Source: Streptomyces sp. DT2A-34 (GTDB lineage Bacteria; Actinomycetota; Actinomycetes; Streptomycetales; Streptomycetaceae). Taken from it: a DNA stretch of 64,000 nt. The position numbers and the translations under genes were made by a program. The notes under the pieces were generated by a model. The model saw only the letters and a program-made list of their open reading frames with translations, did not search any database and was not told the DNA's origin. Below, piece by piece: positions 1 through 64,000 of this stretch (its first letter is position 1; the number at the start of each line of letters is the position of its first letter). The stretch spans positions 3,204,001-3,268,000 of the forward strand of contig NZ_JASTWJ010000001.1 in NCBI RefSeq assembly GCF_030499515.1, given 5' to 3'.

Positions 1-2
1 AG

Positions 3-770
<768 letters not shown>

Positions 771-800
771 GTCGCCGGTGCGCGCGGGCCTGCTGGGGGT

Positions 801-818
801 CCGGGGGTTATCCCCCGG
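801..818 (+). terminator. Hairpin downstream of dasR
   Basis: A perfect 7-bp stem (CCGGGGG/CCCCCGG) with a TTAT loop lies 31 bases after the dasR stop. No U-tract follows, which is common for Streptomyces terminators. The rest of 771-940 shows nothing else I can name. Confidence 0.45.
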
Positions 819-944
819 GGTAATGCAGCGTGGCGCGCCTCAAGCGGCCCCAGGATTAGGGCCCTTCGCGTACTGCACGCGGTGTAGCGCAACTGCCGCC
901 GCTGCTCTACGTTCCTCCCGTCGCCGCATGGACGGGAGGACTCC

Positions 945-3055
<2,111 letters not shown>

Positions 3056-3084
<29 letters not shown>

Positions 3085-3256
3085 GGGCGTGCGCTGGTAT
3101 GTGCGGGAGCTGACCGACGAGTCGGCGTACGACCGCTATGTCGCGCACATCCGCCGGGACCACCCGCAGGCGGACGCGCCCTCACGGCGGACGTTCGAGC
3201 GCATGCGCACCGACCGTCAGGAGCAGGACCCCCGGCAGGGCTTCCGCTGCTGCTGA
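3056..3256 (+). CDS. YbdD/YjiX-family CstA partner (DUF466)
   Basis: A 66-residue basic protein beginning MTSALRRALRGVRWYV and ending in the conserved FRCC. This is the family signature of the small YbdD/YjiX proteins encoded just after cstA-type transporters, which are needed with the transporter for pyruvate uptake in Enterobacteria. The ATG lies inside the end of cstA (29-base overlap), implying translational coupling. The gene is intact even though cstA upstream is frameshifted, so its translation may suffer if coupling is lost. Confidence 0.85.
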
Positions 3257-3376
3257 GCGGCAAGCGCTATCAGTTGAGTGCTATCCGTTATACGGACGGG
3301 GGTTCCATAAAGCGGAACCGTCGCCTAGATTTCCTGCGCATTGCACAGGTGATCAGTGAGGGGACGGAGCCGTCGT

Positions 3377-3628
3377 ATGTCTGATGCGCCAGAAGTGAGA
3401 CCACCGGTGGTGACACCCGTGCGCGTGGTCATCGCCCTCTGCCTGATCGCGCCGTTCGTGGCGATGCTGTGGGTCGGCTCGTACGCGAAGGTGGACCCGG
3501 CCTTCGCCGGCATCCCGTTCTTCTACTGGTACCAGATGCTGTGGGTGCTGATCTCCACCGCACTGACGATGATCGCGTACAAGCTGTGGCAGCGTGACCA
3601 GCGTGCACGCCGTGGGGGTGCCGAGTGA
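3377..3628 (+). CDS. DUF3311 small membrane protein, symporter partner
   Basis: An 83-residue protein with two predicted membrane helices (about residues 17-37 and 49-68) separated by a loop containing FFYWYQ. DUF3311 proteins are typically encoded immediately before a sodium:solute symporter, as here, and probably act as its accessory subunit. I chose the ATG at 3377 (MSDAPEV) rather than the start 21 bases upstream, because a GGGGACGGAG ribosome-binding site precedes it. The stop overlaps the symporter start by four bases (GTGA), so the two are translationally coupled. Confidence 0.8.
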   Translation: MSDAPEVRPPVVTPVRVVIALCLIAPFVAMLWVGSYAKVDPAFAGIPFFYWYQMLWVLISTALTMIAYKLWQRDQRARRGGAE

Positions 3629-5235
3629 ACGACGGCGTGAACGGCGTCGCACTCGCCGTCTTCATCATCTTCTTCCTGGCCGTCACGGTCATGGGCTTCC
3701 TGGCCTCGCGCTGGCGCAAGGCCGAGAACGAGCACAGCCTCGACGAATGGGGCCTGGGCGGCCGGTCGTTCGGCACCTGGGTGACCTGGTTCCTGCTCGG
3801 CGGCGACCTGTACACGGCGTACACCTTCGTGGCGGTCCCGGCGGCGATCTACGCGGCCGGCGCGGCGGGCTTCTTCGCGGTGCCGTACACGATCCTGGTG
3901 TACCCGCTGATCTTCACCTTCCTGCCCCGCCTCTGGTCGGTCTCGCACAAGCACGGATACGTCACGACCTCGGACTTCGTGCGCGGCCGCTTCGGCTCGA
4001 AGAGCCTGTCGCTGGCCGTGGCCGTCACCGGCCTGCTGGCGACCATGCCGTACATCGCGCTCCAGCTGGTCGGCATCCAGGCGGTGCTGGACGTGATGGG
4101 CGTGGGCGGCGGCGAGAACACCAACTGGTTCGTGAAGGACCTCCCCCTCCTCATCGCCTTCGGTGTGCTGGCGGCGTACACCTACTCCTCGGGTCTGCGC
4201 GCCCCGGCGCTGATCGCGTTCGTGAAGGACACGCTGATCTACGTCGTCATCGCGGTGGCGATCATCTACATCCCGATCAAGCTGGGCGGGTTCGACGAGA
4301 TCTTCGGCGCGGCGAGCGAGAAGTACACGGCAGCCAAGGCCGGCGGTCTGATCCCGCCGGAGGCGGGCCAGTGGACGTACGCCACGCTGGCGTTGGGCTC
4401 CGCGCTCGCGCTGTTCATGTACCCGCACTCGATCACCGCGACGCTCTCCTCCAGGAGCCGTGAGGTGATCCGCCGCAACACCACGATCCTGCCGCTGTAC
4501 TCCCTCATGCTCGGCCTGCTGGCCCTGCTGGGCTTCATGGCGATCGCGGCCGGAGTCTCGGTCACCAACCCCCAGCTGGCGATCCCGCAGCTCTTCGAGG
4601 ACATGTTCCCGTCCTGGTTCGCGGGCGTGGCCTTCGCGGCGATCGGCATCGGCGCCCTCGTCCCCGCGGCCATCATGTCCATCGCGGCCGCGAACCTCTT
4701 CACCCGCAACATCTACAAGGACTTCATCAAGCCGGACGCCACTCCCGCGCAGGAGACCAAGGTCTCCAAGCTGGTGTCCCTGCTGGTGAAGGTTGGTGCA
4801 CTGGTCTTCGTCCTGACGATGGACAAGACGGTCGCGATCAACTTCCAGCTCCTGGGCGGCATCTGGATCCTGCAGACCTTCCCGGCCCTGGTCGGCGGCC
4901 TGTTCACCCGCTGGTTCCACCGCTGGGCCCTGCTGGCCGGCTGGGCGGTCGGCATGATCTACGGCACGGTCGCCGCGTACGGCGTCGCCTCGCCGACGCA
5001 GAAGCACTTCGGCGGCTCGGCGAAGGAGATCCCCGGCATCGGGGAGATCGGCTACATCGGCCTGACGGCGTTCGTGCTGAACGTGGTGGTGACGGTCGTC
5101 CTCACCTTCGTCCTGAAGGCGGCGAAGGCCCCGGAGGGCATCGACGAGACCAGCCCGGAGGACTACACGGCGGACGCGGGCGACCCGGGCGTGAAGGTGG
5201 AACTGCCGCCTGCGACCGCGGGCACGTCCCACTGA
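3625..5235 (+). CDS. Sodium:solute symporter (monocarboxylate permease-like)
   Basis: A 536-residue SSS-family transporter with about 13 hydrophobic helices. Recognisable family features are GGRSFGTWVTWFLLGGDLYTAY near the N-terminus (given here as positions about 36-57) and the helix with ALFMYPHSITATLSSRS in the middle. With the DUF3311 partner it resembles the MctP-type uptake systems for lactate, pyruvate or acetate; the substrate is inferred from the family, not from a diagnostic residue. The GTG start overlaps the DUF3311 stop. A strong hairpin terminator follows at 5250. The C-terminal tail of about 40 residues is hydrophilic and cytosolic. Confidence 0.85.
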   Translation: MNDGVNGVALAVFIIFFLAVTVMGFLASRWRKAENEHSLDEWGLGGRSFGTWVTWFLLGGDLYTAYTFVAVPAAIYAAGAAGFFAVPYTILVYPLIFTFLPRLWSVSHKHGYVTTSDFVRGRFGSKSLSLAVAVTGLLATMPYIALQLVGIQAVLDVMGVGGGENTNWFVKDLPLLIAFGVLAAYTYSSGLRAPALIAFVKDTLIYVVIAVAIIYIPIKLGGFDEIFGAASEKYTAAKAGGLIPPEAGQWTYATLALGSALALFMYPHSITATLSSRSREVIRRNTTILPLYSLMLGLLALLGFMAIAAGVSVTNPQLAIPQLFEDMFPSWFAGVAFAAIGIGALVPAAIMSIAAANLFTRNIYKDFIKPDATPAQETKVSKLVSLLVKVGALVFVLTMDKTVAINFQLLGGIWILQTFPALVGGLFTRWFHRWALLAGWAVGMIYGTVAAYGVASPTQKHFGGSAKEIPGIGEIGYIGLTAFVLNVVVTVVLTFVLKAAKAPEGIDETSPEDYTADAGDPGVKVELPPATAGTSH

Positions 5236-5249
5236 GTACCTGGCATCGA

Positions 5250-5277
5250 CGGGCCGTCGGAGAAATCCGGCGGCCCG
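5250..5277 (+). terminator. Intrinsic terminator after symporter
   Basis: A 12-bp stem (CGGGCCGTCGGA with TCCGGCGGCCCG, one G-T pair) closed by a GAAA tetraloop, followed by TTGT. It lies 14 bases after the symporter stop and ends the cstA-symporter transcription unit. Confidence 0.75.
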
Positions 5278-5307
5278 TTGTCGTACCCGTCCGGCACACT
5301 CACCTGC

Positions 5308-5814
5308 ATGGACATCGTGATCCGGCAGGCGGACCCCGCTGAGTACGAAGCCCTGGGCGAGATCACCGCCCAGGCCTACCTCCAGGACGGCCTCCTGGAC
5401 TTCGGGGAGAGCGACGAATACCTCGGTGAACTGAAGGACGTGGCCAAGCGGGCGGCCGCCGCCGAGGTGCTGGTGGCGGTCGAGAAGGGCCGGCTGCTGG
5501 GCGGCGTGACCTTCGTACCGAGCGGCGGGCCGATGGCCGACATAGCGCGCTCCGGCGAGGCCGAGATCCGCATGCTGGCGGTCTCGCGGGAGGCACGCGG
5601 CCGGGGCGCCGGCGAGGCCCTCGTACGCGCCTGCGTCGACCGCGCACGGGCCACGGAGGGCTGCGTACGCATCGTCCTGTCGACCCAGCGCACCATGCAC
5701 AGCGCCCACCGCATCTACGAGCGCCTGGGCTTCGTCCGCACGCCCGCGCGGGACTGGAACCCGATCCCGGCCCTCGCCGACATCACTCTCCTCACCTACG
5801 AGTTGACGCTCTGA
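5308..5814 (+). CDS. GNAT-family N-acetyltransferase
   Basis: A 168-residue protein with the GNAT fold. The acetyl-CoA pyrophosphate-binding motif A is visible as REARGRGAGEAL (about residues 93-104), after the strand RMLAVS; the C-terminal half has the HRIYERLGF motif typical of the family. The substrate cannot be told from the sequence. I chose ATG 5308 (MDIVIRQADP) because it starts the first beta strand; an upstream TTG at 5278 would add ten residues that overlap the terminator. It is a single gene followed by the nrd regulatory region. Confidence 0.8.
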   Translation: MDIVIRQADPAEYEALGEITAQAYLQDGLLDFGESDEYLGELKDVAKRAAAAEVLVAVEKGRLLGGVTFVPSGGPMADIARSGEAEIRMLAVSREARGRGAGEALVRACVDRARATEGCVRIVLSTQRTMHSAHRIYERLGFVRTPARDWNPIPALADITLLTYELTL

Positions 5815-5824
5815 AACCACCCCG

Positions 5825-5871
5825 ACACAACATCTGGGGGTGACACGACAGCCCGACACAAGATGTATGCT
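5825..5871 (+). promoter_or_regulatory. Tandem NrdR boxes before nrdAB
   Basis: Two related 16-base elements starting ACACAACATCT (5825) and ACACAAGATGT (5856), each preceded by CCCG. They resemble the NrdR box consensus (ACAC-A-AT-T). Their starts are 31 bp apart, about three helical turns, as is usual for paired NrdR sites. NrdR is the zinc-ribbon/ATP-cone repressor of ribonucleotide reductase genes in Streptomyces. The boxes probably overlap the nrd promoter just upstream of the riboswitch. Confidence 0.75.
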
Positions 5872-5877
5872 CATGCT

Positions 5878-5993
5878 CGCTGTCGCCGCAGGGGAATCCG
5901 GTGCGAATCCGGAACTGTCCCGCAACGGTGTACTCGTACACGTATGCCCGCATGCCGTCGTACGAGAGTCAGTCCGAGGACCTGCCGACAGTG
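5878..5993 (+). ncRNA. Cobalamin (coenzyme B12) riboswitch, nrd leader
   Basis: The core AATCCGGTGCGAATCCGGA (5895-5913) followed by CCCGCAACGGTG matches the conserved cobalamin aptamer. The B12 box is recognisable at about 5968-5987 (AGTC near its start, GACCTGCC at its end). A closing P1 stem can be drawn from CTGTCG (5880-5885) and CGACAG (5986-5991). The aptamer is compact (about 112 nt). A GGCC-AACC-GGCC inverted repeat at 5999-6010 may belong to the expression platform. B12 repression of the class Ia nrd operon through a riboswitch is known in S. coelicolor; it lets the B12-dependent class II enzyme take over. Confidence 0.92.
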
Positions 5994-6129
5994 CGCCCGG
6001 CCAACCGGCCGGTGCGTTCTGACGTCCGGGCCTCGTGGAATGGGCCGGTGGACGCGACGCCGCGTGCGCTCGTGTGCTGCCGGCTGCCCTCCCGCAAGGC
6101 CCCCGTGCCGAGCGAGGGAGAGCCCCCAC

Positions 6130-8517
6130 GTGACCATCGCGCCAGCAGAACCGGCCTCAGCCGTCCCGACCGTCCCGACGGACGAGGACGCTCCGGGAAC
6201 CGCCTTGTTGCGGACCCTGACCGAGCTGACCGCCGACCTCCCCGACGCCGACCCCGGCCGGGTCGCCGCCGCCGCGTTGCGCGGCCGGTCCGCCGTCGCG
6301 GACGAAGCGGAGCTGCGCGAGCTGGCCACCGAGGCGGCGGCCGGTCTCATCTCCGAGGACCCCGCCTACAGCAGACTGGCCGCCCGGCTGCTGACCATCT
6401 CCATCGCCGCCGAGGCCGCCTCGCAGGGCGTCACGTCCTTCACCGAGTCGGTGGCCGTCGGGCATCGCGAGGGGCTCATCGCCGACCGGACCGCCGAGTT
6501 CGTGCGCCTGCACGCCGCCCGCCTCGACGACCTGATCGACACCGGTGCCGACGACCGCTTCGGCTACTTCGGCCTGCGCACCCTGCACAGCCGGTACCTG
6601 CTCCGGCATCCCCTCACCCGCAAGGTCATCGAGACGCCCCAGCACTTCATGCTGCGCGTCGCCGCCGGTCTCGCCGAGGACGACACGATGAGGTCCGTAG
6701 ACGAAGTCGCCGCGCTCTACGGGCTCATGAGCCGCCTCGACTACCTCCCCTCCTCCCCCACGCTCTTCAACTCCGGCACCCGCCACCCCCAGATGTCGTC
6801 CTGCTATCTCCTCGACTCCCCGAAGGACGAGCTGGACTCCATCTACGACCGCTACCACCAGGTCGCCCGCCTCTCCAAGCACGCCGGCGGCATCGGTCTG
6901 TCGTACTCCCGTATCCGCAGCCGCGGTTCGCTGATCCGCGGCACCAACGGGCACTCCAACGGCATCGTCCCGTTCCTGAAGACGCTCGACGCCTCGGTCG
7001 CCGCCGTGAACCAGGGCGGCCGGCGCAAGGGTGCCGCCGCGGTCTACCTGGAGACCTGGCACTCCGACATCGAGGAGTTCCTGGAGCTGCGCGACAACAC
7101 CGGTGAGGACGCCCGCCGTACGCACAACCTCAACCTCGCGCACTGGGTCCCGGACGAGTTCATGCGCCGCGTGAACGCCGACGGCCTGTGGTCCCTGTTC
7201 TCCCCCGCCGACGTGCCCGAGCTGGTCGACCTGTGGGGCGAGGAGTTCGACGCCGCCTACCGCGAGGCCGAGGAGGCGGGCCTCGCGAAGAAGACCATCC
7301 CGGCCCGTGACCTGTACGGCCGCATGATGCGCACCCTCGCGCAGACCGGCAACGGCTGGATGACCTTCAAGGACGCCGCCAACCGCACCGCCAACCAGAC
7401 CGCCCTGCCGGGCCATGTCGTCCACTCCTCCAACCTCTGCACGGAGATCCTGGAGGTCACGGACGACGGGGAGACGGCGGTCTGCAACCTGGGGTCGGTC
7501 AACCTCGGCGCGTTCGTCGACACGACGACCGGCGACATCGACTGGGAGCGGCTCGACGCCACCGTCCGTACCGCCGTCACCTTCCTCGACCGCGTCGTCG
7601 ACATCAACTTCTACCCGACCGAGCAGGCGGGGCGATCGAACGCCAAGTGGCGCCCGGTCGGGCTGGGCGCGATGGGGCTCCAGGACGTCTTCTTCAGGCT
7701 GCGGCTGCCCTTCGACTCGGCCGAGGCGAACCAGCTGTCCACGCGGATCGCCGAGCGCATCATGCTCGCCGCGTACGAGGCCTCCGCCGACCTCGCCGAG
7801 CGCAGCGGCCCGCTGCCGGCCTGGGAGAAGACCCGTACGGCCAAGGGGGTCCTGCACCCCGACCACTACGGCGTCGAGCTGACGTGGCCGGAGCGCTGGG
7901 CCGCGCTGCGGGACCGTATGGCCGCCACCGGTCTGCGCAACTCCCTCCTCCTCGCCATCGCACCCACCGCCACCATCGCGTCCATCGCCGGCGTCTACGA
8001 GTGCATCGAGCCGCAGGTCTCCAACCTGTTCAAGCGCGAGACGCTGTCCGGCGAGTTCCTCCAGGTCAACTCCTACCTGGTCAACGACCTCAAGGAGCTG
8101 GGCGTCTGGGACGCCCGCACCCGTGAGGCGCTGCGCGAGTCGAACGGCTCGGTGCAGGACTTCGCCTGGATCCCGGCGGACGTACGGGCCCTGTACCGCA
8201 CGGCGTGGGAGATCCCGCAGCGCGGGCTCATCGACATGGCCGCCGCCCGCACCCCGTTCCTCGACCAGTCCCAGTCCCTGAACCTCTTCCTGGAGACGCC
8301 GACCATCGGCAAGCTCTCCTCGATGTACGCCTACGCCTGGAAGCAGGGCCTGAAGACGACGTACTACCTGCGCTCGCGCCCGGCGACCCGCATCGCCCGC
8401 GCCGCACAGGCTCAGGCCGCCCAGCCCGAGAAGACCATCCCCGTCCAGCAGGTCGCCGAGCCCGACGCCGTCGCCTGCTCCCTGGAAAACCCCGAGTCCT
8501 GCGAGGCCTGCCAGTAA
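6130..8517 (+). CDS. nrdA: Class Ia ribonucleotide reductase, large subunit
   Basis: A 795-residue alpha subunit that reduces ribonucleoside diphosphates. Active-site residues are in place: Cys225 and Cys452 (the reducible pair), Cys437 in NLCTEI (thiyl radical site), Glu439, and Tyr745-Tyr746 in the radical-transfer path. The C-terminal tail carries the redox pair CEAC (791-794). The N-terminal 100 residues are Ala-rich and I do not see a clear ATP-cone motif there. I chose GTG 6130 because it follows GAGGGAGAGCC and the riboswitch leader; the open frame extends upstream only through the RNA aptamer. nrdB follows with a one-base overlap (TAATG). Confidence 0.95.
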   Translation: MTIAPAEPASAVPTVPTDEDAPGTALLRTLTELTADLPDADPGRVAAAALRGRSAVADEAELRELATEAAAGLISEDPAYSRLAARLLTISIAAEAASQGVTSFTESVAVGHREGLIADRTAEFVRLHAARLDDLIDTGADDRFGYFGLRTLHSRYLLRHPLTRKVIETPQHFMLRVAAGLAEDDTMRSVDEVAALYGLMSRLDYLPSSPTLFNSGTRHPQMSSCYLLDSPKDELDSIYDRYHQVARLSKHAGGIGLSYSRIRSRGSLIRGTNGHSNGIVPFLKTLDASVAAVNQGGRRKGAAAVYLETWHSDIEEFLELRDNTGEDARRTHNLNLAHWVPDEFMRRVNADGLWSLFSPADVPELVDLWGEEFDAAYREAEEAGLAKKTIPARDLYGRMMRTLAQTGNGWMTFKDAANRTANQTALPGHVVHSSNLCTEILEVTDDGETAVCNLGSVNLGAFVDTTTGDIDWERLDATVRTAVTFLDRVVDINFYPTEQAGRSNAKWRPVGLGAMGLQDVFFRLRLPFDSAEANQLSTRIAERIMLAAYEASADLAERSGPLPAWEKTRTAKGVLHPDHYGVELTWPERWAALRDRMAATGLRNSLLLAIAPTATIASIAGVYECIEPQVSNLFKRETLSGEFLQVNSYLVNDLKELGVWDARTREALRESNGSVQDFAWIPADVRALYRTAWEIPQRGLIDMAAARTPFLDQSQSLNLFLETPTIGKLSSMYAYAWKQGLKTTYYLRSRPATRIARAAQAQAAQPEKTIPVQQVAEPDAVACSLENPESCEACQ

Positions 8518-9524
8518 TGTCCCACCAGAACCTGCTCGACCCCGGCTTCGAGCTGACGCTGCGCCCGATGCGCTACCCGGACTTCTACGAGCGCTACCGG
8601 GACGCCATCAAGAACACCTGGACGGTGGAGGAGGTCGACCTCCACTCGGACGTCGCGGACCTCGCCAAGCTCACCCCCGCCGAGCACCACCTCATCGGCC
8701 GTCTGGTGGCCTTCTTCGCGACGGGTGACTCGATCGTCGCGAACAACCTGGTGCTGACGCTCTACAAGCACATCAACTCCCCCGAGGCGCGGCTCTACTT
8801 GAGCCGTCAGCTCTTCGAGGAGGCCGTCCACGTCCAGTTCTATCTGACGCTGCTGGACACCTACCTGCCCGACCCGGAGGACCGCACCGCCGCCTTCGCG
8901 GCCGTGGAGAACATCCCCTCCATCCGCGAGAAGGCCGAGTTCTGCTTCAAGTGGATGGACTCAGTGGAGAAGCTGGACCGCCTGGAGACCAAGGCCGACC
9001 GGCGCCGCTTCCTGCTCAACCTGATCTGCTTCGCCGCGTGCATCGAGGGCCTGTTCTTCTACGGCGCCTTCGCCTACGTCTACTGGTTCCGCAGCCGCGG
9101 CCTGCTGCACGGCCTGGCCACCGGCACCAACTGGGTGTTCCGCGACGAGACGATGCACATGTCCTTCGCCTTCGACATCGTCGACACCGTCCGCAAGGAG
9201 GAGCCGGAGCTCTTCGACGACGAACTCCAGCAGCAGGTCACCGACATGCTGAGGGAGGCTGTCGAGGCCGAGCTCCAGTTCGGGCGCGACCTGTGCGGTG
9301 AAGGCCTCCCGGGCATGAACACCGACTCGATGCGGCAGTACCTGGAGTGTGTCGCCGACCAGCGTCTGACTCGCCTCGGCTTCGCCCCGGTGTACGGCTC
9401 CGAGAACCCCTTCTCCTTCATGGAGCTGCAGGGCGTTCAGGAGCTCACCAACTTCTTCGAGCGGCGTCCGTCGGCGTACCAGGTCGCCGTGGAGGGCACG
9501 GTCGACCTGGACGAGGACTTCTGA
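8517..9524 (+). CDS. nrdB: Class Ia ribonucleotide reductase, small subunit
   Basis: A 335-residue beta subunit holding the diiron-tyrosyl radical cofactor. The ligands are visible: Asp71, Glu102 and His105 (EAVH) for iron 1, Glu177, Glu211 and His214 (RDETMH) for iron 2, and the radical Tyr109 four residues after His105. The presence of the tyrosine marks it as an active class Ia/Ib type, not a Tyr-less class Ic protein. The ATG overlaps the nrdA stop, so the subunits are made in step from the B12-controlled transcript. Downstream lies a convergent gene and no clear hairpin. Confidence 0.95.
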   Translation: MSHQNLLDPGFELTLRPMRYPDFYERYRDAIKNTWTVEEVDLHSDVADLAKLTPAEHHLIGRLVAFFATGDSIVANNLVLTLYKHINSPEARLYLSRQLFEEAVHVQFYLTLLDTYLPDPEDRTAAFAAVENIPSIREKAEFCFKWMDSVEKLDRLETKADRRRFLLNLICFAACIEGLFFYGAFAYVYWFRSRGLLHGLATGTNWVFRDETMHMSFAFDIVDTVRKEEPELFDDELQQQVTDMLREAVEAELQFGRDLCGEGLPGMNTDSMRQYLECVADQRLTRLGFAPVYGSENPFSFMELQGVQELTNFFERRPSAYQVAVEGTVDLDEDF

Positions 9525-9540
9525 GCCGTACTTCTCAGCC

Positions 9541-10320
9541 TTACTTCAGCGTGACGGCGTCCCCGGCCGACACGACCCGCGCGGTCGTCGTCGTGCCGGG
9601 GAAGTACCAGCGCCAGCTGCCCGCCGAGGTGACGGTCACCTTGGTGCTGAGCTTGCCGTGCGTGCCCGTCTGCACGGTCTTGACCGTGCTGTAGTGGGCG
9701 CCGCCGGCGGGCCGGAACTGGAGCTTGACCGCCTGTTGCGTGTACCCGTGGTACTCGAGGTTCTCCCAGTTCGCGCGCGTCAGCTTGCCGTTGACGGTGA
9801 GCGTGGTGCCCTTGGCGACCGGCTCCGGGGTCGCGTCCGTCGTGAGTCTGGAGGCGCGCTTGACCTTGTAGAGGGCGATGCGGTCGGAGATCCAGTAGTC
9901 ACCGTCGTTCGCGTTGACCGTGGCGTTGACCTGCCATTCCCCGGCGGTCTTGTTGCTGTCGGCGTCGCTGTAGTGGGGGATCCAGGTCGGAGTGATCCTC
10001 ATCGTGGCCGTGCACACCGATGTGGTCGACGTCTTCTTCACGCACGTCGCGCCGGTCCACTCGGCGAAGCCGCCCCCGTTGGCACTGGACGTGTTGAAGG
10101 TGCTGACGCGGCCGAGCCCCTTCACCCCCGAGTCGTCCTTGATGGTGATGGCGATCGGGTACTCGACGACCTTCGACGTCCCGACGATGACGTTCTTGCC
10201 GTTGTTGACGACCGTCGTGGTGACCCGGATGTCGCCCTCGCCCTCGGCATGGGCGCCGGTGGCCGTGAGCAGGGTCAGGGCTGCCGCCCCGCCTGCCACG
10301 GCCCACAATCTGTGTCTCAT
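9541..10320 (-). CDS. Secreted protein of unknown function
   Basis: A 259-residue protein with a clean Sec signal peptide (MRHRLWAVAGG, hydrophobic core, cleavage about ATGAHA-EG near residue 25). The mature part is rich in Thr, Ser and Val with many short beta-like stretches and one Cys pair (Cys94 and Cys103 or nearby), suggesting an all-beta extracellular fold, possibly with Ig-like repeats. I recognise no catalytic motif. It is convergent with nrdB (16 bases apart) and lies between nrdB and the AraC-type gene that is normally the third nrd gene. Confidence 0.7.
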   Translation of the reverse strand: MRHRLWAVAGGAAALTLLTATGAHAEGEGDIRVTTTVVNNGKNVIVGTSKVVEYPIAITIKDDSGVKGLGRVSTFNTSSANGGGFAEWTGATCVKKTSTTSVCTATMRITPTWIPHYSDADSNKTAGEWQVNATVNANDGDYWISDRIALYKVKRASRLTTDATPEPVAKGTTLTVNGKLTRANWENLEYHGYTQQAVKLQFRPAGGAHYSTVKTVQTGTHGKLSTKVTVTSAGSWRWYFPGTTTTARVVSAGDAVTLK

Positions 10321-10347
10321 GATCCTCCCCTGGTGGTGCAGGAGAGG

Positions 10348-10521
10348 TTACGCCGCCGGCGCGAAGCCCTGCTGCCGGGCCCGGCGTTCCTCCGCCTCCC
10401 TGATCTGACGGTCGATGCGCCGGTCGCGCACGATCCCGATCAGCGACGGGAGGACCAGCAGGACGAACATGCCGAGAACGGTGACCATTGCGAGCAGTCC
10501 TTCTGTCTGTTCCGTAGTCAT
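10348..10521 (-). CDS. Small single-pass membrane protein
   Basis: A 57-residue protein from ATG 10521 (MTTEQTEGLLAMVTV) with one hydrophobic helix (about residues 9-29) and a basic, Arg/Glu-rich cytosolic tail. A GTG 72 bases upstream (10593) is an alternative but adds a non-hydrophobic, Arg-rich leader and almost meets the divergent AraC gene. Function unknown. It may share a transcript with the secreted protein downstream (27-base gap). Confidence 0.6.
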   Translation of the reverse strand: MTTEQTEGLLAMVTVLGMFVLLVLPSLIGIVRDRRIDRQIREAEERRARQQGFAPAA

Positions 10522-10613
10522 GACACCACTGTCGCGCCGGACGCTCCTTACGAACAGTGGCAGGACTGCCGTAGACCCTCGATTTACTGCCACCGGCGAG
10601 GCACACTGGCCGC

Positions 10614-11591
10614 ATGTTGAAGAACGTCGCCTGCGTCCTCGTCGACGGCGCGCACCCCTTCGAACTCGGCGTCGTCTGCGAGGTGTTCGGGCTCGACCGG
10701 AGCGACGAGGGCCTGCCGGTGTACGACTTCGCCGTGGTCTCGGCCGAGGGGTCGGCGCTGAGCACCCACGTCCCCGGCTTCACGGTCTCGACCCCGTACG
10801 GCCTCGATCGCCTGGAGGAGGCAGACCTGATCGCCGTGCCGGCCTCGGACGAGAACGTCACCCGTGACTATCCGCCCGAGCTGCTCGACGCCCTGCGCCG
10901 GGCCGTCGACCGAGGCGCCCGGGTGCTCAGCGTCTGCTCCGGCGTCTTCGTGCTGGGCGCGGCCGGACTGCTCGACGGGCGGCGCTGTGCCGCGCACTGG
11001 CGGCACGCCGAGACACTCGCCCGGCGTTTTCCGCGGGCGGTCGTCGAGCCCGACGTGCTGTACGTCGACGCCGACCCGGTGATCACCTCCGCCGGCACCG
11101 CGGCCGGCATCGACGCCTGCCTGCACATCGTGCGCAAGGAGCAGGGCCCCGAGGTCGCCAACAGGATCGCCCGGCGCATGCTGGTGCCGCCGCACCGGGA
11201 CGGCGGGCAGGCCCAGTACATCGAGCGCCCGCTGCCCCGCTCCGAGTGCGACACCGTCGGCGAGGTGCTGGCGTGGATGGAGCGGCACCTCGACGAGGAG
11301 GTCACCGTCGAGCAGCTCGCCGAGCGTGCGCACATGTCGCCGCGCACCTTCGCCCGCCGCTTCCAGCAGGAGACCGGTACGACTCCCTACCGCTGGATCC
11401 TGCGCCAACGGGTGCTGCTGGCGCAGGAGTTGCTGGAGGCGACGGACGAGACGGTGGACGCGATCGCCGGCCGGACGGGCTTCGGCACGGCGGCCGCGCT
11501 GCGCCATCAATTCGTACGGGCGCTGGGGACGACCCCGAACGCCTACCGCAGGACGTTCCGGGGACCTCAGTCGTTCGCGACCACGGGATAG
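10614..11591 (+). CDS. nrdS: DJ-1/PfpI-AraC regulator, probable NrdS
   Basis: A 325-residue two-domain regulator. The N-terminal part (about 1-170) is a class I glutamine-amidotransferase-like DJ-1/PfpI domain with the nucleophile-elbow-like CSGVF; the C-terminal part (about 215-315) is an AraC double helix-turn-helix ([19 protein letters not shown]). In S. coelicolor an AraC-like gene, nrdS, is the third gene of nrdABS; position and family suggest this is its orthologue. Here two minus-strand genes separate it from nrdB, so it probably has its own promoter. Its 3' end overlaps the convergent peptide deformylase gene by 25 bases. Confidence 0.65.
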
Positions 11592-12217
11592 CGGGGCTCG
11601 CCCTCGGCCATCTGCCTCAGCGCGTCCTTGCGCTCCCGCTTGGAGAGACGGTCGATGTAGAGGTAGCCGTACAGGTGGTCGGTCTCGTGCTGCAGGCACC
11701 GGGCGAAGTACCCGGTGCCGCGCACCTTGATCGGGTTGCCCTTCTCGTCCTGCCCGGTCACCTCGGCGTAGTCCGGGCGGGCCAGCGGCGCGTACGCCGT
11801 CGGCACGGACAGGCAGCCCTCGTTGCTGTCGTCCAGGCGGCGCCGGTCGGCGGGCAGCTCGACGAGCTCGGGGTTGCAGACGACGCCGACGTGCTGCTTG
11901 CCCTGGTCGTCCATGCAGTCGTAGACGAAGACCTTCAGGTCGACGCCGATCTGGTTGGCGGCCAGGCCCACGCCCTCGGCGGTGCGCTGCGAGGCGAACA
12001 TGTCGTCGACCAGCTTCAGCAGCTCGTCGTCGAACTCGGTGACGTCCTTGCACTCCTTGTGGAGCACCGGGTTCCCGACGACCGTGATGGGCCGCGAGGT
12101 GCCACGCTCGCGGTACGCCTGCTCGCGCTCCTCGCAGTCCTCCGTGTCGATGACGAAGCCCTCGTCGTCGACGGGGAGCACGCCCGCGTGCTGCTGATCG
12201 GTGTCCTGCTGGGCCAT
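11567..12217 (-). CDS. def: Peptide deformylase
   Basis: A 216-residue enzyme that removes the formyl group from nascent proteins. All three family motifs are present: GVGLAANQ (82-89), EGCLSVP (133-139, metal ligand Cys137 or nearby) and QHETDH (176-181) with the two His ligands and catalytic Glu. The N-terminal 40 residues are an acidic extension found in actinobacterial deformylases. The start is ATG 12217; the longer open frame upstream is only a shadow of the TPR gene. It is convergent with and slightly overlaps nrdS. Confidence 0.95.
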
Positions 12218-12293
12218 GACAGACGTAAGCCTTCCTGCACAAACAAAAGAGTCGAAGAGGGGGTGTGACGCTGATACAGGGTACGGCGAATGC

Positions 12294-13274
12294 TCAGCAG
12301 ACCTCTTCGAGATCCCGCCAGTCCCGCGAATCCGGGCTGTCCGCGACCCATCCGTCCAGCAGTCCCCGTACCAACGCCGCGGGCGCCGCGACGCCACACT
12401 CCCGCTCCGGCACCCACAATTGCCCGTCGGTGCGGTGCCCCAGCGGCCCGGGATGGCCCGGTTCGCTGTGGTCGTGCGGGTCCAGGTGGTCCCCGTCGCC
12501 CTCGTCCGACGGCATCCGCGACTCCGAGCACATCCGGCACAGCAGCCGCACCGACGACGACCAGTCCTCCGCGGCGAACCCGGCGTCGGCCGCGAGCTGC
12601 TCCAGGGCGTCCCGGTCGGCCTCGGTGGCCGCCTCCAGGAGGACCACCCAGGTCGGCACCGGCGAGGGCGCCCACAGTTCGATCTCGTCGAAGACGGGGT
12701 AGGCGTGCCCGGCGGACGTGGTGCGCTCGCCGTGGGGCACGCCGTCGTGCAGCACGACCTCGCCCCAGCGCCGCCCGGAGGACGGCAGCGGGATCGACAG
12801 CACCTCGATGCGGGCGGGGTCCAGCCGCCGCCCCCACACGACCTCGGCCTCCCCCTCGGGGGACAGCCGTACGGCCGCGCTGCCCAGGTCCATCCCGACC
12901 GGCTCACCGGAGTCGGTGGCACCGCCGGGCACCCGCAGCCCGTACGCCTGCCAGGCCCGCCGGGCCAGCGGCCAGTCCTGCAGGGCGGTGGCCGCGATGC
13001 CGACGTTCCACCAGTCGGGCGCCCCGGTCTCCCGGTCGAGCAGCGCCACGGCACGCAGCCCGGCGGCGCGGGCCTGCTCCCAGTCGTGGCGGAACTTGTG
13101 CAGCAGGGCGAGGTTGAACCAGGACTCGGAAAGCCAGGGCTCCAGATCGGCGGCGCGTGTCAGCAACGCGCCCGCGTCGTCGTACCGACCGTCACCGATC
13201 AACGTGAACGCACGGTCGGTGGCCTGCCGCCAGGAGGCGGAGGGCCGGTGCCGTCCCTTGCCGAAGATCCTCAC
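12294..13274 (-). CDS. Tetratricopeptide-repeat protein
   Basis: A 326-residue soluble protein with TPR-like helices between about residues 15 and 110 ([18 protein letters not shown] and a second repeat [22 protein letters not shown], both typical of the fold). The C-terminal half is acidic with a His/Asp-rich segment and a CRMCSES motif; I do not recognise an enzyme. I chose GTG 13274 ([15 protein letters not shown]) because the extra N-terminal residues of the longer frame look non-coding. It precedes def in the same direction with a 76-base gap. It probably acts as a scaffold; the partner is unknown. Confidence 0.7.
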
Positions 13275-13383
13275 GATTCCCGCCTGCCAGTTCCGTGGAG
13301 TGGGCTGGCTAGTGCTCGCCCCCGGACACCCTCTCATTCGCATCCAACCACGTACGGCTGGAAGGGCGCTCATTACCCATGGG

Positions 13384-14637
13384 TTACCCAGCCACAGGCC
13401 ATGTCAGACAGTCTCTGGCCAGCACCCGTGCGAGCGACCCCACCACCTCCGGCGCGTACTCCCCGGCGGTGGCAAGGCGCAGTTCCTCCAGCGCCTTCAG
13501 CGGCCCGCCGGGACCGGCGTCCCGCGCCTTCTCCTCGTAGGCGTTCACGGCCCGCACGATCCGCGCGGCGACCGGCTGCTCCGGGCAGGGGTCGGCGAGC
13601 CGTTCCACGACCGTCGCCACCTGCGCGGGCACCCCCGTCTGCCGTACGACGGCCCCGCCGAGCAGCGCGATCCGCCGCTGTTCCTCGACGGGCAGTCCGG
13701 CGGTGGCCCCGGCCGGCACCGGGTCGACCAGGCTCAGCTGGCCGATGTCGTGCATGAGCGCCGCGTACTCCAGCACGGTGAGCTCGGCCTCGGACAGGCC
13801 CAGGTCCCGCCCGACCTCCCGGCTGAGCGCGGCCACCCGCCGGGCGTGTCCGGCCGGCGTGTACCCGGCGATCTCGGTGGCCCGGGCGAGGGAGGCGATG
13901 GTCTGCCGGTAGGTGGTCCGCACGGCGGCGTAGCGTCGCAGCGACATCTGGGTGAGCAGGAGGGGGAGCGAGAAGACGGGCAGCGCCCACAGCCCGACCA
14001 CGGCGACCGCGAGTGCCATCACCGCGCCCGTCGCGCAGACGGCCGACCCGATCCCGAGCGTCGCCCGCAGCTCGTCCCGCAGCAGCGGCCCGAACGGCCA
14101 CCGGGTGCGGGAGTGCGCCAGCGCGGCGGCGAGCACGGCGTCGCACAGGGCGGTCAGGACCAGGATCGCGAGCAGGAGCAGGGCGTAGCCGGGGCCCCAG
14201 CCTTGGAACGTGCCCTGGTTGTACAGGGGTTGGAAGCAGACGGCGGCGAAGCCGACGGTGAGCACGCGCCGGGCGAGGTGGTCGAGCACGGGGCGCCCGC
14301 TCGCGAGGTGCGGCACGCTGCCGAGGAGCGAGGCGGCGAGGACGACGGCACCGACCTGCAGGACCCCGTGGTGGGTGGGGTGGCCGCCGTCCTCCCCCAG
14401 CAGGGCGTACGACAGCGCCGCGGCGGCGCCGAGCGGGGCGGCCTCCCGGCCCTCCGCTCCGGTCCACCGGGTGAGCTCGCCGACGGTGACGAGGACGCCG
14501 AAGGCGAGGGCGGTGCCGCGTTCCTCCAGTCCGTGCCCGAGGGTGCCGACGAGGGAGGCCGCGGCGAGGAGGGCCGCGGAGGTGTGGACGAGGGTGAGGA
14601 GGAGGGGCGGTTTCCCGGCGGTACAGGGGGCGCTCAC
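13384..14637 (-). CDS. Membrane protein with degenerate HD domain
   Basis: A 417-residue protein. The N-terminal 215 residues contain about six hydrophobic helices; the C-terminal part (about 235-417) is an HD phosphohydrolase domain with MHDIGQ in place of the usual HDxGK. The GYP motif and the paired His residues that follow in active HD-GYP enzymes are missing (VERLADPC is found there). It is therefore probably a sensor or inactive partner. GTG 14637 overlaps the stop of the upstream intact HD-GYP gene by four bases, so the two are coupled and may form a complex. Confidence 0.75.
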   Translation of the reverse strand: MSAPCTAGKPPLLLTLVHTSAALLAAASLVGTLGHGLEERGTALAFGVLVTVGELTRWTGAEGREAAPLGAAAALSYALLGEDGGHPTHHGVLQVGAVVLAASLLGSVPHLASGRPVLDHLARRVLTVGFAAVCFQPLYNQGTFQGWGPGYALLLLAILVLTALCDAVLAAALAHSRTRWPFGPLLRDELRATLGIGSAVCATGAVMALAVAVVGLWALPVFSLPLLLTQMSLRRYAAVRTTYRQTIASLARATEIAGYTPAGHARRVAALSREVGRDLGLSEAELTVLEYAALMHDIGQLSLVDPVPAGATAGLPVEEQRRIALLGGAVVRQTGVPAQVATVVERLADPCPEQPVAARIVRAVNAYEEKARDAGPGGPLKALEELRLATAGEYAPEVVGSLARVLARDCLTWPVAG

Positions 14638-15941
14638 CGGTGCGCTCCCGGGACACCGGCGACCGGGGGGCGCGCAGGGGGCGTACAGGCTTCGTCGGCG
14701 GTCACGGCAGGATGCCATCCGTACTGGTCCACGGCTCTGGCGAGGGCCGTGACCATCCGGGGGTCGAACTGCGAGCCCGCGCACTTCTCCAGTTCCCCCA
14801 GGGCGACGGACACGGGCCGGGCCCTCGAATAGGTCCGGGTCGACGTCATCGCGTCGAACGCGTCCGCGACCGCCACCACCCGCGCGGACTCCGGGATCTG
14901 GCTCCCCCTCAGCCCGTAGGGGTACCCGCTCCCGTCCAGCCGCTCATGGTGATGGAGTACGGCGGCCCGGGCCTCGCCGAGGAAGGAGATCCCCCGGACC
15001 ATCTCGTGCCCGTACTCGGGGTGCAGCTCGATCACCCGCCGCTCCTCGGGCGTGAGCGGCCCGTTCTTCCGCAGCAGCCGCGTGGGCACGCCCAGCTTCC
15101 CCACGTCGTGCAGGATCCCGGCGAACCGCAGCACCTCGACGCGTTCGTCGGCCAGGCCCAGCTCACGCGCGATCATCATCGAGGCCTGCCCGACCCGCTC
15201 GCTGTGGCCGCGGGTGTAGCCGTCCTTGATGTCGACGGCCTGGACCAGCGCCCGGATGGTCGCCTGGTGAGCCGCGCGTTCCCGGTGGTACTGGGCGAAC
15301 ACCCACCACGACACACACATCGGCAGCAGCACGAGCAGCGCGGCGACGGAGCCGTACGGACTGCGCCACAGCACGGCCATCATGAGCCCGGCCAGACCGT
15401 GTACGGCGATGGGCGCGAGCGAGCGCGGGAACAGCCCCCGCCAGGCGCGCGGCACCGGCACGCCCTCGGCCACCGTGAGAATCCCGCCGTCCAGCGCGGT
15501 CAGCACCAGACAGAACGTCAGTACCGCGCCCCCGGCCGACAGCAGCGCACACGGGAATTCACCCGTCGCGACGGCATCGCGCCCGTCCAGTGCACCGTGC
15601 ACCCGGGCCGCCGCCCAGACGGCGACGGCGAGCTGGGCGGCCCGCCAGATCCGGCGGGTCCACAGCGGCCGTTGCCCGGCCGGCGACAGCAGGGCACCCG
15701 GCACCGCGACCAGCGCGGCGGCGGACGGCGGCAGCAGAAAGGCCCCGGCGAGCAGCACGGGATAGAAGGTGCCCGCGAACCGCCATCGGGCGGCGATCCG
15801 CTCACCGGCGGCATACAGCGCGGCGAGCAGGACGGCCGCCCGCCAGGGCGTGTGGGCCGCGAGCAACGGCACGAGGCAGGCGAGGGCGCACAGCGCCACA
15901 CAGGCGACGTACACCCGCGCCCGTGCCGGTATCGCCTCCAT
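14634..15941 (-). CDS. HD-GYP domain membrane protein
   Basis: A 435-residue protein with six to eight membrane helices (about 1-215) and a C-terminal HD-GYP domain. The domain shows HSERVG, HDVGKLGVP, HPEYGHEM, HHHERLDGSGYPYG and DAFDAMTS in order, so both the metal site and the GYP surface are intact; such proteins hydrolyse c-di-GMP or related dinucleotides. Start ATG 15941 (MEAIPARARVYV) has GGGGAGG eight bases upstream; ATG 15962 is an alternative. Streptomyces development is controlled by c-di-GMP through BldD, so a role there is possible but not shown here. Confidence 0.8.
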   Translation of the reverse strand: MEAIPARARVYVACVALCALACLVPLLAAHTPWRAAVLLAALYAAGERIAARWRFAGTFYPVLLAGAFLLPPSAAALVAVPGALLSPAGQRPLWTRRIWRAAQLAVAVWAAARVHGALDGRDAVATGEFPCALLSAGGAVLTFCLVLTALDGGILTVAEGVPVPRAWRGLFPRSLAPIAVHGLAGLMMAVLWRSPYGSVAALLVLLPMCVSWWVFAQYHRERAAHQATIRALVQAVDIKDGYTRGHSERVGQASMMIARELGLADERVEVLRFAGILHDVGKLGVPTRLLRKNGPLTPEERRVIELHPEYGHEMVRGISFLGEARAAVLHHHERLDGSGYPYGLRGSQIPESARVVAVADAFDAMTSTRTYSRARPVSVALGELEKCAGSQFDPRMVTALARAVDQYGWHPAVTADEACTPPARPPVAGVPGAHR

Positions 15942-16084
15942 CTTCGACGCCTCCCCAACCATGACCTGCTCAGCTCAACGCGGAGCCTAGGTCGGTGAGA
16001 GGGGCGGCTGCGGGCTTGTCACGCGCCGATTAGCACGTTCGAGTGACGGCAGCCCGTTCCCGGGACGGGGAGTACGACGGGGGG

Positions 16085-16383
16085 TCAGGACTCCTGCGGC
16101 GTCGCGGTCACGTCGTGGTCGGGCACCGCCTGCCCGGAGCGGATCAGGTCGAGCCGCCCCAGGACCTTGGCGCGCAGGTCGGTCGGCACGTCGTCATGGC
16201 CGCAGCACCGCTTGACCAGCTTCTTCACGGCCTCTTCCAGGCCGTACTTCTCCAGGCACGGCGAGCACTCCTTGAAGTGCTGCTTGAACTTGTCGCGGTC
16301 CACGTCCGGCATCTCACTGTCGAGGAACTCGTAGAGATGATCGAGTACCTCACTGCAGTCCGTCTCGTGCGGCTCTCCGCAGC

Positions 16384-16387
<4 letters not shown>
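16085..16387 (-). CDS. rsrA: Redox-sensing anti-sigma factor RsrA
   Basis: A 100-residue zinc-binding anti-sigma factor of the ZAS family. The HxxxCxxC motif is His37-Cys41-Cys44, with Cys11 as fourth ligand and extra cysteines at 3, 61 and 62, the same numbering known for S. coelicolor RsrA. Oxidation forms disulfides, releases zinc and frees sigma-R. The ATG overlaps the sigR stop by four bases (ATGA), giving balanced synthesis. It is transcribed with sigR from the autoregulated promoter at 17304-17330. Confidence 0.95.
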
Positions 16388-17244
<857 letters not shown>

Positions 17245-17303
17245 GCGGCGGACTTCCTCTCCTACGACGTCTGCGCTGCTCGTTCAGCACCGCTGTCCGC
17301 CAC

Positions 17304-17330
17304 AACAGAGGCCGGGGCCCCGACATTCCC
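17304..17330 (-). promoter_or_regulatory. Sigma-R-dependent promoter of sigR (sigRp2)
   Basis: On the minus strand GGGAAT (17325-17330) is separated by exactly 18 bases from GTT (17304-17306). This is a perfect match to the sigma-R consensus GGAAT-N18/19-GTT. Transcription would start near 17297, upstream of the long-form start at 17244, giving positive autoregulation. It overlaps the very end of the upstream hydrolase gene. Confidence 0.9.
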
Positions 17331-17336
17331 CAACCT

Positions 17337-17975
17337 TTACCCGAGTGACCCGACCCACTTGACCACCGCGTCCGTGATGACCGCCACGGCCTCGTCCTGA
17401 TCGAGGGGCGCCCGCTTGGGTACGGCGAACCCGTGATCGCCGTACGGCACCTCGACCAGCTCGAAGTCGCCGTCCGGGAACTCCTCCGGCTTCCCGAACG
17501 GATCGTTCCCGCCCTGGACGACGAGGGTGGGCACCCCGGCCCCGAGCAGCTCGTCGGCGCGGGACTTCTCGGGCTTGCCCGGCGGGTGGAGGGGGAAGCC
17601 GAGGGCGAGTACGGCGTGGGCGCCGAGTTCGACGGCCGTACGGCAGGCGACCCGGGCCCCGGCGCTGCGCCCTCCGGAGATCACGGGCAGACCGGGCTGG
17701 GCGAGCGCGGGCCAGATGCCGCGCCAGCCGACGTCGAGGGTCTTCGGGGCGGGTGCCACCTTCTTGCCGGCCACGCGCCAGGGCTGCTCCACGAGGGCGA
17801 CGGTCACTCCGTGCCCGGGCAGGACCTCGGCCAGCGCCCGCAGGTCCCTGGCCTCGATGCCACCGCCGGCACCGTGGCTCACCGCCAGCACGAGCCGGGG
17901 CTGCTTCGCCGGGTGCCAGGTGATGCGGGCGTCCCCCGCGTCCGTGCCAACGATCTCGGTCGTCACATCAGTCAC
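17337..17975 (-). CDS. Alpha/beta-hydrolase family protein
   Basis: A 212-residue small alpha/beta hydrolase of the dienelactone-hydrolase/KANL3-like group. Visible parts are the oxyanion-side SHGAGGG (about 33-39), the nucleophile elbow GGRSAGAR (about 99-106), the acid-loop region QGGNDPFG (about 153-160) and the catalytic His in YGDHGF. The substrate is unknown. Its stop codon abuts the sigR promoter. A degenerate copy of its first codons exists at 20804-20830, at the far end of the inserted cassette (see findings). Confidence 0.8.
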   Translation of the reverse strand: MTDVTTEIVGTDAGDARITWHPAKQPRLVLAVSHGAGGGIEARDLRALAEVLPGHGVTVALVEQPWRVAGKKVAPAPKTLDVGWRGIWPALAQPGLPVISGGRSAGARVACRTAVELGAHAVLALGFPLHPPGKPEKSRADELLGAGVPTLVVQGGNDPFGKPEEFPDGDFELVEVPYGDHGFAVPKRAPLDQDEAVAVITDAVVKWVGSLG

Positions 17976-17991
17976 ATCAGAAGAGTGTGCC
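17928..17991. repeat. Left copy of cassette-flanking direct repeat
   Basis: This segment covers the first codons of the hydrolase gene, its upstream region and TCAGAAGAGTGTGCC. It aligns with 20804-20855: GGCGTC-CCCGCGTCC, TGCC, GATCTCGGTCG and TCAGAAGAGTGTGCC are shared in the same order and direction. The left copy has about 12 extra bases before the last block. Confidence 0.75.
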
Positions 17992-18097
17992 TTCTCCGAC
18001 GCAGGGTGTCCGACTGTGTGACGAGGCTGTCACTCCCCCGGCGGGAGGGAGGGCGCCCTTCCTTCGCGACCGGGGCGGCGTCGACGAGGGGGATCCA

Positions 18098-19143
18098 TTG
18101 ACCAGGACGACTGCGCTGGAGCACGACTCATGCGGAACCCCGTGCAGACCTCGCCACACTCACCCTCGACCCGGGCGACACCGCCCGCCTCGAAGGGCTG
18201 CTCCACGTCGCGGCGCGGCTGACGGGCCCCCTGGAACAGGCTCTCCGGACCGAGGCGTTCGCCGTGCTCGCCGAGCGCCTGCCGGCCCGGCTGCGCGAGG
18301 GCATCGAGTCCTTCCGTGACACGCCGCCGGACCAAGGTCTGCTCGTGGTGCGCGGACTGCCCGTCGGCGACATCCCGCTGACTCCGGCGACGTACGGTTC
18401 CAACGTCCTCGGCGAGACGCACCCCTCCAGCCTGCTCGTGGCCCTGGGGGCGCACCCGCTGGGCGGGTTGATCGGCTACGAGGACGAGAAGTCCGGGGCG
18501 CTCGTGCACGACGTGTACCCGGTCCCCACCGACGCGGCGAAACCCCTGAACTCCGGCTCCACGCTCTTCGACTTCCACACCGAGAACGTCCACCACCCGG
18601 TGCGGCCCTCGCACTTGGGCCTGCTGTGCCTGCGCCCCGACCACGACCGGCGGGCGGCCACCATGGTCGCCTCAGTCCGCGAGGCCGAGCCGCTGCTCTC
18701 GGCCGGCGACCGTGAGCTGCCGCGCACCGACCGCTACCGCAGCCGCTTCCCGCTCTCCTTCACCCGGGGTCTCGCCGAGGACGAACGGCCGGTGACCGAG
18801 CCGCACCCGGTGCTCACGGACGGCCCGGCCGGCGCCCCCGGGACGAGGGTCCGGTTCAACATGCACAACACCTTCGGGCACGGACCCCGAGGCGCAGGCG
18901 GCCCTGGAACGCCTCAACCGTGCCATGCACACCGTGCACCGCGCGGTGCGGGCCGACCGGGGCGAACTGCTCCTGGTCGACAACCGGATCGTCGTGCACG
19001 GCCGCAGCGACTTCACGCCGCGCTACGACGGCGACGACCGCTGGCTGCGCCGGTTCTACCCGTACCCCGGCGAGCTGCCCGCCGACGTCCTGGTGCGGGC
19101 CGGGGGCCGCGTACTCAGCAAGGACAGCTACGCCCGTGCATGA
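18098..19143 (+). pseudogene. Clavaminate-synthase/AsnO-like Fe(II)/2OG oxygenase, frameshifted
   Basis: The encoded protein resembles the CAS/AsnO/VioC group of non-haem iron, 2-oxoglutarate-dependent oxygenases that hydroxylate free amino acids. The HxE metal motif is visible as FHTEN (about 18574-18588), with DNRIVVHGRSDF and a DRWLRRFYPY tail near the C-terminus carrying the distal His and the 2OG-binding Arg. The reading frame breaks twice: near 18105-18143, between a plausible TTG start at 18098 with a GAGGGGG site and the main frame, and near 18876, where a GGG run holds one extra G. After the second break the correct frame continues to the stop at 19143. It overlaps the TauE/SafE gene by eight bases. 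Either a pseudogene or sequence error. Confidence 0.7.
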
Positions 19144-19906
19144 CCTGACCCTCACCGCGGCGGTGCTGCTCTGTGTCACCGCCGCGCTCGCGGGCTGGGT
19201 GGACGCGGTGGTCGGCGGCGGGCTCCTCCAGGTACCCGCCCTGCTGATCGCCTTCCCGCACCTGGCCCCGGCGTACGCCCTCGGCACCAACAAGGCCGTC
19301 GGCGTCGTCGGCACGTCGGCGGCGGCGGTGACGTACGCCCGCCGAGCCGCGATCGACGTGCGGCTCGCGGCCGGGCTCGGCTCTGTCGCGGCCCTGGCGG
19401 CGGTGGCCGGGGCGTTCTTCGCGGCCGGCGTGAACAGCGAGGTTCTGCGCCCTGTGATCATGGTGCTGCTCGCGGTCGCCGCCTTCGTCGTCCTGAAGCC
19501 GCAGTTCGGGCAGCGGCCGGGCGGCGCCGTGACCCGGCAGCGGGTTCTGGCCGCCGTCGCGGTCGTCGGGGCGGGTATCGGCTTCTACGACGGCCTGCTC
19601 GGCCCCGGCACCGGGACTTTCCTGGTGATCGGCCTGGTCGCGGTCCTGTCGATGGACATGGTCATGGCATCGGCGACCGCGAAGGTCGTCAACGTCGGGA
19701 CCAACCTGGGCGCGCTCGCGATGTTCACGTACCAGGGAACAGTGCTGTGGGCGCTCGCTCCCTTCATGGCGCTGTTCAACCTCGCGGGCGCCTCGGTGGG
19801 AGCCCGCATGGCACTCAAGCGCGGCAGCGGTTTCGTACGGGCCGTGCTGCTCGTCGTCGTGACCGTGCTGGTCGGCAAGCTCGCACTCGACCAATGGGGG
19901 ACGTGA
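19136..19906 (+). CDS. TauE/SafE-family membrane permease
   Basis: A 256-residue protein with about eight hydrophobic helices. Two related halves carry the family signatures GWVDAVVGGGLLQVPALL (about 18-35) and GFYDGLLGPGTGTFL (about 146-160). TauE/SafE proteins export or import sulfite, sulfoacetate, sulfolactate and other small organic anions. The GTG start lies inside the end of the oxygenase gene, and the racemase follows one base after the stop, so the three genes are one transcription unit. It probably moves the product or substrate of these enzymes, but the molecule is not known. Confidence 0.8.
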   Translation: MHDLTLTAAVLLCVTAALAGWVDAVVGGGLLQVPALLIAFPHLAPAYALGTNKAVGVVGTSAAAVTYARRAAIDVRLAAGLGSVAALAAVAGAFFAAGVNSEVLRPVIMVLLAVAAFVVLKPQFGQRPGGAVTRQRVLAAVAVVGAGIGFYDGLLGPGTGTFLVIGLVAVLSMDMVMASATAKVVNVGTNLGALAMFTYQGTVLWALAPFMALFNLAGASVGARMALKRGSGFVRAVLLVVVTVLVGKLALDQWGT

Positions 19907-19907
19907 G

Positions 19908-20612
19908 ATGTCCATCGGAATCCTGGGCGGAATGGGCCCGTTGGCCACGGTCGACTTCTACCGGAAGGTCATCGACGCGACCCCCGCCGACATCGACCAG
20001 GACCATCTGCCGATCGTGGTCTGGGCCGACCCCACGGTCCCGGACCGCTCGGCGGCGCTGATCGGGCGCGGCCCCGACCCGACGCCGTGGCTCGTGCGCG
20101 GCGCCCACCGGCTCGAGGCCATGGGGGCACGGGTCATCGCGACGCCGTGCAACACCGCGCACGCGTTCCTCGACGAGGTACGGACCACTGTGCGGGCCCC
20201 GATGCTCGACATGATCGCGGAGACGGTTGCCGAGATCCGCCACCACCACCCGGACGTGGCGGCGGTCGGGCTCCTGGCCACGACCGGCACGGTCCGCGCC
20301 GGGCTCTGTCAGCGGGCCCTGGAGGCGGCGGGGCTGCGGGTCGTGGTGCCGGGCGAGCTCTCCCAGGGCGAGGCCGTCACGGGCGCCATCCGCCGGATCA
20401 AGGCGGGCGATCTCGGCCCGGCCCCGGTCTCCCTGATCGAGCGGGCGGCCGAGGAGCTGGCGGCCCGAGGGGCGGGCCTGCTGGTGGCGGGCTGCACCGA
20501 ACTGCCCCTCCTTCTCGGCGATCGCAACGCCGGCCTACCGGTGGTGGACCCCACGGCCGCACTGGCACGGGCGACGGTACGGGAGGCCCTGACGCCGGCC
20601 GGGGTCGTCTGA
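19908..20612 (+). CDS. Aspartate/glutamate racemase family protein
   Basis: A 234-residue cofactor-independent racemase. The two catalytic cysteines are in conserved settings: TPCNTAH (about Cys82) and AGCTELP (about Cys190); GILGGMGPLAT at the N-terminus is typical of the YgeA/aspartate-racemase branch rather than MurI. Substrates in this group include Asp, Glu, homoserine and hydantoins. The ATG follows the permease stop with one base between. Position beside an amino-acid-oxygenase-like gene suggests it may act on a modified amino acid. No strong terminator follows; 20613-20803 contains short GGCCGGTCCCTGA repeats. Confidence 0.8.
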   Translation: MSIGILGGMGPLATVDFYRKVIDATPADIDQDHLPIVVWADPTVPDRSAALIGRGPDPTPWLVRGAHRLEAMGARVIATPCNTAHAFLDEVRTTVRAPMLDMIAETVAEIRHHHPDVAAVGLLATTGTVRAGLCQRALEAAGLRVVVPGELSQGEAVTGAIRRIKAGDLGPAPVSLIERAAEELAARGAGLLVAGCTELPLLLGDRNAGLPVVDPTAALARATVREALTPAGVV

Positions 20613-20718
20613 TCGGCCCTGGTCCGGGCGGTCCGCGCGGTCCGCGCGGGGGCGGTCCGGGTGAGTTGGCGTGGCGGCACCGCTCGGTGTCGCCACGCCT
20701 CGTCGGCACGGGCCCTGG

Positions 20719-20768
20719 GCCGGTCCCTGAGGTGCTCGGCCGGTCCCTGAAACCCGGCCGGTCCCTGA
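20719..20768. repeat. Three short direct repeats (GCCGGTCCCTGA)
   Basis: The 12-base string GCCGGTCCCTGA occurs three times, at 20719, 20739 and 20757, with spacings of 20 and 18 bases, between the racemase stop and the right flanking repeat. A separate GCGGTCCGC tandem lies at 20628-20648. No gene is seen in 20613-20840. Confidence 0.6.
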
Positions 20769-20803
20769 GGCGCTCGGCGCATCTCCGCGTTCCCCGCGTC
20801 CCC

Positions 20804-20855
20804 GGCGTCTCCCGCGTCCATGCCGGTGATCTCGGTCGGGTCAGAAGAGTGTGCC
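20804..20855. repeat. Right copy of cassette-flanking direct repeat
   Basis: Imperfect copy of 17928-17991. On the minus strand it reads as the last codons of the YedK gene (GTLF stop), then a short spacer, then a stretch resembling the first codons of the hydrolase (Thr-Glu-Ile-x-Gly-x-Asp-Ala-Gly-Asp-Ala). In this copy the hydrolase-like frame is not continued. Confidence 0.75.
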
Positions 20856-21680
20856 CTCTTCGGGACCGTCCAGCTCCTTCAGCAGCTCCGGGCCGTTGTT
20901 GCGGACGTTGCTGACCAGCGTGGAGACCGGGTAGGCACGCATCCGTCCGGCGGGCGGCGGGGCGAGCAGCGTCCGCAGCTCCTCGGGGTCGGTGCGGGAC
21001 GGGTCGAGCCAGGCGTCCCAGCGGTCCGGTGTCAGCATCAGCGGCATGCGGGGGTGGATCTCGGCCAGCGAGGTCGGGCCCTCGGGCGGCGTCACCGCCA
21101 GCGGGGTCGTCTCCGCCTCCGTCGTGATGACCGAGCAGGTCACCCACCAGGCCTGCGGATGCTCGTCCGGCAGCGTCCGATCCCGCCAGAACTCGTACAG
21201 CCCCGCCATCGCGAACACCGACCCGTCGGCGGGCAGCACGAAGTACGGCTGCTTGCGCGGCCGTTTCCGCTTCCCCTCGACCTCCAGCTCCCGCTCCTGC
21301 GCGCCGGTGACCCACTCGTAGTAGCCGTCGGCGGGGATGATGCAGCGCCGGGAGCTGAAGGCCCGGCGGTACGACGGCTTCTCGTGCACCGTCTCCGCGC
21401 GCGCGTTGATCATCTTGAAGGCGCTCTCGGGGGTCTTGGACCAGCTGGGCACCAGCCCCCACTTGAGCTTCCGCAGCTGCCGAACCGGACGGCCCGTGAC
21501 GGAGGAACTGGTGGACGCAGCGGCGGCGTCCTTCAAGGGACGGTCGAGGATGACGTGGACCTCTTTGGTGGGTGCCACGTTGTAGTCCGGCTCCAGGGTC
21601 TCCTCGGGCTCCCACTTCTCGATCTCAAAGATTCCTGCGAGATCCTCGGGTCCACGACTAGCTGCATACCGTCCGCACAT
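20841..21680 (-). CDS. SRAP/HMCES-family protein (YedK)
   Basis: A 279-residue SOS-response-associated peptidase domain protein. The catalytic Cys2 directly after Met (MCGRY), Asn34 in NVAPT, the Glu in DGYYEW and the His in IHPRMPLML are all present. Homologues form a stable DNA-protein link with abasic sites in single-stranded DNA through Cys2, protecting them during replication. The start must be ATG 21680, because Cys2 has to become N-terminal; the longer open frame upstream is not used. It is divergent from the M50 gene. Confidence 0.9.
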   Translation of the reverse strand: MCGRYAASRGPEDLAGIFEIEKWEPEETLEPDYNVAPTKEVHVILDRPLKDAAAASTSSSVTGRPVRQLRKLKWGLVPSWSKTPESAFKMINARAETVHEKPSYRRAFSSRRCIIPADGYYEWVTGAQERELEVEGKRKRPRKQPYFVLPADGSVFAMAGLYEFWRDRTLPDEHPQAWWVTCSVITTEAETTPLAVTPPEGPTSLAEIHPRMPLMLTPDRWDAWLDPSRTDPEELRTLLAPPPAGRMRAYPVSTLVSNVRNNGPELLKELDGPEEGTLF

Positions 21681-21730
21681 ACGTGCCACACTGCCAGATT
21701 CCATCCGCCCACAGGGAGCCATCGCCTTAC

Positions 21731-22453
21731 ATGGACAGCACCGCATCCGCCTCGCTCGCCTCCCTCTGGAACGAGGTCTCCGGTACTCAGCCCGACCCGG
21801 ATCTGTGGGTGGTGATCGCCACCCTGGTCGCCGCGCTCGCCGTCGTCGTCCCGCACGTCCTGTGGCGCGTCGCGCGCAACGCGATCACCATCGCCCACGA
21901 GGGCGGCCACGGCCTGGTCGCGCTGCTGACCGGCCGGACCCTGACCGGCATACGCCTGCACTCCGACACCAGCGGCCTCACCGTCAGCCGCGGCAAGCCG
22001 CACGGCCTCGGCATGATCCTCACGGCAGCCTCGGGCTACACGGCTCCTCCGCTGCTGGGCCTCGGCGGCGCGGCGCTGCTGGCGAGCGGGCGGATCACGC
22101 TGTTGCTGTGGCTGGCGACGGCCCTGCTGGTGGCGATGCTGGTGATGATCCGCAACGCGTACGGGGCACTGACGGTGTTCGTGACAGGTGGCACGTTCGT
22201 GCTGGTCAGCTGGTTGACGGGTCCGCAGGTGCAGGCGGCGTTCGCGTATGTGGTGGTGTGGTTCCTGCTGGTGGGGGGCGTGCGACCGGCGTTCGAGCTG
22301 CAGGCGAAGAGGGCGCGGGGTGGGGCGGGGGACTCGGATGCGGATCAGTTGTCGCGCTTGACGCATGTACCGGCGGGCTTGTGGCTGTTCTTGTTCCACG
22401 CTGTGTCGTTGTGCTCTCTGATAGGCGGAGGGCGGTGGCTCTTGGAGGTGTGA
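21731..22453 (+). CDS. M50-family membrane metalloprotease
   Basis: A 240-residue integral membrane protein with about six helices. The zinc motif HEGGH (about residues 56-60) lies in a membrane segment followed by a GASGYTAPP-like stretch (TAASGYTAPPLLG), as in the M50B-like family of actinobacteria. Substrates are unknown; related proteins cleave membrane-anchored regulators. ATG 21731 (MDSTASASLASLW) is chosen because the residues before it are not membrane-like. It is transcribed alone and divergently from the SRAP gene. Confidence 0.8.
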   Translation: MDSTASASLASLWNEVSGTQPDPDLWVVIATLVAALAVVVPHVLWRVARNAITIAHEGGHGLVALLTGRTLTGIRLHSDTSGLTVSRGKPHGLGMILTAASGYTAPPLLGLGGAALLASGRITLLLWLATALLVAMLVMIRNAYGALTVFVTGGTFVLVSWLTGPQVQAAFAYVVVWFLLVGGVRPAFELQAKRARGGAGDSDADQLSRLTHVPAGLWLFLFHAVSLCSLIGGGRWLLEV

Positions 22454-22476
22454 CAAGCCCGGAGGGGCGAGTCACA

Positions 22477-22544
22477 GGGGCGCGGGGCTGTATCGATGTG
22501 CGGCTCCGCCGCGTGGGCGCGATCAGCCCCCACGGCGCCGCACC
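22477..22544. repeat. Dispersed intergenic palindromic element
   Basis: A GC-rich element with an outer inverted repeat GTGCGGC (22498-22504) / GCCGCAC (22537-22543) and inner complementary runs. I recognise this string as a type that recurs between genes in many Streptomyces genomes. It lies between the M50 gene and aroA and may act as a transcription end. Confidence 0.5.
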
Positions 22545-22586
22545 CGAACAACGACCTGCACAACCCCCTGCTTATAAAGTGGGGCC

Positions 22587-23903
22587 ATGGCCCCGAACGA
22601 CGCACCCACCGCCCTCTGGCCCGCCCCGCACGCGAGCGGAGCCGTCGACGCGACGGTCCACGTGCCCGGGTCCAAGTCGGTCACCAACCGCGCCCTCGTC
22701 CTGGCAGCCCTCGCCTCGGAACCGGGTTGGCTGCGTCGCCCCCTCCGCTCCCGCGACACCCTGCTGATGGCCGGCGCCCTGCGCGCGATGGGCGTCGGCA
22801 TCGAGGAGGGCGTGGGGCCCGAGGGCACCGGCGAGGCGTGGCGTGTGCTCCCCGCGGGTCTGCGCGGCCCGGTCACGGTCGACGTCGGCAACGCCGGCAC
22901 GGTGATGCGCTTCCTGCCGCCGGTCGCCGCGCTCGCCGACGGCCCCATCCGCTTCGACGGCGACCCGAGGTCGTACGAGCGTCCCCTGCACAGCGTGATC
23001 GACGCCCTGCGCGTCCTCGGCACCCGGATCGACGACGACGGCCGGGGCGCGCTGCCGCTGACGGTGCACGGCGGCGGTGCGCTGGAGGGTGGCCCGGTGG
23101 AGATCGACGCCTCGTCGTCGTCCCAGTTCGTGTCGGCCCTGCTGCTCTCCGGCCCGCGCTTCAACCAGGGGGTCGAGGTCCGTCACATCGGTTCCTCCCT
23201 CCCCTCCATGCCGCACATCCGCATGACCGTCGACATGCTGCGCGCGGTCGGCGCCCAGGTGGACACCCCTGAGTCGGGCGGCGAGCCGAACGTCTGGCGG
23301 GTCACGCCGGGCGCCCTGCTCGGCCGCGACCTGACCATCGAGCCGGATCTGTCCAACGCCCAGCCGTTCCTGGCCGCGGCGCTGGTGACCGGTGGCAAGG
23401 TGCTCGTCCCGGACTGGCCGGCCCGTACCACCCAGCCCGGTGACCGGCTGCGGGAGATCTTCACCGAGATGGGCGGTTCCTGCGAACTCACCGAGTACGG
23501 GCTCGTGTTCACCGGTTCGGGCGCGATCCACGGCATCGACGTGGACCTCAGCGAGGTCGGCGAACTCACCCCGGGCATCGCGGCGGTGGCCGCCCTGGCC
23601 GACTCCCCTTCGACCCTGCGCGGGGTCGCCCACCTGCGTCTGCACGAGACGGACCGCCTGGCCGCGCTCACCAAGGAGATCAACGAACTCGGCGGTGACG
23701 TGACGGAGACCGCCGACGGCCTGCACATCCGCCCGCGCCGACTGCACGGCGGCGTCTTCCACACCTACGAGGACCACCGCATGGCGACGGCCGGCGCGAT
23801 CATCGGCCTCGCGGTCGAGGGCGTACGGATCGAGAACGTGGCGACGACGGCGAAGACCCTGCCGGACTTCCCGGAACTGTGGACCGGGATGCTCGGGGCG
23901 TAG
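22587..23903 (+). CDS. aroA: 3-phosphoshikimate 1-carboxyvinyltransferase (EPSP synthase)
   Basis: A 438-residue shikimate-pathway enzyme joining shikimate-3-phosphate and phosphoenolpyruvate. [10 protein letters not shown] (27-36) carries the phosphate-binding Lys29 and the start of the S3P site; GNAGTVMRF (100-108) is the PEP-binding loop; the later LRxxETDR-like segment ([12 protein letters not shown]) and KTLPDFP at the C-terminus are conserved. The Gly-Asn-Ala-Gly-Thr run shows the usual PEP-loop residues. It starts an apparent two-gene unit with rsgA, 12 bases apart. Confidence 0.95.
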
Positions 23904-23915
23904 GGACTCACTGCC

Positions 23916-24932
23916 ATGCGCCGCTACGGCAAGAACACCGACGAGGACGACATCCGCAGCCGCCCGGGCCGTCGGAACACCCGACCCCGGACGAGCATCC
24001 GGCCCAAGCACGAGGACGCCGCCGAGGGCATGGTCCTCACCGTCGACCGGGGCCGTCTGACCTGCCTCGTCGAGGACCGGGTCGTGATGGCGATGAAGGC
24101 CCGCGAGCTCGGCCGCAAGGCGGCGGTGGTCGGTGACCGGGTCGCTCTGGTCGGCGATCTGTCCGGCAAGAAGGACACGCTCGCGCGGATCGTGCGGATC
24201 GAGAAGCGGACGTCGGTGCTCCGGCGGACGGCCGATGACGACGACCCCTACGAGCGCGTCGTGGTGGCCAACGCCGACCAGCTCGCCATCGTCACCGCCC
24301 TCGCCGACCCCGAGCCGCGGCCTCGGCTGATCGACCGCTGTCTGGTGGCGGCGTTCGACGGCGGTCTGGAACCGCTGCTGGTGATGACGAAGTCGGACCT
24401 GGCACCGCCGGACACACTCCTGGAGCTCTACGGGGCGTTGGACATCCCGTATGTGGTCACCAGCCGTGAGGAGCTGGAGAACGGCAGCGCGGCGGACCGG
24501 GTGCGGGAGCAACTCGACGGCAGGGTGACGGCGTTCGTCGGTCACTCGGGTGTGGGCAAGACGACGCTGGTGAACGCGCTGGTGCCGGAGGAACGGCGGC
24601 GTTCGACCGGTCATGTCAACGCGGTGACGGGTCGGGGGCGGCACACGACGACGTCGGCGCTGGCGCTGCCGCTGGCGGGGCCCGTGGCGGACAGTTGGGT
24701 GATCGACACCCCCGGGGTCCGCTCCTTCGGTCTGGCTCATGTCGACCCGTCCCGGGTGATCCACGCCTTCCCGGACCTGGAACCGGGAACCGAAGGCTGC
24801 CCGCGTGCGTGCAGTCATGACGAACCGGACTGCGCGCTGGACGACTGGGTGGCGCAGGGGCACGTCGATCAGGCGCGGCTGTACTCGCTGCGGCGGCTGC
24901 TGGCTTCGCGGGAGCCCACGGAGGGGGACTGA
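23916..24932 (+). CDS. rsgA: Ribosome small subunit-dependent GTPase A
   Basis: A 338-residue circularly permuted GTPase that helps mature the 30S subunit. Order of parts: an OB domain (about 35-95), G4 TKSD (158-161), G1 GHSGVGKTT (209-217), G3 DTPG (264-267) and a zinc site Cys295-Cys299-His301-Cys306. The G4-before-G1 order proves the permuted YjeQ/RsgA family. The N-terminal 30 residues are strongly basic and may bind rRNA. It follows aroA closely, an arrangement typical of Streptomyces. Confidence 0.92.
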   Translation: MRRYGKNTDEDDIRSRPGRRNTRPRTSIRPKHEDAAEGMVLTVDRGRLTCLVEDRVVMAMKARELGRKAAVVGDRVALVGDLSGKKDTLARIVRIEKRTSVLRRTADDDDPYERVVVANADQLAIVTALADPEPRPRLIDRCLVAAFDGGLEPLLVMTKSDLAPPDTLLELYGALDIPYVVTSREELENGSAADRVREQLDGRVTAFVGHSGVGKTTLVNALVPEERRRSTGHVNAVTGRGRHTTTSALALPLAGPVADSWVIDTPGVRSFGLAHVDPSRVIHAFPDLEPGTEGCPRACSHDEPDCALDDWVAQGHVDQARLYSLRRLLASREPTEGD

Positions 24933-25116
24933 GGAAGGGCCGTTGTGGAAGGGCGGCTGCGGAGGGGCCGCTGCGGAAGGCGGCTGACCTCCGCGTTGTT
25001 TGCCTCCCTGTAGGGCTGGTAAGGGCATAATCGCACCGAGCTGGAAGCAAGCCTGACCAAAGCCTGACGAAGCCGACGAAGCGGTCACAGAACGCGGGGA
25101 TACGGGAGGACAGCAC

Positions 25117-25440
25117 ATGGCGTGGCTGCTGGTCATCGTGGCGGGGCTGCTCGAAACCGGCTTCGCCGTCTGTCTGAAGCTGTCGCACGGCTTCACCCGG
25201 CTCTGGCCGACCGTCGCCTTCTGCATCTTCGCCCTCGGCAGTTTCGGACTGCTGACGCTGTCGCTGAAGAAGCTGGACGTGGGGCCGGCGTATGCGGTGT
25301 GGACGGGGATCGGAGCGGCGGGTACGGCGATCTACGGGATGATCTTCCTCGGGGATCTCGTGTCGACGTTGAAGATCGTGTCGATCAGTTTGGTGATCGT
25401 GGGGGTCATCGGGTTGCAGTTGTCGGGCTCGACGCACTGA
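25117..25440 (+). CDS. SMR-family small exporter (SugE/Gdx-like)
   Basis: A 107-residue four-helix transporter. Glu13 in the first helix (AGLLETGFAVCLK) is the conserved ion-coupling carboxylate; AYAVWTGIGAAGTAIYG is the family signature of helix 3. The sequence is closer to SugE/Gdx (guanidinium exporters) than to EmrE, but I found no guanidine riboswitch upstream. The gene has a GGAGGACAGC ribosome-binding site and faces the TetR gene tail to tail, 19 bases apart, so the TetR protein may control it. Confidence 0.85.
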   Translation: MAWLLVIVAGLLETGFAVCLKLSHGFTRLWPTVAFCIFALGSFGLLTLSLKKLDVGPAYAVWTGIGAAGTAIYGMIFLGDLVSTLKIVSISLVIVGVIGLQLSGSTH

Positions 25441-25459
25441 GGCCGGTTTCCTCCGGAGG

Positions 25460-26068
25460 TCAGCCGGTCAACTGCCGGTACAGCGCGCTGCGTACGAGGT
25501 CGGCCACGCCGCCTTCGCCGGGTGGGGCGGCGACGCAGGACAGGGCCAGCCTGACGACGAGTTCGCAGGAGCGGGCGAGGTCGGGGGTGTCGGACTTGTC
25601 GGCGCCGGGCCCGGACAGGACCGACACGGCCCGGTCGCGGACGAGGGCCACGAAGTCGCCCGGGGAGGGCAGGGGGCCGTCCGCCCGTCGCTGTGCCGGT
25701 ACGGCGGAGGAGGACGGGACGGCCGAGAGGGTCGGTGAGGGCAGGCGCTCGCTCCAGCAGCCGGTGAGCATGGCGCGGACCAGGGCGTTTTCGCGGGCGA
25801 GGGTGGCGGTCCACTCCGCGGTGGCGGTGAGGCGCTCGCGGGCGTCGCTCTGCGTGGCGAGGGCGCGGTCGATGCCGGCCAGGTACGCGTCGGCCTCCCG
25901 CCTCACGAGCGCGCGGGCGAGACCTTCCTTGCTGCCGAACTCGTTGTACAACGTCTGCCGGGACACTCCGGCCGCCGCGGCCACGTCCACCATCCGCACG
26001 GCAGACCACGGCCGGCGCGCCAGCGCCGTGTAAGCGGCGTCCAGCAGGGACTCCCGCGCTGCAGGCAT
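25460..26068 (-). CDS. TetR-family transcriptional regulator
   Basis: A 202-residue repressor-type protein. The N-terminal TetR helix-turn-helix is complete (VDVAAAAGVSRQTLYNEFGSK, here at about residues 27-47); the C-terminal ligand domain is variable and does not tell the inducer. ATG 26068 is five bases from a GGGAGG site; the ATG three bases upstream (26071) is an alternative with poorer spacing. Convergent with the SMR exporter. A sigma-70-like promoter lies directly upstream at 26101-26129. Confidence 0.85.
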   Translation of the reverse strand: MPAARESLLDAAYTALARRPWSAVRMVDVAAAAGVSRQTLYNEFGSKEGLARALVRREADAYLAGIDRALATQSDARERLTATAEWTATLARENALVRAMLTGCWSERLPSPTLSAVPSSSAVPAQRRADGPLPSPGDFVALVRDRAVSVLSGPGADKSDTPDLARSCELVVRLALSCVAAPPGEGGVADLVRSALYRQLTG

Positions 26069-26100
26069 CATCGCCTCCCTGGACGAGCGGCTCTGCGCCC

Positions 26101-26129
26101 AGATTTGACGCGCACAGAGGCACTGTCAA
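26101..26129 (-). promoter_or_regulatory. Promoter of the tetR gene
   Basis: Minus strand: TTGACA (26124-26129), 17-bp spacer, AAATCT (26101-26106). The -35 is perfect; the -10 is weak. TTGAC and GTCAA also form an inverted repeat around the spacer, which could be the operator for autoregulation. Confidence 0.6.
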
Positions 26130-26440
26130 GGGGTCGCGAGGGCACGCGGGGGCGCCATTCGCCTGGGGTGCGCTGGCCTCCGGCGGTTGAGCCGGGGTGC
26201 CTGCGGCGGCCCGTTGCTGTCCGGTGGGGGTGCGCGTGGCGCCTGCGGGTGCGTTGTGGGTCGGGGCCGTGCCGGGGGGTGTTCGTCCTCGGTCCGGTGG
26301 TGGGCCTTGCGCTAGAGGTGCCGTCTCTTGACACCGGACTCTGCGGGCGGACACCCCCCGGCACGTCCCCTTCCCGCCGCGGGCGGCTGCGGGCCCGTGG
26401 GGCTGCACGCAGTCGCCGGGCGGCCGGAGCAGCTTGCGTG

Positions 26441-26720
26441 GCTGCGGGCAGCCTCCGCGCCACCGCAGAGCCTCGTAGCTGCGGGCAGCCTCCGCACCGC
26501 CGACAGCAGTTTACGTAGCTGCGGGCAATCTCCGCGCCGCCGGCAGCAGCCTACGTAGCTGCGGGCAATCTCCGCACCGCCGCAGCACCCTACGCAGCTG
26601 CCGCCAGCCTCCGCACCGCCGCAGCACCCTACGCAGCTGCCGCCAGCCTCCGCACCGCCGCGGCAGCCTGCGTAGCTGCGGGCAGTCGTGCCGCTGGGGC
26701 GGCACGGGTGGGCGCAGCGG
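26441..26720. repeat. Minisatellite-like tandem repeat, about 39-bp unit
   Basis: Six consecutive units start with GCTGCGGGCAGC or GCTGCCGCCAGC at 26441, 26478, 26518, 26558, 26597 and 26636 (lengths 37, 40, 40, 39, 39 and 39), followed by a seventh start at 26675 that runs into a GTGCCGC-TGGG-GCGGCAC hairpin. Units 4, 5 and 6 are nearly identical. GCTGC-GG-GCAGC within the unit is itself a small palindrome. The 26130-26866 interval otherwise contains no gene I can support. Confidence 0.85.
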
Positions 26721-26866
26721 CACCCCGTCAGCGCCGGGCCGCGCGACCCACCCCCGCCCAGCCCTCACGCCGGGCAACTCGCAAAGTGAACGGCGCCTGC
26801 GACTCGGCCCAGCCGACGCAGTCACCCGGTAGCCCCACCCCGACCACGACAGATACGGTTCGTTCC

Positions 26867-27667
26867 ATGCCGGACTACCTCGACGATCTCCGCCTCGCCC
26901 ACGTCCTCGCGGACGCCGCCGACGCCGCCACCATGGACCGCTTCAAGGCGCTCGACCTCAAAGTCGAGACAAAGCCGGACATGACGCCGGTGAGCGAGGC
27001 CGACAAGGCCGCCGAGGAACTCATCCGCGGGCAGCTGCAGCGGGCCCGGCCGAGAGACGCGATCCTCGGTGAGGAGTACGGCGTCGAGGGCACCGGCCCC
27101 CGCCGCTGGGTGATCGACCCGATCGACGGCACCAAGAACTACGTACGCGGCGTCCCGGTCTGGGCCACCCTCATCGCCCTGATGGAGGCCGGCGAGGGCG
27201 GCTACCAGCCGGTCGTGGGCGTCGTTTCCGCCCCCGCGCTCGGCCGCCGCTGGTGGGGCGCCAAGGGCCACGGCGCCTTCAGCGGCCGCAGCCTCTCCTC
27301 CGCCACCCGCCTGCAGGTCTCCCGCCTCTCGAAGCTGTCGGACGCCTCGTTCGCGTACTCCTCGCTCAGCGGGTGGGAGGACCAGGGCCGGCTGGGCGGC
27401 TTCCTCGACCTGACCCGTGAGGTGTGGCGCACGCGCGCGTACGGCGACTTCTGGCCCTACATGATGGTCGCCGAGGGCTCGGTGGACCTCTGCGCCGAGC
27501 CGGAGCTGTCACTGTGGGACATGGCCGCGACCGCGATCATCGTCACCGAAGCCGGTGGCACCTTCACCGGCCTCGACGGCCGCCCGGGCCCGCACAGCGG
27601 CAACGCGGCCGCCTCGAACGGCCTCCTGCACGACGAGTTCCTCGGGTATCTCAACCAGCGCTACTGA
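26867..27667 (+). CDS. hisN: Histidinol-phosphatase (inositol-monophosphatase fold)
   Basis: A 266-residue Mg-dependent phosphatase. Motifs of the IMPase superfamily are GEE (68-70), DPIDGT (84-89) and WDMAA (about 214-218), providing the metal ligands. In S. coelicolor the orthologue at this place was shown to be the histidinol-phosphatase of histidine biosynthesis, and I assign it by neighbourhood and similarity. ATG 26867 ([13 protein letters not shown]) begins the first helix; residues before it in the long frame are part of the repeat region. Transcribed alone. Confidence 0.88.
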
Positions 27668-27819
27668 CGCGCCCGTCGCGCCCCGTACCAGCCGCACGCG
27701 CCCCCTTGTTGACCCGCGCTTTACCTGCAACCCTGAGAGTCCCCCGCTTGTGAATTTGTGAAACCGTGAACAAAGCCGTGACCGAGGCGGCGGGGGCACT
27801 CCAGGAGGTGGCTCCATCC

Positions 27820-28212
27820 ATGCTCGTACGTGACGCCATGAGCACCGTGGTCCTCACCATCGGCCCCACCCACACCCTTCGCCAGGCAGCCGCGCTGATG
27901 TCCGCCCGTCGGATCGGCGCGGCCGTGGTCCACGACCCCGACGCCGGCGGCATCGGCATCCTCACCGAACGCGACATCCTCAACTCCGTCGGCCTCGGAC
28001 AGAACCCGGACAGCGAACGCACCCACGACCACACCACCAACGACGTCGTGTTCGCCGCCCCGTCGTGGACCCTGGAGGAGGCGGCCCGCGCCATGGCGCA
28101 CGGCGGCTTCCGCCATCTGATCGTCCTGGACCACGACGAGCCCGTCGGCATCGTCTCGGTCCGCGACATCATCCGCTGCTGGGCACCCGTACGGCAGCAC
28201 GTTCCGGCCTAG
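27820..28212 (+). CDS. CBS-domain pair protein
   Basis: A 130-residue protein made almost only of two CBS domains (about 1-60 and 66-125), each ending with the TERDIL / SVRDII motif that binds adenosine nucleotides. Such stand-alone pairs sense AMP, ATP or SAM and regulate a partner; the partner is not evident here. ATG 27820 lies 11 bases after CCAGGAGG and starts the first domain; a GTG at 27766 would add 18 residues. A hairpin terminator follows at 28242. Confidence 0.85.
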   Translation: MLVRDAMSTVVLTIGPTHTLRQAAALMSARRIGAAVVHDPDAGGIGILTERDILNSVGLGQNPDSERTHDHTTNDVVFAAPSWTLEEAARAMAHGGFRHLIVLDHDEPVGIVSVRDIIRCWAPVRQHVPA

Positions 28213-28241
28213 GAACGGCCACCAGGGAAACGGCACGCGAA

Positions 28242-28273
28242 ACGGGCCGGGCTCCCCGCGGAACCCGGCCCGT
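28242..28273. terminator. Bidirectional terminator
   Basis: A 10-bp stem ACGGGCCGGG/CCCGGCCCGT with a 12-base GC-rich loop between the convergent CBS gene and the catalase remnant. Confidence 0.65.
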
Positions 28274-28303
28274 CCGCCACGGCAAGCGATCCAGTGCTGG
28301 TTG

Positions 28304-28890
28304 TCAGCCGCGCAAAGCCTGGACCGCGGCTTCCAGCCGCTTGCCGAAGTCGTCGTCCACGCGACGGAAGTTGTCGATCGCACGCTCGACGACGTCCTCG
28401 CGCGAGACCGGTGCGATGGCCCCCGCCAGGTTGGTGATCAGGCGCTCCTTCTCGTCTTCTCGTCTTCCGACATCAGGCGGTAGAGGTTGCCCGCCTGGAC
28501 GAAGTCGTCGTCCTCCGCGTGGACGGGGGCCTCGTGGTTGCCCGTGCCGGCCGTGAAGCCGGCGAACGGCCGCCACAGCGGACGGCCGGTCCGGGCCGGG
28601 CCGGGCCGCCGAAGCTGTTCGGCTCGTAGCTCTTCGCGCCGCCGTGCCGGCCGTCGTAGAGGAAGCCGTCACGGGAGTTGGTGCGCGCCTCGGTGGCGTG
28701 CGGACGGTTCACCGGCAGGTGGTCGGCGTTGATGCCGACGCGGTAGGGGTGGGCGTCGCCGTACGCGAAGAGGCGGCCCTGGAGCATCTTTGGTCCTGGA
28801 CCAGGACCGGGCCGCCGATGCCGCCGTCTCGCTGTTCTGGTTGTCGGCGACCGGAGCACCGGCCTCCGTCGTGAGCGGTCTCTGGCTCAC
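28304..28890 (-). pseudogene. Catalase remnant with large internal deletion
   Basis: The start is a typical monofunctional haem catalase: GTG 28890 after GGGAGGCGCAC, then [20 protein letters not shown]. After about 30 residues the sequence jumps to the late catalase segment [19 protein letters not shown], continues with NRPH and YEPNSFGGP, and ends with the C-terminal helices (DEKERLITNLAGAI, then FRRVDDDFGKRL). The haem-pocket His, Asn and central barrel, roughly 280-300 residues, are missing. Frameshifts occur at the deletion joint (about 28795), around 28600 and around 28475. Total length is 587 bp against about 1,450 for a normal gene, so it cannot be functional. It is divergent from catR. 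Confidence 0.88.
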
Positions 28891-28973
28891 GTGCGCCTCC
28901 CGCGCCTGTCCGAGCAGCCCGACCGATCCTGTCCCTTGGTCAAAGCCAGCCTCGATCCCATACTGGACTTTGT

Positions 28974-28986
28974 CCAAATTGAAAGG
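28974..28986. promoter_or_regulatory. Candidate Fur/CatR operator
   Basis: TGGACTTTGTCCA, a perfect 5-3-5 inverted repeat in the region shared by the divergent catalase remnant and catR. It is followed by AT-rich sequence, unusual in this window, that may hold the promoters. Assigned by position only. Confidence 0.4.
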
Positions 28987-29041
28987 AGCTCCAAAATCAC
29001 ACCCATTCGGAACCTAGGCCTGCTGCTGTTAAGGTGTCTCC

Positions 29042-29458
29042 ATGAGTGACCTTCTGGAACGGCTGCGCGGACGCGGATGGCGGATGACCGCGCAGCGGCG
29101 CGTCGTGGCCGAGGTCCTCGCCGGCGATCACGTCCACCTGACGGCCGACGAGGTGCACGCGCGGGCTGTCGCCAAGCTGCCCGAGATCTCCCGGGCCACG
29201 GTCTACAACACGCTGGGCGAGCTGGTCTCCCTCGGCGAGGTGCTCGAGGTCTCCACCGACAAGCGCGCGAAGCGGTACGACCCGAACGCCCACCGGCCCC
29301 ACCACCACCTGGTCTGCGCCCAGTGCGGCTCGATCCGGGACGTCCACCCGACGGGCAACCCGATGGCCGACCTCCCCGACTCCGAGCGCTTCGGCTTCAC
29401 GGTCTCGGACGTCGAGGTCACGTACCGCGGCCTCTGCCCCAACTGCGCGAAGGCGTAG
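29042..29458 (+). CDS. catR: Fur-family peroxide-type regulator, CatR-like
   Basis: A 138-residue Fur-family repressor: winged helix at about 1-80 (TAQRRVVAEVL, ISRATVYNTLGEL) and a metal/dimer domain with PHHHL and two CxxC pairs (Cys92-Cys95, Cys132-Cys135) for structural zinc. In S. coelicolor the orthologue at this place, CatR, represses a catalase gene and is inactivated by peroxide. Here the adjacent catalase is destroyed, so any remaining target must be elsewhere. A hairpin follows the stop. Confidence 0.82.
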   Translation: MSDLLERLRGRGWRMTAQRRVVAEVLAGDHVHLTADEVHARAVAKLPEISRATVYNTLGELVSLGEVLEVSTDKRAKRYDPNAHRPHHHLVCAQCGSIRDVHPTGNPMADLPDSERFGFTVSDVEVTYRGLCPNCAKA

Positions 29459-29473
29459 CCCCGCCACTCCTTC

Positions 29474-29504
29474 AAGCCCCGGCACCGATGAGGCGCCGGG
29501 GCTT
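29474..29504 (+). terminator. Terminator after catR
   Basis: A 10-bp stem AAGCCCCGGC/GCCGGGGCTT with an 11-base loop, 15 bases after the catR stop. The following 29505-29672 contains only short CGGATACGCCCCC-type repeats. Confidence 0.7.
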
Positions 29505-29672
29505 CGCGCTGCGCACGTCCTTCGGATACGGCCCCTGCGGACACGCCCCCTTCAGAAACGACCCATGCGGATACGCCCCCTGCGGGCGACCTTCCCGTAT
29601 CTGACGGTCTGACGGTCCGTCATATCGTCGACGGCACCCACCAGTCCGTACCGCACTCCGCGAGGAGCCCCC

Positions 29673-30455
<783 letters not shown>

Positions 30456-30459
<4 letters not shown>

Positions 30460-31324
30460 CGACACTCACGAAGCCACCCGCGGAGTCGGTCCTGGTCCGC
30501 CGCCCGGGCCCGCAGGAACTCCACCCACCCCGCCCGCGCCCACCGCCACAGGCGCGCCCTGGAGCTGTCGCTGGCGCCGGCCGCGCCCCTCTCCCTGATC
30601 CTCCTGTGGCAACTGGCCGCCTCCCCAGGCCTGGATCGACGCCCGCGTCTACCCGGCCCCGTCCACGATCCTCGCCGACGGCTGGAACCGGGCCGCGGCC
30701 GGCGATCTGTGGCCGGACGTGTGGGCGACGCTGAAGCGCGTCCTGGCGGGATACGCGGCGGGCACGGCTGCGGGCTACGCCCTGGGCCTCCTGATGGGAT
30801 CCCTCTCCCTGGTGCGAGCGGCCCTGGAACCGCTTCTGGACGCGCTGTACGTCGTACCGAAACTGGCCTTGCTGCCGATCTTCCTGAACATGTTCGGCCT
30901 GGGCGAGGGCCCACAGGTGGCCTTGGTCGCGGCGACGGTGTTCTTCTTCGTCTGGATCTCGACGATGTCCGCGGTCATGTCCATCCCCTCCGGCCACCGT
31001 GACGCGGGCCGGGTCTTCGGCGCCTCACGGTGGCAGATGTTCCGCCACGTCCTGCTCCCCGCCTCCCTGCCCTCGGTCCTGGTGGGCGCGCGCATCGCGG
31101 CGGGCGTGGCGGTCCTGGTCATCGTCGCGTCGGAGCAGATCGCCGCGACGAACGGCCTGGGCCATCTGATCTTCGACTCGCGCGCGCTGTTCCAGAACGA
31201 CGTGATGTTCGTCGGCATCGTCTGTGTCGCGGTCCTCGGGGTGATCTTCTCCGAACTGATCCGCTTCGCCGGACGCCTGCTCACCCCCTCGGCACCGAGG
31301 GACAGAGGAAGGGGCCAGTCATGA
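30456..31324 (+). pseudogene. ABC importer permease (SsuC/TauC-like), disrupted
   Basis: A BPD-type inner-membrane permease. The N-terminus (MTTLTKPPAESVLVRR) is in one frame, the first helix region (ALELSLAPAAPLSLILLW) in a second, and the main body from about 30640 (WATLKRVLAGYAAG to the EAA-like loop DAGRVFGASRWQMFRHVLLPAS and beyond) in a third. The two shifts lie near 30520 and near 30625. The body keeps about five clean helices to the stop at 31324, which overlaps the binding-protein start (ATGA). Confidence 0.75.
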
Positions 31325-32466
31325 GAAGGCGGAAGCACGCTTACGGCGTCGCCCTCGCCGCGGGAGCAGCCCTGCTGGCGTCGACAGCCTGCTCATCGCC
31401 GTACGAGTCGGACCCCTCGTCGAAGGCAGCCGGGGAACAGCGCACCGTCCGCCCGGTCGAGGGCTGCGGCACGAAGGCCTGGACGGACCCGAAGGACCTC
31501 TCCCCGAGCCGAACTCCGGCCCGCTGCCGCCCCGGAGCCCCTCCCCCACAGCCCCTGTCCGAGCCCCGCGAGCTGACGATCGCGACGGGAACGCTGAGCG
31601 CCGAGTACGTGGCACCCCTGCAAGTCGCCCTCGACAAGGGTGAGTTCAAGAACGAGGGCCTGGACGTCGACCTGAAGGTCCTCCCGACCCCGGACGCGCT
31701 GCCCCTGCTGGCCAAGGGGGACATCGACGCCCTGTGGGCGGCCCCAGAGGCGGCGGTCATGAACGGCGTCAGGGGCGGCTTCGACATCAAGTGGGTCGCG
31801 GGCAACTTCTCACCCCCCCACTCGAAGAGCGGCCTGTGGGTACGCCTGAAGGAGGGCGAGAGCGCGAGCCACGTCGCCATGGCGGGCCGCAAGCTGGGCA
31901 CGATGATCGGCAAGGGCTCGGTCATCGCGTACCCCATGGAAAAGGCGCTGGAGCAGCACGGCGGCGGCCTGGCCGAAATCCAGTACCAGCAACTGGGCTC
32001 GGCCGACGTCCTCACGGCCCTGCAGAACGGCGGCGTCGACTCCGCGTGGCTCCTGGATCCGGTCTGGCGCAAGGTGGACGGCAAACAGGGGTACGCCTTC
32101 CTGGGCGGCCAGCCACCGGGCGAACCGCTGGGCGGCATGCTCTACGGCCGCGCACTGCTGCAGGACGACATGGACGCGGGCGTGGCCCTGCTCAGGGCCT
32201 ACATCCGCACGGTGAACACGTACTTCGCGGCCGACTACAAGCAGGATGCGACCTTCGTCACATACCTCGCCAACCTCCTGAAGTCGGAGGAGTCCATCCT
32301 CGAATCCACCCCACCCCTGCGCATGGACTGGGAAATCCGCTCCGGCACGACGACGCGCCTGCAATCGGCCTACGAGGCCCAGGGCGTGTCGGAGGGAAGC
32401 CCGCTCCCGGAGTCACGGACGGTGAACCGCACGCTGTACGAGGAGGCGGTGGGCCACACACCCTGA
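31321..32466 (+). CDS. ABC importer substrate-binding lipoprotein
   Basis: A 381-residue NMT1/SsuA-type periplasmic binding protein. The signal peptide ends in the lipobox LLASTAC (Cys about residue 23), so it is anchored to the outer face of the membrane. The mature protein begins the fold at ELTIATGTLSAEYVAPLQ (about residues 83-100) and keeps the typical GDIDALWAAPEA and GSVIAYPMEKAL runs. Family ligands include sulfonates, taurine, nitrate and thiamine precursors; the ligand here is not known. It is intact although its ATPase and permease are broken, so it is an orphan unless another transporter uses it. Confidence 0.82.
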   Translation: MRRRKHAYGVALAAGAALLASTACSSPYESDPSSKAAGEQRTVRPVEGCGTKAWTDPKDLSPSRTPARCRPGAPPPQPLSEPRELTIATGTLSAEYVAPLQVALDKGEFKNEGLDVDLKVLPTPDALPLLAKGDIDALWAAPEAAVMNGVRGGFDIKWVAGNFSPPHSKSGLWVRLKEGESASHVAMAGRKLGTMIGKGSVIAYPMEKALEQHGGGLAEIQYQQLGSADVLTALQNGGVDSAWLLDPVWRKVDGKQGYAFLGGQPPGEPLGGMLYGRALLQDDMDAGVALLRAYIRTVNTYFAADYKQDATFVTYLANLLKSEESILESTPPLRMDWEIRSGTTTRLQSAYEAQGVSEGSPLPESRTVNRTLYEEAVGHTP

Positions 32467-32475
32467 ACACACCTA

Positions 32476-32503
32476 GGGCCGGGATCCGTTGGGATCCCGG
32501 CCC
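32476..32503. terminator. Perfect bidirectional terminator
   Basis: A 12-bp perfect stem GGGCCGGGATCC/GGATCCCGGCCC with loop GTTG between the binding-protein gene (+) and the tRNA gene (-), serving both. Confidence 0.85.
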
Positions 32504-32514
32504 TGGGCCTTCAG

Positions 32515-32588
32515 TAGCGGGGACAGGATTTGAACCTGCGACCTCTGGGTTATGAGCCCAGCGAGCTACCGAGCTGCTCCACCCCGCG
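32515..32588 (-). tRNA. Initiator tRNA-fMet (CAT), copy 1
   Basis: A 74-nt tRNA with anticodon CAT. The unpaired first position (C1 opposite T72) and the three G-C pairs at the foot of the anticodon stem (CTGGG-CTCATAA-CCCAG) mark it as an initiator, not an elongator. The T-arm GGTTCAAATCC is standard. The 3' CCA is not encoded (CTG follows the discriminator A). It is identical to the copy at 35120-35193. Confidence 0.95.
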
Positions 32589-32805
32589 TCGATGAATGCA
32601 ACATTACGTCAACCATGCGGACAGAGGCAAATCGCTTGTCACCAGCCACTCTCTGACACCGGTCGCAGCCCGCTGGGGGGCAGTACAGCGAGGCCTTGCG
32701 ACACCGACCGTCGTCGCTTCTCAGCGCCGACCCGCATCACCCGGCCCGTCCGCCGGGCGCCAGACCTCGCGGCACCGACCATCGCTTTCAGCGCCGGCCG
32801 GCATC

Positions 32806-32946
32806 TTTCAGCCCGTCCGGCGTTTGAGGACGAGGCCCGTTCAGGGCCGAAGCGGGGGTCTGGGGGCCGCAGTCCCCCATGAGGGCGGGGTCGAAGGGGC
32901 GGCAGCCCCTGGAGGATGGGACGGGTAGGGGCGGCGGGGGCGAAAA
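32806..32946. repeat. Dispersed Streptomyces intergenic repeat
   Basis: The region starting TTTCAGCCCGTCCGGCG and ending GGCGGCGGGGGCGAAA is of a type I recognise from many intergenic regions of Streptomyces chromosomes; internal complementary runs (GGGGCGGCAGCCCCT) allow secondary structure. The 32589-32971 gap shows nothing else. Confidence 0.6.
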
Positions 32947-32971
32947 CCCCGGCGGCAACCACAGCGCACCG

Positions 32972-34891
32972 TCACGCCGACAGCTCCTCCCGCAGAGCAT
33001 CCCGCAACCGCGCAGCCCGCTGCGCAACCTCTCGCGGCCCCAAACTCACCGCCCGATCAGCCCACCGCTGCCCCTCCGCCAGCTCCCCGCGACGCGCGTA
33101 GACCAGAGCCAGCCGCAACGCCGACCGCCCATGCCCGGCGTCAGCCGCCCGAGTCCACCACATCGCGGCCTCCGGCTCACTCCCCTCCCGGGCGAGCAGC
33201 AGCCCCAGATTGAACGCCCCGTTCCGCGACCCGGCCTCGGCGGCCTCCCGGTACCACCGAGCCGCCTCCACCACGTCCCCCCGAGCCGCGGCAAGCATCC
33301 CCACCCGCACCTGCGCCCGCCGATGCCCCTGGGAAGCCGCCCGCTCGTACCACTCCTCGCACTCGGTCTTCTCGTACGCCGGCTCCCCGAGCTCATGCTC
33401 GGGCTCCGGCGGCCGCCGAGCGTCCAGCACGGTCGCCAGCCGGTACGCGGCCTCCGCACTGCCGCCCCCGGCCGCGCACCGCAGATGCCGCTCCGCGGCG
33501 AACTCGTCCCCGTCCCGCAGCCGCGCGATGCCGACCTGCAGCGCCGCCTCCGTGTGCCCGGCGGCCGCGGCACGCTCGTACCACCGCAGCGCGGCCCGCT
33601 CCTCGCCGCGCCCGGCGTACAGGATCCCCAGGTTGAACGCGGCGTCCACGCTCCCGGCCTCCGCGGCCTTGGAGAACCACGGCTCGGCACCCGTCGTGTC
33701 CCCGCCCTGCAGCAGCAGGATGGCCAGCGCGTTCGCCGCCTCGCGGTGCCCGGCGTACGCCGCCCGCCGGTACCACTGCTCGGCCTGCGCGGTACGCCCC
33801 TGATCGGCGCAGAGCAGCCCGAGGTTGTACGCACCGTTCACATCGCCGGCGTCCATCGCGGCCCGGTACCACCGCTCGGCGGTCTGCGGCTGGCCGCGCT
33901 CGGCGTGCAGCGCGCCCAGCGCGTTGGCCGCGTTGCCGTCGCCGTCCTGCGCGGCCCGCAGCCACCACACGGCGGCGCTCTCGGTGTCCCCGGCGTCCCG
34001 CAGCAGGAAGCCGAGCGCGCAGGCGGCGCGCGCCTCCCCGTCCTTGGCGGAGGTCAGGTACCAGCGCCCGGCCTCCTTGAGCTCCCCGCGCTTCTCGAGA
34101 ATCGCCCCGAGGTGCAGCGCGGCCCGCCGGTGCCCGCGCGCGGCGGCCTGCCGGTACCACTGCTCGGCCTCGACGAGCAGAGGCTCGCTCGGCGCGACAC
34201 CGTTGTCGGCCCCGTCCTCGCCCGTACGCCCCGCCTGCCGGTCGAGCGCACGCGCCAGCCGGTACGCCGCCTCCCGGTGCCCCCGCTCGGCCGCGGCCCG
34301 CATCCACTGCTCGGCCCCGTCGTCGCCGCGGTGCTCCAGCAGATCGGCGAGCGCGTACGCGCCCAGCGCGTGTCCCTGCTCGGCGGACTGTCGCAGCCAG
34401 TACTCGGCGGCGGGCTCGTCGCCCCGCTCGCGGTGATGGCGTCCCAGCGCGTGCGCGGCCGCGGCCGACCCCGCTACGGCCGCGATCCGCCACCATCCGG
34501 CGGCCTCGTCGGCGTACCCGCGCTGATGAAGAAGGACTCCCAGGTTGTTGGCGGCGGCCCGGTCCCCGGCGGCGGTGGCGGCCCGCAGATAGGGCTCGGC
34601 TCCGTCGAGATCACCACGGCGCAGCAGCATGGCCCCGAGCACGCTCGTCGCCTCGGCGTCACCGGCCTCGGCGGCAAGCCGCTGCCGGGCCTCCTCGGCG
34701 GCCTCCGCGGCCTCGTCCCGGTCGGTCGTCCGGTCGAAGGCGAAGTCGCCCTCCGGCTGCGCGAGGTCACCCACCGGCAGCGAGGCCCTGTCCGTCGGCT
34801 GCGCGAAATCGCCCGTCGGCTGCACAAAGTCGGCAGGCTGCACAAACCGCCCTGTCTCCAACAGAGTTGCCTTGTCCCCCATAACGTCCAT
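32972..34891 (-). CDS. Sel1-like/TPR repeat protein
   Basis: A 639-residue soluble protein built of about 14 Sel1-like repeats of roughly 36 residues (consensus around A-ERWYRRAA-AGH-EAA-NLG-LL--RG) from about residue 75 to the C-terminus. The N-terminus has four imperfect repeats of a short VQPADF/AQPTDR-type motif. No signal peptide or membrane helix. Sel1 proteins are scaffolds for protein complexes; no partner is evident. ATG 34891 or 34882 may be used. The gene lies alone between two identical initiator tRNA genes, all on the minus strand. Confidence 0.85.
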   Translation of the reverse strand: MDVMGDKATLLETGRFVQPADFVQPTGDFAQPTDRASLPVGDLAQPEGDFAFDRTTDRDEAAEAAEEARQRLAAEAGDAEATSVLGAMLLRRGDLDGAEPYLRAATAAGDRAAANNLGVLLHQRGYADEAAGWWRIAAVAGSAAAAHALGRHHRERGDEPAAEYWLRQSAEQGHALGAYALADLLEHRGDDGAEQWMRAAAERGHREAAYRLARALDRQAGRTGEDGADNGVAPSEPLLVEAEQWYRQAAARGHRRAALHLGAILEKRGELKEAGRWYLTSAKDGEARAACALGFLLRDAGDTESAAVWWLRAAQDGDGNAANALGALHAERGQPQTAERWYRAAMDAGDVNGAYNLGLLCADQGRTAQAEQWYRRAAYAGHREAANALAILLLQGGDTTGAEPWFSKAAEAGSVDAAFNLGILYAGRGEERAALRWYERAAAAGHTEAALQVGIARLRDGDEFAAERHLRCAAGGGSAEAAYRLATVLDARRPPEPEHELGEPAYEKTECEEWYERAASQGHRRAQVRVGMLAAARGDVVEAARWYREAAEAGSRNGAFNLGLLLAREGSEPEAAMWWTRAADAGHGRSALRLALVYARRGELAEGQRWADRAVSLGPREVAQRAARLRDALREELSA

Positions 34892-35056
34892 CGTCGCACC
34901 ACCTGCAACCTGGGTACACCTCGTATACCGCAGCCAGTGAGGTCACTTCAGCGTTTTGTCGACATGCCCACAGAGAGACAAGTCAAACACAGTTCTCCCA
35001 ACTCCCCATGGCGGCGCGACCGCCTCGGCCCCCTGCACATGCGTTCGCACATCACA

Positions 35057-35088
35057 AAGGCCCGGATCCTTTGGAGGATCCGGGCCTT
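35057..35088. terminator. Terminator of second tRNA-fMet gene
   Basis: A 13-bp perfect stem AAGGCCCGGATCC/GGATCCGGGCCTT with a six-base loop, just downstream of the tRNA on the minus strand. It shares the GGATCC core with the terminator of copy 1. Confidence 0.85.
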
Positions 35089-35119
35089 CGCTGTCGTACG
35101 AAATGTTCGTCGACTTCAG

Positions 35120-35193
35120 TAGCGGGGACAGGATTTGAACCTGCGACCTCTGGGTTATGAGCCCAGCGAGCTACCGAGCTGCTCCACCCCGCG
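35120..35193 (-). tRNA. Initiator tRNA-fMet (CAT), copy 2
   Basis: Identical over all 74 bases to copy 1, including the initiator features. The identity extends six bases past the 3' end (CTTCAG on the plus strand), giving an 80-bp perfect direct repeat 2,605 bases away from 32509-32588. Confidence 0.95.
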
Positions 35194-35250
35194 CCGTTGT
35201 TCTGCAACCGTATCACGGCGCGGGGTGGGCTATTCGATCAGCCGCCGTCC

Positions 35251-38214
35251 CTACGAGCTGGTGGGACTGCTGGCAGGACTCGGACTGGAACTGGGGCTCG
35301 GGCTGCTGCCACTGTCGCCGCCGCTGCCACCGCCGCCGGTCTTGTCCGCCTCGGCCTGGGCGTCCTCGGCCCGCCGCAGCGCGTCCTCGAGGTCCTCCTG
35401 CGCCTTGCCGTACGCCTCCCAGTCGCCGTTCTTCAGGGCTTCCTGGCCGGCTTCGAAGGCCTTCTGGGCGTCGTTGAGCGCGTCTTGGACCGTCGGGTTG
35501 GTGGATGTCGGTGGTGGTGTCGTACCGCCGCCGTCCTCGTCGCCCTCGTCCGGTGGCTCGGTGGTCGGGCCCTCCGCTCCGAAGACCTTGTTGAGGGCCT
35601 CGTCGAGCGTGTCCTCGAAGGCGGTGGTGCCGCCGTAGGACACCAACACCTTTCGCAGCAGCGGGTACTTGAGTCCGCCACCACGTACGTAGACCGGCTC
35701 GACATAGAGCAGTCCGCCGTCGAGCGGGACCGCCAGCAGGTTGCCGTACTCGACCTCCGAATCGCCGCCTCTCAGCAGCCTGATGGTCTCGGCGATGTTC
35801 TGTTCGGAGTTGAACTGGCTCTGGACCTGGCTGGGTCCGTTGACCGTGGTGTTGGTCGGCAGTTTCAGAACTCTGATCTTGCCGTAGTCACTGGTGCCCG
35901 CCTCCGCGTCGACGGCCATGAAGGCGCTGAGGTTGTCCCGTCCGTTCGGCGTGAACGTCGTCGTCAGCGAGAACGCCTGCGCCGCCTGGTCGGGCATCTT
36001 CATGCTCAGGTAGTACGGCGGCACCGCGCTGCCCGACTTGTTGGTCGGGTCGACCGGCACCTGCCAGACCTCGCTGCCGCTGAGGAACGTCGTGGCGTCC
36101 TTCACGTGGTAGCGGGTGAGCAGCTCGCGCTGGACCTTGAACAGGTCCTGCGGGTAGCGCAGATGGGCCATCAGATCCTTGGAGATCTTGCTCTTGGACT
36201 CCACCGTGCCCGGGAAGGCCTTCATCCAGGTCTTCAGGACCGGGTCCTGGGTGTCCCACTGGTAGAGCTTGACCTCGCCCGTGTAGGCGTCGACGGTCGC
36301 CTTCACCGAGTTGCGGATGTAGTTGACCTGGTTCTGCTGGGCTACGACCGCCCGCTGGTTGTTGCTCGCGGTCAGCGAGTCGGCTGTCGTGTCACCGAGG
36401 GTCGTACGCGAGGAGTACGGGTATCCGTTGGTCGTCGTGTAGGCGTCGACGATCCACTGGATGCGGTGGTTCACCACGGCCGGGTAGGCGTCGCCGTCGA
36501 TGGTCAGCCACGGCGCCACCGCCTCGACGCGCTCCTTGGGCGTGCGGTTGTACAGGATGCGCGAACCGTCGCCGATCGCACCGGAGTACAGGATCTGCGG
36601 CTCGCCGAACGCCACCGCGTACGCGGCCCGGTTGACGGGGTTGGAGAGACTGACCCCGCTGTCGGCCTTGTAGCTGTAGGTCTTCTCACCGCTGTCGTCG
36701 GAGTAGTCGATCTCCTTCTGGGGACCGCCGACGATCGAGTACATGCTGGTCTTCTCGCCGTAGTAGACCCGCTGCTCGTACGTCCCGAGGTCGCCCTTGG
36801 ACGGCAGGTCGGACTCGGTGAAGTCCGGTCGGCCCTGGGAGTCGGCATTGGTGCCCTCGGCGGCGACCACGCCGTAGCCGTGGGTGTAGCGGAAGTGGTC
36901 GTTGATCCAGTTCCGCTTCGGAATGCCGTTGAGGTTGATCTCACGCAGACCGATGACGGTGTCCTGGTCCTTGCCGTCCTTGGTGTACCGGTCGACATCC
37001 AGGTTGGTCGGGAACGCGTAGTAGTTCCTGATCTGCTGGAGCTGCTGGAACGTCGGCGAGACGATGTTCGGGTCCAGGATCCGGATGCTCGCCGCGGCGT
37101 CCACGTCGTCGCGCAGCTTGGTCTTGTCCTCGGTCGTGCTCGTGCCCGGATACTCGGTGACCTGCGCGCCGTCGATGCCGTACGCGTCGCGCGTCGCCTT
37201 GAGGTTCTTCTCGACGTACGGCGCTTCCTTGGCCTGCTCGTTGGGCTGGACCTGGAACTTCTGGACGATCGCGGGGTACAGACCGCCGATGAGGATCGCC
37301 GAGAGCACCATCAGGCCGAAGCCGATGACGGGCAGCTGCCAGGTGCGCCGCCACAGGGTGGCGAAGAACAGCAGCGCGCAGATGACGGCGATGCAGAACA
37401 GGATCGTCTTGGCCGGCAGATAGGCGTTGGCGTCGACGTACCTGAGGCCCGTCCAGTTGTCGGTCGCCTTGAAGTCGCTGGACTTCACGGCGAGTCCGTA
37501 CCGGTCGAGCCAGTACGCGACCGCCTTCAGGGCGACGAAGATGCCGATGAGGACCGACAGATGGCCGGTGGCCGCGGCCGTGGCGCGCGCGCCCGGGCTG
37601 GTGATGCGCAGCCCGCCGTACAGGTAGTGGGTGAGCGCGGCGGCGATCACGGAGAGGATCGCGGCGGCGAAGCCGAAGCCGAGCAGGAACCGGTACCAGG
37701 GCAGGTCGAAGGCGTAGAAGCCGACGTCGAGGTGGAACTGCGGGTCCTTCTCACCGAAGGGCACGCCGTTGACCCACATCAGCCAGGTCCGCCACTGGCT
37801 GGAGGCGGAGGCACCGGCGATCAGTCCGACCAGGGCGGTGATCGCGAGCAGTAGCCACTTCTTGTACGGGGCGATGCCCATGCGGTAGCGGTCGAGGCTC
37901 TGCTGCTCCATCGACATGGCGCTCAGCGGCGGGCGCAGCCGGTGCGCCAGCCAGATGTTGAAGCCGACCGCGAGGGCCATCAACAGACCGAAGACGAAGA
38001 AGAGTCCGATCTTCGTCCAGAGCGTGGTCGTGAACACCGACGAGTAATTCACCGACCGGTACCAGAGCCAGTCCGTCCAGAAGCCCGCGAACATGGTGAA
38101 GGCCATGCCGAGGACGGCGAGGACGCCCAGTGTCATGAGCAGCGTCCGGACACGCCGGGACGGGCGGCCCACTCTGATCCGTGGCCCGGTCGGGCCTCCG
38201 CCGCGGTCCGGCAT
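35251..38214 (-). CDS. UPF0182-family large membrane protein
   Basis: A 987-residue protein from ATG 38214 ([15 protein letters not shown]). Seven membrane helices lie in the first about 330 residues (first helix [20 protein letters not shown]); the rest (about 330-900) is a large extracytoplasmic domain, and the C-terminus (about 890-987) is an acidic, Gln/Ala-rich helix followed by a low-complexity Gly/Ser/Pro tail ([13 protein letters not shown]). The family (Rv3193c in M. tuberculosis) is conserved across Actinobacteria and has no settled function. The long opposite-strand frame here is a coding shadow. Confidence 0.9.
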
Positions 38215-38378
38215 CTGGAAAGCCAAGGTTCGCACCCCGAGGTTCGCTGTTGGTCCGTCAGGCCCGCGTCTTCGTGGACCCGCCGTGGCCCCCCGTAATC
38301 GTGGGCCCACACCTATGCAACTTACTCACCGTTTACTCAGTTCCCGATTCCGGCCGGGAACGAGGCAGGATTGTGACC

Positions 38379-38921
38379 ATGTCCAACACTCCCATGGCGG
38401 CGAGCCCGCTCACCCGGGCCGTTCTCGAGATCGACGAGTACGCCTCCGGCCTCGGCTGGGACCAGCCCGCACGCCTCTTCGCCCTCGTAGACACCGCACG
38501 GCTGCGGACCCAGGAACCCGGCCTCGCCGCCCAGCTCGGCCTGGGGGACGAGCAGGAGTCCTCCGGCCTGACCCCGATCGAGCAGGACGAAATTGAAACG
38601 GGCAAGGCGCTCGATGAGTTCCTCGGCACCATCGCCTGGCCCGACGCGGTGGTCGGCTGCGCGCTCACCGTGGAGCGCCTGATGCTGCCGCCGTCCGCCG
38701 AGGCCCAGGTCCCGCAGGGCCTGAGCGAGGCCAAGCTCACAAAGTGGGTGGCGGACCACCCCGACCGTCAGGAGGTCCGCATGACGGTCGCGGTCCTGCG
38801 CGACGGCGCCCGCGAGTCGGCCCTGCGCCTGCGCGAGAAGGACACCCCGACAGAGGTCCTCACCGGCCCGGACCTGGTCCCGGGTCTGGCGGAGGCGTTG
38901 GCGGCGACCTTCGCGGACTGA
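38379..38921 (+). CDS. PPA1309-family conserved protein
   Basis: A 180-residue soluble actinobacterial protein of unknown function (PPA1309 family). Conserved runs visible are GWDQPARLFALVDT near the N-terminus, EQDEI and the WPDAVVGCALTVERLMLPP segment in the middle. It is divergent from the UPF0182 gene and convergent with the PDZ protease gene. ATG 38379 starts directly after GGCAGGATTGTGACC. It ends at a very strong hairpin. Confidence 0.85.
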   Translation: MSNTPMAASPLTRAVLEIDEYASGLGWDQPARLFALVDTARLRTQEPGLAAQLGLGDEQESSGLTPIEQDEIETGKALDEFLGTIAWPDAVVGCALTVERLMLPPSAEAQVPQGLSEAKLTKWVADHPDRQEVRMTVAVLRDGARESALRLREKDTPTEVLTGPDLVPGLAEALAATFAD

Positions 38922-38950
38922 GGTCTTCCGGTACGACGGCGAGGACTTGA

Positions 38951-38996
38951 ACGGCAGTGGGGCGCCCCTTGAGGTGAAGGGGCGCCCCACTGCCGT
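38951..38996. terminator. Strong bidirectional terminator
   Basis: A perfect 20-bp stem (ACGGCAGTGGGGCGCCCCTT with its complement) and a six-base loop GAGGTG between the convergent PPA1309 and PDZ-protease genes. Confidence 0.9.
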
Positions 38997-39011
38997 ACCG
39001 AAGCCTGTTTC

Positions 39012-40109
39012 TCAGTCCTTGGTCGTGCACTTCGGCAGGTCGGCGGTGTCGCCGGAGCGGATGTCCTTCAGGGCGTCGAGGGCGTCGCCGATGGTGCCGA
39101 CCTTGACGAGGGTGAGCCCGTCGGGGACGTCCCTGGCGGCGGTCGCGCAGTTGTCGGCAGGCGTGAGGAAGTACTGGGCGCCCTTGTCGCGGGCGCCGAC
39201 GGTCTTCATCTCGATGCCGCCGATGGGCCCGACCTTGCCGTCGTCGTCGATGGTGCCGGTGCCGGCGACGAACTTGCCGCCGGTGAGGCTGCCCGGGGTG
39301 AGCCTGTCGTAGAGCCCGAGGGCGAACATGAGGCCCGCGCTGGGGCCGCCGACGTCGGCGAGCTTGATGTCGATGGTGAACGGGAAGGTGTGGTCGGTCC
39401 CTGCGGAGATCCCGACGATCGCGCGCTTGCCGGCGCTGTCATCGGACTCGGCGGTCCTGATCGTGACCTTCTCGGACTTCGTGGGCGTCCTGCGCTCCTT
39501 CTCCGCGGCGGCCTGCTCCTTGGCCGGCACGACGGTGAAGACGACGTCCTGACCCGGCTTGTGCTTGGTCACCAGCTTGGCGACGTCCGCCGGTTCCTTC
39601 ACGGTCGTACCGTCGACGGCCTTGATCACGTCACCGGCGTGCAGCTTGCCCTCGGCCGGGGTTCCCTTGACGACGGTCGAGACGATCACCCAGCTCTGCA
39701 CCGGGATGTCCAGCTCCTTCAGGGCGGCGACCTTGGCGCTCTCCTGGGACTGGCTGAACTCCTCGGCGTTCTCCTGGGAGGACTCCTCCTCGGTCTTGCC
39801 GTCCGGGTAGAGGGTGTCGTGCGGCACGACCTTGTTGTCGTGCGCGAGCCAGCCGTAGACGGCCTCCACGAGGTTCATCCTGTAGTCGGCGCTGGTGACC
39901 CGGACGGTGGTCATGTTGAGATGCCCGGTCGTCGCGTACGTCTTGCGCCCGGAGATCTGCAGCACCGGCTCGCCGTCGTGCTCCCCAAGGGTGTTCACCG
40001 TCGGCCCCGGCGACATCTCCGCATACGGCACGGGGATGAAGACTCCCGCGCACAGAAGCGCGATCAGCATCAGGGTGGAGGCGAGCATCGTCGCGGTGCG
40101 GCGTGGCAT
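39012..40109 (-). CDS. YlbL-type PDZ/Lon-like membrane protease
   Basis: A 365-residue protein with an N-terminal membrane anchor (about 9-28), a PDZ domain (about 135-200) and a Lon-type proteolytic domain with the Ser257 (GGPSAGL) and Lys302 (GGIEMK) dyad. Homologues (YlbL in Bacillus, Rv3194c) face the outside of the membrane; in Bacillus it degrades the division inhibitor YneA after DNA damage. Its place beside the UPF0182 gene is conserved in Actinobacteria. The start ATG 40109 is followed directly by Arg-rich residues and the anchor. Confidence 0.9.
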   Translation of the reverse strand: MPRRTATMLASTLMLIALLCAGVFIPVPYAEMSPGPTVNTLGEHDGEPVLQISGRKTYATTGHLNMTTVRVTSADYRMNLVEAVYGWLAHDNKVVPHDTLYPDGKTEEESSQENAEEFSQSQESAKVAALKELDIPVQSWVIVSTVVKGTPAEGKLHAGDVIKAVDGTTVKEPADVAKLVTKHKPGQDVVFTVVPAKEQAAAEKERRTPTKSEKVTIRTAESDDSAGKRAIVGISAGTDHTFPFTIDIKLADVGGPSAGLMFALGLYDRLTPGSLTGGKFVAGTGTIDDDGKVGPIGGIEMKTVGARDKGAQYFLTPADNCATAARDVPDGLTLVKVGTIGDALDALKDIRSGDTADLPKCTTKD

Positions 40110-40196
40110 GCCAAGACAGTACGTGACACACCTGTCAGCGCCCCGTCAGGGCCATCGGACAGTGCCCCGTCAGGCCACGATCCAGCCCCCCTGCGA

Positions 40197-40361
40197 TCAT
40201 GTACGGGAGGAGGGCTTCTCCATGGCCGCGCGGAACCGGGCGTATCCGTCGAGTTCCGGCCCGTCGCTCCGTGCCCTCCGGGTCCGGTTGGCCCAACTGC
40301 CCCACAGACCGGCGCCGATCGCAGCCACAAGCGGAATCAGCAACCAGGCGAGCGCCGCCAT
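40197..40361 (-). CDS. Small membrane protein
   Basis: A 54-residue protein with one hydrophobic helix (MAALAWLLIPLVAAIGAGLW) and a charged C-terminal tail ending around YARFRAAMEK. ATG 40361 follows GGGAGGACGGC, a good ribosome-binding site; the longer frame from 40430 would put the site inside the coding region. Function unknown. It may be co-transcribed with the protease gene 87 bases downstream. Confidence 0.65.
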   Translation of the reverse strand: MAALAWLLIPLVAAIGAGLWGSWANRTRRARSDGPELDGYARFRAAMEKPSSRT

Positions 40362-40492
40362 GCCGTCCTCCCATCCCCAATGAGTGACCGCAAACTGACT
40401 GATCAGCAGATTAACCACTGGCACTGACAACGCTCACGCCAGGGGTGCGGTTACGCAACCGGAGTGGTACGGACGGGGTGGGCGGAACCGGT

Positions 40493-40954
40493 TCAGCAGG
40501 CGCCGACCCACTCCTCGGTGCCGTCGGAGAACCTCTGGTGCTTCCAGATGGGCACCTCGTGCTTGAGATCGTCGATCAGCTTCCGGCAGGCCTCGAAGGC
40601 CTCGCCGCGATGGGGACAGGAGACGGCGACGACAACGGCCAGATCCCCGACCTTGAGCTCTCCGACGCGGTGTACGGCCGCGAGGGCCCGCACCGGATAC
40701 TCGGCGACGACCTTCTCGGCGATCCGCCGCATCTCGGCCTCGGCACTGGGATGGCACGAGTACCCGAGCTCGTCGACATCGGCACCGCCGTCGTGGTTCC
40801 GCACAGTCCCCACGAACAACGCGGTCCCCCCAGTGGCGTCATCGCCGACGGCCCGGAAAACCTCGTCCACGGAGAGGGCCGTCTCGCGGATGGCGATGAG
40901 CTTGACGGGATCCTGAGCGCCCTGCTCACCAGGGTGATCGTTGGTAGGTGCCAT
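40493..40954 (-). CDS. moaE: Molybdopterin synthase large subunit
   Basis: A 153-residue MoaE protein, which transfers sulfur from MoaD thiocarboxylate to precursor Z. Conserved parts are FVGTVRNHDGG (about 49-59), HRVGELKVGD (about 95-104), the catalytic-Lys region and VPIWKHQRFSDG near the C-terminus (Lys about 139). No moaD or other moa gene is present in the window, so it stands alone. ATG 40954 is chosen; the longer open frame upstream runs through tandem repeats and is non-coding. Confidence 0.92.
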   Translation of the reverse strand: MAPTNDHPGEQGAQDPVKLIAIRETALSVDEVFRAVGDDATGGTALFVGTVRNHDGGADVDELGYSCHPSAEAEMRRIAEKVVAEYPVRALAAVHRVGELKVGDLAVVVAVSCPHRGEAFEACRKLIDDLKHEVPIWKHQRFSDGTEEWVGAC

Positions 40955-41041
40955 GCCCCCATCGTGCCCCACGTCCGCGTGGGCGTGAAATAGCGTTATC
41001 GCCCGGCACACGCGCGTGCGGGTTTGGAGCCTCCTACATGA

Positions 41042-41115
41042 GGGGGGCCGCGTGCATCCCGATGAAGGGGCCCCGCGTGCATCCCGATGAGGGGGCCGCG
41101 TGCATCCCGTCGAGC
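41042..41115. repeat. Three-copy tandem repeat, about 25-bp unit
   Basis: GCGTGCATCCCGATGA-type units preceded by GGGGCC occur three times in a row between moaE and the SDR gene (CCGCGTGCATCCC near 41048, 41073 and 41096). They are intergenic (40955-41184) and of unknown role. Confidence 0.7.
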
Positions 41116-41184
41116 AGGCCCTTGCACGCCGGGGAGTGCGCCCGTCGCCCGCACATTGCCGGGTGTCGGTGGGCCCTCGCCCGG

Positions 41185-42303
41185 TCAGATCCGCCGCCGG
41201 GCCTTCCGTGCCCGCCGCACCACGGCCGCCGCGCCCAGCAGGGCCACCGTCGCACCGGCGGCGCCGGCCGCCGTCGCGTCCTTGCGCCCGAGCCGCCGCC
41301 CGGCGACCGTGTGCCGACCGGAGACCTCCTCCAGCAGCTCCGCGAGCACTTCCTCGTTGGTCCACTGCGGCCGCCACCCCGCGTCGTGGAGCCGGCTCCC
41401 GCTGACCACCCAGGGATACATCGTGTACGCCAGGTCCCCGGCCGGAGAGGGCGTCAGACCGATCCGGTGCAGTCGGGCCGCCGCACCCAGCGCGACCGCG
41501 GACGGCAGCTCCATCCGCCGGATCCCGCTGAGCTCCTCGACCTCCTCCTGCTCCAGCCAGCCGTCACATCCGACGGCGAGTTCCCCCTCGACCTTCTCCA
41601 GGACGGCGTACTCCAGGGCGCTGCACAGATCCTCGACATGACAGAACTGCCAGGCAGGCCGTGAGCCGGCGACGACAAGCAGCCGAGGCGACTCGAAGTA
41701 CCTGGTCAGCGCGGTGTCCGTGCCGCCCACGAGGACCGCGGGCCGGACAACGGTGACATTGAGTCCGGGGTGGGCCCGAGGGGCCCTGCGCGCGAGGCGC
41801 TCGATCTCCAGCAGATCCGCGACCCCGGTGGCCTCCGCCGTCGCCCGCAGCTCCGCGTCCTCGGCCAACGGAAGCTCGTTGTCCGGCAGCGCCCCGTAGA
41901 CCATCGCGGAGGTGCACAGCACCACCCGGTGGATCCCGGCCGCCGCCGCGGCCGTCAGCACGGTCTGCGTCCCCCGAACGTTGTACGCCGTCCGGGCGGC
42001 GGGATCCGTCTCCAGATCCAGATCGAGCGCCAGGTGAACGACCACGTCGGCGCCCCGCAGCTTGTCCGCGATGGCCGGATCCCGCACATCCAGGATGTGC
42101 CACTGTGCCGCCGCGCACTCACCGCGCCGCTCGTCGATGGCGATGACCTGCTTGACCTCGTCCGACGCGACCAGCCGCTCGGTGAGCAGCGCGCCGACAC
42201 CGGACGCGGCACCGGTCACCGCGACGACGGGCCCGCGCACACCGCGCGCGGGAGGGGTTGACTGGTTTCGCGCTGCGCGAACCTGCGGATCAGGGGAACT
42301 CAC
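41185..42303 (-). CDS. NAD-dependent epimerase/dehydratase family protein
   Basis: A 372-residue extended SDR protein. The nucleotide motif is VTGAASGVGALL (about 28-39), a variant of TGxxGxxG; an Asp after beta-2 (IAIDER) suggests NAD. The active-site region reads TSAMVYGA with Tyr but lacks the usual YxxxK Lys, so catalysis is doubtful. The C-terminus has a basic, Ala-rich hydrophobic tail (VALLGAAAVVRRARKARR) that may anchor it to the membrane. I chose GTG 42303; ATG 42369 would add 22 residues. Divergent from the DUF2342 gene. Confidence 0.75.
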   Translation of the reverse strand: MSSPDPQVRAARNQSTPPARGVRGPVVAVTGAASGVGALLTERLVASDEVKQVIAIDERRGECAAAQWHILDVRDPAIADKLRGADVVVHLALDLDLETDPAARTAYNVRGTQTVLTAAAAAGIHRVVLCTSAMVYGALPDNELPLAEDAELRATAEATGVADLLEIERLARRAPRAHPGLNVTVVRPAVLVGGTDTALTRYFESPRLLVVAGSRPAWQFCHVEDLCSALEYAVLEKVEGELAVGCDGWLEQEEVEELSGIRRMELPSAVALGAAARLHRIGLTPSPAGDLAYTMYPWVVSGSRLHDAGWRPQWTNEEVLAELLEEVSGRHTVAGRRLGRKDATAAGAAGATVALLGAAAVVRRARKARRRI

Positions 42304-42495
42304 CGGGCGTCTCCAGCGGTTGTCTTCAGTACGAACGCGAGTGACGCGTACGTACCAGGTGGCATCCATCCTGCCGCAGGCCAAGAGTCGGCGAAGCACC
42401 GAGGCCCGATCGGCTCGCGGTGTCTACGCTGGGTGGTGTTATCGGGCAGCCGCGCCGCCGGTGGAAACCGGTGGCCTTACCAGCCGAGGAATCCC

Positions 42496-43947
42496 GTGAG
42501 TGACACCCCATTCGGATTCGGCCTTCCGCCGGAGGAGCCGGACGACGGCGACGAGGGCAAGAAGAAGGACCAGCAGAGCGGTGGTGGTCAGGGCCCGGCC
42601 AACCCGTTCGGTTTCGGCGGGCTGCCGGGTGCCGGGGGCTTTGGTGGCCCTGGCGCGGACAATCCGTTCGCTGCCATGTTCGGTTCGCTGAACCCCTCCG
42701 ACCTGGGCGCCGCGTTCCAGCAGCTGGGGCAGATGCTCTCCTATGAGGGCGGCCCGGTGAACTGGGACATGGCCAAGCAGATCGCCCGCCAGACGGTCTC
42801 CCAGGGCACCGCGGACGGCACCAAGGACGCGAGCATCGGCCCCGCCGAGCGCACCGCCGTCGAGGAGGCCGTCCGCCTGGCCGACCTGTGGCTCGACGAC
42901 GCGACGTCCCTGCCGTCCGGCGCGGGCTCCGCGGTGGCGTGGTCCCGCGCGGAGTGGGTCGAGGCGACCCTGCCCGCCTGGAAGGAGCTCGTCGACCCGG
43001 TCGCCGAGCGCGTCGGCACCGCCATGGGCGACGTCCTGCCGGAGGAGATGCAGGCCATGGCCGGCCCGCTGATCGGCATGATGCGCTCGATGGGCGGCGC
43101 CATGTTCGGCACGCAGATCGGGCAGGCCGTCGGTGTGCTCGCGGGCGAAGTCGTCGGCTCCACCGACATCGGCCTGCCGCTCGGCCCGGCCGGCAAGGCC
43201 GCGCTGCTGCCGGTGAACATCGAGACATTCGGCAAGGACCTGGGCGTGCCGAAGGAGGAGGTGCGGCTGTATCTCGCCCTGCGCGAGGCGGCCCACCAGC
43301 GCCTGTTCGCGCACGTGCCGTGGCTGCGCTCGCACCTGTTCGGCGCGGTCGACGGCTACGCGCGCGGGATCAAGGTCGACACGGCCAAGCTGGAGGACGT
43401 GGTCGGCCAGTTCGACCCGCAGAACCCCGAGCAGCTGCAGGACGCCCTGCAGCAGGGCATGTTCCAGCCGGAGGACACGCCGGAGCAGAAGGCGGCCCTG
43501 GCCCGTCTGGAGACGGCTCTGGCGCTCGTCGAGGGCTGGGTGGACGCGGTGGTGCACGCCGCCGCCAAGCCCCGACTGTCGTCCGCGGACGCACTGCGCG
43601 AGACGCTGCGCCGCCGCCGCGCCTCGGGCGGCCCGGCGGAGCAGACGTTCGCCACGTTGATCGGCCTGGAGCTGCGCCCGCGGCGTCTGCGCGACGCCTC
43701 CCGTCTGTGGGCCTCGCTCACCGACGCGCGCGGTGTCGACGGCCGGGACGCCCTGTGGGCCCACCCGGACATGCTGCCGACGGCCACCGACCTGGACGAC
43801 CCGGACGGCTTCGTGCACCGTGAGCAGATCGACTTCTCCGAGCTGGACAAGATGCTCGGGGAGGCGGCGAGCGGCTCCACCGGGAAGCCGGACCTGAAGA
43901 AGGACGACAAGTCCAAGGACGACGACAAGGGCGACGGCACCGAGTGA
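42496..43947 (+). CDS. DUF2342 zinc-dependent metalloprotease-like protein
   Basis: A 483-residue protein of the actinobacterial DUF2342 family (TIGR03624 type; Rv3195-like). The N-terminal about 60 residues are low-complexity Gly/Pro-rich (NPFGFGG, GAGGFGG), and the C-terminal 25 residues are Lys/Asp repeats (DDKSKDDDKGDG). The central domain is helical and has REAAHQRLFAHVPWL at about 262-276, where related proteins carry a zinc-binding HExxH-like helix; here Arg stands at the first His position. Function unproven. The NUDIX gene start overlaps its stop by four bases. Confidence 0.8.
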   Translation: MSDTPFGFGLPPEEPDDGDEGKKKDQQSGGGQGPANPFGFGGLPGAGGFGGPGADNPFAAMFGSLNPSDLGAAFQQLGQMLSYEGGPVNWDMAKQIARQTVSQGTADGTKDASIGPAERTAVEEAVRLADLWLDDATSLPSGAGSAVAWSRAEWVEATLPAWKELVDPVAERVGTAMGDVLPEEMQAMAGPLIGMMRSMGGAMFGTQIGQAVGVLAGEVVGSTDIGLPLGPAGKAALLPVNIETFGKDLGVPKEEVRLYLALREAAHQRLFAHVPWLRSHLFGAVDGYARGIKVDTAKLEDVVGQFDPQNPEQLQDALQQGMFQPEDTPEQKAALARLETALALVEGWVDAVVHAAAKPRLSSADALRETLRRRRASGGPAEQTFATLIGLELRPRRLRDASRLWASLTDARGVDGRDALWAHPDMLPTATDLDDPDGFVHREQIDFSELDKMLGEAASGSTGKPDLKKDDKSKDDDKGDGTE

Positions 43948-44465
43948 GCCTGTACGACGACGCGGTCCTCGTACTGAAGGGGTATGAGGACCAGGCCGAA
44001 CTGCGCCAGGCCTACCTGGATCATCTCGCCGCCCATCCGGACGGCATGTGGAAGTCCTGCGAGGCCGGGCACATCACGGCGAGCGCCTTGGTGATCGACC
44101 CGTCGCGCGGGCGCGTGCTGCTGACCCTTCACAAGAAGCTGCGCATGTGGCTGCAGATGGGCGGCCACTGCGAGGCGCAGGATGCCTCTCTGACGGCCGC
44201 GGCCCTGCGAGAGGCCACGGAGGAGTCCGGCATCACCGGCCTGTCGCTGCTGCCGGGCGGCCCGGTGCGCCTGGACCGGCATCCGATCCCGGCGCCCTGC
44301 CACTGGCACTTCGACGTGCAGTACGCGGTCCTGGCGCCGCAGGACGCCGAGCATGCGATCAGCGAGGAGTCGCTGGACGTGCGCTGGTTCGCCTACGACG
44401 AGGTGCCGGGGGTGGCCGACGAGTCGGTCGTACGCCTGCTGGAGGCGACGCGCGCCAGGCTGTGA
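43944..44465 (+). CDS. NUDIX hydrolase
   Basis: A 173-residue pyrophosphohydrolase. The Nudix box is visible as GGHCEAQDASL, then LREATEESGI (about 72-96); the REATEE core is intact but the spacing of the first Glu differs from the textbook GX5EX7, as in a subgroup with GGHCE. Substrate unknown. The GTG start overlaps the DUF2342 stop (GTGA), so the two are translationally coupled. A 15-bp stem terminator follows. Confidence 0.85.
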   Translation: MSLYDDAVLVLKGYEDQAELRQAYLDHLAAHPDGMWKSCEAGHITASALVIDPSRGRVLLTLHKKLRMWLQMGGHCEAQDASLTAAALREATEESGITGLSLLPGGPVRLDRHPIPAPCHWHFDVQYAVLAPQDAEHAISEESLDVRWFAYDEVPGVADESVVRLLEATRARL

Positions 44466-44469
44466 ACGC

Positions 44470-44503
44470 GTAAGGGGTGACCGCCCTTGCGGTCACCCCT
44501 TAC
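44470..44503. terminator. Bidirectional terminator
   Basis: A perfect 15-bp stem GTAAGGGGTGACCGC/GCGGTCACCCCTTAC with loop CCTT between the NUDIX gene and the convergent AIM24 operon. Confidence 0.88.
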
Positions 44504-44519
44504 CGGTCGTCACGTCGGC

Positions 44520-45275
44520 TCAGCTCCAGACGTTGCCCTGGTTCTGCCCCCGGCCCCCCTGCTGCCCCATGCCGTACTGGGCGGCGAGGCCCGAGCCGAT
44601 CTGGGCGTTCTGCGGCGGCAGCAGCTCGCTGGGCTGGACGATCGCGTAACCGCTGCCCATGAAGCTGAGCTCCCAGCCCTCACCGGTGTTGCCGCGGCGC
44701 CGCCACACCCCGGAGGAGTGCGTCTGGGCCTGCATCTGGACGCGCAGGCTCGTCGACCAGGCGACGATCGCGTCGGCGTCGCAGTTGACGTACTTGTCGG
44801 GCGTCACCTGCAGCATCAGCGGCATGCCCGAGGTCATCAGGGCGACCTTGCCGCGCCCGCTGATGTTGAGCTGGTACTTCCCGGAGCCGGAGATGCCGTA
44901 GAGGCTGTCGACGGCGATGACCTCGTGGTGCAGCGAGGAGTCCATCGCCAGCACATAGCTGCTGTCGACGGTCAGGCCGTCCTGCTCCACCTCCACCACG
45001 TGGACGTGCTGCTTGAGGTTGGCGAGGTAGACCGTGCCCTGCCCGTGGCAGCGCATGAGGTCGAGGCCCTCGCCGGTACGGGCACGCGCGCGTCCCTGCT
45101 CGTTGCTCTGGAATTCGGCGTCGAACTCGACCAGGCCCTGGTAGGCGACCATCGTGCCCTTGCGGGCGAGGATGTCGTCGTGGCCCTCCAGGGCGACGCG
45201 GAGCATCTGCTTGTTCTGCAGGCTCCAGCGCTCCTGGGTCTGCTGCTCGTTGTAGGCGAAAAGCGGACTCTGCAT
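44520..45275 (-). CDS. AIM24-family protein, operon gene 3
   Basis: A 251-residue all-beta protein of the AIM24 (DUF124/TRAP-like) family. Repeated strands with LARKGTMVAYQG, GEGLDLMRCHGQGTVYLA and SGSGKYQLNISGRGKVAL are shared with its two neighbours. The C-terminal 40 residues are Gln/Gly-rich and disordered. AIM24 proteins form double-stranded beta-helix folds; the biochemical role in bacteria is unknown. ATG 45275 lies 17 bases after the preceding gene; all three were probably made by duplication. Confidence 0.85.
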   Translation of the reverse strand: MQSPLFAYNEQQTQERWSLQNKQMLRVALEGHDDILARKGTMVAYQGLVEFDAEFQSNEQGRARARTGEGLDLMRCHGQGTVYLANLKQHVHVVEVEQDGLTVDSSYVLAMDSSLHHEVIAVDSLYGISGSGKYQLNISGRGKVALMTSGMPLMLQVTPDKYVNCDADAIVAWSTSLRVQMQAQTHSSGVWRRRGNTGEGWELSFMGSGYAIVQPSELLPPQNAQIGSGLAAQYGMGQQGGRGQNQGNVWS

Positions 45276-45292
45276 GGCTTTCTGGCTCCCCC

Positions 45293-45973
45293 TCAGCCTC
45301 GGACCCGGAGACGGTCGGTGCTGTCCTCGCTGGGCTGGACGACGACGATGCCCTGGCCGGAGAAGGCCATCTGGTAGGCCTCGCCGCTGCCCCGGCCGAT
45401 GAGCGACTGCGCCTTGAAGCTGCGCTTGCCCTTCACCTTGAGGTTCGGCGACCAGGCGACGAGGGCGTCCGGGTCGACGTACGTCTCGTCCTCGCCGCCG
45501 CCGCAGTCGACGACGATCGGCTTGCCCCGGGAGGTCAGCGCGACCCAGCCCTGCCCGGAGATCTTGGTGTTCCACAGGCCCTGCCCGGCGAACTTAGCCA
45601 GGCCCTTCACCCGCTCGACCCCCCACGTGAGGTGGGCGTCGAAGGCGAGCAGGTTGGTGGCGTTGACGGAGATGCCGTCGCCGTTGAGGTTGATGACGAC
45701 GACGTTGGCGCCGTAGTCGGCGAGGTAGAGCAGTCCGTCGCCGGTGCACTTCATCAGGGGCGCGCCCTCGCCGGTCATCCAGTCCTTGGCGATCTGGCGC
45801 ACGGCCGGCGGGTTGGGCTCGTACTGGACGAAGCCTTCGTAGGCGACCATCGACCCCACGCGCGCGAAGAGGTCGTTTCCGGTCTGCATGGCGACCTTCA
45901 GCATGTGGTTGCCGTGGTTCTCCATGCGGGCGGTGACGGGTGCGGGGGCGTAGCCCGCGAGCGGCTGGTTCAT
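45293..45973 (-). CDS. AIM24-family protein, operon gene 2
   Basis: A 226-residue AIM24 protein similar in order of motifs to its neighbours (FARVGSMVAYEGFVQYE, GEGAPLMKCTGDGLLYLADYG, ISGQGWVAL, FSGQGIVVVQPSE). It has no linker or TerD domain and is the shortest of the three. It lies 13 bases downstream of the TerD-AIM24 gene and 17 bases upstream of gene 3, so the three form one operon. Confidence 0.85.
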   Translation of the reverse strand: MNQPLAGYAPAPVTARMENHGNHMLKVAMQTGNDLFARVGSMVAYEGFVQYEPNPPAVRQIAKDWMTGEGAPLMKCTGDGLLYLADYGANVVVINLNGDGISVNATNLLAFDAHLTWGVERVKGLAKFAGQGLWNTKISGQGWVALTSRGKPIVVDCGGGEDETYVDPDALVAWSPNLKVKGKRSFKAQSLIGRGSGEAYQMAFSGQGIVVVQPSEDSTDRLRVRG

Positions 45974-45986
45974 GACGGGCTCTCCC

Positions 45987-47837
45987 TCAGATCTCGTACG
46001 GCTGGACGACGATGAAGTTGCCGGGCGCGCCGCGGAACTGGAGGTTGACGCTCTCTCCGGTGTCGCCGGGGTAGGCGTTGCGGCGCATGCGCACCTGGCT
46101 GGAGACGACCACCTGGGAGGCGGCCGACCAGGCGACGACGGCGTTGCAGTCGGCGAACGTCGTGGGCGTGACCGGAAGGACCACGGGCGTGCCGTGCGTC
46201 TTCACGACGATCGTGCCGGTGCCCGTGAACTGCATCGTGAACAGCGCGCCACCGGGGATGCCGTGTCCCTCGATGCGGCGGATCTCGTACTGGAGGCTCT
46301 CGTCGAAGGCGAGGACGTTCTCCGCGGAGACGCAGATGCCGTCGCCCTGGAGCTCGATGGGGTGCAGCATCGTGGAGTTCTCGGCGAGGAACACCTGGCC
46401 CTGGCCGGTACAGCGCATCAGCTGCATCTCCTGGCCGGTCGCGTTGCCCACGATCCGGCCGGCGAACCCGGCGCCCTTGTAGCTGAAGTCGACCTTGCCC
46501 TGGTAGAGCACCATGCTGCCCTGCCGGGCGAGCACGGGGTGGCCGCCGATGCCGAGGTCGACCCGGACCAGCTTCTTGTTCTGCTGCGTCCAGCGCTGGC
46601 CGGTGGGCGTCTCCTTGAACTGCTGGAGCGCCGCGGCCACGCCGGGGCCCTGCGGTGCGCCTTGAGGAGCACCTTGAGGTGCGCCCTGCGGGGCTCCATA
46701 CGGCGCCTGCTGGCCCGGGGCCTGGCCGTAGGGGGGCTGCTGGCCGTAGCCCGGAGGCGGGGTCGGCTGGCCGTAACCGGGCGGCGGGGTCGGTGCCTGC
46801 GGGGCCTGGGGCTGGGCGTAGCCGGGGGGCGGCGGGGCGGTCGGAGCGGGGGCCTGGCCGTACGGGGCCTGCTGCCCGGGCTGGCCGTACGGCTGCTGCT
46901 GACCCGGCTGGCCGTAGGGCGCGGGCGCCGGGGCGGGGGGCGGCGGGGTGCCGCCGGGCGGCGTCATGGGCGCGACGATGGTCGGCTGGGCGTGCACCGA
47001 CGGGGCGGGCGCCGGGGCCGGAGGCGGCGGGGTGGACCCGGGAGGGGGCGCGAAGCCCTGGGCGGCGGGCTGCGGAGCCGGGGCGGGCGCGGGAGCCGGG
47101 GCGGGCGCGGGAGCCGGGGCGGGCGCGGGAGCCGGGGCGGGCGCGGGAGCCGGGGCGGGCGCGGGAGCCGGGGCGGGCGCGGGAGCCGGGGCCGCGGCCG
47201 CCGGGGCGCCGAACGCTGGCGGGGCGGTGCCCTGGGCGGGCGGGGCGAAGCCGGGGGTCGCACCCGCCTGAGGCTGCTGCGGCTGCTGCGGGGCGGCGGG
47301 CGTCTCCTCCTCGGCGACCTCGCCGCCGAAGTTCCTCAGCAGCGCGTCGAGACCACCGTCGAAGCCCTGCCCGACGGCCGCGAACCGCCAGACGTCCTTG
47401 AGGTAGAAGTCGCCCAGCATCACGGCGCGTTCGGTGGAGAACTCCGAGCCGTTGAAGGAGTAGCGGGCCACTTCCTCGCCGCCGGCGACGATCCGGATGT
47501 ATCCGGGGGCGATCTGTGACATCTGTCCGGCGCCGTCGATCGTCGCCGTGAAGGACAGCTTCTGGATCTGCGGGGGGATCTTGTCAAGCGTGACCCGGAA
47601 GGATTCCGTGTCGCCGGCCTGGGCGCCGAGGAGCTGGATGGACTCTTCGGGGGACTTCGGCTGGTTGAAGAAGATGAAGTAGCGGTCGTCCGAGAGCCGT
47701 TCGTCGGCGTCGAGACCGAAGCAGCTGATGTCGAAGCTCAGCCCTGGGGCAGTGATCTGTACACCTACGTACAGATCCGTGCCCGCGGTGAGGTCACTGA
47801 TCTTGGCCTTGTGGCCGCGTTGGAATTCCCTGGCCAT
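45987..47837 (-). CDS. TerD domain-AIM24 domain fusion protein
   Basis: A 616-residue fusion. Residues about 1-175 are a TerD (tellurium-resistance/calcium-binding) domain with LSFDISCFGLDADERLSDDRYFIFFNQ (positions about 33-59) and the Asp-rich binding loops. Residues about 180-400 are a Pro/Ala/Gln/Gly linker with a run of (Ala-Pro)n and repeated PYGQPGQ motifs. Residues about 405-616 are an AIM24 domain (LARQGSMVLYQGKV, TGQEMQLMRCTGQG, FIVVQPYEI). ATG 47837 begins the TerD domain. TerD proteins act with others in metal and membrane stress; the fusion ties AIM24 to that network. Confidence 0.9.
   Translation of the reverse strand: MAREFQRGHKAKISDLTAGTDLYVGVQITAPGLSFDISCFGLDADERLSDDRYFIFFNQPKSPEESIQLLGAQAGDTESFRVTLDKIPPQIQKLSFTATIDGAGQMSQIAPGYIRIVAGGEEVARYSFNGSEFSTERAVMLGDFYLKDVWRFAAVGQGFDGGLDALLRNFGGEVAEEETPAAPQQPQQPQAGATPGFAPPAQGTAPPAFGAPAAAAPAPAPAPAPAPAPAPAPAPAPAPAPAPAPAPAPAPAPAPQPAAQGFAPPPGSTPPPPAPAPAPSVHAQPTIVAPMTPPGGTPPPPAPAPAPYGQPGQQQPYGQPGQQAPYGQAPAPTAPPPPGYAQPQAPQAPTPPPGYGQPTPPPGYGQQPPYGQAPGQQAPYGAPQGAPQGAPQGAPQGPGVAAALQQFKETPTGQRWTQQNKKLVRVDLGIGGHPVLARQGSMVLYQGKVDFSYKGAGFAGRIVGNATGQEMQLMRCTGQGQVFLAENSTMLHPIELQGDGICVSAENVLAFDESLQYEIRRIEGHGIPGGALFTMQFTGTGTIVVKTHGTPVVLPVTPTTFADCNAVVAWSAASQVVVSSQVRMRRNAYPGDTGESVNLQFRGAPGNFIVVQPYEI
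47075..47190. repeat. 18-bp coding tandem repeat (Ala-Pro linker)
   Basis: About 6.4 copies of GAGCCGGGGCGGGCGCGG in perfect tandem within the TerD-AIM24 gene, encoding Ala-Pro dipeptides on the minus strand. Because the unit is a multiple of three, copy-number change would alter linker length without a frameshift. Confidence 0.9.
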
Positions 47838-48028
47838 GCGTAACGACCGTCCCCCATCCCGAATGTGAGTGCGTCGCGCCAGGCTAACGGCTAACTCCGA
47901 CATCGGACGAAGCCGGTACAGACCCGGTACACAACCCCCGCCCAGCCGTACCGGAAGCACTGCCTTCGGGGCTGCCTCCGGGCGCTGCCTCCGGGAGGGT
48001 GCTCCAGGGGGGATGCCTCAGGTAGCGG

Positions 48029-48625
48029 TCACTCGCCGCGCGCGCCGGGCACATGGGGCAGGCGCTCGGCGGCAACCACCCCTTCCAGGTAGCCCTTCGC
48101 CCGCTCGGTGCGGGGATACCCCTCCAGCAGCCGCCAGAAGCGGGGCCCGTGTCCGGGTACCAGCAGATGCGCGAGCTCGTGGAGGAGGACGTAGTCGACG
48201 ACGTACTCGGGCATGCCCTGCAGACGATGCGAAAGACGGATGCTGCCCTCGGCCGGGGTGCACGAGCCCCAGCGTGTGTTCTGATTGGTGACCCAGCGCA
48301 CCGAGCTGGGCCGGGCACGGCCGTCGAAGTACTGGGCCGACAGCTGTTCGGCGCGCTCGGCCAGTTCGGCGTCGCCGAGGACCTGCTTGCTCTCCTGCGC
48401 GGCCAGCTTGTCGAGCATGACGTTCACCCAGCGCTGTTCCTCGGCCTCGGACATCCGGGCGGGGATGAGCACGACGGTGCGATCGCCCTCGCGGTACGCC
48501 GAGACCGTCCGGCGGCGCCGGGCGCTCCTGCGGACCTCGATCGCGCTCGCCCCTGAGCCGCTCGTCGGCGGGCTCGTCGTACTGCGCTGTGGCGTTCCGG
48601 CGCGGTGCAGTGGGTCGGCGGACAC
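48029..48625 (-). CDS. YgjP/DUF45-family metallopeptidase
   Basis: A 198-residue M48-like zincin. The zinc motif HELAHLLVPGHGPRFW (about 149-164) contains HExxH and the third His in GHGPxFW; RWGSCTPAEGSIRLS upstream is the family's WGSC motif. The N-terminal 25 residues are low complexity. Such proteins are encoded near restriction or repair systems in many bacteria; here it is divergent from the ThiF-like gene. The GTG at 48625 is used; no strong ribosome-binding site is seen. Confidence 0.85.
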   Translation of the reverse strand: MSADPLHRAGTPQRSTTSPPTSGSGASAIEVRRSARRRRTVSAYREGDRTVVLIPARMSEAEEQRWVNVMLDKLAAQESKQVLGDAELAERAEQLSAQYFDGRARPSSVRWVTNQNTRWGSCTPAEGSIRLSHRLQGMPEYVVDYVLLHELAHLLVPGHGPRFWRLLEGYPRTERAKGYLEGVVAAERLPHVPGARGE

Positions 48626-48846
48626 GCCCCGACGTTACCCGCTGCACATGGGGGAAGTCCCGACTCCGGGACGGTTCGATGCCGATCCCCCACCATGCGT
48701 TTGATTTGTACTACGAATATCCACCGCCTGTGGACAACTTTCGGCACGGGGCGCCGCGTCGGGGCATGCTGGCAGTCACCGGCGGAGCTTCGACCGAGCT
48801 CCACCGGTACACGGGGACGTTCCGCTACGGCTACGGGGGCCTGTTC

Positions 48847-50121
48847 ATGCAAGCGACGGTTTCGACAGATTCGGCAGGTTCGGCAGATGCGACGCTTCCG
48901 CTGGCTCCAGCAGTGAAGCCCGCGCTCAGGCGAGGCTGGCGGGATCTCAATACCGTGCAGTTCGGGATGACTCCGGCGCACGCGCTGACGCTGGGCCCGA
49001 TGGACACGGCGACGGGCGGATTCCTCGACCTGCTCAACGGCACCCGCGGAGTGGAGCTGCTGCGCGAAGAGGGCCGCCGTATGGATCTGCCGGACGGTCA
49101 CGTCGAGGGACTGGTACGGCGACTGGCGCGGGCCGGGCTGCTCGACGACACGAAGGGAGGCGGCCCGGCCGCCCAAACCCTGCGCCGCAAGAAGGAGGTC
49201 CTGGACCGGCTGCGCCCCGATCTGGCCTCCCTGTCCCTGACCACGTCCGAGCCGGGCGAGGCGATCGACCGCCTGGCCGCCCGCCGCTCACTGCGTGTGC
49301 AGGTGAGGGGGGCCGGCCGGGTGGGCGCGGTGGTGGCCTCACTGCTGTCGGGCGCGGGGGTCGGCGACGTCGACGTGCGCGACGTCGGCCGTGTCGAGCC
49401 GTGGGACGTGGCACCGGGCGGGCTGCCCGCGGAGGCGGTCGGCGACCGCAGGGACGAAGCCGCGCGACGGGCCGCACGCCACTGCGCACCCGACCGCCCA
49501 CCACGCCGCGGCCCCAAGGCACCTCCCGGGGAGGACAGCGCGGGCCACTCCCTGGTGATCATCGCTCCACGGGACGACGTCGCCGTGCACGCGCCCTCGC
49601 CGTCCGCCGCCGAACCCCTCATCGCCTCCGGTACGCCCCATCTGTACGTCGGCGTCGTGGAGGGAACCGGCATCGTCGGCCCCCTCGTCCTGCCCGGCGA
49701 GACCGGCTGCGCAGGCTGTCTCAACGAGGGGCGCACCGACCGGGACCCGGCCTGGCCCCGCCTGGTCGCGCAATGGCGCTCGGGCTCGGGAAGGACGCGC
49801 GAGGTGCGGCCCTGCGATCTGGCGCTGGCCACCACGGTCGCCGGGCTGGCGGCCGCGCACGCCCTGGCCTTCCTGGACGGCCGGATCCCGTCGAGCGCGG
49901 GTGCACGCTGGGAGGTGTCCCTGCCCGGTCTGAGCTGGCACGCCCGGCCGGTGTGGGCACATCCCGCATGCCCGTGCGGCGCCAGGGAGAAAGGTGAGGG
50001 AGAACACCCCTCCGAGGACGAGGGTTCGCACGAGACAATGGCAGAGCAACGGCCGTCGACGGAGTTACGCCGTAAGGCAGACGCGGAGCGGCTGGCTGGG
50101 ACCTGGAGGGCGCATGTCTGA
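48847..50121 (+). CDS. E1-like ThiF-family / TOMM leader-binding-like protein
   Basis: A 424-residue protein. Residues about 40-130 resemble the winged-helix leader-peptide-binding region of azol(in)e (TOMM) cyclodehydratase C-proteins; residues about 145-400 are an E1-like Rossmann domain with RGAGRVGAVVASLLSGAGV and a zinc site built of CAGC (about 290) and CPC near 377. The adenylation Arg and Asp residues are not clearly present. No YcaO gene or precursor peptide is seen nearby, so its job is open. ATG 48847 (MQATVSTDSAG) is a best guess; upstream starts exist. Its 3' end overlaps the ABC1-kinase start by eight bases. Confidence 0.65.
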   Translation: MQATVSTDSAGSADATLPLAPAVKPALRRGWRDLNTVQFGMTPAHALTLGPMDTATGGFLDLLNGTRGVELLREEGRRMDLPDGHVEGLVRRLARAGLLDDTKGGGPAAQTLRRKKEVLDRLRPDLASLSLTTSEPGEAIDRLAARRSLRVQVRGAGRVGAVVASLLSGAGVGDVDVRDVGRVEPWDVAPGGLPAEAVGDRRDEAARRAARHCAPDRPPRRGPKAPPGEDSAGHSLVIIAPRDDVAVHAPSPSAAEPLIASGTPHLYVGVVEGTGIVGPLVLPGETGCAGCLNEGRTDRDPAWPRLVAQWRSGSGRTREVRPCDLALATTVAGLAAAHALAFLDGRIPSSAGARWEVSLPGLSWHARPVWAHPACPCGAREKGEGEHPSEDEGSHETMAEQRPSTELRRKADAERLAGTWRAHV

Positions 50122-51484
50122 TCTTCCCCGCAAGGCGGTCACCCGTACCGCCAAGCTCGCCGCGCTCCCGCTCGGCTTCGCCGGGCGAGCGACCTGGGGA
50201 CTCGGCAAGCGGATCGTCGGCGAGTCCGCGGAGATCGTCGGGCGGGAGCTGCAGCAGCGCACCGCCGAGCAGCTGTTCAAGGTGCTCGGCGAGCTCAAGG
50301 GCGGCGCGATGAAGTTCGGCCAGGCCCTGTCCGTCTTCGAGTCGGCCCTGCCCGAGGAGATCGCCGGCCCCTACCGCGCGGCGCTCACGAAGCTGCAGGA
50401 GGCAGCGCCGCCGATGCCGACGCGCACCGTGCACACGGTGCTGGCGGAGCGGCTCGGCGAGGACTGGCACGAGCTGTTTCTGGAGTTCGAGGACAAGCCC
50501 GCCGCGGCGGCCTCGATCGGCCAGGTGCACCGGGGGGTGTGGCACGACGGCCGTGAGGTGGCGGTCAAGGTGCAGTACCCGGGAGCCGGCGAGGCACTGC
50601 TGTCCGACCTGAACCAACTGAGCCGGTTCGCCCGGCTGTTGGGCCCGCTGATTCCCGGCATGGACATCAAGCCGCTGATCGCGGAACTCAAGGACCGCGT
50701 CTCCGAGGAACTGGACTACGGCCTGGAGGCGCAGGCCCAGCAGGCACACGCGGAGGAGTTCGCCGACGATCCGGACGTCGTCGTGCCGGCGGTCGTCCAC
50801 CAGAACGAGCAGGTCCTGATCACGGAGTGGATCGACGGCGTCCCGCTCTCGGAGGTGATCTCCGACGGCACCCAGGAGCAGCGCGACCGCGCCGGCCAGC
50901 TCCTGGCCCGCTTCCTCTTCTCCGGCCCGGCCCGCACGGGCCTCCTGCACGCCGACCCGCACCCCGGCAACTTCCGCCTCCTGCCGGGCGGCCCGGACGG
51001 TGAGGACGACTGGCGGCTCGGTGTGCTGGACTTCGGCACGGTCGACCGTCTCCCCGGCGGGCTGCCGACCCCCATCGGCGACTCCCTGCGCATGACCCTG
51101 GACGGCGAGGCGGAGGCCGTCTACGAACTTCTCTGCACCGAGGGCTTCGTCAAGGAATCAATAGACCTGGACCCCGACGCCGTCCTCGACTACCTCCTGC
51201 CGATCATCGAACCGGCACAGGTCGACGAGTTCACCTTCACCCGCGGCTGGATGCGCAGTCAGGCCGCCCGCGTGGCCGACCCCCGCTCCCCCGCCTACCA
51301 ACTGGGCAAACGGCTCAATCTGCCCCCGGCGTACCTCCTCATCCACCGGGTGACATTGAGCACAATCGGAGTGCTGTGCCAGCTGGGCGCGACGGTACGG
51401 CTGCGCCAGGAACTGGAGGAGTGGCTGCCGGGGTTCGCGCCGGAGGATCTGACCGACGAGGAGCAGTCGGCGGCGGAGGCGTGA
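50114..51484 (+). CDS. ABC1/UbiB-family atypical kinase
   Basis: A 456-residue ADCK/UbiB-family protein. The family KxGQ motif (MKFGQALSV, about 60-68), the Ala-rich loop replacing the Gly-rich loop (AAASIGQVHRG), the VAIKVQYPG-like VAVKVQYPG with catalytic Lys (about 156) and the HADPHPGN catalytic loop with DFG (LDFGTV) are all present. Eukaryotic and E. coli members support ubiquinone synthesis; Streptomyces uses menaquinone and the target is unknown. ATG 50114 has GGAGGGCGC before it and overlaps the ThiF-like gene. In mycobacteria its orthologue (Rv3197) also neighbours whiB7. Confidence 0.88.
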   Translation: MSDLPRKAVTRTAKLAALPLGFAGRATWGLGKRIVGESAEIVGRELQQRTAEQLFKVLGELKGGAMKFGQALSVFESALPEEIAGPYRAALTKLQEAAPPMPTRTVHTVLAERLGEDWHELFLEFEDKPAAAASIGQVHRGVWHDGREVAVKVQYPGAGEALLSDLNQLSRFARLLGPLIPGMDIKPLIAELKDRVSEELDYGLEAQAQQAHAEEFADDPDVVVPAVVHQNEQVLITEWIDGVPLSEVISDGTQEQRDRAGQLLARFLFSGPARTGLLHADPHPGNFRLLPGGPDGEDDWRLGVLDFGTVDRLPGGLPTPIGDSLRMTLDGEAEAVYELLCTEGFVKESIDLDPDAVLDYLLPIIEPAQVDEFTFTRGWMRSQAARVADPRSPAYQLGKRLNLPPAYLLIHRVTLSTIGVLCQLGATVRLRQELEEWLPGFAPEDLTDEEQSAAEA

Positions 51485-51493
51485 GCGGCGGCC

Positions 51494-51703
51494 CTACCAC
51501 CAGGCCGAGTCCAGTCGCCCCTCGATCGCCCTGAGGTTCTCCCGGGAGCAGGTGTCGCAGATGTAGTGGCGGATGCCGTTCTCCACGGAGCAGGTCCAGG
51601 TGGGCTGCGGGGCCTTGGCCTGGGTGCCGCAGCGGGCGCACACGAGGGGCGAGGGCTCCGTGGCGGAACCGCCGTTGTCACTGCCTCCGGGAAGACTCGT
51701 CAC
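51494..51703 (-). CDS. Small zinc-ribbon protein
   Basis: A 69-residue protein with two CxxC pairs (CARCG at about 23-26 and ICDTCSREN at about 50-53), giving one zinc ribbon, and ending in SAWW. It probably binds nucleic acid or protein; nothing more can be said. GTG 51703 is the start. It is separated from the wblC operon by a strong terminator and is convergent with the ABC1 kinase gene, nine bases apart. Confidence 0.75.
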   Translation of the reverse strand: MTSLPGGSDNGGSATEPSPLVCARCGTQAKAPQPTWTCSVENGIRHYICDTCSRENLRAIEGRLDSAWW

Positions 51704-51750
51704 TCGCCGACGATAACGCCGGCACTGACCGATGGGCGGGCACAACGCAC

Positions 51751-51788
51751 CGCGGGGGCCGGTCCGTTCGCTCGGACCGGCCCCCGCG
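51751..51788. terminator. Terminator of the wblC operon
   Basis: A perfect 16-bp stem CGCGGGGGCCGGTCCG/CGGACCGGCCCCCGCG with a six-base loop, about 55 bases beyond the last gene of the wblC unit (minus strand). Confidence 0.88.
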
Positions 51789-51842
51789 AGGAGCCACTGC
51801 CTCCCGGTTCGGGAGGCCATCACCGCTTGGCGGTTCGGTCGG

Positions 51843-52166
51843 TTACTGCATGACTGCCATGGCGAGCGCACGCCGGGCACGCTTCGAGGCGCGCTCGGCC
51901 CGGCGCTGCATGCGGCGAGCGGTCGCCAGGCGCACGGCCCGGCGTTCCTGCTCGGCCGCCTGCTGTCGCTCGTGCATATGCGCACGTGCCAGGGCTTCTT
52001 GGATGAGTTGCATCTCTCGGTTCCTGTTCTGACGCGAGTCGTTCGCGCCACTCGTGGTGAAGTCTTCGGGCGCGGAGCGTGCGAGTTCGTGGGTGGACGG
52101 CTTCATCGGGGCCTGCTTCTGGGGGTCGTGCGTGAGGGGGCGGTCGATCGTTCCTGCGGTGTTCAT
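51843..52166 (-). CDS. WblC-coupled basic helical protein
   Basis: A 107-residue protein. Residues about 45-107 are one long, very basic helix (repeats of RRMQRR, RAERASKRARR) that may form a coiled coil; the N-terminus is polar and unstructured. No known domain. Its ATG overlaps the wblC stop by four bases (ATGA), so it is made together with WblC under antibiotic stress. It could bind ribosomes or nucleic acid, but this is only an inference from charge and context. Confidence 0.75.
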   Translation of the reverse strand: MNTAGTIDRPLTHDPQKQAPMKPSTHELARSAPEDFTTSGANDSRQNRNREMQLIQEALARAHMHERQQAAEQERRAVRLATARRMQRRAERASKRARRALAMAVMQ

Positions 52167-52531
52167 GCCGTGACCGGGTTCTTGCGCGGGCGGCCACGCG
52201 GCCGCTTCCGGGCGACGACGACACCCTGGACGAACAGCTCGCCACCCCAGACGCCCCAGGGCTCACGCCGCTCCTTGGCGCCGGCGAGGCAGGCCTCCAT
52301 CAGCGGGCAGGTGCGGCAGAGGGACTTGGCGTACTCGACGTCCGCCGGCGACTCGGCGAAGAAGACCTCCGGGTCGTAGGAGCGGCAGGGGACGGGCACG
52401 CCGAGGTTCTCGATGGCGTCGTCGAGCGCGGTGAGCGCAGTGAGCGGGGTCAAGGTGGAGTCCTCCGTGAGGCCGGGCTTGGGGATCACGTCTGAAGGCG
52501 GTACGGACGGGGCGTGCGCTTCGAGTTGCAC
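52163..52531 (-). CDS. wblC: WhiB7-type regulator WblC
   Basis: A 122-residue iron-sulfur transcription factor that activates intrinsic antibiotic-resistance genes with the principal sigma factor. The four cluster cysteines are Cys49, Cys72, Cys75 and Cys81; GVWGG (93-97) binds sigma region 4; the C-terminal AT-hook RGRPRKN (112-118) is unique to the WhiB7 subfamily and decides the assignment. GTG 52531 is the start, giving the usual length. It is preceded by a leader of about 600 bases with an upstream ORF and an intrinsic terminator. Confidence 0.95.
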   Translation of the reverse strand: MQLEAHAPSVPPSDVIPKPGLTEDSTLTPLTALTALDDAIENLGVPVPCRSYDPEVFFAESPADVEYAKSLCRTCPLMEACLAGAKERREPWGVWGGELFVQGVVVARKRPRGRPRKNPVTA

Positions 52532-52648
52532 GGTTCGTCTTCCTCGTCTGGTCGTTCCGGCCCTGTTGGACCGGGTGGCGGCTGGTACCGGGTCTTTTCT
52601 TGTCCCGAGGCCCCTTCGCTCCGTCATCCCCGTTGGAGGACAAACAGA

Positions 52649-52683
52649 AGGGCCGCGGATCCCGGATGGGGTTCCGCGGCCCT
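52649..52683 (-). terminator. Attenuator terminator in the wblC leader
   Basis: On the minus strand an 11-bp stem AGGGCCGCGGA/TCCGCGGCCCT is followed by TCTGTTTGT, a U-rich tail rare in this genome. It lies between the upstream ORF (stop at 52707) and wblC, so it would stop transcription unless an alternative fold forms. A second hairpin, GCCTGAT/ATCAGGC at 52694-52712, covers the upstream ORF stop. Confidence 0.85.
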
Positions 52684-52706
52684 GAAGGCGCCGGCCTGAT
52701 CGGCAA

Positions 52707-53033
52707 TCAGGCTGGATCACTCCAGGGTTCTGGCCCACGGAAGGCCCACATCTGGTGGTGCTGCGTCGTCTGCTTCCGGAATCCGGCACCGGTCGCCGTA
52801 AAGGCATAGGCCTTGGCCTGTGCCACTACTGCCGCTTCCAGTGCCTTGGTCGGTCGCTCATTGCCCTCGCGGACAGGGAGACCCGCGAGAGACAGGGCGG
52901 ACGCCGGACGCGCGGCACGAATGCCGGACAGACCGGTGCCCTGGTTGGAGGCGCCGAGCATGCACAGGGAAGCGACGACCGAGCGATCGGTCATTTTCAC
53001 GATGCTGATGGAGCTGGTGTTGATGCTGATCAC
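52707..53033 (-). CDS. Upstream ORF in the wblC leader
   Basis: A 108-codon ORF starting GTG 53033 behind a strong AGAGGAGG site and beginning MISINTSSISIVKMTDRS. It ends in QHHQMWAFRGPEPWSDPA just before the attenuator. In S. coelicolor and mycobacteria whiB7/wblC is known to be controlled by translation of an upstream ORF: ribosome stalling by antibiotics prevents terminator formation. The position, good ribosome-binding site and absence of a known domain fit a regulatory reading frame rather than a functional protein. Confidence 0.7.
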   Translation of the reverse strand: MISINTSSISIVKMTDRSVVASLCMLGASNQGTGLSGIRAARPASALSLAGLPVREGNERPTKALEAAVVAQAKAYAFTATGAGFRKQTTQHHQMWAFRGPEPWSDPA

Positions 53034-53145
53034 TGGACTCGCCTCCTCTCGGCGTCTAAGGGGACTGGGGTGAACCAGTCCGACGGGTATGCAAGTAGAA
53101 CACGGAATTGGGGCCTCCGAGAAGGCCTCCGTTCCCGTGGCTAAG

Positions 53146-53188
53146 AACCTATGGGGATTGCTGGGGCATGCGCAAACTATTTTTTCGA
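53146..53188 (-). promoter_or_regulatory. wblC promoter with WhiB7-type AT-rich motif
   Basis: Minus strand: an A/T run (TCGAAAAAATA, 53178-53188) lies just upstream of -35 TTGCGC (53170-53175), an 18-bp spacer and -10 TAGGTT (53146-53151). WhiB7 autoactivates from promoters with AT-rich sequence directly above the -35, bound by its AT-hook, so this is the expected autoregulated promoter. Confidence 0.65.
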
Positions 53189-53198
53189 CGAGTTCGCG

Positions 53199-55397
53199 TC
53201 ATTCCCCGCCGGAGCCCTCCGCAAGCTCCTGGCCTGCACAGATGGCCAGAACATCGGCTCCGTAGCGCTCGAGCTTGCGCTTGAGGACACCGGAGATTCG
53301 CGACAGCTCAACCGGACTGGTCGGCTCCGCTTCAGCGATGGCCATCAGGGTCCTGTCCGTGAAGACGCAGAAGTCCGGCTGCCCGCTGAGCCGGGCCTGG
53401 ACCGCGCGCCACTCGCGGAGCCGTTCGTAGAGGCCCTCGTCCATGTCTGAGGGGCAGTCCTCGCAGCGCATCAGCTTCATCTCACCGGCGTCGGTGAGCG
53501 TGCGCCCGCACACGCGGCAGCGGGCCGGGCTGCGCTGGGTCCGTCTCGGGGCGGCATCCGGTCTGCTCGTGAAGCCGCGCTCGACGCCTCCGGAGCCGCC
53601 GCCGACGGCCGTGCGTCCAGCGGTGGCGGTCGAGCCGGGGCGCAGTCCGTCGAGGAAGCGGCTGGGGCGGCGGTTGGGCCTGCTGCCGGGCGCCCGGCTG
53701 AGGGCCCAGGAGACATGGAGGTGCTGGCGGGCGCGGGTGACGCCGACGTAGAGGAGGCGGCGCTCCTCCTCGACCTGTTCGTCGGTCTTTGCGTAGGTGA
53801 TCGGCATCATGCCTTCGGCCACACCGACCAGGAAGACGACGTCCCACTCCAGGCCCTTGGCCGAGTGCAGGGAGGCGAGGGTCACGCCCTGGACGGTCGG
53901 GGGGTGCTGGGCGTTCGCCCGTTCGTCGAGCTCGGCGACGAGGTCGGCGAGGGTGGCGCCGGGTTTGGCCGCGGCGAAGTCCTGGGCGAGGTTCACCAGG
54001 GCGGCCAGGGACTCCCAGCGCTCCCTGACGGCGCCGGAGCCGGCCGGGGGCTGGGTCGTCCAGCCCTCGCCCGACAGCACCGCCCGCACCTGCGAGGGCA
54101 GGTCGACGGCGTCGTCGAGGAGCGAGTCGTTGCCGCCGAAGCGGGCCGCGCCGCGCAGGGCGATGCCCGCCTTGCGCACCTCGGGACGGTCGAAGAACCG
54201 CTCGGCACCCCGCAGCTGGTAGGGGACGCCCGCGTCGGCGAGGGCCTGCTCGTAGGTCTCGGACTGAGCGTTCGTGCGGAACAGGATGGCGATCTCGCCG
54301 GCCGGGATGCCGGAGTCCATGAGTTCCCGGATGCGGCGGGCGGCGCCCTCGGCCTCGGCCGGCTCGTCCGTGTACTCGGTGTAGACGGGCTCGGGGCCCG
54401 GGTCGCGCTGGGAGATCAGCTCCAGACGGTGGTCGGCGGCGCGGCCCCGCGCCTGGGCGAGCAGGCCGTTGGCGAGGTGGACCACTTGGGGGGTGGACCG
54501 GTAGTCGCGGACCAGCTTGACGACGGTGGCGCCGGGGTGGCGGGTGCGGAAGTCGAGCAGATGGTCCGGAGTTGCTCCTGTGAACGAGTAGATCGTCTGG
54601 CTGGCGTCACCGACCACGCACAGGTTGTCGCGGTCGCCGAGCCACAGCTCCAGCAGACGCTGCTGGAGCGGGCTGACGTCCTGGTACTCGTCGACCACGA
54701 AGTGCTGGTACTGGGAACGGACCTGGTCGGCGATGTCGTGGCGGTCCTGGAGGATGCCGACGGTGAGCAGCAGGACGTCCTCGAAGTCGATGAACGCGCG
54801 GTCCCGCTTGAGGTCCTCGTAGACGTTGTAGATCTGGGCGATCTCGGCCGGGTCGCGGGGGGCTTCGCGGCCCGCCTTCGCGGCGGCGGGGGGATAGTCG
54901 GTGGGGACGGTCTGGGTGACCTTCGACCACTCGATCTCGGCGGTGACGTCCCGCAGCTCGTTCCGGTCGAGGCGGATACGGCAGGCGGCGGCCGCGTCGG
55001 CGACGAGCTGGATCTTGCGGTCGACGAGCCGGGGCAGGGAGCCGCCGACTGCTTTCGGCCAGAAGTACTGGAGCTGCCGCAGGGCAGCCGAGTGGAACGT
55101 ACGGGCCTGGACCCCGGCGGCGCCGAGCTGGCGCAGCCGGCCGCGCATCTCTCCCGCAGCGCGGTTGGTGAAGGTGACGGCGAGCACGCTGGAGGGCTGG
55201 AGGATGCCGGAACGCACCCCGTAGGCGATGCGGTGGGTGATCGCCCGGGTCTTGCCCGTGCCGGCGCCCGCCAGCACGCACACCGGACCGTGCAGGGCGG
55301 TGGCCACCTCGCGCTGCTCGGGGTCGAGCCCTTCGAGCACCGCGTCGGCCGAGTCCGGTACCTGCGGGAAGAGGGTGGAGTGCGTTGCTGCTGTCAC
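53199..55397 (-). CDS. uvrD2: UvrD2-type DNA helicase
   Basis: A 732-residue superfamily 1A 3'-5' helicase. Walker A GAGTGKT (44-50), motif II DEYQDV, the Gln of SQTIYSF, and HSAKGLEWD/VGVTRARQHL in the second motor half are intact. After the motor come a tetracysteine zinc motif (CRVCG and CEDC, about 575-600) and a C-terminal HRDC domain; both define mycobacterial UvrD2. GTG 55397 begins the protein; the longer frame overlaps the mycoredoxin promoter region. Its stop is about 165 bases from the wblC leader ORF. Confidence 0.92.
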   Translation of the reverse strand: MTAATHSTLFPQVPDSADAVLEGLDPEQREVATALHGPVCVLAGAGTGKTRAITHRIAYGVRSGILQPSSVLAVTFTNRAAGEMRGRLRQLGAAGVQARTFHSAALRQLQYFWPKAVGGSLPRLVDRKIQLVADAAAACRIRLDRNELRDVTAEIEWSKVTQTVPTDYPPAAAKAGREAPRDPAEIAQIYNVYEDLKRDRAFIDFEDVLLLTVGILQDRHDIADQVRSQYQHFVVDEYQDVSPLQQRLLELWLGDRDNLCVVGDASQTIYSFTGATPDHLLDFRTRHPGATVVKLVRDYRSTPQVVHLANGLLAQARGRAADHRLELISQRDPGPEPVYTEYTDEPAEAEGAARRIRELMDSGIPAGEIAILFRTNAQSETYEQALADAGVPYQLRGAERFFDRPEVRKAGIALRGAARFGGNDSLLDDAVDLPSQVRAVLSGEGWTTQPPAGSGAVRERWESLAALVNLAQDFAAAKPGATLADLVAELDERANAQHPPTVQGVTLASLHSAKGLEWDVVFLVGVAEGMMPITYAKTDEQVEEERRLLYVGVTRARQHLHVSWALSRAPGSRPNRRPSRFLDGLRPGSTATAGRTAVGGGSGGVERGFTSRPDAAPRRTQRSPARCRVCGRTLTDAGEMKLMRCEDCPSDMDEGLYERLREWRAVQARLSGQPDFCVFTDRTLMAIAEAEPTSPVELSRISGVLKRKLERYGADVLAICAGQELAEGSGGE

Positions 55398-55505
55398 ACG
55401 GCCATGCTGCCAGGTCGCCGGAGACGGCTGTGCCGGTTGTCCACAGGCGGGCACTGATAGTCGTATTAATGCGGCAGGCGTCACGTGGCCGGGCATACCC
55501 CGGGC

Positions 55506-55532
55506 GGGAATGGCGCCCCGGTCGCGTACGTT
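55506..55532 (+). promoter_or_regulatory. Sigma-R promoter of the mycoredoxin gene
   Basis: GGGAAT (55506-55511), exactly 18 bases, then GTT (55530-55532): a perfect match to the sigma-R consensus and identical in layout to the sigR promoter at 17304-17330. The start of transcription would lie near 55539, about 44 bases before the mycoredoxin ATG. Confidence 0.88.
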
Positions 55533-55582
55533 CCCACTCTGGACGACCTGTTCCCCCGAGCCACCCAAGGAGCGCGCGAGAC

Positions 55583-55825
55583 ATGCAGGGCACTGTGACG
55601 ATGTACAGCACCACGTGGTGCGGCTACTGCCAGCGGCTGAAGAAGCAGCTGGAGCGCGAGGGCATCGCGTACACCGAGATCAACATCGAGCAGGACCCCG
55701 AGTCCGCGGCGTTCGTCGAGAAGGCGAATGGCGGAAATCAGACGGTCCCGACCGTGCTCTTCGGGGACGGGTCGACGCTGACGAACCCGTCGCTGGCTCA
55801 GGTGAAGCAGAAGATCGGCGTGTGA
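55583..55825 (+). CDS. mrx1: Mycoredoxin (glutaredoxin-like, CGYC)
   Basis: An 80-residue glutaredoxin-fold protein that reduces mycothiol mixed disulfides. The active site is Cys13-Gly-Tyr-Cys16 (TTWCGYC); the cis-Pro loop TVPTVLF and the C-terminal NPS motif are typical of actinobacterial Mrx1. ATG 55583 follows CAAGGAGCG. A perfect sigma-R promoter lies upstream, consistent with induction by thiol oxidation. It is divergent from uvrD2 and convergent with nudC. Confidence 0.92.
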   Translation: MQGTVTMYSTTWCGYCQRLKKQLEREGIAYTEINIEQDPESAAFVEKANGGNQTVPTVLFGDGSTLTNPSLAQVKQKIGV

Positions 55826-55830
55826 TCGAC

Positions 55831-55882
55831 GCAAAACGGAGAGGGTGGCCGCCCTAGTCGGGTGGCCACCCTCTCCTTTTGC
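55831..55882. terminator. Bidirectional terminator with A/U flanks
   Basis: A stem of GGAGAGGGTGGCC/GGCCACCCTCTCC extended by GCAAAA and TTTTGC on the outside, between the convergent mycoredoxin and nudC genes. The TTTT run on one strand and AAAA on the other give U-tracts in both directions. Confidence 0.9.
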
Positions 55883-55884
55883 GC

Positions 55885-56826
55885 TCAGACGCTGCGCGTA
55901 GGCAGTGGCTTGCCGTACCAGAGCTCGATCAGGCGGGCCGCGATCGAGATGCCGTACGGCGGCATGACCTCGCCCGAGTCAAAGGCGGCGCGCAGTTCCT
56001 CGCGGGAGAACCAGCGGGCCTCGTGGATCTCGTCCCCGTCGACATTGACCTCGGTGGAGGTGGCGCGGGCCATGAAGCCCAGCATGAGGCTGGACGGGAA
56101 TGGCCAGGGCTGGCTGGCGACGTACTCGACCTGGCCGACGGTGACGCCGGCCTCCTCGAAGACCTCGCGGCGCACCGCCTGCTCGATGGACTCGCCGGGC
56201 TCGACGAACCCGGCGAGTGTCGAGAAGCGGCCCTCGGGCCAGTGCACCTGGCGGCCGAGAAGGATGCGGTCGTCCTCGTCGGTGACCGCCATGATCACGG
56301 CGGGATCGGTGCGCGGGTAGTGCTCGGCGCCACAGGCGGGGCAGCGGCGGATGTGGCCGGCCGCGGCGATCACGGTCCGCTCACCGCAGCGGGAGCAGAA
56401 GCGGTGGGTGCGCTGCCAGTTCTCCAGGCCGACGGCGTGCACCATCAGGCCCGCGTCGCGCGGCGACAGCAGCAGGCCCGCCTCACGCAGGCCGGCCGGG
56501 CGCGCGGACTGGTCGATACGGCCGGGCAGCGCGTCCTTCTGGAGGGCGAAGTAGCTGACGCCGTCCTCGTCGATGCCGAGGAAGTAGCGGTGTGCTTCGG
56601 TGAGGGGGGCCTCGAACGAGGGGGTCATGACGAGTTCGGTTCGCCCGTCCGCCGTCTCGTCGATCAGGACCTGTCCGCCGGAGACCACGAAGCAGCGGGT
56701 CGTGGGGTGGCTCCACGCCGCCGCGAGCCAGGCCTCGTCGAGCCGGTGGTGGGCGGCGCGATCGATGCCGCTCGGTGCGGTGAGCGAGATGGGGCGGTCG
56801 GCGGTGTGGTCGGTCCAGGTGGTCAC
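55885..56826 (-). CDS. nudC: NAD(H)/deNADding pyrophosphatase NudC
   Basis: A 313-residue enzyme that splits NADH and removes NAD caps from RNA. It has the NudC order: N-terminal domain, zinc ribbon (CSRCG then CPACGAEHYPR, about 144-170), Nudix box GFVEPGESIEQAV then REVFEEAG (about 200-222), and the NADH-specificity motif SQPWPFPSSLMLGF (about 236-249). GTG 56826 (VTTWTDHTADRP) follows GGGGGAG; TTG 56838 is an alternative. Its neighbourhood with uvrD2 and mycoredoxin is conserved in mycobacteria. Confidence 0.92.
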   Translation of the reverse strand: MTTWTDHTADRPISLTAPSGIDRAAHHRLDEAWLAAAWSHPTTRCFVVSGGQVLIDETADGRTELVMTPSFEAPLTEAHRYFLGIDEDGVSYFALQKDALPGRIDQSARPAGLREAGLLLSPRDAGLMVHAVGLENWQRTHRFCSRCGERTVIAAAGHIRRCPACGAEHYPRTDPAVIMAVTDEDDRILLGRQVHWPEGRFSTLAGFVEPGESIEQAVRREVFEEAGVTVGQVEYVASQPWPFPSSLMLGFMARATSTEVNVDGDEIHEARWFSREELRAAFDSGEVMPPYGISIAARLIELWYGKPLPTRSV

Positions 56827-56982
56827 GGGTGCTTCCAACTCCCCCAGTGGAACGGTGTACTTCGGCGGGCGGATCGGCGGGACGTACGACGGGAGGCGAC
56901 CGGGTGCGGCAGAGCTCGGCGGTGCGGGGCGGCGTTCTCAGTGTGCCCCGCGCGCGGTGCCGCTCCGGACGGCCGGGGACGC

Positions 56983-58395
56983 TCAGGGCGCATGGCGCCA
57001 GTTCGCGGCGAGGTCGCCCCACAGGTATGCGGTGGTCTCGACGCCCTTGAGGAGCAGGTCGAGCTCGACCTTCTCGTTCGGGGCGTGCCAGCCGTCGGAG
57101 GGGACGGAGATGCCCAGGAAGAGCACGGGTGCGCCGAGGACGTCCTGGAGGTCGGCGGCGGGGCCCGAGCCGCCTTCGCGCGTGAAGCGGACGGGTCCCT
57201 CGAAGGCGCGTCCCATGGCGCGTACGACGGACTGCAAGGCCGGGTGGTCCAGCGGCGTCAGGCACGGGCGCGTGGCCCCGCTGAACGTGATCTCGCAGCG
57301 GATCCCGGCGGGTGCCTGAGCGTCGGCCCAGGCGCGGACGGCCTTCTCGATGTGGTCGGGGTCCTGCCCCGCGACCAGGCGGAAGGAGAGCTTCACCATC
57401 GCGGAGGACGGGATGATCGTCTTGCTGCCGGGGCCCTGGTAGCCGCCGCCGATGCCGTTGACCTCGGCGGTGGGGCGGGCCCAGATGCGCTCCAGGGTGG
57501 TGTGGCCGGCCTCGCCGTGGGTGGCGTAGGACTTGGCGGTGCGCAGCCACTGCTGCTCGTCGAAGGGCAGCTCGGCGAAGAGCTCGCGCTCGCGGTCGGT
57601 CAGTTCGACGATGCCGTCGTAGAAGCCGGGGATCGCCACGCGCGCGTGCTCGTCGTGCAGGGCGGCGACCAGGTGGGCGGCCGCGGTGGCCGGGTTGGGG
57701 ACGGCGCCGCCGAAGGAGCCGGAGTGAATGTCCTGGTCGGGGCCGTACAGCCGGATCTCGCACTCGGCGAGGCCACGCATGCCGGTGCACACGGTGGGGG
57801 TGTCCTCGGACCACATGCCGGTGTCGGACACGATCACGGCGTCGGCCGCGAGCCGCTCGGCGCGCTCCTCGACGAGGGTGCGGAAGTGCGGAGAGCCGGA
57901 CTCCTCCTCGCCCTCGATCAGCAGCTTCAGGTTCACGGCCGGGGTGGTGCGGCCGGTGGTGGCCAGGTGGGCGCGGACGCCGAGTGTGTGGAAGAACACC
58001 TGCCCCTTGTCGTCGGCCGCCCCGCGCGCGTAGAGGCGCCCTTGGCGGACGAGGGGCTCGAAGGGCTCGCTGTCCCAGCCGTCCTCGCGGGCGGCGGGCT
58101 GCACATCATGGTGGCCGTAGACGAGGACCGTGGGTGCCTCGGGGTCGTCGGAGGGCCACTCGGCGAAGACGGCGGGCGCGCCCGGGGTCGGCCAGACCTC
58201 GGCGGTCGGGAAGCCGGTCTCCTTGAGCTTGGCGGCGAGCCAGTCGGCGCTGCGGCGTACGTCGGGCGCGTGGTCGGGCTGGGCCGACACAGACGGGATG
58301 CGCAGCCACTCGGCGAGGTCGTCGAGGAAGGCGGCGCTGTGCTGCTCGATGTACGTGCGGACGGCGCTGACGTCACTGTCAACGGGATGGCTCAT
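56983..58395 (-). CDS. M20-family dipeptidase
   Basis: A 470-residue zinc exopeptidase. The metal-binding motifs are GHHDVQP (about 97-103; His and Asp), EGEEESGSP (about 146-154; catalytic and metal Glu), VSDTGMW (Asp) and the C-terminal HAPNE (His). A lid/dimer domain with GSFGGAVPNPA lies between. This subgroup acts on dipeptides or small N-acyl amino acids. ATG 58395 is the only good start. In mycobacteria a potassium-channel gene stands at this place instead, so it is a lineage-specific change. Confidence 0.88.
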   Translation of the reverse strand: MSHPVDSDVSAVRTYIEQHSAAFLDDLAEWLRIPSVSAQPDHAPDVRRSADWLAAKLKETGFPTAEVWPTPGAPAVFAEWPSDDPEAPTVLVYGHHDVQPAAREDGWDSEPFEPLVRQGRLYARGAADDKGQVFFHTLGVRAHLATTGRTTPAVNLKLLIEGEEESGSPHFRTLVEERAERLAADAVIVSDTGMWSEDTPTVCTGMRGLAECEIRLYGPDQDIHSGSFGGAVPNPATAAAHLVAALHDEHARVAIPGFYDGIVELTDRERELFAELPFDEQQWLRTAKSYATHGEAGHTTLERIWARPTAEVNGIGGGYQGPGSKTIIPSSAMVKLSFRLVAGQDPDHIEKAVRAWADAQAPAGIRCEITFSGATRPCLTPLDHPALQSVVRAMGRAFEGPVRFTREGGSGPAADLQDVLGAPVLFLGISVPSDGWHAPNEKVELDLLLKGVETTAYLWGDLAANWRHAP

Positions 58396-58405
58396 GGTCA
58401 CGAGC

Positions 58406-61400
58406 CTATCGGCCCGCACCGACATCCTCGGTGGGCGGTTCCTCACAGTCCGCCGCCGCGGCCGGCTCCTCGGTCAGCAGCCGCTCCAGCGCGGCCCGGC
58501 CGGGCAGGTCGTCCGGGCGGACGACCTCACCACTGCGGACGTAGAGAAACGCGGCGTTGACCGACTCCAGAGGCACGCCCTGCTGCTCGGCCCAGGCGAG
58601 CCGGTACAGGGCGAGCTGGAGCGGGTCGGCGGTGCGGGTGCGGTTGGTCTTCCAGTCGACGATCTCGTACGTCGCCGCGTCACCGTCGCCGGCCTTGTAG
58701 ACGGCGTCGATACGGCCCCGTACGACGCGGCCGGCGATCGCGAGCTGGAACGGGGCCTCGACCCGGTACGGCGTGCGGTGCGCGTACTCGGTGCGTTCGA
58801 AGGCGTCCTTGAGGGCCTCCAGGTCGCGCTCGTCGGCGATCTCCGCCTCGCTGCCGGGCAGGTCCTCCGGCTCCAGCATGGGCAGGGTCAGCTCTTCGAA
58901 GCGGGCCTCGACCCAGGCGTGGAATCGGGTGCCTCGGCGTGCGGCGGGTTGTGGGGGGCGCGGCATGGGGCGCGCGAGTTCCTGCGCGAATCCGTCCGGG
59001 TCGGCGGCCAGTCTCAGCAGCTGGGACGCGGTCAGCGACGCCGGCAGGGGTACGTCGGTGACGCTCGCGCGGGCGCGCAGGAGCTCCCCGGTGAGGGCGT
59101 CGAGGTCGCGGTCCCAGGAAGCGATGGCGCGGATTTCCTCCGGGGTGAGGCGTTCCGGTTCCGTGGGGTGAGGGCGAGCCGGGAGTGGGGCGGGGTCCGG
59201 AGACGTCGCCTGATGCGGGACCGAGGGGCGGTCCCCGGTCCAGGAGTCCCAGTCGGCCGGGTCCTCTCCGGCGAAGGGATCCTCCTCCCCGTACTCCTCA
59301 TACTCCTCGTGGAGCGCTTCGTCGTCCGGTGGCGGAGGCCAGTCCGGATCGTCGTACGTGTCCGGGTCGTGTGTCGCGGCGGGGTGGCCGTCCTCGTGGG
59401 AGGTGAGGTTCTCCAGGTGGGCCAGGACCGTCTCGGCGGCCGCGCGGCGTCGCGCCAGGGCGGCCTCGTCGAGGGGCAGGGGCCACACCTGGTCGGCGGT
59501 CTGCCGGTGCAGGGCGGGGTTCGCCTCGTCCTCGGCGGGCTCGTCGGCCCACGCCTCGATCTCGCCGTAACCGGCCGCGCAGTGGTCGTACAGGGCCTGC
59601 AGGAAGTCGGACGGGCCGCGGGGCTTCTTCTGGCTCGGTCCCCACCAGTGGCCGGAGCCGAGGAGGAGGGAGCGGGGGCGGGTGAAGGTGACGTAGCCGA
59701 GGCGGAGTTCCTCGGTGTGCTGGTGGTCCTTCATGGCCTCCTGGAAGGCCTTCAGGCCTCGGGCGTCCCAGGAGGCGACGTCGGGGAGCGTGTCGGCGTC
59801 ACCGCGCAGTTCGTGCGGCAGCACCTTGCCCTGGGCGGTCCACTTCTCACGCCCCTTGGTGCTGGGGAAGGTGCCGGTGACCAGGCCGGGGACGGCGACG
59901 ACGTCCCATTCCAGGCCCTTGGACTTGTGCGCGGTGAGCACCTTGACGGTGTTCTCGCCGCCGGGGAGGGCGTTGTCGAGGCCCTTCTCGTACTGGGCGG
60001 CTGTGCGCAGGAAGGCGAGGAAGGCGAGCAGGGTCGCCTCGTTGTCGCCGGCCGCGAACGAGGCGGCGATGTCGAGGAAGTTGGACAGGGTCTCGCGGCG
60101 GCGGGCGGCCAGCGCGTGTGGGGAGGCCGAAAGCTCCACCTCCAGGCCGGTGACGGCGAGGACGCGGTGCAGGACGTCCATCAGCGGGTCGGACAGGGAG
60201 CGGCGCAGGTCGCGCAGTTCGGTGGCCAGGCGGGCGAACCGCACGCGCGCGTCCGGCGAGAAGGGCAGACCGTCGGCGTCCCCGTCGCCGCCCAGCGGCG
60301 TCTCCAGGAACGTGTCGAGGGCGTCCGCGAGCGAGATCACCTCGGCGGGGTCGACCCCCTCGACGGCCTCGGCGAGCCGGCGGTCCGGGTCGTCGTCGCC
60401 GTCCACGCGCGCGTGGGACACCAGCAGCCGTGCGCGGCGCCCCAGGAGGGCGAGGTCGCGCGGCCCGATGCGCCAGCGCGGGCCGGTGAGGAGGCGGACC
60501 AGGGAGGCGTTGGCGCCGGGGTCCTGGAGGACCTCGCAGACGGCGACCAGGTCGGCGACCTCGGGCAGGTGGAGCAGCCCGGACAGGCCGACGACCTCGA
60601 CGGGGACGTCCCGGGCGACGAGCGCGCCCTGGATCTCGGCGAAGTCGGTCGCCGTGCGGCACAGGACGGCGATCTCGCCGGGCGCCTTCCCCGTGTTCAC
60701 GAGATGGGCGATGGAGTCGGCGAGCCAGTCCATCTCCTCGTCGTGGGTGGGCAGCAGCGCGCAGCGGACGGTGCCGTCGCGCTCGGCTCCGGGGGCCGGC
60801 CGGAGGGCCTCCACGCCCGCGTGCATGGCGCGCAGGGGCTCCGCGAGACCGTTGGCGAGGTCGAGGAGGCGGCCGCCGCTGCGGCGGTTCTCGCTGAGCG
60901 CCTGGCGGGTGGCGGGGCGGCCGTCGGCGTGGGCGAAGTGCTCGGGAAAGTCGTCGAGGTTGGCGACGGAGGCGCCGCGCCAGCCGTAGATCGCCTGGCA
61001 GGGGTCGCCGACGGCGGTCACCGGATGGCCGGTACCGCCCCCGAACAGACCCGCCAGCAGGACGCGTTGAGCCACGGAGGTGTCCTGGTACTCGTCCAGC
61101 AGGACCACCCGGAACTCATCGCGCAGGCTGCGGCCCACCTCCGGGATCCGGGCGAGCTGCGCCGACAGAGCGATCTGGTCACCGAAGTCGAGCAGATCGC
61201 GCTCCCGCTTGGCGGCGCGGTAGCGGACCACCAGCTCGGCCAGTTCGCGGCGCGCGGCGGCCGTCTCGGGGACCTTGCGCAGGTCGGCGTTGGAGAGCTT
61301 GGCGCCCTGCAGGGTGAGCAGCAGCTCGGCGTCGTACGCGCGCAGGGCCTCGGGCCGGACGAGGTGCTCGGCGAGCTCGGCGTCCAGGGTGAGAAGGTCG

Positions 61401-61927
61401 CTGACCAGGTCGGCGAAGGAGCGGGTGAGGGCCGGGTACGGGCCCGGGGACTCGCGCAGCACGCGTGCGGCGAGCTGGTAGCGGGTGGCGTCGGCGAGCA
61501 GGCGGGAGGTCGGTTCGAGGCCGATGCGCAGGCCGTGGTCGGTCAGCAGGCGACCGGCGAAGGCGTGGTACGTCGAGATCACCGGCTCGCCCGGCGGGTT
61601 GTCCGGGTCGATGACGTCGGGGTCGGTGACGCCGGCCTTGACGAGCGCCTTGCGGACGCGCTCGGCGAGTTCACCGGCCGCCTTGTTGGTGAAGGTCAGG
61701 CCGAGGACCTGCTCGGGCGCGACCTGGCCGGTCCCGACCAGCCACACCACACGCGCCGCCATCACCGTCGTCTTGCCCGATCCGGCTCCGGCAACGATCA
61801 CCTGCGGAGCCGGCGGCGCGATGATGCACGCCGTCTGCTCCGGGGTGAACGGGATGCCGAGGAGCTCCTTGAGCTGATCGGGATCGGTGATACGGGCGGA
61901 CACATCGGAGAGGCTAGCCGCGGGCAC
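58406..61927 (-). CDS. adnB: AdnB-like helicase-nuclease subunit
   Basis: A 1,173-residue UvrD-type motor fused to a RecB-family nuclease. Walker A GAGSGKTT (47-54), DEYQDTS, QAIYGWRGAS and HKSKGLEWD are intact; the nuclease at about 1025-1135 has GTRFHAWVEARF, RIDAVY and EIVDWKTNR (catalytic Asp-Lys). With AdnA it forms the actinobacterial double-strand-break resection machine that replaces RecBCD/AddAB; by size and order this is the AdnB (Rv3201c-like) leading motor. A long acidic insert (about 865-925, EEYEEYGEED) lies before the nuclease. GTG 61927 or 61903 may start it. Confidence 0.88.
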   Translation of the reverse strand: MPAASLSDVSARITDPDQLKELLGIPFTPEQTACIIAPPAPQVIVAGAGSGKTTVMAARVVWLVGTGQVAPEQVLGLTFTNKAAGELAERVRKALVKAGVTDPDVIDPDNPPGEPVISTYHAFAGRLLTDHGLRIGLEPTSRLLADATRYQLAARVLRESPGPYPALTRSFADLVSDLLTLDAELAEHLVRPEALRAYDAELLLTLQGAKLSNADLRKVPETAAARRELAELVVRYRAAKRERDLLDFGDQIALSAQLARIPEVGRSLRDEFRVVLLDEYQDTSVAQRVLLAGLFGGGTGHPVTAVGDPCQAIYGWRGASVANLDDFPEHFAHADGRPATRQALSENRRSGGRLLDLANGLAEPLRAMHAGVEALRPAPGAERDGTVRCALLPTHDEEMDWLADSIAHLVNTGKAPGEIAVLCRTATDFAEIQGALVARDVPVEVVGLSGLLHLPEVADLVAVCEVLQDPGANASLVRLLTGPRWRIGPRDLALLGRRARLLVSHARVDGDDDPDRRLAEAVEGVDPAEVISLADALDTFLETPLGGDGDADGLPFSPDARVRFARLATELRDLRRSLSDPLMDVLHRVLAVTGLEVELSASPHALAARRRETLSNFLDIAASFAAGDNEATLLAFLAFLRTAAQYEKGLDNALPGGENTVKVLTAHKSKGLEWDVVAVPGLVTGTFPSTKGREKWTAQGKVLPHELRGDADTLPDVASWDARGLKAFQEAMKDHQHTEELRLGYVTFTRPRSLLLGSGHWWGPSQKKPRGPSDFLQALYDHCAAGYGEIEAWADEPAEDEANPALHRQTADQVWPLPLDEAALARRRAAAETVLAHLENLTSHEDGHPAATHDPDTYDDPDWPPPPDDEALHEEYEEYGEEDPFAGEDPADWDSWTGDRPSVPHQATSPDPAPLPARPHPTEPERLTPEEIRAIASWDRDLDALTGELLRARASVTDVPLPASLTASQLLRLAADPDGFAQELARPMPRPPQPAARRGTRFHAWVEARFEELTLPMLEPEDLPGSEAEIADERDLEALKDAFERTEYAHRTPYRVEAPFQLAIAGRVVRGRIDAVYKAGDGDAATYEIVDWKTNRTRTADPLQLALYRLAWAEQQGVPLESVNAAFLYVRSGEVVRPDDLPGRAALERLLTEEPAAAADCEEPPTEDVGAGR

Positions 61928-62018
61928 TGACAGTGGATGCCGGATCGGCCTTCGGGCCGGGAGAAGCGCAGGTCAGCACGTGTGGTGCGATCCGTCACGC
62001 CGACTGCCGCACCAACTG

Positions 62019-64000
62019 TCACTCGACCACGTGCCGCCCCTCGGGCCGCGCACTGCACGACGCCCGGAACGCGCAGTGTGTGCAGTGCTGGCCCGCGCTG
62101 GGCGTGAACCGCTCGTCGAGGACCTTGCCCGCCGCCGTGGCCAGCAGGTCGCCGACCCACTCCCCCTCAGGGCCGTCCAGGGGCTCCTGCCCCTGCACCT
62201 TGGGCAGCGTTTCGCCGCCGTCCCGCTTGGCGGCGCCCTGGCGCAGCTGGACGAGTTCGGCGCCGCCCGGCTCGGGGCGTACGCCGTCGAAGGCCTCGTC
62301 GACGGCGCCCTCGCGGACGGCGAGCTGGTAGACGGCGAGCTGCGGGTGGCGGGCCACCTCGGCGGCGCTGGGTGCCTGTTTGCCGGTCTTGAAGTCGACT
62401 ACGTAGGCCCGTCCTTCGCCGTCGGTCTCGACGCGGTCCATCTGGCCGCGGATGCGGACCTCGACGTCGCCCGCCGCGAGGGTGACGTCGAAGTCGTGCT
62501 CGCTCGCCACCGGTGTCCGCCCCGCGCGGTCCATCACGTGCCACTTCAGGAAGCGTTCGAGTGCCACGCGCGCGTTGTCCTTCTCCTGCGCCGACTTCCA
62601 CGGCGCGTCGAAGGCCAGCGCGTTCCACACGGAGTCGAGGCGCTCCATGAGGACGGCGAGGTCGGCCGGGGTGTGTCCGGAGGCGACCTCGTCGGCGAGG
62701 ACGTGCACCACGTTGCCGAAGCCCTGGGCGGCGGTCGCGGGTGCGTCGGCCTTCACCTCGCGGCCCAGGAACCACTGCAGGGCGCAGGTGTTGGCGAGCT
62801 GGTCGAGGGCGCTTCCGGAGAGCACGACGGGCTGGTCGCGGTTGCGCAGCGGCACCTTGGACTCGGTCGGCTCGAACATGCCCCACCAGCGGTAGGGGTG
62901 CGCGGACGGGACCAGCGGGCGGCCCTCCTCGTCGGCGAGCGCGGCGAGCCGGGCCAGTCTGCGGGCGGCGGCCTCCCTGAGGGTGTCCGACGCGCGCGGG
63001 TCGACCGTCGTCGCCCGGAGTTCGGCGACGAGCGCGGCGACGGCCAGCGGGCGGCGCGGGCGACCCGTCACGTCTTTCGGCTCTACGCCGAGTTCGGTCA
63101 GGAAACGGGAGGGCTGGTCCCCGTCGTCGGCCGGGGCCTTCACCGCCGTGACGACAAGGCGTTCACGCGCGCGCGTGGCGGCGACGTAGAACAGGCGGCG
63201 CTCCTCCGCCAGCAGCGCCCCCGGGGTGAGCGGTTCGGCGAGCCCGTCGCGGCCGATGCGGTCGGCTTCCAGGAGGGAGCCGCGGCGGCGCAGGTCCGGC
63301 CACAGGCCCTCCTGGACGCCCGCGACGACGACCAGGCGCCACTCCAGCCCCTTGGAGCGGTGCGCGGTCATCAGGCGCACGGCGTCGGGGCGTACGGCAC
63401 GCCGCGTGAGCGTGTCGGCGGCGATGTCCTCGGCCTCGATCTCCTCGAGGAAGTTCAGGGTGCCCCGGCCGCCGGTGCGCTCCTCCGCGCGGGCCGCGGT
63501 CGCGAACAGTGCGCACACGGCGTCGAGGTCACGGTCGGCGTTGCGTCCGGCCGCGCCGCCGCGGCGGGCGGCCCGCTCCAGGCGCGTGGGCCACGGTGTG
63601 CCCTCCCACAGGTCCCACAGCGCCTCCTCGGCCGTACCGCCGCCCGCGAGGCGCGCACGGGCCTTGCCGAGCAGCGCGCCGAGGCGCTGGGCGCCACGTG
63701 CGTACGTGGGGTCGTGCACCGCCAGCCGCTCCGGCTCGGCCAGCGCCCGGGCGAGCAGTTCGTCCGAGGGCGGCGGCAGGGGGTTGCCCGCGGCCCGCTC
63801 CTCGTCGCGCAGGGCACGCCCGAGGCGGCGCAGGTCGGCGGCGTCCATGCCGGCGAGAGGGGAGGCGAGCAGGGTGAGCGCGGTCTCGGTGTCGAGCCAG
63901 GAGGCACCGGGGTCGAGCCGGTCGGTCACGGCGTCGTCCTCGGCTTCGGCCGCAGCCTCGGTACGTACGTCACCATCGCCCCGCGCGGGCTGCGCCTCCG
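62019..64000 (-). CDS. adnA: AdnA-like helicase-nuclease subunit, 5' part outside window
   Basis: At least 660 residues are visible; the reading frame stays open to the window edge, so the N-terminal motor half with Walker A is not included. The visible part holds the second motor half (MTAHRSKGLEWRLVVVAGVQEG, YVAATRARERL) and a C-terminal AddB/RecB-like nuclease with RIRGQMDRVE, YVVDFKTGK (catalytic Asp/Lys) and four cysteines that should bind an iron-sulfur cluster (one in NTCALQWFLG, three in CTHCAFRASC). It precedes adnB by 91 bases and matches Rv3202c in position. Confidence 0.88.
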   Translation of the reverse strand, partial: EAQPARGDGDVRTEAAAEAEDDAVTDRLDPGASWLDTETALTLLASPLAGMDAADLRRLGRALRDEERAAGNPLPPPSDELLARALAEPERLAVHDPTYARGAQRLGALLGKARARLAGGGTAEEALWDLWEGTPWPTRLERAARRGGAAGRNADRDLDAVCALFATAARAEERTGGRGTLNFLEEIEAEDIAADTLTRRAVRPDAVRLMTAHRSKGLEWRLVVVAGVQEGLWPDLRRRGSLLEADRIGRDGLAEPLTPGALLAEERRLFYVAATRARERLVVTAVKAPADDGDQPSRFLTELGVEPKDVTGRPRRPLAVAALVAELRATTVDPRASDTLREAAARRLARLAALADEEGRPLVPSAHPYRWWGMFEPTESKVPLRNRDQPVVLSGSALDQLANTCALQWFLGREVKADAPATAAQGFGNVVHVLADEVASGHTPADLAVLMERLDSVWNALAFDAPWKSAQEKDNARVALERFLKWHVMDRAGRTPVASEHDFDVTLAAGDVEVRIRGQMDRVETDGEGRAYVVDFKTGKQAPSAAEVARHPQLAVYQLAVREGAVDEAFDGVRPEPGGAELVQLRQGAAKRDGGETLPKVQGQEPLDGPEGEWVGDLLATAAGKVLDERFTPSAGQHCTHCAFRASCSARPEGRHVVE

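Follow-up and report, generated by a model that had tools for sequence, protein, structure and literature searches.

How a block of metabolic genes that includes no mobility gene came to lie between two conserved neighbours, with a copy of the neighbours' junction on either side, is the question raised by a locus in Streptomyces sp. DT2A-34. The window, the whole stretch of DNA that was analysed, spans 64,000 nt (GCF_030499515.1, NZ_JASTWJ010000001.1, positions 3,204,001 to 3,268,000, forward strand). An alpha/beta hydrolase gene (PF20408; 17337..17975, minus strand) borders the block on the left and a YedK/SRAP gene (PF02586; 20841..21686, minus strand) on the right. Between them, on the plus strand, are an oxygenase pseudogene (TauD/clavaminate-synthase-like; 18125..19143), a TauE/SafE-family permease gene (19136..19906) and an Asp/Glu-type racemase gene (19908..20612). 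An earlier note, made from the letters alone, had read this as a three-gene cassette inserted at the YedK-hydrolase junction with duplication of junction sequence, and had suggested aligning the junction across Streptomyces genomes.

A relative of YedK at E ≤ 1e-40 was found in 293 of 295 Streptomyces genomes. Besides the window, 69 YedK loci were examined (29 next-best matches and 40 picked from the listing), and in 68 of these YedK and the hydrolase were adjacent and co-directional, with a spacing of −4 to 256 bp; the remaining locus, L043, carries the cassette itself. Four genomes are known to hold the cassette at this junction, namely the window genome, S. caeruleatus (L068), Bin2.31 (L069/L075) and Streptomyces sp. 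HD (L070), and in all four a remnant of the YedK tail adjoins the hydrolase. The uninterrupted site and the tail remnant support an insertion with duplication at this position. The junction differs by short tandem units among empty sites, and also in the right copies of Bin2.31 and HD.

The two junction copies in the window, 17928..17998 and 20804..20862, aligned in the same direction with a local score of 48, which was reached by none of 2,000 first-order Markov shuffles and none of 2,949 random window pairs. The repeat first described (17928-17991 and 20804-20855) was therefore real and slightly longer than proposed. The only gaps in the alignment, of 8 and 4 nt, are one base apart and coincide with a TCACATCAG tandem in the left copy, and the repeat finder divided the junction repeat into two families at these gaps. 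As had been claimed, each copy joins the end of YedK to the start of the hydrolase, with one half decayed. The left copy consists of the true hydrolase start and a 22-nt remnant of the YedK tail (17977-17998, encoding EGTLF-stop), and the right copy of the true YedK 3′ end and a 35-nt remnant of hydrolase codons (20804-20838).

The extent of the duplication was judged against five empty sites from kin, with 300 shuffles each. The remnants in the window stood out in both the left copy (0 to 3 of 300 shuffles) and the right copy (0 to 2 of 300). Measured back from the stop-codon end, the YedK tail in the left copy extends 22 nt in the window and S. caeruleatus and 24 to 43 nt, partly gapped, in Bin2.31 and HD, and it was significant in all four junction carriers (0 to 3 of 300). 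The right copy in the window ends 58 nt past the stop against three kin, 67 nt against G220 and 88 nt against G049, the kin junctions themselves varying in length. These comparisons place the duplication nearer 80 to 110 bp than the 50 to 60 bp first estimated. In HD the right copy was clear (0 of 300), in Bin2.31 it was weak (best, 37 of 300), and in S. caeruleatus none was detected against the five kin empty sites (25 to 103 of 300); when the S. caeruleatus flanks were tested for a flanking repeat, 6 of 500 shuffles reached the best score. A single shared duplication thus rests mainly on the left copy, and we read the pattern as one duplication of ~80 to 110 bp whose right copy has probably eroded.

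The intact unit, as present in S. caeruleatus, is ~5.0 kb in length and is filled by five open reading frames, encoding an HTH (GerE/LuxR-type) regulator, a BenE symporter, a TauD-domain oxygenase, a TauE permease and an Asp/Glu racemase. The description as a three-gene cassette therefore fits the window only, where the oxygenase is broken, and not the unit, which has five genes in relatives. In the window, the left end of the cassette (17999..18124, plus strand) comprises the sequence ahead of the regulator gene, which holds a GTGAC-N6-GTCAC palindrome (18018-18033), and then the first codons of the regulator up to a deletion scar at 18123..18124. Positions ~1825 to 4210 of L068 are missing here (~2.4 kb, with a 2-bp overlap at the scar), and the deletion took most of the regulator, BenE and the ATG of the oxygenase. 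In addition, an extra G in the run at 18876-18878 shifts the oxygenase frame. The reading frames of the permease, which has two single-residue deletions relative to that of L068, and of the racemase remain open. The deletion or frameshift may be an assembly error; as it stands, the broken oxygenase leaves the cassette at most partly active in the window genome.

When the genome collection was scanned with the racemase, seven loci came up, of which five were close (L068 to L072), and searches of the genus added G117 and G333 as cassette loci. The oxygenase is rare: of the 392 genomes searched, four, the window genome among them, have it at E ≤ 1e-100. That of G333 is 100% identical to the S. 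caeruleatus protein, which makes G333 probably a member of that species. Public databases list ten oxygenase clusters with an identity of ≥76%. In S. roseolilacinus (L071), SW4 (L072) and G117 the cassette lies elsewhere, the surrounding DNA that was examined being without YedK, and the YedK-hydrolase junction of G117 is itself empty. Related racemases were also considered as parts of similar clusters, and this was rejected: 30 loci, with flanks of mostly 1.5 kb, were probed with the five cassette proteins and beyond racemases gave only a permease in L002, a locus itself picked by that permease similarity. No publication describing the cassette was found, judged on titles and abstract openings.

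In an unrooted tree of the cassette, the four junction cassettes separated from three others (UFBoot, 98), and the window grouped with S. caeruleatus (100) and HD with Bin2.31 (100). The hosts do not group in this way; in the tree of host flanks, S. caeruleatus was placed with the empty G220 (98) and the window with the empty G097, G104 and G252 (93), the other nodes being weak (36 to 85) except for two pairs at 100. At four-fold sites, the window and S. caeruleatus differed at 56 of 486 positions in the cassette versus 176 of 740 in hydrolase, YedK, M50 and aroA together (p = 4e-8), so that divergence in the cassette is about half that in the flanks. The gene sigR, two genes out, was left out of these main flank totals. 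On the same footing, the cassette and flanks gave 81/470 versus 163/731 for the window and HD (p = 0.03) and 163/943 versus 179/728 for S. caeruleatus and HD (p = 3e-4), and the control pair of HD and Bin2.31 gave 81/997 versus 34/516 (p = 0.31). When sigR was counted among the flanks, the difference held for the window and S. caeruleatus (199/903 in the flanks; p = 1e-6), was lost for the window and HD (p = 0.25) and was weaker for S. caeruleatus and HD (p = 0.013). Taken alone, sigR was no more diverged than the cassette between the window and S. caeruleatus (23/163; p = 0.41) and was less diverged than it in the two comparisons with HD (p ~0.02). On these sigR tests, transfer is well supported for the pair of the window and S. 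caeruleatus only.

The hydrolase gene holds a further trace of this transfer. Of sites at which the window and S. caeruleatus agree and each is discordant with its own kin, 9/9 fall at positions 73 to 156 (numbered from the second codon), and 13/13 sites concordant with the host tree fall at 183 to 609 (separation, p = 1e-4). In YedK, the discordant and concordant sites (2 versus 16) did not cluster (p = 0.84). With all discordant hydrolase sites so confined, the tract shared by the two genomes takes in the hydrolase start, about the first 156 to 186 bp of the gene, and ends at about codons 53 to 62. Cassettes that group where their hosts do not, a cassette with half the divergence of its flanks and a tract end inside the hydrolase together argue that the filled allele moved between species by homologous recombination. 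The divergence between the junction copies had been taken to suggest an old event; for an allele that moved between species, divergence alone does not date it.

The account that we favour, with a probability of roughly 0.7, is an illegitimate insertion of the five genes that duplicated ~80 to 110 bp, followed by homologous transfer between species and then by decay in the window genome. Illegitimate recombination would have placed a five-gene cassette of ~5.0 kb, itself lacking any mobility gene, in the YedK-hydrolase junction of a Streptomyces chromosome, and because ~80 to 110 bp of the junction was duplicated in the process, both flanking genes would have been left whole. The simplest reactions would be capture of the fragment at a break, staggered or resected, that was then filled in by end joining, or integration of a circularised fragment by a single crossover. 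The filled allele would then have passed between Streptomyces lineages via homologous recombination in flanking sequence, and in the window genome the 2.4-kb deletion and the frameshift would have come afterwards. We infer the joining reaction from the structure of the junction, which is itself read directly. No diagnostic trace of the reaction is left, and break capture with fill-in, integration of a circle by single crossover and a two-step homology-facilitated event would each give the same anatomy. In PMC5124664 it is proposed that the uptake of new DNA by Streptomyces may be modulated by its end-joining genes, and PMC3240628 reports, for E. coli, integrations in which target sequence was duplicated and not deleted. 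The illegitimate and homology-facilitated illegitimate insertions treated there resemble the present case in that a non-homologous block lies between conserved genes, mobility genes are absent and the target can be duplicated; the present case differs in the 80 to 110 bp of junction duplicated and in the probable later movement of the filled allele by homologous recombination.

A possible but somewhat unlikely alternative has two steps, in which the cassette initially inserted within the 3′ end of YedK and the filled allele then entered an empty recipient. The allele would have gone in either by homology-facilitated illegitimate recombination, with a homologous crossover on the hydrolase side and an illegitimate join within the start of the hydrolase, or as a circle through a single crossover; the two junction copies would derive from different lineages and would have been unlike from the outset. 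The homologous tract end inside the hydrolase, where no tract can be seen towards YedK, fits such an entry, and the target-duplicating integrations in E. coli (PMC3240628) are also in keeping with it; against this, two events are required, and the copies are too short for each to be assigned to a lineage. Sorting the copies by eye into donor and recipient lineages was given up, the sites being too few.

We consider improbable a single insertion in a common ancestor with repeated loss by recombination between the flanking copies and no transfer between species. Direct repeats do allow such loss, the junction cassettes do group together, and an ancestral insertion plus several losses could account for the scattered carriers. 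However, common descent would not leave the cassettes of the window and S. caeruleatus half as diverged as their immediate flanks, a deficit absent from the HD-Bin2.31 control, nor would it give the abrupt switch inside the hydrolase.

The unit was found at four distinct sites with sharp and reproducible ends, homology between sites beginning just before the regulator and stopping at or shortly past the racemase stop. Together with the long duplication at the YedK-hydrolase junction, this could suggest a new kind of mobile element that makes an 80- to 110-bp target duplication on insertion. However, no long duplication was detected at the other three sites. The best flanking repeat was within chance at L071 (147 of 500 shuffles reached its score) and L072 (428 of 500), and that at G117 was borderline (11 of 500) and away from the join. 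Only G117 provided a firm empty site among the three. Both of its flanks were matched in 9 of 18 relatives, and in all nine the flanks overlapped by ≤4 bp; in the closest, L093, they meet with a 4-bp overlap, and ~57 and 226 bp of the G117 sequence bordering the unit have no match there. In the other eight relatives 13 to 437 bp lie between the flanks, so the intergenic stretch at this site varies, and no relative has the overlap expected from a long duplication. At L071 the overlap was ≤9 bp in 30 relatives, with 245 to 336 bp beside the joins that do not align, and at L072 no left flank aligned in relatives and there was no usable empty site; these two are therefore weaker tests. The long duplication seems to have been a one-off.

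The contents and ends of the unit also differ from those of a transposon. No transposase, integrase or relaxase was found in the 5-kb unit, whose five identified reading frames leave no room for a transposase, and no terminal inverted repeats were seen, the best inverted scores in seven carriers (20 to 28) being near the mean direct score of shuffles (23.5 to 27.7). The earlier note had concluded from the missing transposase that the mechanism is unusual; an unusual mobile mechanism is not supported, no long duplication having been detected at the three other sites. Target-site duplications of transposons are usually 2 to 14 bp. Direct repeats flank the insert here as they do a transposon, but the repeat is longer. 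Given the insertions at other sites, transposition with a long duplication is unlikely, and a self-mobile cassette is the least credible of the readings. A plasmid vehicle was also considered and rejected: 82 plasmid records matched, none with one place covering at least 80% of the query, and among 20 listed 19 match the BenE part only.

The racemase suggests a link to sulfonate metabolism, since its scores in the window (267.6) and in L068 (275.5) exceed the cut-off of 190 for the cysteate racemase CuyB (NCBIfam NF052483). In the pathway described in PMC11382572, CuyB converts L- and D-cysteate into one another before the lyase CuyA acts. The cassette resembles the CuyA/CuyB degradation system outlined there in having such a racemase beside a TauE/SafE-family permease, but it lacks a CuyA lyase and has a clavaminate-synthase-like oxygenase and a BenE-type symporter instead. 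A TauD Pfam domain and a best PDB match to AsnO (2og5; E value, 4.7e-44) relate the oxygenase to the clavaminate synthase/asparagine oxygenase family, although the L068 protein scores far below the NCBIfam cut-offs for Cs1 (197.4/450), GntD (180.2/345) and VioC (124/418.6), the models listed including none for AsnO. TauD hydroxylates the sulfonate-bearing carbon of taurine. A speculative and rather doubtful proposal is that the products of the intact cassette break down cysteate, or a sulfonated amino acid akin to it, by an oxygenolytic route not described before, in which the symporter would import the substrate, the racemase would supply one enantiomer to the AsnO-like oxygenase, hydroxylation of the sulfonate-bearing carbon would release sulfite for export by the permease, and the HTH regulator would sense.

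The locus provides a readable case in which a metabolic gene cluster that carries no mobility genes enters a core site of the chromosome and leaves both neighbours whole, and in which the cassette then travels between species as an allele and decays. This is an ordinary kind of gene transfer, seen in unusual detail. In other Streptomyces, the intact five-gene form is a compact unit that may belong to sulfonate metabolism.

At the right end of the cassette, a CGGCCGGTCCCTGA-like unit is present three times in the window, in near-identical copies, between the racemase gene and the right copy of the duplicated YedK-hydrolase junction (positions 20715 to 20768). The right junction copy has been expanded into a tandem array, lying between the YedK stop codon and the end of the racemase gene, in Bin2.31 (L069; units of ∼15 bp) and in Streptomyces sp. 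HD (L070; units of ∼18 bp). The YedK-hydrolase spacer was also variable at the empty sites, where no cassette is carried. In S. caeruleatus, GGCACCCTC occurs a second time, in altered form, after the end of YedK (region 6770 to 6809 of locus L068), which looks as if the right end of the cassette had been re-joined.

The permease match in SW4 (L072, 5224 to 5999) was split into two pieces in differing frames, possibly representing a second, separate case of cassette decay. Another TauE-type permease gene was identified elsewhere in the window's own genome (L002; G000:C1:6972812-6973559), and its protein shared 66% identity with the cassette permease.

Immediately 5′ of the regulator gene lies a GTGAC-N6/7-GTCAC palindrome, found at positions 18018 to 18033 in the window and at the equivalent position in L068 to L072 and the further carrier locus L076 (seven carriers). 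This palindrome is a candidate operator.
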